From Candidatus Alloscybalousia intestinigallinarum (lineage in GTDB: Bacteria > Bacillota_I > Bacilli_A > RF39 > UBA660), in NCBI GenBank assembly GCA_018716115.1, contig DVKF01000035.1:1-35041 (forward strand): a DNA stretch of 35,041 bases, in the 5' to 3' direction. The position numbers were made by a program, and so were the translations under genes. Position 1 is the stretch's first letter. Each line of letters begins with the position of its first letter. Under the pieces are notes generated by a model, which did no database searches, was not told the origin of the DNA, and saw only the letters and a program-made list of their open reading frames with translations. This document shows positions 1-35,041 of the stretch, piece after piece.

Positions 1-1038
1 CCAGTTTCTAACTGATAATTCTTTTACTTTCTCATTTTTATATCCACATTTACTACACTCTTGACTACTTGGATAATAGGTGTCTATCTGTATATATCGT
101 TTTCCATAATACTTAGCTTTATATTCTAATATACGACATATCTCAGATAAACGAACATCAGTTAGATATTTAGAAAACTTCTTTTCTTCAATCATCTCTT
201 TTACTTTTAATGTTTCACTTACAATGATATCATTTTCTAATATTAGTTTTTTTGTTGTTTGATGAATAAAATGTTTTCTGGCATTTTTTAACTTCTGGAA
301 TAGAATGGCTATTCTTTTCTTCATCTTATAATAATTACTACTTCCTCTTTCTCGTCTAGCTAATTCTCTTTGTTTCCTTTTGATTCTTTTTTCATATTTT
401 TCAATAATTTTCTCATTCTTTATCTTTTCTCCATCACTTGTAATCACAACATCTTTTATCCCTAAATCTATTCCTACTATTCTTTTAGGGATAATCTTTG
501 GCTCGATATGATTTACTTCTACTAAGACACTAACATAATATTTTCCACTTGAATACTCACTAATGGTTGCATTGATTATTCTTCCAGGTAAAGACTCTAA
601 ATTCCTATATCCTTTAATCTTTACTTCCTTTAATTTAGGAAGAGTAATTACTTTTCTTTTTAGATCCATTTTAATATTCTCGTATTTTCTTTCTTTATAA
701 GTACTAGTAATATAATTCGTTCGATAACTTCTTTTTGAACTATATTTTCCTTTAAACTTTGGATAATTGTTTTGATGTTTGATAAAACGTTTAAAGCCAT
801 CATCTAAATCAAATAAACTGCATCTTAAACTACAAGAATCTACTTCTTTTAAGAATGGATATTCTGAATATAAATTAGGCAAATCTTTAATCATATCAAA
901 ACAAGTTAAATGTTCTTTTTTTCTTTTTTCGAGATAATGATTATAAACAAGTCTTGTACAACCAAACGTTTTTTGAATTTGAATGATTTGACTATCGTTT
1001 GGATAAAGACGAAACTGATAACTTTTATACATATTCAT
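1..1038 (-). CDS. tnpB: TnpB, RNA-guided nuclease of an IS200/IS605-group element (3' end beyond window)
   Basis: Reading the minus strand gives an unbroken frame of 346 residues that runs off the left edge, so the C-terminus is missing. The start ATG at 1038 follows an AAAGGAGG Shine-Dalgarno at a 9 nt spacing; another ATG lies two codons in. The N-terminus is typical of TnpB (MNMYKSYQFRLYPN, then CTRLVYNHYL). The RuvC-like domain shows the first catalytic Asp in VGIDLGIKD (about residue 204), the second acidic site in IIVSETLKVKEM (Glu about 288), and the first half of the zinc finger (CSKC) close to the edge. The final RuvC Asp would lie outside. TnpB uses an omega RNA from the element's right end, which would also lie outside the window. 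No tnpA is seen upstream, so this may be a tnpB-only element. The family call is secure; activity cannot be judged. Confidence 0.9.
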   Translation of the reverse strand, partial: MNMYKSYQFRLYPNDSQIIQIQKTFGCTRLVYNHYLEKRKKEHLTCFDMIKDLPNLYSEYPFLKEVDSCSLRCSLFDLDDGFKRFIKHQNNYPKFKGKYSSKRSYRTNYITSTYKERKYENIKMDLKRKVITLPKLKEVKIKGYRNLESLPGRIINATISEYSSGKYYVSVLVEVNHIEPKIIPKRIVGIDLGIKDVVITSDGEKIKNEKIIEKYEKRIKRKQRELARRERGSSNYYKMKKRIAILFQKLKNARKHFIHQTTKKLILENDIIVSETLKVKEMIEEKKFSKYLTDVRLSEICRILEYKAKYYGKRYIQIDTYYPSSQECSKCGYKNEKVKELSVRNW

Positions 1039-1167
1039 GATGTCATTCCTCCTTTGGTGTTATTCGTGGTTAACAAGAGTATATCAAACAAATGTATGCA
1101 AAACAAATAAATTACAAAATATTCTATTTTTTTATTTTATTTTTCTATACAAAGCAAATTCCTAGTA

Positions 1168-1193
1168 TATAAAAAAGAGAGTTGCCTCTCTTT
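1168..1193 (-). terminator. Rho-independent terminator of the leuS operon
   Basis: An 8 bp stem (AAAGAGAG / CTCTCTTT) closes a GCAA-type four-base loop and is followed on the minus strand by a run of six T. It begins 3 nt after the leuS stop codon and separates leuS from the tnpB element. Confidence 0.85.
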
Positions 1194-1195
1194 CA

Positions 1196-4015
1196 CTATT
1201 TTACGACGATATTAACAATTTTTCCTTTGATAACAATGACTTTAACAATCTCTTTTCCTTCAAGATGACGAATAACATTTTCCGCACTTTTAGCTTTTTC
1301 TTCAATTGTTTTCTCATCGTCATCTACGTTAACCATGATTGTTGCTCTTACTTTTCCATTTACTTGAACAGCGATTTCTTTTTCACTATCTTCTAACATA
1401 GCTTCATCATAGGTTGGCCAACTAGATTCACAGATTGGTTTACCAAGTTGATACTGTTCGTTTAATTCCTCAGTAATATGAGGGGCGATTGGATTTAACA
1501 AAACTAAGTAAGTACGATAATCGGCCTTAGTAATATGTTCTTCTTTTTCCATTTTATTTAATAGAATCATCAATGCAGATAATGCGGTATTAAACTTAGA
1601 AGCATCCATATCATCAGTTACTTTCTTAATCGTACGATGAATATCTTTTTCGATAGATTTAGAATAAGTATCACCATCTACTACTTTATTACCAAGACGA
1701 ATCACTTTATCAAGATAACGCTTACAACCATTTAAACCTTGTTCACTCCAGATTGCTTCTTTTTCATAGTCCCCGATAAACATCTCATAAGTCCTTAAGC
1801 TATCGGCACCGTATGAGGCGACAATATCATCAGGATTAACGACATTACCTAAGCTTTTACTCATCTTAACGCCGCCTTCTCCTAAAATCATACCATGCGC
1901 TGCACGAATTACAAATGGTTCTTTATTAGGTACTAAACCGATATTATATAAGAATTGATTCCAGAATCTGGCATACAACAAGTGTCTCGTTGCGTGTTCC
2001 ATTCCACCGTTATACCAGTCTACTTTACCCCAATATTTTAAAGCTTCTTGAGAGACAAATTCCTTATCATTATGTGGATCCATATACCTTAACCAATACC
2101 AACTAGATCCTGCCCAGTTTGGCATCGTATCTGTTTCTCTCTTAGCAGGACGACCACATTTTGGACAAGTCGTATTAACAAATTCAGGAATTCTCGCTAA
2201 TGGGCTTTCTCCATCATCAGTTGGCTCATATTCAGCAACATCTGGTAAAACGACCGGTAAGTCTTCATCAGGTACAGGAACCCAACCACATTCTTCACAA
2301 TAGATAAGAGGAATAGGTTCGCCCCAGAAACGTTGACGAGTAAAAATCCAATCTTGAAGTTTATAATTCGTCTTCTTTCTACCTATTTGTTTTTCTTCAA
2401 GATAAGCAATAATCTTATCGATTGCTTCTTGTTTATGAAGGGAATCTAACATTTCTGAATGAATATGAATGCCTTCTCCACACATTGCTCCATCAGTTGT
2501 GACATATTCGAAAGACTTTTGATGTAGTTGATCGATTACTTCGCGATGAATGGTCTCTTTATCTACCCACTCAAGCTCGAACTTTTCATCTTCTTCTAGT
2601 TGTTTTTCTTCTTGGTGTGTTGAATTCAAACGAAACAAGAATGGAGTAGCCTCAACATTGAAATATTGATTCTTATTATAAGCATAATAATGATGATTAA
2701 TTTTAAAGCCAGTTTCAACTAAAGAAATATCGGTATAGCCTGTTTCCTCTTTAATTTCTCGTATCGCACAAGTAAGGGCATCTTCTCCCTCTTGAATGGT
2801 ACCACCAACAAACAACCGACCACCTTGTTCTTTCCAGTTCAAGGTCAAATATTGATCTTTTTCTTCATCCCAAAGGATAGCGACAATCGAATTCTTTTTC
2901 GTTTCATTCTCGTGTGGTTCACCAGTTTCTTCTTCCAATACTTGAATCACATCGATACCATATTTCTTCGCAAAATCAAAGTCACGTTGATCGTGAGCAG
3001 GCACAGCCATAATCGCACCTGTACCATAACTCATCATGACATAATCAGAAATATAAATCGGAATTTCTTTTCCAGTTAATGGATGAATCGCCACTAAACC
3101 ATCTATTTTGACCCCAGTCTTATCTTTTACTAACTGAGTACGTTCAAATTCCGTCTTCTTATTTGTCTGCTCGCGATAATCAATAATCTCATTCATATTA
3201 TGGATAAGACCACTATACAAATCAATATATGGATGCTCAGGGGCAATAACCATAAAAGTAACCCCGTATAAAGTATCAGGACGAGTTGTATAAACCGTAA
3301 GCTTCTCATCAGTTCCTTTTAAAGTAAAATCAACTTCTGCTCCTGTCGATTTTCCAATCCAGTTAATTTGTGCCGTTTTTATCTTTTCCTGAAACTTAGT
3401 ATCATCTAATCCATCCAATAATTGTTCCGCATAGTCACTCATTCGAAGCATCCATTGTTCTTTTTCCTTTTGTACAACTTGCGTACCACAACGTTCACAA
3501 ACTCCACCAGAAGAATCTTCATTCGATAAACCAGTTTTACATTTTGGACACCAGTTGATATTCTTTCTCGCTTTATACGCCATTCCATGTTTAAAAAATT
3601 GTAAGAATTGCCATTGAGTCCATTTGTAATATTCTGGGTCAGTGGTAGAAAATTCTCTTGACCAATCAAAAGAAATACCAAGTTTTTGAATCTGACCTTT
3701 AAACGTTTGAATATTTTTTTCAGTTGCGATTTTTGGATGAATATGATTCTTTATTGCATACTGCTCAGTAGGAGCCCCAAAGGCATCCCAACCAATTGGG
3801 AACAAAACATTATATCCCATCATTCTTTTCTTACGCGCTAATACATCTAAAGCAGTATAGCTCCTGACATGTCCAACATGAAGTCCAGCTCCACTTGGAT
3901 AAGGAAATTCTACCAAATAATAATATTTTTCTTTACTAGGATCGATATGCGCTTCAAACGTATGATGATCCCGCCAATAATCTTGCCATTTTTTTTCTAT
4001 TTTTTGAATATCCAT
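1196..4015 (-). CDS. leuS: Leucyl-tRNA synthetase with an inserted Nudix hydrolase domain
   Basis: This is a class Ia synthetase that charges tRNA-Leu. The HIGH signature (HVGH, residues 46-49), KMSKS (717-721), zinc pairs CPKC (156-159) and CERC (173-176), and the editing site with TTRPDT (243-248) and the AHDQRD Asp (345) are all visible. It has 939 residues, where bacterial LeuRS usually has about 800-870. The extra length sits after the editing core, roughly residues 370-505. It contains a perfect Nudix box G-x5-E-x7-REUxEExGU (G405, E411, R419-E420, E423-E424, G426). LeuRS sequence resumes at TTDGAMCGEGIHIHS. The reading frame is continuous, with no sign of an assembly join. The start ATG lies 1 nt after the upstream gene's TAG, and its GGAGG overlaps that gene's end. 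Expression should follow the upstream Leu T-box. What the Nudix part hydrolyses is unknown. Confidence 0.97.
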   Translation of the reverse strand: MDIQKIEKKWQDYWRDHHTFEAHIDPSKEKYYYLVEFPYPSGAGLHVGHVRSYTALDVLARKKRMMGYNVLFPIGWDAFGAPTEQYAIKNHIHPKIATEKNIQTFKGQIQKLGISFDWSREFSTTDPEYYKWTQWQFLQFFKHGMAYKARKNINWCPKCKTGLSNEDSSGGVCERCGTQVVQKEKEQWMLRMSDYAEQLLDGLDDTKFQEKIKTAQINWIGKSTGAEVDFTLKGTDEKLTVYTTRPDTLYGVTFMVIAPEHPYIDLYSGLIHNMNEIIDYREQTNKKTEFERTQLVKDKTGVKIDGLVAIHPLTGKEIPIYISDYVMMSYGTGAIMAVPAHDQRDFDFAKKYGIDVIQVLEEETGEPHENETKKNSIVAILWDEEKDQYLTLNWKEQGGRLFVGGTIQEGEDALTCAIREIKEETGYTDISLVETGFKINHHYYAYNKNQYFNVEATPFLFRLNSTHQEEKQLEEDEKFELEWVDKETIHREVIDQLHQKSFEYVTTDGAMCGEGIHIHSEMLDSLHKQEAIDKIIAYLEEKQIGRKKTNYKLQDWIFTRQRFWGEPIPLIYCEECGWVPVPDEDLPVVLPDVAEYEPTDDGESPLARIPEFVNTTCPKCGRPAKRETDTMPNWAGSSWYWLRYMDPHNDKEFVSQEALKYWGKVDWYNGGMEHATRHLLYARFWNQFLYNIGLVPNKEPFVIRAAHGMILGEGGVKMSKSLGNVVNPDDIVASYGADSLRTYEMFIGDYEKEAIWSEQGLNGCKRYLDKVIRLGNKVVDGDTYSKSIEKDIHRTIKKVTDDMDASKFNTALSALMILLNKMEKEEHITKADYRTYLVLLNPIAPHITEELNEQYQLGKPICESSWPTYDEAMLEDSEKEIAVQVNGKVRATIMVNVDDDEKTIEEKAKSAENVIRHLEGKEIVKVIVIKGKIVNIVVK

Positions 4016-4016
4016 A

Positions 4017-4451
4017 CTATTTCTTTCCTCCTCGTTTCTTTTTCTTTTGCTTTCTTTCTTCTCGCTTTCGCTCCTGTTCTTCCGCTAACTGTTCTTCTTT
4101 TTCTAAATCAAAATCCTCTTTTCTATTCTGATAATACTTTCCTACTAACATAAAAGAAAGTAATATGACTGGTACCAAGAAAATAAAGCCAAATAACAAT
4201 TGCCAGATAAAGCCGTCTATATGAAATACAATTGTTGCGACTAAAGAAATATCAAAACTAGCCACTAACGCTACTGTATTCATAAATTGTTTATAACGAA
4301 AATTTTTCGTATCTAAATTATAGCGAATTAACAAATACTGTACTTCAACAGGAACCTTTTTACTATTTCGCCTAGCTTTTCTTACCACAAACAGGTAAAA
4401 AAGAATATAGAGTACAACAAAAATTCCGAAAAAATAAATAATATCTTCCAT
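4017..4451 (-). CDS. Small membrane protein co-transcribed with leuS
   Basis: I do not recognise the family. The 144-residue product starts at the ATG at 4451, behind GGAGGAG at a good spacing. The frame is open further upstream, but that stretch is the T-box terminator hairpin and is not coding. Three hydrophobic segments are visible: one at the N-terminus (IIYFFGIFVVLYILFYLFVV), then VALVASFDISLVATIVF and LLFGFIFLVPVILLSFMLV. Between the first two is a basic, conserved-looking loop (RYNLDTKNFRYKQF). The tail of about 35 residues is almost all Glu, Lys and Arg and ends KKKKRGGKK, so it may be a cytosolic coiled or RNA-facing tail. It sits between the Leu T-box and leuS with 1 nt to leuS, so it is induced by leucyl-tRNA starvation along with the synthetase. 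Its function is unknown. Confidence 0.8.
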   Translation of the reverse strand: MEDIIYFFGIFVVLYILFYLFVVRKARRNSKKVPVEVQYLLIRYNLDTKNFRYKQFMNTVALVASFDISLVATIVFHIDGFIWQLLFGFIFLVPVILLSFMLVGKYYQNRKEDFDLEKEEQLAEEQERKREERKQKKKKRGGKK

Positions 4452-4459
4452 TCTACTCC

Positions 4460-4675
4460 TCCAAACAAAAACGATTTTTCCCTTCCATAAGGACGAGAAA
4501 AATCGCGGTACCACCTTATTTTATAAGCAATATGCCTATACCCTTTACTTGTTAACGGAATTACCCGATTTCGCTTCATTGGACAAGTTCATAAGACTTC
4601 CACTACCTACTTTCACCAAATATAGACTCTCTAAAAGTTTCTATCTTACTACTACTTCCACTTCAACACGAAATA
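4460..4675 (-). promoter_or_regulatory. T-box leader (leucine type)
   Basis: The minus strand carries the T-box antiterminator sequence AAGGTGGTACCGCG (4504-4517), which base-pairs with the tRNA acceptor end. A competing terminator follows it directly: CGATTTTTC pairs with GGAAAAATCG and is trailed by a T run (about 4465-4505). The 5' part has AGTA and GGTG motifs of Stem I. Two candidate CTT (Leu) triplets lie downstream of the GGTG, each followed by a purine, so either specifier choice fits leucine and the leuS gene downstream. The exact specifier was not resolved by folding. Confidence 0.9.
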
Positions 4676-4681
4676 TACATT

Positions 4682-4711
4682 ATTATAACACCCAAAAAGA
4701 AAGATGTACAA
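4682..4711 (-). promoter_or_regulatory. Sigma-A promoter of the T-box/leuS operon
   Basis: On the minus strand TTGTAC (4706-4711) and TATAAT (4682-4687) are separated by 18 nt, placing transcription start near 4675, just upstream of the T-box Stem I. The promoter lies immediately after the GH31 stop codon. Confidence 0.75.
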
Positions 4712-4719
4712 CTTTTTTT

Positions 4720-7134
4720 CTAAATTTGACTAATATATTCTAATAACCGTAAAAACAAACGAATATATTCACTCGTTAAATTGAATTTACGTAGCTTTCT
4801 AATCTCGATACGTTTTTTCTTTAATGGTAAATCAGAGAACATAATCGAAGAAATTTTTTCTTTTAATACCGTATTAATTGGTAAATCAAGTAAGATACTA
4901 TCAATATCATCATTGATTAAACGAACCGCGTCAATCTCGATATCTTTACCCTTACAGTTAATCGTAAGTTGTCCATAACTAGGTACTTGTTTAACTTCGA
5001 TAATAAAATCAGTATCGTCCTCATAAGAGACTGTTTCTAATTCCGTATCATTAAAATAAGCAAGAATGTCCTGAGCTTCTTTCGTATTACGGAAACGAAT
5101 CTTATAATCCCGATAATCTGGTACAATCCCTCGCATACCCGCAATATTACGAATAATAATCGTATAATTACTAGGAAGATAATTATAGTCAATCTGTGTA
5201 ATCAAAAACTTATCACTCTTATACATATCACTGACGCCATCATCTTCATATAATTGAAAGACATTGTTTTCACCAGGAAAAACATGAATCTCTAAAGCAT
5301 CTGGATTACCAGTAAAGTTCTTTTTATGCGAATTATCTAACGGAATAATTGCTCCACGTTTCGCAAAAACAGGATAATCTTCATCTCTAAAGAAAGAAAT
5401 ATGTTCTTTTTTACCTGGAAATTTCTTACCAGTCTTGAAATCGTACCAAACACCTTCTGGTAAATAAAATTTCTGGACAGTACGATTAATTAGTATTTCT
5501 TTCTTCTGTAAAATAGGAGCAACTAATAATTCACCAAAATAATACTCATTTTTAAAATTAGTATCATCATATACCCATGGATTATCATAATATAATGGTT
5601 TAATCAAAGGAATACCATCATGATGATATAAATAAGCTTTTGAATAAATATAGGGAATTAAGCGATGACGATGTTTTAAATAATCATCAACTACTTCAAG
5701 AGTTCTAGCATTCCAACGCCAAGGTTCCCTTCGATAATACCGTCCACGAGGAGCATGGAATCGCAAAATCGGACTATATGTCGCAAGTTCAATGGAACGA
5801 ATATATAATTCTTCTTCTTCAGTACCACCATAGTTACCCGCCACATCATGACTAATCCATGACACCCCCGCATTAGCTGCGTTTTGATTATACATAGGAA
5901 TTTTTCTTAAACTTTCCCAACCAACCATAGTTTTACCAGTATAAGTAATGGCTTGTAAATGAGGATTAAGTGGAGTACTACGCGCTAAAATCACATCACG
6001 AACAGATAGATCTTTAGGGTCGCCTCGTAAAAGATAATAATTCAAAAACCACAAATTATCTAACCCAGTATCGGTCTTTTTAAAATCATTCCAGAAGAAA
6101 TCGACCCCCATATCACGAAGTGGCTTCAACAAAAACTTAAACACTGCATCTAAAAGCACAGGATTTAACGGATCAAAAGCAATAATTTTATTGTCGGTTA
6201 TTCCAAAGTATTTCGCAATCTCTGGGTAATGTAACTCATGAGGAAAAATTCCATTAATTGGATCATAATGAACTCCAACATGAATATTCTTTTCGTGTAA
6301 ATCTTTCAACAACTTTTCTGGTTCAGGAATCAATTCTTTATTAAAAGTATAGCCAGTATCTAGTAATTGATTATCGCTACTTTTACGAATGTGCCATTCC
6401 TTATCTAATAAGAAAACAGAAATTGGAATATCCAACTTTTCAAAGTGACTAACTACATCCATAATTTCATCTGTTGTATACTCTAAATCTCGACACCACC
6501 AATTACCAAGAGCATATCTTGGAATCATAGGTGGATATCCTGTTAATTGAAAATAATCTTTTAACGCAAGAGAAAAATCATTACCATACATAAATAAGTA
6601 AAGATCAATTCCTTTTTCACTACGTTTAATCAACTTATCATTTTCATCAAAAATATAATTATTACTATCATCCAAAGAAACAAACCCATCTAAAGAGTAA
6701 AGTCCATTTCTAAGTTTTAAGTCTTCCTCAGACCCGTCTAAGCCAACACAAATTCCTTTTAAATTTCTAACTTCAGGGTGTTTATAATACCAAGTACGAT
6801 CAGTAGAAACTAAGTCAACATGTAAATTAGAAGTAGGAACAACTTTACCACCATCAAAATTTTTCTCTTTATTATAAGATAAGGAAAAATACTTGGTTTT
6901 AATGACTAAATAACGTTCATCTTCTTGTACTTCAAACTGTGGCTTTTCAAAATTACGAAAAGAAACTAGTTGAGTTTTATTATCGTAAAATACGCCACTT
7001 GGACTATACTCTAAGCGAAGTAATCTCTCCGTTAAAACACTAATTCGATAATGTTGACCTTTAATAACCGATTCTTCTTTTGCTTTTAATTTTTCAAGTT
7101 CAATTTTCTTTTCATCTACACTTTTTTCATTCAT
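4720..7134 (-). CDS. GH31 family glycoside hydrolase (alpha-glucosidase-like), predicted acid/base residue altered
   Basis: The 804-residue protein has the GH31 order: an N-terminal beta-sandwich (about 1-195), a TIM barrel beginning near PPMIPRYALGNWWCRD, then C-terminal beta domains. The nucleophile site is present as GVDFFWND (Asp350). The downstream substrate-binding motif WISHDVAGNYGG (Asp430) and SPILRFHAPRGRYYRREPW are also conserved. However, the acid/base motif that normally reads SGDT or GDN before W-x-SL appears as TGKTMVGWESL, with Lys401 where Asp is expected (codon AAA). There is no signal peptide, so it acts in the cytosol if at all. It may be a lineage-specific enzyme with different chemistry, a binding protein, or an inactivated copy. 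The start ATG has only a GGGTGAT ribosome site. Confidence 0.9.
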   Translation of the reverse strand: MNEKSVDEKKIELEKLKAKEESVIKGQHYRISVLTERLLRLEYSPSGVFYDNKTQLVSFRNFEKPQFEVQEDERYLVIKTKYFSLSYNKEKNFDGGKVVPTSNLHVDLVSTDRTWYYKHPEVRNLKGICVGLDGSEEDLKLRNGLYSLDGFVSLDDSNNYIFDENDKLIKRSEKGIDLYLFMYGNDFSLALKDYFQLTGYPPMIPRYALGNWWCRDLEYTTDEIMDVVSHFEKLDIPISVFLLDKEWHIRKSSDNQLLDTGYTFNKELIPEPEKLLKDLHEKNIHVGVHYDPINGIFPHELHYPEIAKYFGITDNKIIAFDPLNPVLLDAVFKFLLKPLRDMGVDFFWNDFKKTDTGLDNLWFLNYYLLRGDPKDLSVRDVILARSTPLNPHLQAITYTGKTMVGWESLRKIPMYNQNAANAGVSWISHDVAGNYGGTEEEELYIRSIELATYSPILRFHAPRGRYYRREPWRWNARTLEVVDDYLKHRHRLIPYIYSKAYLYHHDGIPLIKPLYYDNPWVYDDTNFKNEYYFGELLVAPILQKKEILINRTVQKFYLPEGVWYDFKTGKKFPGKKEHISFFRDEDYPVFAKRGAIIPLDNSHKKNFTGNPDALEIHVFPGENNVFQLYEDDGVSDMYKSDKFLITQIDYNYLPSNYTIIIRNIAGMRGIVPDYRDYKIRFRNTKEAQDILAYFNDTELETVSYEDDTDFIIEVKQVPSYGQLTINCKGKDIEIDAVRLINDDIDSILLDLPINTVLKEKISSIMFSDLPLKKKRIEIRKLRKFNLTSEYIRLFLRLLEYISQI

Positions 7135-7188
7135 ATTATCACCCTATTATTCTTATCATACTATAGTTATCATACCATATTCATCTTG
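7135..7188 (-). promoter_or_regulatory. Probable promoter region of the GH31 gene
   Basis: The minus strand contains overlapping TATGAT and TATAGT -10-like boxes about 25-45 nt before the ATG. No convincing -35 was found, so the exact promoter is uncertain. Confidence 0.35.
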
Positions 7189-7212
7189 AAAAAAAAAGAG
7201 TATTTCCTCTTT
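7189..7212 (-). terminator. Rho-independent terminator after the 229-residue orphan gene
   Basis: The stem AAAGAG / CTCTTT with a six-base loop is followed on the minus strand by nine T. It lies about 85 nt downstream of the TAG at 7297 and upstream of the GH31 start. Confidence 0.75.
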
Positions 7213-7296
7213 CTATTCGTAATATTAATCGATTAATTTAAACCAATAGAACAAAAAAAGATACTAAGTAAGTATACTCAATACCTTATCCAATAA

Positions 7297-7986
7297 CTAT
7301 TTCTTTTTTACTAAAGATGAAATAGTTCCTTTGTATTTATAATTTTGGTTAACTCTATCAATCACTTGTTCAATGAAATAACCAAATTGTGGTCCCATAT
7401 AATCATCAACCAAGTCTTCGATAGGACTATTCACATTATATTGATCATACATCGCTAATACTCCATTCCATTCTGTCATATTATCATATTGATAATCAGG
7501 TTCCATTCTTTTTACTTGCCAAATATAAAAAGGAATGGAAAAAGATTTACAAAGAAGTTCTCGTTTTAAAGCTACCATATTAGGTTGGTTTGAAATCTTA
7601 TACTCCCCAGCTACACAACGATACTCTAAAGTCGCTAAATAGTCATGAATCATAGGATCAATCGTCATTGCCCCAAAACCCTCTTGACCAATTTTACGCA
7701 TCTCTTTGAGTTCTTTTAATTCTAAGAAACAAGCAGTAAGTTCAGGATCACACTTCCAAACTTCATAGTGAGTAAACCCTTCATCACTACCTTCTTTTTT
7801 TGGCCAACCATTTTCATCATAGTAAAGTGTCATTTCTCTTGCGATTTCACCAAATTGAGCTAAACAATCGATATATTCATACATATTAGGATCGGTCACT
7901 TCTGGATGTTCTTTAATCCACTGATTAATACCATGAACTCGATTTTTCAAATTCGTAGCTTGCGTTAAAATATCCTTTTTTTCCAT
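7297..7986 (-). CDS. Orphan cytosolic protein, function unknown
   Basis: I do not recognise this 229-residue product. It starts with MEKKDILTQATNLKNRVHGI behind AGGAGG at 8 nt. It is largely helical and hydrophilic, with no signal peptide or membrane segment. Notable stretches include EVWKCDPELTACFLELKELKEM and a Trp/Tyr/Pro-rich part (SIPFYIWQVKRMEPDYQYDNMTEWNGVLAMYDQY). No catalytic motif, nucleotide-binding loop or metal-binding Cys set is evident. It appears to be a single-gene unit: a terminator follows it, and the next gene upstream ends with its own hairpin. Base composition is like the neighbours, so there is no sign of recent transfer. Confidence 0.75.
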   Translation of the reverse strand: MEKKDILTQATNLKNRVHGINQWIKEHPEVTDPNMYEYIDCLAQFGEIAREMTLYYDENGWPKKEGSDEGFTHYEVWKCDPELTACFLELKELKEMRKIGQEGFGAMTIDPMIHDYLATLEYRCVAGEYKISNQPNMVALKRELLCKSFSIPFYIWQVKRMEPDYQYDNMTEWNGVLAMYDQYNVNSPIEDLVDDYMGPQFGYFIEQVIDRVNQNYKYKGTISSLVKKK

Positions 7987-8052
7987 AATTATTTCCTCCT
8001 AAAATCGGCTCTACTATATCATATAAAATCTTGTTCATTCATCATGTACAAA

Positions 8053-8083
8053 AGAAAAAATACTGAAATCTACAATCAGTATT
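8053..8083 (-). terminator. Terminator after the zinc-ribbon membrane protein
   Basis: The stem AATACTGA / TCAGTATT encloses a nine-base loop (8059-8083), with an A run on its left that reads as T on the minus strand. A T-rich stretch on the other side could make it work in both directions. Confidence 0.7.
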
Positions 8084-8109
8084 CTTTCTTTTTTTATGTT
8101 TTCTAAATT

Positions 8110-9624
8110 CTAATAAGAATATTCATATTCTTGTAATAAATCTAAACCCTCATTGGTATAATCTTCATAAATAGAATCATCGTAATTATCCGTTTCAGAT
8201 GCACTATTCATCAAGCTTTCATATACCATCGATAAGAATGGATGATTCTGAATATTGGTAATAATCGTATTCATTTCTTCTTCAGTCATCGCATTAGCAT
8301 CTCTAGCGCCACTTAGATCAGGAATTTCTACATCTTCTCCATAAGTATACACTAAATCACAACGAACGGTCATTCCTTCTCCAAGATCTACTCCTTGAAG
8401 ATTACCAGTTAGATTGATTTCTGCTGTACTATGAAACTGTTCAGCACTATCTTCTCGTGAAGACACTAATGATAATGTGATTTGATCTGTACCAATATTT
8501 ATAGTTAAATCCATAACTAATCCATTTTTTTGTTCTTGATAACTTCCAGAGAAAGTATATCCAGCTAAATTTCCATCAATATCTGTTTTGTCGCCGTTTT
8601 CTACCATTTGAATATAGAACATTTCTTGTCCTTCTGACAAAACGACAAATTCCTTGGTTTGATCATAATGATAATATTGAATAGAAGTAGAATCATCAGC
8701 AAGTTCTTCCATTACGATATTATTAAATCCATAATAATAAACATTATAGTAGAAATAAGTTTCAGCCTCGATATTTTCCATTCCATCAAGAGCTTCATCA
8801 ATGGATGCGCTAAACTCTTCTGTTGTTAATCCACTCATTTTGGCTAAGTTTTCTAATAAATTCTTATCGTTTTTTATATCTTCTAAAATGCCAGATAATG
8901 TATCATTAATCATTTTATTCGTTATTCGATAAGACAATTTTGTTGTATTTTTTTCTTTATCTCCAAGACTAATTTCTTCTTTGGATTTTTCAATTTTATC
9001 TTGATCAATCTGTTCTGTAAAATTATCTTTTACAATATCAATTAACTTTGAGTAATCAATTGTTGCTACATCCTCAAATAAAGAAACATAGTCAAAATCA
9101 GTATAATAATAAGTCTCTGTGATTTCTTTTAAATCAAAATACAACTTACTATCAGCCATAATCATATCTAGATCGAATAATCCGTTTTCACCCATTAATA
9201 CAGATAAATCAATGGTAGAGTTTTTCTTACTGCTATCTTCCGCATAAACAAAATCCATTGTTAAAGGATCCATATTAAGACCTAAACTAGGATCTACTTC
9301 TAATTCTAATGTTCCATCTACCTTAACTTTGTCTTGATCACTAAGTTGAGCCATAAAATTAGATTCTAACATTTCAGCTGCTTCTTTCATATTTCCTGCA
9401 AAATTAGAAATACTCTGTAACATCACTATCTTAGGGCTAGAAAATTTTTGAAATCCAATAGCTACTAATACAATAGAAACAGCCGATAAAATAATAGCCA
9501 AAATCATAACTGTATGATTTTTCTTTGGCTTCTTCTCTGCATGAGAAGCATTTACTTCTTTACCACAACGAGGAAATTTTTTATCCTCTTCTTTTAAATC
9601 ATAACCACAATCGCTACACTTCAT
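8110..9624 (-). CDS. Membrane-anchored protein with degenerate zinc ribbon and large extracellular domain
   Basis: The 504-residue protein begins with a zinc-ribbon-like segment, CSDCGYDLKEEDKKFPRCGKE. The usual second CxxC is FxxC: residue 17 is Phe (TTT), one base from Cys (TGT), leaving only Cys3, Cys6 and Cys20. A single membrane segment follows (VMILAIILSAVSIVLVAIGF, about 39-58). The rest is an acidic extracellular region rich in beta-strand-like alternation, with repeated Tyr and Asp clusters and an acidic tail ending YEYSY. Such zinc-ribbon plus TM plus exported-domain proteins are common and mostly uncharacterised in Bacillota. I cannot name the exported domain. The start has AGGAGG, and a good promoter lies directly upstream. 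Confidence 0.8.
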   Translation of the reverse strand: MKCSDCGYDLKEEDKKFPRCGKEVNASHAEKKPKKNHTVMILAIILSAVSIVLVAIGFQKFSSPKIVMLQSISNFAGNMKEAAEMLESNFMAQLSDQDKVKVDGTLELEVDPSLGLNMDPLTMDFVYAEDSSKKNSTIDLSVLMGENGLFDLDMIMADSKLYFDLKEITETYYYTDFDYVSLFEDVATIDYSKLIDIVKDNFTEQIDQDKIEKSKEEISLGDKEKNTTKLSYRITNKMINDTLSGILEDIKNDKNLLENLAKMSGLTTEEFSASIDEALDGMENIEAETYFYYNVYYYGFNNIVMEELADDSTSIQYYHYDQTKEFVVLSEGQEMFYIQMVENGDKTDIDGNLAGYTFSGSYQEQKNGLVMDLTINIGTDQITLSLVSSREDSAEQFHSTAEINLTGNLQGVDLGEGMTVRCDLVYTYGEDVEIPDLSGARDANAMTEEEMNTIITNIQNHPFLSMVYESLMNSASETDNYDDSIYEDYTNEGLDLLQEYEYSY

Positions 9625-9647
9625 TATATACCTCCTATACTAATTTT

Positions 9648-9676
9648 ATTATAATCGATAACAACTATGAATACAA
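9648..9676 (-). promoter_or_regulatory. Sigma-A promoter of the zinc-ribbon membrane protein gene
   Basis: TTGTAT (9671-9676) and TATAAT (9648-9653) on the minus strand are separated by exactly 17 nt, about 25 nt before the start codon. Confidence 0.8.
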
Positions 9677-9709
9677 GACACAAAAGCAAAATAAAATAAC
9701 TTCAATCTA

Positions 9710-9718
9710 TGATATAAT
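9710..9718 (+). promoter_or_regulatory. Extended -10 promoter of the mnmL-mnmM fusion gene
   Basis: TGATATAAT forms an extended -10 box (TGnTATAAT) 24 nt before the ATG at 9743. The -35 position is only A-rich. It is divergent from the promoter at 9648-9676. Confidence 0.6.
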
Positions 9719-9742
9719 AAGAAAGAAGAAAGAAGCGAAAGT

Positions 9743-11221
9743 ATGAGAAATCCATTTATTTATAGCGATTCAAATAAACGATACCATAGTTTAGATTATT
9801 TTTATAAACATAAGTTTGGAAAAAAAGTATGTAAAATTAGTTTAAATGGTGGATTCACCTGTCCCAATAAAGACGGTACCAAATCAACAGGTGGTTGTAT
9901 TTACTGTTCAAAAAGTGGTAGTGGTGACTTTGCCGGTTCCGTAAATAAAGACATCGTAACTCAATTTCAAGAGATTAAAGAACAAATGAATAAAAAATGG
10001 CCAAACAGTTTATATATTGGCTATTTTCAAGCAAACACCAATACATATGCTAGCGTCGAAGTTTTAAAACAAAAATATGAACCAATTTTAAAACAAGATA
10101 ACGTAGTAGGATTAAGTATTGCGACTCGTCCAGATGCGATAAGTGAAGAATGTATTGAATATTTAAAAGACTTAAACCAAAGAACTTATCTTACGATTGA
10201 ATTAGGGCTACAAACGATTCATGAAAAAACATCCCGTCTTATTAATCGTGGTCACGATTTAGCTTGTTTTGAACAGATGGTAAAACGCCTACGTCAAGAA
10301 AACTTAAACGTTGTTGTCCACATTATCAACGGCCTACCTGGTGAAACCAAAGAGATGATGTTGGAAACAGTGAAATACTTAAATAAATTGGATATTCAAG
10401 GAATAAAAATTCATATGTTACATGTGATTAAAAATACTGCTTTAGCATATATTTATGAAAAAGAAAAATTTCCCTTATTAACCAAAGAAGAATATGTCGA
10501 CATTGTTTGTTCTCAGCTAGAACTACTTCGTCCAGAAATTGTGATTCACCGGCTAACTGGAGATCCTGACAAAGAAGAACTAATCGCCCCTGATTGGGTA
10601 TTAAAAAAAGTTTGTGTATTAAACGACATTGATAAATGCCTAGCCAAAAGACATACGTATCAAGGATTTCAAAAATCAATTCTAAACCGTGTCCATGAAC
10701 GTTTTGACTATTATGTCAAACCAAATAGTTTAATTATTGATGCGACGATAGGAAACGGAAATGATACATTATATCTTGCTCAACTAGCCAATAAAGGAAT
10801 TGTCTATGGCTTTGATATTCAAGACCAAGCAATAAAAAATACCAAGCAAAAACTCCGAGAAAATAATATTCATAATGTAATTTTATACCAAAATAATCAT
10901 AATCAAATGAAAAACATTTTAAAAGAGAAACATGGAAAAATCAGCTTAATTACCTTTAATTTAGGTTATCTACCAACTGGAGATAAAACAATTACTACTA
11001 TAACACCTACAACGATTCAAGCCGTAAAAGAGAGTATAGAACTTCTTCATCCAAATGGCGTCTTACTAATTACTGTCTATCCAGGACACGAAGAAGGAAA
11101 AAAAGAATCGATTGCGTTACAAGAGTACTTTAAAAACAAAAAGGTAACCTACTATCGAAATGATGATAATCCCAATGCCCCCTATTTAATAGAAATTAAA
11201 AAGAAAGAGTACCAAGCATAG
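9743..11221 (+). CDS. mnmL/mnmM: MnmL-MnmM fusion: radical-SAM protein (YtqA-like) joined to tRNA wobble-uridine methyltransferase (YtqB-like)
   Basis: The first roughly 315 residues are a TIGR01212-type radical-SAM protein. The cluster cysteines are C40-x11-C52-x2-C55 in TCPNKDGTKSTGGCIYC, followed by conserved barrel segments such as GLSIATRPDAI and LTIELGLQT. From about residue 320 the protein is a small class I methyltransferase with SAM motif I LIIDATIGNGNDT and a later FNLGYLPTGDK motif, as in YtqB. In Bacillus these are two adjacent genes, ytqA (mnmL) and ytqB (mnmM), linked to completing mnm5-type modification of tRNA U34 in bacteria lacking MnmC. Here no stop or frameshift separates them, and the linker is short. 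The ribosome site is weak (AAGAAG). The gene stands alone, divergent from its left neighbour, with a terminator overlapping its stop. Family assignment is from recognised motifs. Confidence 0.92.
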   Translation: MRNPFIYSDSNKRYHSLDYFYKHKFGKKVCKISLNGGFTCPNKDGTKSTGGCIYCSKSGSGDFAGSVNKDIVTQFQEIKEQMNKKWPNSLYIGYFQANTNTYASVEVLKQKYEPILKQDNVVGLSIATRPDAISEECIEYLKDLNQRTYLTIELGLQTIHEKTSRLINRGHDLACFEQMVKRLRQENLNVVVHIINGLPGETKEMMLETVKYLNKLDIQGIKIHMLHVIKNTALAYIYEKEKFPLLTKEEYVDIVCSQLELLRPEIVIHRLTGDPDKEELIAPDWVLKKVCVLNDIDKCLAKRHTYQGFQKSILNRVHERFDYYVKPNSLIIDATIGNGNDTLYLAQLANKGIVYGFDIQDQAIKNTKQKLRENNIHNVILYQNNHNQMKNILKEKHGKISLITFNLGYLPTGDKTITTITPTTIQAVKESIELLHPNGVLLITVYPGHEEGKKESIALQEYFKNKKVTYYRNDDNPNAPYLIEIKKKEYQA

Positions 11222-11232
11222 TACTCTTTTTT
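11204..11232 (+). terminator. Terminator overlapping the stop of mnmL-mnmM
   Basis: A perfect 9 bp stem AAAGAGTAC / GTACTCTTT with an eight-base loop is followed by T residues. The TAG stop codon lies inside the hairpin. Confidence 0.9.
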
Positions 11233-11375
11233 AGAAGACACCTATCTATATTTGATGGAATGTTCTTCTACATCGCGGTAATAACATTTACCAAGTAAAT
11301 ACAAAAACTGATATCTACTTTTCGTCATCATCATCACCATTTATAGTTTGGCAAAAAAACAATTATTTATACTTT

Positions 11376-12263
11376 TTATTTTTTTGATGTTTTTTCTAAG
11401 GTTTCCGCTAAAACTGTACCTGTCGTAGCCAAATTTTGAAGTTCACTTGGCACGATAATTTTAGTAGATTGCCCATTTGCGACTTGAACCATAGCTTCAT
11501 AACTTTTTAGTTTCAATACCGCATCATCAGCACCGGCTTCTTTTAATAAACGAAGTCCTTCAGCTTGCGCAGTTTGAATTTTAATAATGGCTTGTGCTTC
11601 ACCATCTGCTTCACGAATATGTGCTTCTCTTTTCGCATCTGCTCTTAAAATGGCACTTTCTTTTTCTCCTTCGGCAATTAATACAGCAGATTTCTTTTCC
11701 CCTTCAGCTTGTAGAATTTTCTCACGACGCTCACGCTCAGCTCGCATCTGTTTTTCCATAGCTTCTTGAATATCACGTGGCGGAATAATGTTTTTTACTT
11801 CGACACGATTCACTTTAATTCCCCAAGGATCAGTTGCTTCATCCAAAATAGAACGCATTTTTGAATTAATGATATCACGACTAGTTAACGTTTGATCAAG
11901 TTCTAGTTCACCAATAATATTACGTAGTGTCGTTGCCGTTAAATTTTCAATCGCGTTAACAGGATTTTCTACTCCATAAGTATATAATTTAGGATCTGTA
12001 ATCTGAAAATAAACAACCGTATCAATCTGCATAGTAACATTATCTTTCGTAATCACCGGTTGTGGAGCAAAATCTTTCACGATTTCTTTTAAACTTACAT
12101 CAGATGCCACTCTATCGACAAAAGGAATCACATAATGTACTCCTGTTTGTAATGTGGCATGATAAGCTCCTAAACGTTCAACAACCTTAGCTCTCGATTG
12201 TGGTATTACTTTAACACCAAATACAATAATCAATAAAATAATAATTAAAATTATCCAACCCAT
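11376..12263 (-). CDS. SPFH/stomatin-like membrane protein
   Basis: The 295-residue protein has one N-terminal membrane anchor (WIILIIILLIIVFGVKVI) followed directly by the band-7/SPFH domain (RAKVVERLGAYHATLQTGVHYVIPFVDRV through KNIIPPRDIQEAM). A long helical, Glu/Lys/Ala-rich coiled-coil follows, with repeated AEGEK(K/E)SA(V/I)L units (about 185-240), then a short C-terminal tail. This is the stomatin/QmcA layout: such proteins form oligomers that organise membrane microdomains. The partner gene for an NfeD protein lies 24 nt upstream in the same direction, the classic slipin-NfeD pairing. The start has AGGAG at 8 nt. The family call is firm; the physiological role is not known from sequence. 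Confidence 0.93.
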   Translation of the reverse strand: MGWIILIIILLIIVFGVKVIPQSRAKVVERLGAYHATLQTGVHYVIPFVDRVASDVSLKEIVKDFAPQPVITKDNVTMQIDTVVYFQITDPKLYTYGVENPVNAIENLTATTLRNIIGELELDQTLTSRDIINSKMRSILDEATDPWGIKVNRVEVKNIIPPRDIQEAMEKQMRAERERREKILQAEGEKKSAVLIAEGEKESAILRADAKREAHIREADGEAQAIIKIQTAQAEGLRLLKEAGADDAVLKLKSYEAMVQVANGQSTKIIVPSELQNLATTGTVLAETLEKTSKK

Positions 12264-12287
12264 ATTATCAACTCCTATACTTCTATC

Positions 12288-12713
12288 TTATTCATCAGTT
12301 TTACTTTTTTCAACTACTAATTTCACGCCATCAATCGCTAAAATTTTTACATGACTATCTTTGTCGATTGTCTCTTCACTAACCGCAGTCCATCTCTTAC
12401 CACCAACTTTTACCTCTCCTGGATTATAGCGAGTAATCTTCTCCGTCACTGTTCCAATTTTTCCAATAACACGATCTAAATTCACACGTTCTGGTTTTTT
12501 AGTACGCAATTTTTGGACGAACTTTTTGGTAAGTAATATAGACAAAAAACTAACAATAACAAAAATAGCTACTTGAATTGTCGCATTATCCACATATAAA
12601 CTGACAAAAAACGAAACTAAGGCACCTAAAGCAAACCAAATAGAAACCAAATTAATCGTTGCAAACTCTAAAATAACTAAAAGTAAAAAAACAATTAACC
12701 AAACAACCGTCAT
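12288..12713 (-). CDS. NfeD-like membrane protein
   Basis: The product is 141 residues from the ATG at 12713, preferred over the in-frame GTG at 12722 because the AAGGA ribosome site would be too close to the GTG. Two or three N-terminal membrane segments (VVWLIVFLLLVILEFATINLVSIWFALGALVSFFVSLY, then VAIFVIVSFLSILLT) precede a C-terminal OB-fold domain (IGKIGTVTEKITRYNPGEVKVGGKRWTAVSEE...), which defines the short NfeD class lacking the protease domain. It is the first gene of a two-gene unit with the stomatin-like gene and probably helps assemble or anchor it. Confidence 0.9.
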   Translation of the reverse strand: MTVVWLIVFLLLVILEFATINLVSIWFALGALVSFFVSLYVDNATIQVAIFVIVSFLSILLTKKFVQKLRTKKPERVNLDRVIGKIGTVTEKITRYNPGEVKVGGKRWTAVSEETIDKDSHVKILAIDGVKLVVEKSKTDE

Positions 12714-12734
12714 AGCACTCACTTCCTTATTCCC

Positions 12735-12742
12735 ATTATACC
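12735..12742 (-). promoter_or_regulatory. Extended -10 promoter of the NfeD/stomatin operon
   Basis: The minus strand reads TGGTATAAT, an extended -10 box, about 20 nt before the ATG. The -35 region matches the consensus poorly. Confidence 0.6.
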
Positions 12743-12768
12743 ATAAAACTTAAGGATATACTACATCA

Positions 12769-13719
12769 TTACAGCATATTCTTCTTTTTTAAAATAAATG
12801 CTACCACTAAAGATAAAACTCCAGAAATACCAAGCAAAATCAAAAAAGCATAGGGCATTTCCATAATCGGTCCTAGTGGGACATTCATTCCCATAAAAGA
12901 AGCTACCATCGTAGGAATGGAAATCACAATCGTAATTCCCGCTAAAAATTTCATAATCGTATTCAAATTATTAGAAATAATCGTCGCAAACGAATCTGCT
13001 GTACTACTTAATATTTCCCGATATAAATTAGCCATTTCAATTCCTTGCTTATTTTCGATAATCGCATCTTCTAATAAATCATTATCTTCTTCGTATAAAT
13101 CAATCACATTCCCCTTTAAAATTCTCTCTAATACAACCTCATTAGATTTTAAAGAAGTCGTCATATAAACTAAACTCTTCTCTACACTAAGTAAATGTGC
13201 AAGATCACGATTACTAGTTGCCTTTAACATCTTTTCTTCCGCTTTTTCAATTTCTCGATTTAACTTTCTCAGATATCGTAAATATAAAGAAGCCGTCCGA
13301 TATAAAATTTGAATAATAAAACGTGTCTTTTTATAACTATAAAATTCTTTTACTTTCTGTTGCTTAAAATCTTTTAAAAGTGGTACTTCCTCTAAGGATA
13401 CTGTCGCAATATAACTGTCTTTAATCACTAGAATAGCTAGAGGTATCGTAGTAATTCGAGAAATATTTTTCTTTTTTTCTCGAATCGGTACATCAATAAT
13501 AATCATCTTAATATCATTTTCATCATCATAATCAATACGAGGTTGTTCTTCATCATCCAACAAATAACTAATAAAACTAGTATCGACATCTAAAGAATCC
13601 GTTAAAAAGTTAATATCTTCTTGATTAGGATTCACTAAATCGATCCAACAACCCTTTTTAATCTTCTTCAACGTATCAAATGAATCCGTTTTTACATCTG
13701 TATTATATATTCTTAACAT
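12769..13719 (-). CDS. corA: CorA-family divalent cation transporter
   Basis: The 316-residue CorA/Mg-type channel has a large cytosolic alpha/beta and helical N-terminal domain (including LRYLRKLNREIEKAEEKML), then two C-terminal membrane helices. The hallmark GMN motif is in FMGMNVP at the end of the first helix. The second helix is AFLILLGISGVLSLVVAFIL, followed by a basic KKKNML end. It should move Mg2+ or a related divalent ion inward as a pentamer. The start ATG at 13719 follows GGAGGGG; a frame extending 12 codons further upstream lacks a ribosome site. A TGGTATGAT extended -10 lies just upstream. The gene appears monocistronic. Confidence 0.92.
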   Translation of the reverse strand: MLRIYNTDVKTDSFDTLKKIKKGCWIDLVNPNQEDINFLTDSLDVDTSFISYLLDDEEQPRIDYDDENDIKMIIIDVPIREKKKNISRITTIPLAILVIKDSYIATVSLEEVPLLKDFKQQKVKEFYSYKKTRFIIQILYRTASLYLRYLRKLNREIEKAEEKMLKATSNRDLAHLLSVEKSLVYMTTSLKSNEVVLERILKGNVIDLYEEDNDLLEDAIIENKQGIEMANLYREILSSTADSFATIISNNLNTIMKFLAGITIVISIPTMVASFMGMNVPLGPIMEMPYAFLILLGISGVLSLVVAFILKKKNML

Positions 13720-13837
13720 ATCCACCCCTCCAAACGTTGTTTTATCATACCACATTTTAAGTAAGATAGCATAGAAAAAAGTGTAATTCTAATAAACATC
13801 AATAATATTAAAACTACACTAATTAAATAATATAACT

Positions 13838-15358
13838 CTATACGATAACATACGGATTTTCTTTGCTTCCATCTCCACCACTTTGTATCATTACACCATA
13901 TTTTAATGAAATAGCAGGACGAACCCCCAATGTATTAAAGACATAATAATTATAGAGACTACCTGTTGAAAACAAATCAAATACGGTTGCGTTAGTACCA
14001 TTAAAGGAATAAGGAGATAAAGACCACCAATAATTTCCATTATTAAGATAGAAATTGTTATTATCAACACCATTAACTCCACCAGCATATACGATCTCAT
14101 CTGCGGTTAACAAGGCAACTGGATAAGTTAATGCTCCATTTCCATTTTCACTACTTACTGTAAAACGATCATTCTCATTCACACATTCTAAAGAAGGAGT
14201 ATGATATACATATAATCGTGCATCCGCCCCATAACCAGTATTCAGTTTTCCCATTCCGGCACTTGCTGAATCAGGGGAAAGGCTTCTATCATTACACCAT
14301 ACTGTATCTTCCAACCGATCAGTATAATCTACCATATTATCCCCATACCACTCATCAATTGTACTCTTTATCGTAGAATCATGAATATTAGCGTGAGTTG
14401 CTTCGTAACTTTCCGAATCTACTTCGCCATACATATATCCGACATAAGCATTATCCCCATCCTCACTATTAAAGGCAGATCCGCGTAAAATAGTTCTATC
14501 GCCTGTTGCGCTACATTGCCCATTACTATCCGGTTCACCATTATAAACCAATTTGACTCCACCTGTCTCCGTTGTTCTTACAATTAACCAACAGTAATTT
14601 GCAAACTTTACATGATTATTTTCTACGGCACCACGATAGTACATAATCGGATAACTGTCATTTTCTGTTTCATGTAAAATATATAGTCCTTTTCCATTTG
14701 AATCACTTGAAATTTGACTAAAATCAATTCCAGTAGAGCTTGTAACATAGGTACTTTGAATATTATCTAATACTGCCTGTTGCTTAATTGCTGCAACTAA
14801 CGTTTTATTAATTGCTTTCTTTTCTGTTGTTGCAACTACTTGAGCACCAAAACTTAATCCTTGATCCTCATTTTGCAAACTACCAGTTTCTTGTAACCAC
14901 ACTTTTAAAATATAATAATGTTTTTCACTTGGTTGAATGGTGATACCTGTAGCTAACTCAATCGTATGATTACCAGTAATCAAATCACCATCTGCTATTT
15001 TTGACTGTTTACTATAACTTTCATCCGATCTATACAACTTCCACTTCAAATTCCCACTTTGTGTATCCGTTCCATCTTTTTGAAGAACAATATTATCTAA
15101 GTAAAGATAATATCTTGATTCTAATGTCCCAGTATTTTCTATCGCAAACTGATGAACCCCAGTTTCTATTTCTTCGGTTGGAAAAACATTTTCTAAGGTA
15201 ATATTTTTATTTGTCTGATAAGTTAACTCTAAGATTCCACTTTCAGCACCTTGCACATTGGAAGTAGCCATAGCCGTAAAATAGGCATAGCTTCCACCCA
15301 TTAAAATTAGCGTTCCTGCAATAATCATTAAACTAACAATTAATGTTGGTCTATTCAT
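13838..15358 (-). CDS. Secreted surface protein: TasA/camelysin-like N-domain plus lectin-fold-like C-domain (DUF6273 type)
   Basis: The 506-residue protein begins with a signal-type helix (TLIVSLMIIAGTLILMGGSYAYFTA), and the SYAYFT sequence is typical of TasA/camelysin-like proteins. Residues about 35-180 look like that beta-sandwich (ESGILELTYQTNKNITLENVFPTEEIETGVHQFAIENTGT). The C-terminal half (about 220-506) is rich in Asn, Tyr, Ser and Gly. It contains YWWSLSPYSFNGTNATVFDLFS and ends with LGVRPAISLKYGVM plus SGGDGSKENPYVIV, like DUF6273/FGE-type C-lectin-fold proteins. A GGGAGGAAG ribosome site precedes the ATG. It is probably displayed at the cell surface. No reverse transcriptase, template repeat or sortase motif is visible, so a link to a diversity-generating element is only a possibility. 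Confidence 0.8.
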   Translation of the reverse strand: MNRPTLIVSLMIIAGTLILMGGSYAYFTAMATSNVQGAESGILELTYQTNKNITLENVFPTEEIETGVHQFAIENTGTLESRYYLYLDNIVLQKDGTDTQSGNLKWKLYRSDESYSKQSKIADGDLITGNHTIELATGITIQPSEKHYYILKVWLQETGSLQNEDQGLSFGAQVVATTEKKAINKTLVAAIKQQAVLDNIQSTYVTSSTGIDFSQISSDSNGKGLYILHETENDSYPIMYYRGAVENNHVKFANYCWLIVRTTETGGVKLVYNGEPDSNGQCSATGDRTILRGSAFNSEDGDNAYVGYMYGEVDSESYEATHANIHDSTIKSTIDEWYGDNMVDYTDRLEDTVWCNDRSLSPDSASAGMGKLNTGYGADARLYVYHTPSLECVNENDRFTVSSENGNGALTYPVALLTADEIVYAGGVNGVDNNNFYLNNGNYWWSLSPYSFNGTNATVFDLFSTGSLYNYYVFNTLGVRPAISLKYGVMIQSGGDGSKENPYVIV

Positions 15359-15590
15359 ATTCTTCCTCCCTACTATTTACTCTTATTAATTTCTTCACTC
15401 TATCTATGCTATTTAACACTTAATATTATAGATTATATTTTTCTTAGCTTCAATAACAACATAGAAAAAAACAGGACAGCGTTCTTTGATTTTGTCAATC
15501 AAGGAGTAAAGTCGAAAAAAAACGATAGCTTTTTCTTGAAATAAAAAAATATCTATAGTAAGTTAAATGTATCAAGAATAGGAGGAAATC
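15359..15590. other. Divergent intergenic region with short inverted repeat
   Basis: This separates the TasA-like gene (leftward) from the oxidoreductase (rightward). TTGATT-TTGTC-AATCAA at 15486-15502 is a 6 bp inverted repeat that could be an operator. TTGAAA near 15536 may be part of a rightward promoter, but no -10 at ideal spacing was found. Confidence 0.35.
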
Positions 15591-16679
15591 ATGAATAACA
15601 GAAAACTTAGAATCGTTCAATATGGAACAGGAAAGATGGCAAAATACACGATGCGCTATGTCTATGAAAAAGGAGCTGAAATCGTTGCCGCTTTCGATGT
15701 AAATGAAGCCGTTATCGGAAAAGATATTGGTGAGATCATGGAATGCGAAAACAAAGGGGTAATCGTTTCTAGTATCGACAAAGCCCGTGAGATTATGAGT
15801 GAATTAAAACCAGATGCTTGTATTATCACGACTAGAAGCCTACTTGCGGAATGTGGTGATGCGTTAATGCTTTGTGCAGAATTAGGAATTAACGCAATTA
15901 CGACTTGTGAAGAGGCATTCTTCTGCCAAAATTCAAACCCTACTCTATATCAAAAAATAGATGAAATGGCTAAGAAAAACAACTGTACAATTGCTGGAAG
16001 TGGTTACCAAGATATCTATTGGGGAGAACTTATCAGTGCAATTGCCGCTTCTACCCATAAAATTACCAAAATTAAAGGTGAATCTTGGTACAATGTCGAA
16101 GACTATGGAATCGCTTTAGCGGAAGCTCATGGAGCAGGATTAACTTTAGAAGAATTCGATCAAAAAGTCGCATCAGCTGATCGAATCTCTGATGAAGAAC
16201 GTCAAGCCATTATCAATAGTGGTAACTACGCTCCAAGTTACATGTGGAATGTAAATGGTTGGTTATGCGGTAAATTAGGACTCACAGTAAAAAGTCAAAC
16301 CCAAAAATGTGTTCCTGAAACCTACCCAGAAGATATTAATTCTTCTACTTTAGGTATGGTTGTTAAAGCAGGAAACGCAACTGGAATGAGCGCAGTAGTT
16401 ACAACCGAAACAGAAGAAGGAATTACTATCGAATCCAAATGTGTAGGTAAAGTCTACGCTCCAGATGAATTCGATAAAAACGAATGGACAATTGAAGGAG
16501 AACCAAATACAACCCTTGTTATCAATAGACCATCTACCGTTGAATTAACTTGTGCAACTGTTGTTAACCGTATCCCTGATTTAATCAGTGCCAAGCCAGG
16601 ATTTATTGGAACTTTCGAAATGCGTGAATTAAAATATCGCGTAAAACCATTAAATGAATACGTAGAAGAAGAATTTTAA
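15591..16679 (+). CDS. NAD(P)-dependent oxidoreductase of the dihydrodipicolinate reductase/2,4-diaminopentanoate dehydrogenase-like group
   Basis: The 362-residue protein starts with a Rossmann fold (LRIVQYGTGKMAKYTMRYVYEKGAEIVAAFDVN), in which GTGKMA is the dinucleotide loop and the Asp after the second strand suggests NAD preference. DapB-like features follow (IITTRS, GINAITTCEEAFF). The C-terminal part (IAGSGYQDIYWGELISAIAA..., HGAGLTLEEF) resembles the diaminopentanoate dehydrogenase C-domain, so it is probably not true DapB, which is about 100 residues shorter. The substrate is unknown; an amino acid or diamine derivative is plausible. It has a consensus AGGAGG and ends with its own terminator. 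No pathway partner is adjacent. Confidence 0.8.
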   Translation: MNNRKLRIVQYGTGKMAKYTMRYVYEKGAEIVAAFDVNEAVIGKDIGEIMECENKGVIVSSIDKAREIMSELKPDACIITTRSLLAECGDALMLCAELGINAITTCEEAFFCQNSNPTLYQKIDEMAKKNNCTIAGSGYQDIYWGELISAIAASTHKITKIKGESWYNVEDYGIALAEAHGAGLTLEEFDQKVASADRISDEERQAIINSGNYAPSYMWNVNGWLCGKLGLTVKSQTQKCVPETYPEDINSSTLGMVVKAGNATGMSAVVTTETEEGITIESKCVGKVYAPDEFDKNEWTIEGEPNTTLVINRPSTVELTCATVVNRIPDLISAKPGFIGTFEMRELKYRVKPLNEYVEEEF

Positions 16680-16702
16680 AACTACCAAACGGTAGTTTTT
16701 TT
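16679..16702. terminator. Bidirectional terminator between convergent genes
   Basis: The perfect 8 bp stem AAACTACC / GGTAGTTT with loop AAAC has A and T runs on its two sides. It lies exactly between the two stop codons of the oxidoreductase and the DUF421 gene. Confidence 0.88.
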
Positions 16703-17444
16703 ATTCCAAGATTTCGATTTTATCCGTCATTTTCTCTTTAGGAAAAACCGCTAATTTTTCCTGATTATCACAAGTAACCAATAATAAATTAGATAAATCT
16801 TTATACCCCATATTCTCTAATCGAGTAAGCAACCACTTCTCATCCTTGTGAATGTATTTTAAATGTTTAGGCATAATCTTCCCATCGATAACCAGATTAC
16901 AAACCAACCCATTCTCTGATACTTTTAATTTTTGATCATTAGGCGTAATTGGTTGATATTTACTTCGAGGTAAAAAACTAACTTTTCCACTAGTTTCTAA
17001 AATAGAACAATTAATCTGTCTAATATCATAAAATCCATTTTCCCTTGCAATCTGTAAAAAATCATTAACATCCAACTTACTTTTCTTTAAATTCTCATAA
17101 ATTAGTTTCCCATGATCCATCAATACTAGTGGAGTACCTGTAAAAAAGCGACGCAACCAAATACTTTTAGTCGTAATCAAAGAAACTAATGCCGCAAAAC
17201 CACCATAAACAACAATTGACAAAATTCCATCTAAATAGTCAATTGAGTCATCGACACTTAAACTAGCGGCTATCGAACCAATACTAATTCCGATAATATA
17301 ATCAAAAAGATTAAGTTGACTAATCTGCTTCTTTCCCATCATTTCCGTAATCAAAAACAAAACCACTAACGAGATAAATGAGCGAAGAAAAATATCCAAA
17401 TAATTTTCTAATTTAAATAAGTCTTGTAAAGATAAAACAAACAT
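16701..17444 (-). CDS. DUF421 (YetF-family) membrane protein
   Basis: The 247-residue product has three N-terminal membrane helices (FLRSFISLVVLFLITEMMG, FDYIIGISIGSIAASLSV, GILSIVVYGGFAALVSLITT). A cytosolic domain with the family's PLVLMDHGKLIYENLKKSKLDVNDFLQIARENGFYDI pattern follows, then a second small alpha/beta repeat. The start chosen is the ATG at 17444 behind GGTGAT; an in-frame ATG four codons earlier is possible. The frame upstream is open to 17588, but that stretch overlaps the rsmF promoter and is not coding. YetF proteins are membrane proteins of unknown biochemical role, some linked to spore germination or stress. Confidence 0.9.
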   Translation of the reverse strand: MFVLSLQDLFKLENYLDIFLRSFISLVVLFLITEMMGKKQISQLNLFDYIIGISIGSIAASLSVDDSIDYLDGILSIVVYGGFAALVSLITTKSIWLRRFFTGTPLVLMDHGKLIYENLKKSKLDVNDFLQIARENGFYDIRQINCSILETSGKVSFLPRSKYQPITPNDQKLKVSENGLVCNLVIDGKIMPKHLKYIHKDEKWLLTRLENMGYKDLSNLLLVTCDNQEKLAVFPKEKMTDKIEILE

Positions 17445-17530
17445 TTCTATCACCATTTTTAATATGAATAAAATGATAAATCTTATACTTGTTCTTAAAA
17501 TAGATTCTTTAATCAGAGAAAAAAATTTGT

Positions 17531-17536
17531 TATAAT
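17531..17536 (+). promoter_or_regulatory. -10 box of the rsmF promoter
   Basis: TATAAT lies 27 nt before the rsmF start. The -35 at 17 nt spacing is TTTAAT, a weak match. Confidence 0.55.
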
Positions 17537-17563
17537 AAAAAGGCAAAAAAGAGGGCGAGATAA

Positions 17564-18940
17564 ATGAAAGAAAAAATAAATTTACCAAAAGAATTCATTG
17601 AAGCAAGAAAACCAATAATAGGAAAAAATTGGGAAAGTTTGATAAAAGAATATGAAAAAGAGCCAATTAGAGGATTACAAGTCAACACTTTAAAAATCGA
17701 TCCAAAAACTTTTCAACAAAAATTCACCACAAAAATTGAGCCCATTCCTTATACTTCTAACGGTTTTTATATAGAAGAAGAATTAAAAGCGGGTAAAGAT
17801 CCTCTACACCACGCAGGAAGTTATTATGTTCAAGAACCCTCAGCGATGATTGTAGCGAATTCTCTACCGATTAAAAAAGACAGTATTATCTTAGACGTTT
17901 GTAGTGCGCCTGGAGGAAAAACAATTGGGATTAGTAATCAGTTACAAAAATCCGGGCTAATCGTCGCAAATGAAGTAAATCCTACGAGAGCCAAAATTCT
18001 ATTAGGAAACATAGAAAGAATGGGAATACCTAATTGCCTAGTAACTAATTTTCAGGTTAACCAATTAAGAGATTTATACCCTAATACGTTTGATTATATT
18101 TTTCTAGATACTCCTTGTTCAGGAGAGGGAATGTTTAGAAAAGATGAACAAGCACTTCAAGAATGGAGTCTAAAAGCAGTAGATCATTGTAGTAAACGTA
18201 GTCTAGAACTCCTTGAAACCATAAATGACTGTCTGAAAACTGACGGATATCTTATTTATTCGACCTGTACTTTTGCGAAAGAAGAAAATGAAGATATCAT
18301 AGAAAAATTTCTAAATCACCATTCTTATCAAATACTACCGGTTCCAGAAAGTATCCAAAAAGTAACCGAACCAGGCGTTAAAACCAACAATCAGCAAACA
18401 ACTGAAAACTGTCGCAGATTTTATCCCTATACAGGTAAGGGGGAAGGACAATTCGTAGCGGTACTACAAAAACAAGAAAAACAAAATGGGAAATCTAACA
18501 TCAAAAGTACCATTCAACCATTAACTGCCCAACAAAAAAAGATCGTCATCCCCGCTTTAAAAGAAATATTAATAGAAGTTCCTGATCACATTTATCAGTA
18601 TAAAGAAAAAATTATCTACTTTGAAAAAGTGGACTTTCCTATTCCTGCTCATCAAGTATTATGTGCAGGAATCACTCTAGGTACTATCGAAAAAAATCGG
18701 TTTATTCCTCATCATCAATTGTTTACTAGTTTTGGTAAACAAATGAAAAACCAATTAAATTTAAAGAAAGATGACCCTAGAGTAATACAATATCTAAACG
18801 GTTATGAAATAGAAGCTGAAAATATAATGGATGGTTGGGGAGTATTATTAATAGAGGAATGCCCAACTGGAGGATTTAAAGCAAGTAGAGGAAAGCTAAA
18901 AAATCATTATCCCAAAGGATTAAGAATATTTTCAAACTAA
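17564..18940 (+). CDS. rsmF: RsmF-type rRNA m5C methyltransferase
   Basis: The 458-residue NOL1/NOP2/sun-family methyltransferase transfers methyl from SAM to C5 of cytosine in 16S rRNA. SAM motif I is DVCSAPGGKT (111-120). The two catalytic cysteines are in TPCSGEGMFRK (Cys185) and STCTF (Cys235). The N-terminal part (RGLQVNTLKI, GFYIEEELKAGKDPLHHAGSYYVQEPSAM) is typical. The C-terminal extension (about 310-458), with GWGVLLIEECPTGGFKASRGKLKNHYPKGLR, matches the RsmF C-terminal/PUA-like domains rather than short RsmB. The ATG follows GAGGG. The gene ends in a strong shared terminator with the convergent fhs operon. Confidence 0.93.
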   Translation: MKEKINLPKEFIEARKPIIGKNWESLIKEYEKEPIRGLQVNTLKIDPKTFQQKFTTKIEPIPYTSNGFYIEEELKAGKDPLHHAGSYYVQEPSAMIVANSLPIKKDSIILDVCSAPGGKTIGISNQLQKSGLIVANEVNPTRAKILLGNIERMGIPNCLVTNFQVNQLRDLYPNTFDYIFLDTPCSGEGMFRKDEQALQEWSLKAVDHCSKRSLELLETINDCLKTDGYLIYSTCTFAKEENEDIIEKFLNHHSYQILPVPESIQKVTEPGVKTNNQQTTENCRRFYPYTGKGEGQFVAVLQKQEKQNGKSNIKSTIQPLTAQQKKIVIPALKEILIEVPDHIYQYKEKIIYFEKVDFPIPAHQVLCAGITLGTIEKNRFIPHHQLFTSFGKQMKNQLNLKKDDPRVIQYLNGYEIEAENIMDGWGVLLIEECPTGGFKASRGKLKNHYPKGLRIFSN

Positions 18941-18968
18941 AAGAAGTAAACATCTGCTTACTTCTTTT
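18939..18968. terminator. Bidirectional terminator between rsmF and fhs
   Basis: An 11 bp perfect stem AAAAGAAGTAA / TTACTTCTTTT with an eight-base loop lies between the convergent stops, with A/T runs in the stem ends. Confidence 0.9.
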
Positions 18969-18969
18969 C

Positions 18970-20457
18970 TTATTCAAAAGATTCATAATTAGGTTGTTTA
19001 GGAAGACCAGGCATCGTAATAATCTTATTTAAAAGAACGATGATCATCTCACTTCCCGTTTGAAACGAAAGATCGCGAACCGTTAAAGTATAATCTTTAG
19101 GATACCCTAATTTCTTTGCATCATCGCTGATTGAATATGGCGTCTTAGCAATACAGATAGGATAATGAGAAATACCTAAATGTTCGATCTCTTGTAGTTT
19201 CTTCTTGGCATCTTCTTGATAGAGAATATCTCCGGCATGATAGACACGTTTAGCCAATATTTCTATTTTATCTGTAATACTTGCTTCTAATGGATATAAA
19301 AATTGGAAAGAAGTATTTGACTCTTCACAAAGATGAACCACTTCTTGCGCTAGTTCAAGAGAGCCAGCACTACCTTCCAGATAAGCAGAAGAAACAATTG
19401 CCTTTACACCTTGTTTTTGACAAAAATCGACAAGTTCTTGAATTTCTTCTTCCTTATCTTTTGAAAAACAATTGATTGTAACACAAAAAGGAACAGAATA
19501 TTGTTTCAAATGATCAATATGAGCCTGTAAATTTTCAATGCCACTATGTTTTAAAGCCTGAACCGTCGCAATTAAAACAATAGCGTTGGGCTTTAATTCG
19601 GCTTTACGACATTTAATATTAAGAAATTTTTCAGCACCAAGATCACTACCAAAACCAGCTTCTGTTACTACGTAATCAGCAAGCCCCAAACCTAATTTTG
19701 TTGCAACAATACTGTTACAACCATGAGCAATATTGGCAAAAGGTCCCCCATGAACAAGAACAGGATTTTCTTCTAATGACTGGACTAAATTTGGATAAAA
19801 TGCATGTTCTAACAATAAGTACATCGCTCCATCTACTTTTAAATCCTTAGCATAAATTGCCTCTCCATCCTCGTTATAACCAATCAAAATATGAGATAAG
19901 CGTCTACGTAAATCCTCTCGATCTGTAGCTAAACAAAAAATTGCCATCACTTCACTAGCGGCCGTAATATCAAAATTTTCTCGCAAACTACGGTCATTGA
20001 CATCCAAACATCTTCTTACTCGAACTGTTTTAGGATCAATTCTTAGAACATTTCCTTGATAAATATGATTATCCACAGCAGCGCAAAGCAAGTTATTAGC
20101 AGCCGTAATCGCATGAAAATCTCCTGTAAAATGAAGATTAATATCCTCACTAGGAATGATAGAGGCTTTTCCTCCACCAGTTGCCCCTCCTTTTAAGCCA
20201 AATACCGGTCCTAAAGAAGGTTCACGAAGAACAGCAAGTGAACTTTTTCCTAACCTTCTTAACGCATCATTTAACCCAATACTAACAGTCGTCTTCCCTT
20301 CCCCATACGGAGTGGGATTTACCGCGGTTACTAACACTAAATGACTATTTGATTTAGGAGTAACTTGCTTTAAAATTTTTGCTTTTGTATCGCCATACAT
20401 ATAAATATCTTCTTTACTTAACTCTAACTTTTTCGCAACATCGATAATTGGTAACAT
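18970..20457 (-). CDS. fhs: Formate-tetrahydrofolate ligase (short form)
   Basis: This enzyme makes 10-formyl-THF from formate, THF and ATP for one-carbon metabolism. The P-loop TPYGEGKTT, the family motif VHGGPFANIAHGCNSI, TEAGFGSDLGAEKF, and the closing TMPGLPKQP are present. From the ATG at 20457 (GGAGAGGG ribosome site) it is 495 residues, against roughly 550-560 usually. The difference is mainly a missing helical segment after ATVQALK (where others have about 25 residues before the HI..L region) and an abrupt C-terminus. The upstream open frame to 20574 lies inside the previous gene and is not used. The start is 2 nt after the stop of the P-type-ATPase-like gene, and the ribosome site overlaps that gene's end, so translation is probably coupled. 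Confidence 0.94.
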   Translation of the reverse strand: MLPIIDVAKKLELSKEDIYMYGDTKAKILKQVTPKSNSHLVLVTAVNPTPYGEGKTTVSIGLNDALRRLGKSSLAVLREPSLGPVFGLKGGATGGGKASIIPSEDINLHFTGDFHAITAANNLLCAAVDNHIYQGNVLRIDPKTVRVRRCLDVNDRSLRENFDITAASEVMAIFCLATDREDLRRRLSHILIGYNEDGEAIYAKDLKVDGAMYLLLEHAFYPNLVQSLEENPVLVHGGPFANIAHGCNSIVATKLGLGLADYVVTEAGFGSDLGAEKFLNIKCRKAELKPNAIVLIATVQALKHSGIENLQAHIDHLKQYSVPFCVTINCFSKDKEEEIQELVDFCQKQGVKAIVSSAYLEGSAGSLELAQEVVHLCEESNTSFQFLYPLEASITDKIEILAKRVYHAGDILYQEDAKKKLQEIEHLGISHYPICIAKTPYSISDDAKKLGYPKDYTLTVRDLSFQTGSEMIIVLLNKIITMPGLPKQPNYESFE

Positions 20458-20459
20458 GT

Positions 20460-22205
20460 TTACCCTCTCCTTTTTCCATAATACAATCGAAATAACCAAA
20501 ATAGAATTGGTAAATGAAATAGAAATCCTAACAAAATAATCAAATAAAAATCTCTTACCACAAAAAGAAAACAAAACAATAAAACTAGCTTACTAAAGAT
20601 TAACCTTTTGACTATCTTCTTTAGATCATTTTTGATTAAATAACAATAACGAAACAAATAGACTACTTTACTCATGTCGTTATCTACTATCATTATATCA
20701 CTATTTTCTAATTGACATGAATAAATACCATTCATCAACAAAGTAACCTCAGTCCATCTTTCTTCAATTTTATCACTGATAAATAAGGTTTTACTACCAT
20801 ACATTTGGGTAAAGTACTGTAACCAAAACCGCCAACGCTCTTCATTTAATCGTGAATAACTATCCTTAATTCCTAAAGTTCTAGAAACAGCATAGACAAC
20901 TCGTTCATCATCATGAGAAAAAGTACCAAAATGTTTTACCCCCAACTGCTTTAACGCCAACAAATCATCTTTTAAACTCAATTTAATCTTATCAGCAATG
21001 ACAATAGCCCCGATTGCTTCTCCGTCAACAGCAACATATAAAATGGTACCGATATCAAATAATTTATCGACTACAATATCATTTTCTTCCATAAAAGCAT
21101 AATTACCAACCAGTATTTTGTGTTCTAAATATTCAAAAGAATGACCACCATCATGAAATTGATGATGATGAATTCTACTTTTATCTACATGAACTTGTCG
21201 ATATGCACGAATACAATTCGCAATATGATCATCCCGACTATCCATCGCACAATTTAAATAATAGAAGAAATCTTCTTCATTTTCCGTCTCATATTTAGCA
21301 ACTGAAAAATCACCCAAAGTTAAAATTCCTGTTTTCGTAAAAAGAATATTTTGAGTAAAAAACAAATCGAAAAGGGAAGCCTTACGAAGAACGTAAATTC
21401 CTTGTTTTTCAAGATGAATACTCATCAATAATAATATACTTTGAAACAAAAAGGAAAAAGGTAAGACCGTAAGAATAAATAAACAAGTAAAAATAAAATA
21501 AACTCTAGAAAAAGAATGGACAATTAAGAAAATAAATACGGCAATGAGTAAACTGAAAAAAAGAATAGAAAACCAAAAAGGAATACTATAATACCAAGCA
21601 TGTTCCCTACGATCAAGATTGATTTTATTTCTAAGCGTAATTAAAGCAGAAACTTCTTTTTGAACTTGAACATAGATTTCTTTATCTAAATTTTGGTCCC
21701 CTGCCAAAACAAAATCGCCTTTTTTGACACTTAGTTTTTTAGTATATCTCATTAGAAGCGTTCTTCCTCGAAAAATAATTCCGTCAACTAGAATTTTTTC
21801 GTTCTCTTTAAAGACAATGATGTCTCCTTCTTTCACACTTTTAAGTGGAATAGGATGACAATTTTTTGTTTTTTGATCATACAAAGTAATTAAACAATTA
21901 TCATTGGGAAAAGAATGAATACGTTGTTTCGCCAAAAATGTAAGTAAAGACTCTTCTAAAAGAGAAATAAGTCCAGTAATTACAAGTAAAAATAAGGCAT
22001 ATTTCTCTTTACCAATAACTAAAAAGAGAATAGCCAAGAAAAAACTAATATATAAATTGGTGTTTTCTAGACGCAAAAAATGAATCAAAAATAAAATCCA
22101 ACTAACAAATGCACATGAAAAAATAAGGCGCGACGAAAAAAAGATATAGCTTACGGTAAAAAGGGAAGCTAAAAAGAAGAAAAACCATTTACTTGTTATT
22201 TTCAT
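20460..22205 (-). CDS. P1B-type ATPase homologue lacking catalytic motifs (predicted pseudoenzyme)
   Basis: The 581-residue membrane protein follows the P-type ATPase plan. Paired N-terminal helices are followed by an actuator domain (VKEGDIIVFKENEKILVDGIIFRG, 124-147, as in the family's GD-x-PVDG pattern). Two central helices, a large cytosolic loop and two terminal helices complete the plan. The active-site elements are altered. TGES is replaced by YTKK (154-157). The DKTGTLT phosphorylation site is TKTGILT with Thr290 for Asp. The CPC-like metal site is LPFS, the TGD motif is FSHDD, and the GDGxNDxPAL hinge is ISDKIEERWTEV. The frame is intact and a sound promoter precedes it, so this is not a decayed gene. 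It cannot form the aspartyl-phosphate. Regulation, scaffolding or ligand sensing are possible. It is co-transcribed with fhs. Confidence 0.85.
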   Translation of the reverse strand: MKITSKWFFFFLASLFTVSYIFFSSRLIFSCAFVSWILFLIHFLRLENTNLYISFFLAILFLVIGKEKYALFLLVITGLISLLEESLLTFLAKQRIHSFPNDNCLITLYDQKTKNCHPIPLKSVKEGDIIVFKENEKILVDGIIFRGRTLLMRYTKKLSVKKGDFVLAGDQNLDKEIYVQVQKEVSALITLRNKINLDRREHAWYYSIPFWFSILFFSLLIAVFIFLIVHSFSRVYFIFTCLFILTVLPFSFLFQSILLLMSIHLEKQGIYVLRKASLFDLFFTQNILFTKTGILTLGDFSVAKYETENEEDFFYYLNCAMDSRDDHIANCIRAYRQVHVDKSRIHHHQFHDGGHSFEYLEHKILVGNYAFMEENDIVVDKLFDIGTILYVAVDGEAIGAIVIADKIKLSLKDDLLALKQLGVKHFGTFSHDDERVVYAVSRTLGIKDSYSRLNEERWRFWLQYFTQMYGSKTLFISDKIEERWTEVTLLMNGIYSCQLENSDIMIVDNDMSKVVYLFRYCYLIKNDLKKIVKRLIFSKLVLLFCFLFVVRDFYLIILLGFLFHLPILFWLFRLYYGKRRG

Positions 22206-22229
22206 CCAAACACCCCATAACTACCATAA

Positions 22230-22258
22230 ATTATAACTTTATTTCTATAATTTTTCAA
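22230..22258 (-). promoter_or_regulatory. Sigma-A promoter of the pseudo-ATPase/fhs operon
   Basis: TTGAAA (22253-22258) and TATAAT (22230-22235) are spaced by 17 nt on the minus strand, about 24 nt from the ATG. Confidence 0.82.
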
Positions 22259-22263
22259 GCATA

Positions 22264-22288
22264 GAAAAAGAGGAAACTTATTCCCCTT
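22264..22288 (-). terminator. Terminator after clpB
   Basis: AAGGGGAA pairs with TTTCCTCTT (one G-T wobble) around a short loop and is followed on the minus strand by a T run, 13 nt after the clpB stop. Confidence 0.72.
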
Positions 22289-22300
22289 ATTCTTACCCAA

Positions 22301-24439
22301 TTAATCTTCTAACCGATTGTTATCTTTTGAAGTAGAGTCATCTCTACGAACCACGATTTTGTTACAATCATCCTGATAATCGATAATTAAAGTATCACCA
22401 TAATGAACTTGATCTTCCACAATCATCCGCGATAATGCCGTTTCTACTGTACGACCAACTAAACGTTTTAAAGGTCTAGCACCATAAGTAATATCATAAC
22501 CATTTTCTACAAGATAATTACGAGCTTTATCTGTTAATACAAGATGAATATTATCATCACGTAAACGATCCATCAATTCAACAATTAACTTATCAAGAAT
22601 CTTAGAAATTACTTCTTTCGTTAATGGTTTAAAGACAATAATTTCATCAACACGATTAATAAATTCCGGACGGAAATATTTTTTTACATCATCCATTACT
22701 TTATCCGTGTTACCATCTAAGATATGTTCACTTCCTAAATTACTCGTCATGATAATAATCGTATTCTTAAAATCAACAGTTCTACCATTTGAATCCGTTA
22801 CTCGACCGTCATCCAAAATCTGAAGTAATAAGTTTAATACCTCTGGATGCGCTTTTTCAATTTCATCAAATAAAACGATACTATAAGGATTACGTCGTAC
22901 TGCTTCTGTTAATTGACCGCCTTCTTCATAACCAACATATCCTGGAGGAGAACCAATAAGACGAGATACTGAGAACTTTTCCATATATTCGCTCATATCG
23001 ATACGAATCATGTGCTTCTCATCATCAAACAATTCGTAAGCTAAAGTTCTAGCCACTTCTGTTTTACCGACACCCGTTGGTCCTAAAAAGATAAAGGAAC
23101 CAATTGGACGATTCGGATCTTTAATGCCACTACGACTTCTGATAATAGCATCACTAACTAGCGAAATTGCCTCACTCTGACCGATGACACGTTTTTCCAT
23201 ATTTTCTTTTAAATTAAGAAGTTTTTCTCGTTCACCACTAATTAATTTACTAACCGGAATATTTGTCCACTTAGAAATCACCTGAGCGATATCTTCTGAA
23301 GTAACAACATCACTTAAAATCTTATTCTTCTCTAAGTTATTAAGCGCAGCTAGTTCCTTTTCCAATTTAGGAAGTTCACCATGACGAAGTCGAGCTGCTT
23401 TCTCTAAGTCATAATCATTTTCAGCTTGTTCTAACGCAAACTTAGTCCGTTCAATTTCCTTTTTCTTAGCTTTGATATCATCGTTAATCGATTTTTCCTT
23501 TTCCCAATCTTCCGTTAATTCTTTCTCGCGAGCTTTAAGATTTTCCAATGTTTCATCGATAGACTCTACTCGTTTTTTCGATAATTCATCTTTTTCTTTT
23601 TTTATGGCTTCACGTTCAATTTGTAGACGCATAATCTCACGAGTTAAGGTATCCAGTTCATTAGGAACAGAATCCATCTGAACACGAATCGTTGCGCAAG
23701 CTTCATCGATTAGGTCAATAGCTTTATCTGGCAAATAACGATCCGTAATATAACGATTAGACATAACTGCCGCACTAACGAGTGCTTTATCTTGGATATT
23801 AACTCCATGATGGATTTCGAATCGTTCTTTTAAACCACGCAAAATAGTAATCGTATCCTCAACCGTAGGTTCACTAACTTTAATTTTTTGAAAGCGTCGC
23901 TCCAAAGCACCATCTTTTTCAATATATTTACGATATTCGTTTAAGGTTGTAGCACCAATTACATGAATTTCGCCACGAGCAAGCATTGGTTTTAAAATAT
24001 TAGAAGTATCCATAGCACCTTCCGCACCAGTACCTACAATCGTATGAATTTCATCGATAAACATGATGATTTCGCCTTCGCTCTTCTTAATTTCATTAAG
24101 TACATTCTTTAGACGCTCTTCAAATTCACCACGATATTTAGCACCAGCTACTAGACTGGCCATATCAAGTTCCCATATCGTCTTATCCTTTAGACTATTA
24201 GGAACATCTCCTCTAATAATACGTAAGGCAAGACCTTCTACAATTGCCGTTTTACCAACACCAGGCTCACCGATTAATACTGGGTTATTTTTTGTTTTTC
24301 TAGATAAAATACGTGTAATACTACGAATTTCTTCATCACGACCAATAACCGGATCAATTTTCCCGTTTTTAGCATCTTCCGTAATATTTCGTCCATATTT
24401 TTCTAAAACATTTTCATTGTTTTCCATATTAGGATACAT
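22301..24439 (-). CDS. clpB: ClpB disaggregase lacking the N-terminal Clp_N domain
   Basis: This is a Hsp100 AAA+ unfoldase that rescues aggregated proteins with DnaK. From the ATG at 24439 (GGGGTGAT ribosome site) the product is 712 residues. AAA1 has Walker [10 protein letters not shown] (57-65) and Walker [12 protein letters not shown] full-length coiled-coil M-domain typical of ClpB rather than ClpC follows (about 255-375). AAA2 has [50 protein letters not shown], and sensor RRPEF-like PEFINRVDE. The roughly 140-residue N-terminal substrate-binding domain is absent: the protein opens at [27 protein letters not shown]. There is no ClpP-binding loop visible. A CIRCE operator overlaps the promoter, so HrcA should repress it. 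Confidence 0.95.
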
Positions 24440-24462
24440 ATCTATCACCCCTTCTGCCACAC

Positions 24463-24491
24463 ATTATATCACTATAATTAGCACTTGTCAA
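24463..24491 (-). promoter_or_regulatory. Sigma-A promoter of clpB, embedded in CIRCE
   Basis: A perfect TTGACA -35 (24486-24491) and perfect TATAAT -10 (24463-24468) are spaced by 17 nt. The -35 lies within the central part of the CIRCE operator. Confidence 0.92.
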
Positions 24492-24504
24492 TAGAGAGTG
24501 CTAA
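24478..24504. promoter_or_regulatory. CIRCE operator (HrcA binding site)
   Basis: TTAGCACTT-N9-GAGTGCTAA matches the CIRCE consensus TTAGCACTC-N9-GAGTGCTAA at all but one position. HrcA binding here would block the clpB -35 box. Confidence 0.95.
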
Positions 24505-24531
24505 AAAATATAAAAGAAAAAGGACTAAATT

Positions 24532-25866
24532 TTATTCAGCCACTTTTTTCAATGCTTCTTGTAATTGATTATCTGTCTCGTCACTCGGATTTTGATAATA
24601 TTCGGTATTCATTTCTACGCGAAGAGTAGGTTCCACGCCCACTTCGTTAATCCAATTACCATCTGGAGTTAACCATTTTTGAATTGTATATTTTACGGTT
24701 GCCCCGTTCTCCAACTGATATGCACGTTGTACTGTTCCTTTTCCATAAGAATTAACACCTACTACGTCTGCCCCATAAGACTCTTTTAAAGCAGCTGCTA
24801 AAATTTCTGATGCCGAAGCACTACTGCTATTAATCAATACAGCGATTGGATAATCGCGCTGAGCCTTTGTTTGATCGTATACTTTTTCAACAATTCCTTT
24901 GGTATCTAATTGATAAACTACTTTACCATTTCCTAAAAATAAAGAAGCTATTTCTGTAACACAATCTAAATATCCACCTGAATTACTACGGACATCAATC
25001 ACTAATGAATCGATACCTTCATCTTCTAATGTTTCTAACGCTCGCTCAAATTGCTGATAAGTATTAGCCGCAAATATACTAATATAGATATATCCGACTT
25101 TCTTTTGATTAACATCAAAAACAGAAGAATCTACCGATTCAATTTCAATTGTTTCTCTTTCAACAGTAAATGTCTTTTCTTCATCATCCCGACGAACAGT
25201 AATATTTACTTTAGAATCCGTACTTTTTTTAATTAAATCAGAAACTTCAGAAGATGACATCTCAGTAACATCAATATCATTTACCCGAATAATGACATCC
25301 CCTGCTTGTAAACCAGCTTTAGCTGCAGGACTATCTTCAAAGGGATTAGAAACAATAACGCTACCATCTTCTAGTTGCATAATCTCAGTACCAATACCTA
25401 CATACTTTCCTTCTACTTGTTCATTAAAATCTTCGGTTTCATCTTCGTCCATATAAACAGAATATTTATCACCAAGATATTCAATCATACCTTTAATCCC
25501 AGCACTCAACATCTCGCCTTCATCAATTTCTTCATAATAATTCTCTTTTATATCTTCATAAGTATCTAAAAACTCTTGAAACTCATGAGAAACAGTAACA
25601 GACTCGTTTTTAGTAGTCTTCGCCATAAACTGATTGACAAAACCACCTAAAAAGCCACCAATAATAAGAGTAATAATCATAATTAAGATGACTTCTAAGT
25701 AATTAAAGCCAACCTTTTTTTCCACAATAATCTCTCTTACCGGAGAATCTTCTTCTTGATCTTTTTTTTCATTTTCTTCTATCTCTTCACTTTTGATGTT
25801 ATTTTCTTGTACTTCGTCTTTATTTTTCTCTTTTCGATGAAAAGTTCTCTTCTTTTTTTCCTCCAT
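24532..25866 (-). CDS. Carboxyl-terminal processing protease, S41 family (CtpA-like)
   Basis: The 444-residue protein has a charged cytosolic N-terminus, one membrane anchor (YLEVILIMIITLIIGGFLGGFV, about 56-77), and an extracellular S41 protease. The PDZ domain lies at about 152-235 (GIGTEIMQLEDGSVIVSNPFEDSPAAKAGLQAGDVI). The catalytic core has the DVRSNSGGYL motif, the nucleophile in SSSASASEI (about Ser351) and the general base in GVNSYGKGTVQ (Lys376). The likely job is processing or quality control of exported proteins. The Glu/Lys-rich 40-residue cytosolic tail is long for the family. A plausible promoter (TTGTTT-16-TATAAG) and a GAGGTG ribosome site precede it. Confidence 0.95.
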   Translation of the reverse strand: MEEKKKRTFHRKEKNKDEVQENNIKSEEIEENEKKDQEEDSPVREIIVEKKVGFNYLEVILIMIITLIIGGFLGGFVNQFMAKTTKNESVTVSHEFQEFLDTYEDIKENYYEEIDEGEMLSAGIKGMIEYLGDKYSVYMDEDETEDFNEQVEGKYVGIGTEIMQLEDGSVIVSNPFEDSPAAKAGLQAGDVIIRVNDIDVTEMSSSEVSDLIKKSTDSKVNITVRRDDEEKTFTVERETIEIESVDSSVFDVNQKKVGYIYISIFAANTYQQFERALETLEDEGIDSLVIDVRSNSGGYLDCVTEIASLFLGNGKVVYQLDTKGIVEKVYDQTKAQRDYPIAVLINSSSASASEILAAALKESYGADVVGVNSYGKGTVQRAYQLENGATVKYTIQKWLTPDGNWINEVGVEPTLRVEMNTEYYQNPSDETDNQLQEALKKVAE

Positions 25867-25915
25867 AATACACCTCTTTATGCTTATAATTCATTCTACC
25901 ACAAAAACAAGGTAT

Positions 25916-25939
25916 TTAGAATAAAAATTTTTATTCTAA
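25916..25939. terminator. Perfect A/T-rich palindrome at the end of the licD-like gene
   Basis: TTAGAATAAAAA and its exact complement form a 24 nt palindrome that includes the TAG stop of the leftward licD-like gene. It may act as a weak terminator; the only T run is inside the stem. Confidence 0.5.
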
Positions 25940-26832
25940 GAGACCGGTCCTTCACCATCTAAATTGATATCTTTAACATGCTTAGGTTTTCTCTTCTCAA
26001 CAGGTAATGTCTCTACCCATTTTTTCCCGTCCCATTTTTTTAAGCAATTAGGACCATACCACTCCCTCATTACTTTTTCAATATTATGATAAGAATAATA
26101 CATTCTACCCTCAAAGTTATATTTTTTAGCTGGATAGACATCTTCTTTCAAAAAAACAGGTTCTTTTAGAAATTTTTCCCAAGGAACAGATATAGGTTGA
26201 GAAACCAATTTACTATTTTCATGATGTCTAGAATAGCGATTACTGTACCACACGACAAAATTTTTAAGGGGTACTGGATTAATATGTAAATTATCCAATA
26301 AAACAATAAATGGCATGACTAACTTAATCACTGTACGATTTACTTCATCAATAAACTTGTTCTCAGCAATATTATCATAAACGATTGCATCGACAAAAAC
26401 ACCATCTCCTTGACGACAACGATTCTTAAGCAAAGTATTTACTTCCTCAATATAAGTACCACGCTTTCTAATTTTCATCATTGGACCAGAAATAGGATTA
26501 TAGCGTTTATCTAATTCATAACAATCAAAATAAAATTGATCACTCAAATCTTCTTGTAACGCTTGAATAAAACGATTCCAATCTTCTTTCTTAATCGCAA
26601 TATCCATATCATCATCCCAAGGAATAAATCCTCCGTAATTACAGATTCCTAAAGCGCTACCAGCCATCAATAAATATTCAATATGATGTTTTTCACATAT
26701 CCTATGGATTTCATCCATAATATCCAATATCTCCATTTGCAAATCACGAACAGTAATTTTTTTACCGTTTTCTAATTCCTTTAATACATAATCTTGTCGT
26801 TCTTCAATATAACCACTATGACTTCTATCCAT
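25936..26832 (-). CDS. LicD-family phosphotransferase
   Basis: The 298-residue protein has the LicD/fukutin nucleotidyltransferase-fold signature: MAGSALGICNYGGFIPWDDDMDIAIKKEDW. Gly58-Ser59 and the acidic cluster Asp73-Asp75 and Asp77 would bind metal and nucleotide. Family members move phosphocholine or other alditol phosphates from a CDP donor onto cell-surface glycans such as teichoic acids. No membrane segment is evident, so it acts in the cytosol on lipid-linked precursors. The start follows AAGGAG. Other lic genes (choline kinase, cytidylyltransferase) are not adjacent, so the donor is unknown. The leader upstream is very AT-rich. Confidence 0.92.
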   Translation of the reverse strand: MDRSHSGYIEERQDYVLKELENGKKITVRDLQMEILDIMDEIHRICEKHHIEYLLMAGSALGICNYGGFIPWDDDMDIAIKKEDWNRFIQALQEDLSDQFYFDCYELDKRYNPISGPMMKIRKRGTYIEEVNTLLKNRCRQGDGVFVDAIVYDNIAENKFIDEVNRTVIKLVMPFIVLLDNLHINPVPLKNFVVWYSNRYSRHHENSKLVSQPISVPWEKFLKEPVFLKEDVYPAKKYNFEGRMYYSYHNIEKVMREWYGPNCLKKWDGKKWVETLPVEKRKPKHVKDINLDGEGPVS

Positions 26833-27542
26833 ATTTTTCTCCTCTTTTTATCTTGATTTCAACTTTGCTTCTTCATCTTTCTAAAATTAACCACCATCAA
26901 TAAGATACAATTATACTTGTTAAATTTTATCAATTTCTAAAATGTTACTTCAACCAACCTTTAATAGTTTAATTAATCATTTTCCTATTATTTTGAATAT
27001 AAGATAATTTTTAACTTCTCGTTTATTAAAATAATACTGTTCGAAATCACAAAGCAAAAAAAGATAAACAATAAATTCCACTAAAAGAATAAATTTAAAC
27101 TATTCGTAATGGCAGAAAAAACATACAAGAAATATACATTTTAGAACAACTTAGTAAACATTCTTATTTTCTACAAAATTCACATAAATTAAAAATTAAT
27201 ACTAAGGAAAAATTCATTCTGTATGGTATATATTAATTTAGAAAAATATTAAAAATAAAATAATCTTCTATTGACTATTATTAATAAAACCAACAAATAA
27301 ATGAAGTGAATAAAAACAAAGTCAAAACAGCAAAATTACACATCGGTTTCATCACCTATAGTCATCTTCATTATAACATAAAGATGATAAAAGAAAAATA
27401 ACCTGATAAAAAGCATACATTTTTTCTAATATTTATGATAAACAAAGCCTGATCAAATTTAAAATATATCTAGTAAATAAAAACAATACTCCTAAAAATA
27501 GGTTGTATTGTTTTTTTAAATAAATTTTTAATTAAAATAAGA
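26833..27542. other. AT-rich gene-free stretch of about 710 bp
   Basis: No open frame of useful length with a ribosome site is seen on either strand. It is much more AT-rich than the flanking genes. It holds the licD-like leader on its left and the dehydrogenase terminator on its right. There is also an isolated 7 bp inverted repeat TCATCTT / AAGATGA (27362-27387). It may be decayed coding sequence or contain an unrecognised RNA; I see no positive evidence for either. Confidence 0.5.
27478..27517 (-). terminator. Terminator after the zinc-dependent dehydrogenase
   Basis: The stem AAACAATAC / GTATTGTTT is extended by an inner CCTA / TAGG stem with small bulges. T runs exist on both strands, so it could work in either direction. 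Confidence 0.85.
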
Positions 27543-28568
27543 CTAACGATTAGGATCAACTAAAATTTTAATCGAATCAGATTGACCAGATGTTAATTCT
27601 TCAAAAGAAGCTTGTACTTGATCTAATCCAACTACTTTAGAAACAAACTTAGAAACATCAATTTGCTTATTGGCAATTAATTCAATACAAGTATGGAATT
27701 CTTCTTTTGTATAAGCAATAGCACCTTTTACTGTTAATTCACTCATCACAGCAACTACAGTAGGGATCGTAATTGGTGTTAAAGAAACACCGACTAAAAC
27801 AACAGTACCTCCCGGTTTAGTACTCATAAGACAACTAGTAACAGCAGCTGAATTTCCGCTACAATCGATAACTAAATCGAAACCACCACCAGTCTTTGTC
27901 ATTACGGTTTCAAGAAATTTTTCATCTGTTGCATCTAAGTACTCATCCGCAACGCCTAACTGTACTGATTTCTCCCCACGGGCACGATTCGTTTCCGAAA
28001 CGGCAACATAGCTAGCACCTTCTTTTTTCGCAAACATAGCAGAAACTAATCCAATAATTCCTCCACCGACAACTAAAACTTTAGCACCTACTTTAATATC
28101 TGCCAAATGAATCGCATGTAATCCGACTGCCGTTGGCTCAACCATAGCCATTTCTTCATCCGTCACATTATCTGGAACTTTAAACACCATATCAGAGCGA
28201 ACTGCTAACTTTGGCGCAAAAGCACCTGGATTAGTTAAAGATAACCCTGTGGCATACGTCCAAGTTTCACGACAATACTGTGGATTACCCGTTAAGCAAG
28301 CTGGACAATGTCCACATGGAGAAATTGGTAAAGCGGTTACTCTATCTCCTACTTTTAAATCTTCTCTAGAACCCGGATCAGTAACTACTCCACAATATTC
28401 GTGTCCCATGACTAACCCAACAGGTTGTCCTGATTCCCAGTAATGAATATCAGATCCACAAATTCCTGCCTTCTTAACATCGACAACCACAAAACCATTT
28501 TGACTGACTGGTTCAGCCATTTCCTTTACGACTAATTGCTTAGCCCCCTCAATAGCTACACATTTCAT
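27543..28568 (-). CDS. Zinc-dependent medium-chain dehydrogenase (sorbitol/threonine/butanediol dehydrogenase-like)
   Basis: The 341-residue MDR enzyme shows the catalytic-zinc ligands Cys37 (GICGSDIHYW) and His56-Glu57 (GHEYCG). The structural-zinc set is C85-x2-C88-x2-C91-x7-C99. The Rossmann dinucleotide loop is VLVVGGGIIGLVSA. It oxidises a secondary alcohol with NAD(P). The SDIHYW context and VGDRV pattern are shared by sorbitol, threonine and 2,3-butanediol dehydrogenases, and the substrate cannot be chosen from sequence alone. The ribosome site (AGGTG) is weak; a TGTTATACT extended -10 lies upstream. It is monocistronic, with a strong terminator. GC content is slightly higher than that of its neighbours. 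Confidence 0.92.
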   Translation of the reverse strand: MKCVAIEGAKQLVVKEMAEPVSQNGFVVVDVKKAGICGSDIHYWESGQPVGLVMGHEYCGVVTDPGSREDLKVGDRVTALPISPCGHCPACLTGNPQYCRETWTYATGLSLTNPGAFAPKLAVRSDMVFKVPDNVTDEEMAMVEPTAVGLHAIHLADIKVGAKVLVVGGGIIGLVSAMFAKKEGASYVAVSETNRARGEKSVQLGVADEYLDATDEKFLETVMTKTGGGFDLVIDCSGNSAAVTSCLMSTKPGGTVVLVGVSLTPITIPTVVAVMSELTVKGAIAYTKEEFHTCIELIANKQIDVSKFVSKVVGLDQVQASFEELTSGQSDSIKILVDPNR

Positions 28569-28705
28569 ACACTACACCTACTTTCTATTTCAGTATAACA
28601 GATAAAAGAGAAAAAAAAAGAAAAATTGTTTTATTTTTTTTGAAACTTGCCAAAAATAGACATTAAAAACAAAACTCTTTTTCTAAATACTCAAAAAAAT
28701 CATTT

Positions 28706-29329
28706 TTAATTCCGCTTAATACTAGAACTATCCCAAGAATGAAAATTTGAACCTAGAGATAAACGTTTAGCACGATTTTCTTTTCTCTCATCAGATACTT
28801 GTATATTTCTAATATCTTCTAACGCAACGCGAAGATAATGAACCAATTCTTCATCACTACAATCAGGATGATATTTTTTCAACTTCGAAAATATCGCCCT
28901 AGCTAACTGTAAATCACAATAAATATCTATAGCATCTACACTCGTTTTTAACATTAGTTGATGACCATAGCGACTATCCCTAATCACCTGGCGCATAACT
29001 TCTCCTGATTCAGTGTAGAAAATAGAACTATCTGGATCATTTGCGGAATAGTCAAGTCCACATTTAATACATCCCCGCCGAAGATAACGTCTACCTTCAT
29101 AGCGATCATAATCTTCCCGAGAAGTAATCCAAATATGATCACAACTTTGATATTTTTCGCGCAATAATTGAATCGTCAACTCTTCTTGTTTTAAAGTTAA
29201 TTTTCTATTTTGCTCACATAATTTCATATATTGTTTAATTATTTCATTTTTCTCTAACTGTTTTATTTCATCTAGAATTTTTTGCCTTTCAGCAACAACA
29301 GTTTGATAAGCACTCTTTAAAGATTCCAT
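28706..29329 (-). CDS. Hypothetical protein with coiled coil and treble-clef-like zinc site
   Basis: I do not recognise the family. The 207-residue protein begins with a coiled coil of about 55 residues (VVAERQKILDEIKQLEKNEIIKQYMKLCEQNRKLTLKQEELTIQLL). A likely zinc site follows, made of Cys63-x-His65 and Cys87-x2-Cys90 (SCDHIWITS ... RGCIKCGL). The C-terminal 100 residues are helical and polar. No enzyme motif is visible. A GAGGTG ribosome site lies 8 nt before the ATG. It follows the 261-residue orphan gene by about 76 nt, and both could be in one transcript. No neighbour suggests a role. Confidence 0.75.
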   Translation of the reverse strand: MESLKSAYQTVVAERQKILDEIKQLEKNEIIKQYMKLCEQNRKLTLKQEELTIQLLREKYQSCDHIWITSREDYDRYEGRRYLRRGCIKCGLDYSANDPDSSIFYTESGEVMRQVIRDSRYGHQLMLKTSVDAIDIYCDLQLARAIFSKLKKYHPDCSDEELVHYLRVALEDIRNIQVSDERKENRAKRLSLGSNFHSWDSSSIKRN

Positions 29330-29405
29330 AAATAACCCACCTCACTATAAGTATAACACGTATGATGTTGAACATAAAGATTTCAAATAGGATTAATAAA
29401 GATAT

Positions 29406-30191
29406 TTAAATCAATTTTTTAACCTTTAATTTCTGATTTTCTACTAAATTCATTCCCTTATTTTGCAAGGATAAATCAAAATAAGAAAGTAAAGCTTCTG
29501 GAATAATTTGCACAGGTAATCTTATTTCCTTGATCTTACCAAACATTTCTTGTGCTCTTTCTTTTCCAATTCTACCTACTGCATCCTGCATCATAGAAGG
29601 GGTTAAATCAGATCGTAAGAATAATTGTTCATATAAAAACTGATCAGGAGTCTGAAATCCTAGCTGAGCTGTACCTTGAGCTAAATAAATAGAAAAATAA
29701 GTCCATGCTTCTTTCAAATCAAGGCGATAATATAGTCTTGTTGGTAAATTAAAAACTTGTCTATTTCTAAAATAAAAGTCTATCAAATCTTCAATATTTC
29801 CCCGATACTCTTCTACATCATAAAACAAAGAAAATACTTTACTATCTTTTTCTTTTCTTTCCCCAAAGTTTTCTACAAAAAAATCTTCATCAAAAATAGT
29901 TTTAAATTGTTCTTCCGTAATACTTTTCTTCTCTTTAATATCAATCACTACATAATCCCAGCATTGTTTTTTCAAAATTAAAAATGATTTTGACTGATAT
30001 TCAACCTGCTGAATACTTTTTATAGAATCAAAGCAATCAAAAGACTCAATATTCTTCTCACATAAACCATTAAGTTCATGATACAAATCATAAATAAAAG
30101 ATAATCTAGAAACAAAATCTATTGCTTTAATGCCTTCTTGTACTTCGAAATAACGTTCAAATAAGCAATTTCTTAACTCGTCTTTTTCCAC
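29406..30191 (-). CDS. Hypothetical cytosolic protein
   Basis: I do not recognise the family. The start is best placed at GTG 30191, 8 nt after AAGGAG, because an earlier in-frame GTG at 30200 abuts the ribosome site. The product is 261 residues, acidic to neutral and mostly helical, with many Phe and Tyr residues (FSLFYDVEEYRGNIEDLIDFYFRNRQVF). It has no signal peptide, membrane helix or recognisable catalytic motif. It lies 40 nt after the small membrane protein gene at 30232-30609, so these two are likely co-transcribed. Confidence 0.72.
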   Translation of the reverse strand: MEKDELRNCLFERYFEVQEGIKAIDFVSRLSFIYDLYHELNGLCEKNIESFDCFDSIKSIQQVEYQSKSFLILKKQCWDYVVIDIKEKKSITEEQFKTIFDEDFFVENFGERKEKDSKVFSLFYDVEEYRGNIEDLIDFYFRNRQVFNLPTRLYYRLDLKEAWTYFSIYLAQGTAQLGFQTPDQFLYEQLFLRSDLTPSMMQDAVGRIGKERAQEMFGKIKEIRLPVQIIPEALLSYFDLSLQNKGMNLVENQKLKVKKLI

Positions 30192-30231
30192 CGGACTCAC
30201 TCCTTACAACAAATGATATCTCTTCTAACAA

Positions 30232-30609
30232 TCAATTAAAAGCAATCTCTACATCGATATTTTCATCGAGAATCGCAATTCCTAAAAAAATAACTCCGCT
30301 GAGTAAAACCAAAAAAGAACCTAAAAAAGAAGCTTTAGTCAAATTTTTCTTTTTAAGAGAATCACAAGCACTCAATTCAAGCAAATCATCATAACTATCT
30401 TTCGCAAAAGAATAATAAATAACGACTAAAATAGAAAAAATTAAAATCATCAATTTTTGATATTCTTTTCTACTTACTTCATCATCATACAATATTGCTT
30501 TCTTTTCCTTACTATTTGCATACCAGCTTAGTAAAATAATCCCGATATAAATAACCCAAATCAAATTTTCCGTGTTAATATCTTTTAATCTCTCTAACTT
30601 CTCATTCAT
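30232..30609 (-). CDS. Small three-helix membrane protein
   Basis: The 125-residue product shows three hydrophobic segments (LIWVIYIGIILLSWYA, LMILIFSILVVIYYSFA, and FLGSFLVLLSGVIFLGIAIL), with a charged loop between the first two. No family is recognised. There is no clear Shine-Dalgarno before the ATG; the leader is only A/T. It is the only intact gene here ending in TGA. The next gene's ribosome site lies about 25 nt downstream. The role is unknown. Confidence 0.65.
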   Translation of the reverse strand: MNEKLERLKDINTENLIWVIYIGIILLSWYANSKEKKAILYDDEVSRKEYQKLMILIFSILVVIYYSFAKDSYDDLLELSACDSLKKKNLTKASFLGSFLVLLSGVIFLGIAILDENIDVEIAFN

Positions 30610-30836
30610 ATTATATAATATTTAAATATTCAATGAATTATAAATAAGAATAATTATAGTTTTCCTTGCTTCACCAACAAATAAACAAAAGAATTTTAAC
30701 ATACTATTTAAAGTTCTCTAAGATACAATTCCAAATAATACTTTTCATTAATTTAAGTCAACTGACTAAGAAGTAAAAATAATACATATTAAAAATTTCC
30801 AAGTATAATCATTTTAGATTATTATCTTATTCATTT

Positions 30837-31538
30837 CTACCTTTTTAATCCTAGTCTTCTCATATCTTGATCGATTTCTTCTACTATAGCATCATAATTA
30901 ATCCTATTTTTATAATACTCTATTTCTCTTTGTAATAATTCTATACTTGGCGTTGAATACATCTCATTAGGCCTACCAAAAGTTGTTTCAATTATAGATA
31001 AAATTAAAGGTGCTGCGTATTTATCGTTCTCAATATCCTCAGGATGATAGTACTCCTCATCTTGGATAAAGTTACGAATAACTTCCTTATCATTGACCTT
31101 TCTAACTTTAGGATTTTCCATTAACCAATATAATTTTTTATCATAAATAAATCCTGTTGAAGCATCATAGATTAAATGTCTTCCCTCTTTTGTTACTCTT
31201 TCAACAATACAATGATCTGAGTATAAGGGATCATTACAAATAAATTTTGGATTTAATTTCAGACTATCTACTGCTGCATAAAGTAATTGAACGTCTCCTT
31301 CATCTTCTAAAAAAGCCCCAGACATTAATAGTGCTCGTTCATAGCAATTACCATTTGTCATACTGTTAGATAATAATAGTACCGATGCAGGTATTCCCCC
31401 ATAATATATTGTTCTTAATTTTTCAATTAATTCATCGTCATAAGGCATAATCAAACCATTTTTTAGTCCCCAGATTAATAAAAATCTTTCTTTAAAACAA
31501 TATAAATCCCATTTCATTTTTTGTAATTTGGTAGCCAA
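30837..31538 (-). CDS. Probable papain/transglutaminase-fold protein, function unknown
   Basis: The start is placed at TTG 31538, 8 nt behind AAAAAAGGAG; the longer open frame to 31610 has no ribosome site. The resulting 233-residue protein has ordered Cys-His-Asp positions seen in transglutaminase-like and papain-like folds: NCYERALLM (Cys65), DHCIVERV (His109), and LIYDASTGFIYDKKLYW (Asp125). The Cys sits at the start of a helix, and the His and Asp follow on strands about 15 residues apart, as in that fold. There is no signal peptide, so a cytosolic role is likely. This is an inference from motif spacing, not a database match. A single-gene unit in an AT-rich accessory area. Confidence 0.7.
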   Translation of the reverse strand: MATKLQKMKWDLYCFKERFLLIWGLKNGLIMPYDDELIEKLRTIYYGGIPASVLLLSNSMTNGNCYERALLMSGAFLEDEGDVQLLYAAVDSLKLNPKFICNDPLYSDHCIVERVTKEGRHLIYDASTGFIYDKKLYWLMENPKVRKVNDKEVIRNFIQDEEYYHPEDIENDKYAAPLILSIIETTFGRPNEMYSTPSIELLQREIEYYKNRINYDAIVEEIDQDMRRLGLKR

Positions 31539-31787
31539 TAAAAACACTCCTTTTTTATTGTTGTCTATAATAACACAAAATACATAAAACAACAAATTTA
31601 ACATGATCAATTATTCTCATAAACAAATCTAACTATCAATTCTACTAATTCACTTTTTCCAAGTGATTAAATTAAACGCAAAAAATTATATGATTAATAA
31701 TTATTCTGTATAAATAATGAGCATCATCTTAACATTGCCTATCTTCTGATACTACCATTTCTAAATATTAAAATAATATTACAAAAA

Positions 31788-32108
31788 TCATATAGAATTT
31801 CTAATCTTTTCTTTCTCTTGCATTTTGTTGAAAGCAGTTTCTAATTTTAATATTCTATTTTCGTGATTTATTAACATTTCATTATTGATTAAACTATTTA
31901 AAACATATTTTCTTAATTTTACAAAAGCATCCATAATGTTAATACTTACTTCTACTGCAACATCAGATTTTAAAATAGTAACTAACATCATTACACCTCG
32001 TTCTGTAAATACACGAGGATTACTTATAGACATTTTACTATAATTTGTGGTCAAATTTTTTGACCGCAATTCTTCTAATTCAGTATCATTTAAAACCCAA
32101 GAAAATAA
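31788..32108 (-). pseudogene. 5'-truncated ORF6N-domain (phage antirepressor-like) gene remnant
   Basis: The frame encodes the second half of an ORF6N DNA-binding domain: ELEELRSKNLTT...NPRVFTERGVMMLVTILKSDVAVEVSINIMDAFVKLR, matching the usual LRSQ...AFTEQGVAML...AIEVNI.IMRAFVKLR. Reading upstream, the frame is closed by TAA at 32109-32111, just before SWVLNDTEL. The N-terminal half of the domain, its start and its ribosome site are missing. A C-terminal helical part follows (VLNSLINNEMLINHENRILKLETAF). Full ORF6N proteins occur in phages and mobile elements. This is therefore a decayed fragment, probably from a lost prophage or island. Confidence 0.8.
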
Positions 32109-32320
32109 TTAATTTAAATATATAATTCATAGTTAAATTCTTTGTAATTATTATACTAAATTTCTAACACAAAGTCGTTTTTTTATACATTAAAAAATAT
32201 TGTAAAATAAAAAGTGTTTCATTCAGTATAATGTTAGGAATTGAATTATAAAATCGATTGTTTTTATTGTAATTCTTTCCTTTATTATCTGCATAACTAT
32301 CAGTTTCCTTTCAAGCATAT

Positions 32321-32347
32321 AAAAAAGGTTAACCGAAATTAACCTTT
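32321..32347 (-). terminator. Terminator downstream of the HAD/membrane-protein pair
   Basis: A perfect 9 bp stem AAAGGTTAA / TTAACCTTT with loop CCGAAA is followed by a T run on the minus strand. Confidence 0.85.
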
Positions 32348-32360
32348 CATATATTTAAAG

Positions 32361-32389
32361 TCAATTAGTTCGACTAAATTCCTTATGGT
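32361..32389. repeat. Distal copy of the ssrA 3'-flank repeat (putative att site)
   Basis: This 29 bp sequence matches the one at 34462-34490 at 25 of 29 positions and in the same orientation, including an exact 14-mer ATTAGTTCGACTAA and the terminal TATGGT (the CCA end of tmRNA on the other strand). The two copies start 2,101 bp apart. Confidence 0.75.
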
Positions 32390-32455
32390 ACCGTTGAGAA
32401 AGCTATCTACAGCTTTTATATAAAATGATTATTGTAACACTCATAACTAAATTTA

Positions 32456-33622
32456 TTATCTAATTTCAGAAATCCTTTTAGAAACAATTTTAGTATAAAT
32501 ATAATTATAAATCATTTCTACTATTTGTCCTATATATGTACAATATGGATTATGAATGAATGAACATATTGTTCTAAGTGTTTTTGATATACCAGAATGC
32601 AATGTTGGATTAGTATTTGTTTCTTTAGATTTTATTTGTAAGTAATGTTGTCTTATTGTTATAATTGGGAAAAATAACATAAAAATAATTTGAACAAAAA
32701 AACAAATTAAAAATATAGTTATATTTGGAGTATACAATTTATACAAAACAAATGACATTATAATTGAAGATAAAATAAGTATGAATGAAAATTTATATCC
32801 ATTTTTTAAATGTTCCTTAAATAAAAAGTTATCTTTACTTACATCTATATGTACTACTGTTTGAATTGCATATATCATATCCCACTGTGTATCAGTAATA
32901 ATGCCAACAAATGTGGAAGCTAATATATATTTCATACCAAAAGAATAAGCGTTAATATGACCAATAAAATAAATTATAAACATTGAAATATTTTCAACAA
33001 TTCCAATAGAACTATTTTTAATATTATCTGAAATTGAAAAGTGAATCTTAAACTTTTTGATATTAAAAAACAAAATAATAAACAGTGATAATGTCATTAT
33101 AATTAATGTTACAAATGAAGTTATAATTTGGTTTTTAGTGATAATAGCTAAAATAACTATTGATAATAAATTAATAGTATTAAACAATATACTTATTGAA
33201 TTAGCTTTCTTATTTTCTTTATCAAAGTATAATTTTTCTAATACAAGTTTAAGAACATAAGAATAGAAAATATTAAAAAAAGAATAGATTGTAAATATCT
33301 TAAAAACTGATACATCAACATTCATTATTGAAAGAAAAATATTGCAGTTAAAAACCAATAATAATAAAACTAATATTCCTACTAATATCCCTAAAAAAAT
33401 ATTAGAGTAAACTATATTTTGATCCCTCTTTTTTTCTGCCGTAATATTAGGTCCTACAGCAAAAATATAATAAAGTGTAGAAAATAAAAATTGAATTGGA
33501 TATGTAAGAGAAAAAATAACAACCAAATTTTTTTCTAATATAAATCCTAATGCATTCCATATTATAATAGGTATTACAGATAATAATAAAGTATCAAAAC
33601 TAATCTGAAATAGTCTTTTCAT
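32456..33622 (-). CDS. Multi-pass membrane protein, flippase/MATE-like
   Basis: The 388-residue, highly hydrophobic protein has about ten to twelve membrane helices. The opening VIPIIIWNALGFILEKNLVVIF and the paired-helix pattern resemble the MATE/MOP exporter superfamily, but no diagnostic residue confirms it. Its codons and base composition are more AT-rich than the chromosomal genes to the left (many ATA, TTA, AAT), suggesting recent acquisition. It starts at 33622, overlapping the end of the HAD gene by 23 nt, so they form an operon. It may export or flip a product related to the HAD enzyme. It lies inside the repeat-bounded segment next to ssrA. Confidence 0.75.
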   Translation of the reverse strand: MKRLFQISFDTLLLSVIPIIIWNALGFILEKNLVVIFSLTYPIQFLFSTLYYIFAVGPNITAEKKRDQNIVYSNIFLGILVGILVLLLLVFNCNIFLSIMNVDVSVFKIFTIYSFFNIFYSYVLKLVLEKLYFDKENKKANSISILFNTINLLSIVILAIITKNQIITSFVTLIIMTLSLFIILFFNIKKFKIHFSISDNIKNSSIGIVENISMFIIYFIGHINAYSFGMKYILASTFVGIITDTQWDMIYAIQTVVHIDVSKDNFLFKEHLKNGYKFSFILILSSIIMSFVLYKLYTPNITIFLICFFVQIIFMLFFPIITIRQHYLQIKSKETNTNPTLHSGISKTLRTICSFIHNPYCTYIGQIVEMIYNYIYTKIVSKRISEIR

Positions 33623-34205
33623 TATCTATTATATTTGTTATTTGATAATAAACATCATACCAAGAATATGCTCTAAAAACGTTTTTACCGCTACACATTT
33701 TATTATATCCTGCATTAAAACATATAACTGGTATAATTTTAGATATATTATTAATATTTTCAACTTTATCTTCTATCATAATACCTATACTATTTTCTTT
33801 ACATATTTCAAGTTTGTCTTCTGAGGTAAAGATTATTTTATCATAATTAATTTTGTTGCTTTTTAGCCACTCTTTAAAAATTTTTCTCATTTCATTTCCT
33901 GAATCATCATTTTTATCTGTAAGATATCTTGCTGTTATTATATATATTTCATAACCTTTATTTCTTAATTTATCAATGACCTCACTTGAAAATTTTCTTG
34001 CCGGTTCATTTTGTGCATAATCATATAAATACCTACTCCAAAATTCAGAATCCATTTCTTTTGTTGCATTAAAAACAATATCACTATCATATCCATCTGG
34101 AACTACAACATTCTTATTGTATTTTAGAAAAAATTTACTGCCAACATCCAATTGCCATTTTTCAAAATCTGTTAAAACTCCATCTATGTCTATTCCTATT
34201 TTCAT
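33600..34205 (-). CDS. HAD-superfamily phosphatase (5'-nucleotidase-like)
   Basis: The 201-residue protein opens with the HAD catalytic motif MKIGIDIDGVLTDF (Asp6 and Asp8). Motif II is present in EIYIITARY, and the later acidic motif in IGIMIEDKVENI. The small alpha-helical cap and overall size resemble NT5C-type deoxynucleotidases and related small phosphatases. The substrate could be a nucleotide or a sugar phosphate. The ribosome site is poor (GTGAAG). The gene overlaps the membrane-protein gene downstream and is equally AT-rich. Both lie between the ssrA-like repeats and were probably acquired together. Confidence 0.83.
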   Translation of the reverse strand: MKIGIDIDGVLTDFEKWQLDVGSKFFLKYNKNVVVPDGYDSDIVFNATKEMDSEFWSRYLYDYAQNEPARKFSSEVIDKLRNKGYEIYIITARYLTDKNDDSGNEMRKIFKEWLKSNKINYDKIIFTSEDKLEICKENSIGIMIEDKVENINNISKIIPVICFNAGYNKMCSGKNVFRAYSWYDVYYQITNIIDNEKTISD

Positions 34206-34418
34206 AAAACTTCACATATCATCTAATTACGATATTTTTCAACAATTATTGGATGTTCCTTTCTGTTTTTTTAAATTAATGTATTTAAAATCACACTTAT
34301 TTTAGATATTTACTGCAATAATTATAACATAAAATTTTTCTCAATTATATAATGAAAAATATTTAACCCCTAGGTATTTTGACAAAAGTATCAAAATTAC
34401 CAGTGCATATTTACGTAC

Positions 34419-34446
34419 AAAAAAAATCAGCCATATTTCAGACTGA
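34419..34446 (-). terminator. Terminator of ssrA
   Basis: TCAGTC pairs with GGCTGA (one G-U) around an eight-base loop and is followed by eight T on the minus strand, 40 nt after the CCA end of tmRNA. Confidence 0.8.
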
Positions 34447-34461
34447 AAGTATATTCTAAAT

Positions 34462-34490
34462 TCGATTAGTTCGACTAATTTTCCTATGGT
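34462..34490. repeat. Proximal copy of the ssrA 3'-end repeat (putative att site)
   Basis: This overlaps the last four bases of tmRNA (ACCA on the minus strand) and continues into its downstream flank. It contains the exact 14-mer ATTAGTTCGACTAA, itself an inverted repeat, shared with 32361-32389. Confidence 0.75.
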
Positions 34491-34838
34491 GGAGATGAGG
34501 AGAATCGAACTCCTGTCCAAAATCAGCGAGGCAAAAACATCTACAAGTTTAGTTGACTAAGCAAATTCACTAATATAGAAGTTAGCCAACAAACACTATA
34601 TTAGCTAGTTTCTAAAATTCATTACCCCTCCGAAACAAAGAGATAATATAACCTGTTAAAATCGAGCCCTTTATAAAAACCAACAGGTAAAGTTTTTAAA
34701 AGAGCCTTACACTATATGCTAACTAAGCAGCGTAAGCCATTTGATATTTGTTTCCAGTTATTTTAACTGACGCATTTTAAGATTGCCATCTACTTGCCGT
34801 TTAAGCGCAGCTGATCCTGTCGAAACCTGAACATCCCC
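34487..34838 (-). ncRNA. ssrA: Transfer-messenger RNA (tmRNA)
   Basis: The 352 nt gene runs on the minus strand from GGGGATG to an encoded CCA. The acceptor stem GGGGATG / CATCTCC forms with one G-U pair. The 5' domain has GGTTTCGACAGG. The T arm is AGGAG-TTCGATT-CTCCT, and ATCAGC / GCTGAT gives the top of helix 2. The tag frame lies at 34723-34755 and reads GNKYQMAYAA then TAG, if GGA is the resume codon. It rescues ribosomes stalled on broken mRNA and marks the peptide for proteolysis. A TGGTATAAT extended -10 precedes it, and a terminator follows. Confidence 0.96.
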
Positions 34839-34847
34839 ATGGACGTA

Positions 34848-34876
34848 ATTATACCACACTTCTTTCCATATGAAAA
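34848..34876 (-). promoter_or_regulatory. Promoter of ssrA
   Basis: An extended -10 TGGTATAAT (hexamer 34848-34853) lies 17 nt from a weak TTTTCA -35 (34871-34876). The gap to GGGG is 9 nt, so the primary 5' end may be trimmed by RNase P. Confidence 0.72.
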
Positions 34877-34917
34877 GTCCCTTTTAGATTGCATTAATCA
34901 ACAAAAATCAATGAAAC

Positions 34918-34940
34918 TCCCCGCAGCAAGCTACGGGGTA
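34918..34940. repeat. Palindrome at the end of a probable IS200-like element
   Basis: CCCCG-CAGC-AA-GCTA-CGGGG is a strong GC-rich hairpin with one mismatch, unusual in this AT-rich DNA. It overlaps the stop codon of the transposase remnant. IS200/IS605 elements carry subterminal hairpins that their transposase recognises. Confidence 0.55.
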
Positions 34941-35041
34941 TCTTTTCCAGCGATGCTACTCAACACTAAATGCAACTGCTTATATTCCGTAACTTGTTTA
35001 CCTTGATTTTTCACGTACTCTTTTATTACCGTTTCGTTTTG
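34931..35041 (-). CDS. C-terminal end of a probable IS200-like transposase (5' part beyond window)
   Basis: The frame enters from the right edge and encodes 36 residues (NETVIKEYVKNQGKQVTEYKQLH... IAGKDTP) before TAG. The helical IKEYVKNQGK region resembles the last helix of Y1-type IS200 transposases. The stop falls inside a GC-rich hairpin, as expected near the right end of such elements. Too little sequence is available to confirm the family or show whether the gene is intact. Confidence 0.45.
   Translation of the reverse strand, partial: QNETVIKEYVKNQGKQVTEYKQLHLVLSSIAGKDTP

Follow-up and report, generated by a model that had tools for sequence, protein, structure and literature searches.

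Why does the reading frame of a former metal pump, stripped of its catalytic residues, persist directly in front of a folate gene? The question is raised by the window, the whole stretch of 35,041 nucleotides analysed here (contig DVKF01000035.1 of Candidatus Alloscybalousia intestinigallinarum), in which a P-type ATPase-like ORF precedes fhs. An earlier note, made from the sequence alone, had called this ORF an intact pseudoenzyme of the P1B type. Three features define the locus:

20460..22205, minus strand: pseudo-P1B-ATPase ORF, 581 aa, ATG start, stop codon at 20460-20462
18970..20457, minus strand: fhs, formate-tetrahydrofolate ligase, 495 aa (Pfam PF01268, E 5.2e-206)
21321..21341, minus strand: former phosphorylation motif F-T290-K-T-G-I-L, in which Thr replaces Asp (position obtained by counting from the ORF start at 22205)

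The P-type ATPase ancestry of the protein is still readable, as had been claimed. In a profile search, residues 63-525 matched TIGR01525 with E 2.6e-24, a near full-length homology that indicates descent from a P1B-type ATPase and whose 86 bits lie under the curated cut-off of 346. The solved copper pump CopA (PDB 7r0g) matches the protein by sequence with E 4.7e-10, and the related protein of G030, introduced below, matches TIGR01525 with E 2.8e-40. A low-confidence AlphaFold model (mean pLDDT 43), for which the window protein and one relative served as input and which we used for helix positions only, predicts eight such positions.

Alignment with 61 active homologues revealed how much of the catalytic machinery has gone. 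The phosphorylation site reads TKTGI for DKTGT (D290 to T, T294 to I), the TGES loop is deleted or replaced, CPC has become LPF, SEHP has become RDDH, (T/S)GD has become SHD, GDGxND has become SDKIEE, and the Asp of M6 is a Gly. The list of altered motifs in the earlier note (Thr290, TGES, TGD, CPC and GDGxND) was therefore correct. Most of these losses recur in the fhs-linked relatives. The phosphorylated Asp is absent from all 14 readable proteins (Thr in eight, Glu in two, Asn in two, Ser and Arg in one each), and TGES and GDGxND are missing from every one. A complete SGD is found only in G196, G214 and G135; its Asp (D432) is kept throughout. CPC (M4) and the M6 Asp are gone, with substitutes that differ from lineage to lineage, and the M5 Lys (K539) is retained. 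Within the nucleotide-binding domain, the His-Pro of SEHP is lost in 13 of the 14 and kept in G030, GxG is partly kept and V/IGN mostly kept. Neither the Asp, nor the set TGES, (T/S)GD and GDGxND, nor CPC with the M6 Asp, nor SEHP with GxG is present as in a functional pump, and judged by its sequence it is near certain that the fhs-linked protein does not pump. Two P1B pumps encoded on another contig of the same genome (L045:5230-7416 and L045:11082-12932, both minus strand) are intact; one resembles CopA, the other the Zn/Cd pumps.

Close relatives with DKTGT or with frameshifts would, according to the earlier note, mark this copy as merely decaying. We surveyed about 800 genomes by profile searches, in partly overlapping samples drawn at family, order and class level, and checked ATPase matches for adjacency to fhs, a procedure that may have overlooked very diverged dead members. 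Fifteen genomes, from four genera of uncultured Bacilli, carry the pseudo-ATPase immediately ahead of fhs, and in none of them is it frameshifted. Within the window's genus, the orthologues are flanked by a clp ATPase gene on one side and by fhs on the other. Their proteins share 75% (G016 and G001) or 65% (G007) identity with the window protein, or about 30-35% (G009, G015, G006, G012, G005 and a contig-end fragment in G002), and neither DKTGT nor a frameshift was found among them. The remaining carriers, again with the gene directly before fhs, belong to genera g15 (G030, EKTA; G196, EKTG), g63 (G081 and G214, NKTG) and g117 (G135, RKKG). The upstream neighbour varies by genus: clp, a small ORF after truA, a ctpA-like gene or a surface-protein-like gene.

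The pseudo-ATPase is dispensable, as five genomes forming one subclade of the window's genus have fhs alone (G004, G008, G011, G013 and G014). In the four with a visible junction, fhs comes after clp and is preceded by a promoter-like site. A 148-aa ORF fills the gap in G014 (L099:5020-5466, plus strand) and overlaps fhs by 4 nt. In G003, of the same genus, neither fhs nor the pseudo-ATPase was found. The Fhs proteins of this genus, at about 495 aa, are some 30-65 aa shorter than those of most other genera of the family, in which many alignments break near residue 305; this shortening does not track the presence of the pseudo-ATPase.

How the pair is expressed can be read in part from the following features, to which two further Rfam matches in the window are added:

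20463..20471, minus strand: Shine-Dalgarno sequence of fhs (AGGAGAGGG), within the last codons of the pseudo-ATPase
22230..22258, minus strand: likely promoter of the pair, TTGAAA-N17-TATAAT, 11 of 12 consensus positions matched
22268..22288, minus strand: terminator-like hairpin in the gap that separates the ORF from clp, the gene before it
4486..4675, minus strand: T-box leader (Rfam)
34487..34838, minus strand: tmRNA gene (Rfam)

The fhs start lies 2 nt past the pseudo-ATPase stop in the window. In all 15 genomes it overlaps the pseudo-ATPase or lies no more than 5 nt from its stop, and the Shine-Dalgarno sequence of fhs is situated in or near the last pseudo-ATPase codons; close spacing and a neighbourhood kept across diverse genomes are what is expected of an operon or coupled pair. 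Because the promoter scan returned 20 promoter-like sites against 15.9 expected, the case for the promoter rests on its conservation in relatives, and the region is indeed conserved in G016, G001 and G007. Both the sound frame and promoter and the layout suited to a joint transcript and to translational coupling of fhs, as put forward in the earlier note, are thus borne out by the open ORF, the conserved promoter match, the 2-nt spacing, the embedded Shine-Dalgarno sequence and the pairing in four genera. An Rfam search of the window found no riboswitch before the pair.

This arrangement could mean that the protein itself has no function and that its frame is kept open only for transcription and translation of fhs, by polarity and coupling. 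That fhs abuts or overlaps the pseudo-ATPase in every genome that has one agrees with such a leader, as does the promoter-like site that fhs itself possesses in genomes with an intact pump or with no pseudo-ATPase. The protein also evolves fast, with about 30% identity across the window's genus versus about 65% for Fhs. Against it, the RNA at the junction shows no unusual fold (z 0.33), and selection on nonsense alone predicts a dN/dS near 1. Nei-Gojobori counting estimates, for which dS is high in wider pairs, gave 0.16-0.30 across the pairs compared: 0.21 for window-G016, 0.28 for window-G007, and 0.16 for G016-G001, the two most similar sequences (dS 0.13, bootstrap 95% interval 0.09-0.25). 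The corresponding values are 0.02-0.05 for clp, 0.08-0.13 for fhs and 0.11-0.22 for an rsmF-like gene. Neutral drift simulated on the window ORF produced about 7-28 stops and never zero; the orthologues have zero, their frame being open in all. Taken together, the dN/dS values and the simulation indicate that frame and amino acids are both under selection, looser than in the neighbouring genes. Catalytic residues have been lost and the frame is under purifying selection, as in an intact pseudoenzyme rather than a decaying copy. A leader would, in addition, have no derived conserved residues, yet such residues are conserved in four genera (see below), and we regard this explanation as quite unlikely.

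Where, then, does the constraint lie? Among active pumps, mean pairwise identity is 59% in M5-6, the CPC helices being highest, 49-51% in the P domain and, as the lowest value, 39% in the N domain. The six dead proteins of the window's genus that we compared show 32% in M5-6, 25-34% in the helices, 32% in the A domain, 47-48% in the P domain and 46% in the N domain. Relative to active pumps, the order of constraint is reversed: conservation of the P and N domains is about the same, and the membrane helices and the A domain decay. Regional dN/dS in the wider pairs follows the same division, with 0.07-0.14 in the C-terminal half of the P domain and 0.29-0.54 in the helices. In G005, the A domain is gone altogether, and the open frame, the P and N domains and the coupling to fhs are kept.

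These values weigh on any function within the membrane. A passive channel or carrier, for instance for formate or a metal, could have been retained to feed Fhs, in keeping with the eight predicted helix positions and the retained K539; we give this almost no credence, as the helices evolve fastest and each lineage has its own substitutes for the lost CPC and M6 Asp. Delivery of a cofactor to the membrane, as suggested in the earlier note, finds no backing either, since conservation is lowest in the membrane part and this speaks against transport across it. Metal sensing in the membrane is disfavoured for the same reason and because the canonical metal site is gone; a sensor working through that site was rejected. 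Of the "non-pumping role such as sensing or scaffolding" proposed at first, the non-pumping part thus stands on the motif losses, sensing is disfavoured, and a scaffold role is our best guess from the conservation pattern and gene order.

The conserved P domain also carries a derived motif:

20823..20858, minus strand: Y450-S-x-L-x6-F460-W461

F460 is present in 14 of 14 fhs-linked dead proteins and in none of the 61 active homologues. W461 occurs in 12 of the 14, the other two having Phe, and Trp is again found in none of the 61. L317 is shared by all 11 dead representatives and by only two of the 61. Since active pumps have predominantly polar or charged residues in columns 460 and 461, F460 and W461 are probably surface positions that have turned aromatic and would be exposed.

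What was the protein derived from? In genus g148 (G272 and G166), a catalytically intact Zn/Cd-type pump together with an ArsR-type gene lies 55-56 nt before fhs, which has its own promoter-like TATAAT and its own Shine-Dalgarno sequence. G318 likewise has an intact pump, together with arsR and fhs, in one region with two genes between. The arrangement in G272 and G166 is likely the ancestral one, and the occurrences in g148 and G318 suggest a history in which arsR-pump-fhs came first, followed by loss of arsR and of catalysis and by joint expression. The dead proteins group with 100/99-100 support in the tree, although their long branches may exaggerate this grouping; with such branches, the tree gives no resolved placement of their attachment point among active pumps, including the intact fhs-linked ones. 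The shared derived residues F460, W461 and L317 argue for a single origin. The genera that carry the pseudo-ATPase are dispersed over the Fhs tree, which points to many losses or to linked transfer.

The scatter could also reflect independent, slow decay of redundant pumps, that is, unconnected losses at one locus on their way to deletion. The differing substitutes for the Asp (T, S, E, N and R) and the absence of the gene from one subclade of the window's genus fit this explanation, as does a separate dead P1B protein in genus g3. However, the common derived residues and the grouping of the dead proteins, with the reservation just made, speak against it, as do the dN/dS well under 1 and the lack of stops, and we consider it very improbable. 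The g3 protein, from the same family (G018, L190:4770-6794, minus strand; G187, L191:4318-6363, plus strand), differs from the window protein. It has DLEHT for DKTGT, with the Asp kept and KTG gone, lacks TGES, CPC, GDGxND and F460-W461, carries an N-terminal extension and is not located beside fhs. Its neighbour in both genomes is what we take to be a DUF368-like membrane protein gene.

The reading that we tentatively favour, at somewhat less than an even chance, is that a former Zn/Cd pump, no longer pumping, has been exapted as an adaptor or scaffold that is tethered to the membrane and acts through its P and N domains, with the co-expressed Fhs as its most likely partner. The ancestor would have been a P1B-type Zn/Cd efflux pump, probably part of an arsR-pump unit that preceded fhs. 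Along with its ArsR gene, the pump lineage lost the Asp that is phosphorylated, the loop for dephosphorylation, the His-Pro that binds ATP and the metal site in the membrane, and the reading frame came to overlap or abut fhs; the sequences show this present state, and the order of events we can only infer. Selection has retained the frame as well as the P and N domains in the cytoplasm, and the aromatics F460-W461 have been fixed at positions that are mostly polar in active pumps. The altered P domain of the adaptor would then bind a cytosolic partner. If, more speculatively, this partner were Fhs, the output or location of the enzyme might be tied to the membrane. It is gene order, and nothing else, that suggests a link to one-carbon metabolism. 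The more specific version, a membrane scaffold or allosteric regulator that would bind Fhs through the aromatic patch F460-W461 and so tie one-carbon metabolism to the membrane, is doubtful. Fhs is a soluble enzyme that is not known to have a membrane partner, and this counts against the adaptor reading, as does the dispensability of the pseudo-ATPase in the five genomes that have fhs alone.

A non-pumping regulator might instead act on another partner, such as a paralogous active pump or a different protein of the membrane, in which case linkage to fhs would serve co-expression only. The conserved P and N domains and the new aromatic pair agree with this, the genome has its two intact P1B pumps, and several genomes of the genus retain fhs without the pseudo-ATPase. 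Yet fhs is the neighbour common to all 15 genomes and the upstream gene varies between genera, and we rate this alternative as somewhat unlikely.

The dead proteins form a stand-alone bacterial pump family without canonical catalytic signatures, kept by selection, whose living relatives show the presumed ancestral arrangement. If the adaptor reading is right, the family would show that the P and N domains, and not the membrane helices, are the useful part of a P-type ATPase that does not pump, and it gives a testable lead to a membrane partner of the folate enzyme. Annotation pipelines may mislabel such genes as metal pumps.

Pseudoenzymes are familiar among kinases and proteases and hardly described for ion pumps. 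Our literature search, which was incomplete and mostly outside subscription literature, found no work joining P-type ATPases with the terms pseudoenzyme or pseudo-ATPase, and no bacterial example of a dead P-type ATPase in the titles and abstracts it listed. The family of origin is that of the Zn/Cd P1B-ATPases (TIGR01525/TIGR01512; ZntA, CadA), with which the window protein shares near full-length homology, eight helix positions and the A-P-N order. It differs from the ZntA/CadA branch in lacking the Asp, TGES, CPC, SEHP, TGD, GDGxND and the M6 Asp, and in scoring far under the family cut-off. Pseudoenzymes in general likewise lose catalytic motifs, conserve the fold and are suspected of scaffold or allosteric roles (PMC10211241); the text of that review mentions neither ATPases nor transporters. 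The nearest known case is guanylate cyclase beta of Plasmodium, whose degenerate P4-ATPase domain has likewise been kept after losing most signature residues (PMC6592433). That domain is eukaryotic, of the P4 type and fused to the cyclase, whereas the window protein is a bacterial P1B derivative, separate from Fhs and coupled to it by gene order.
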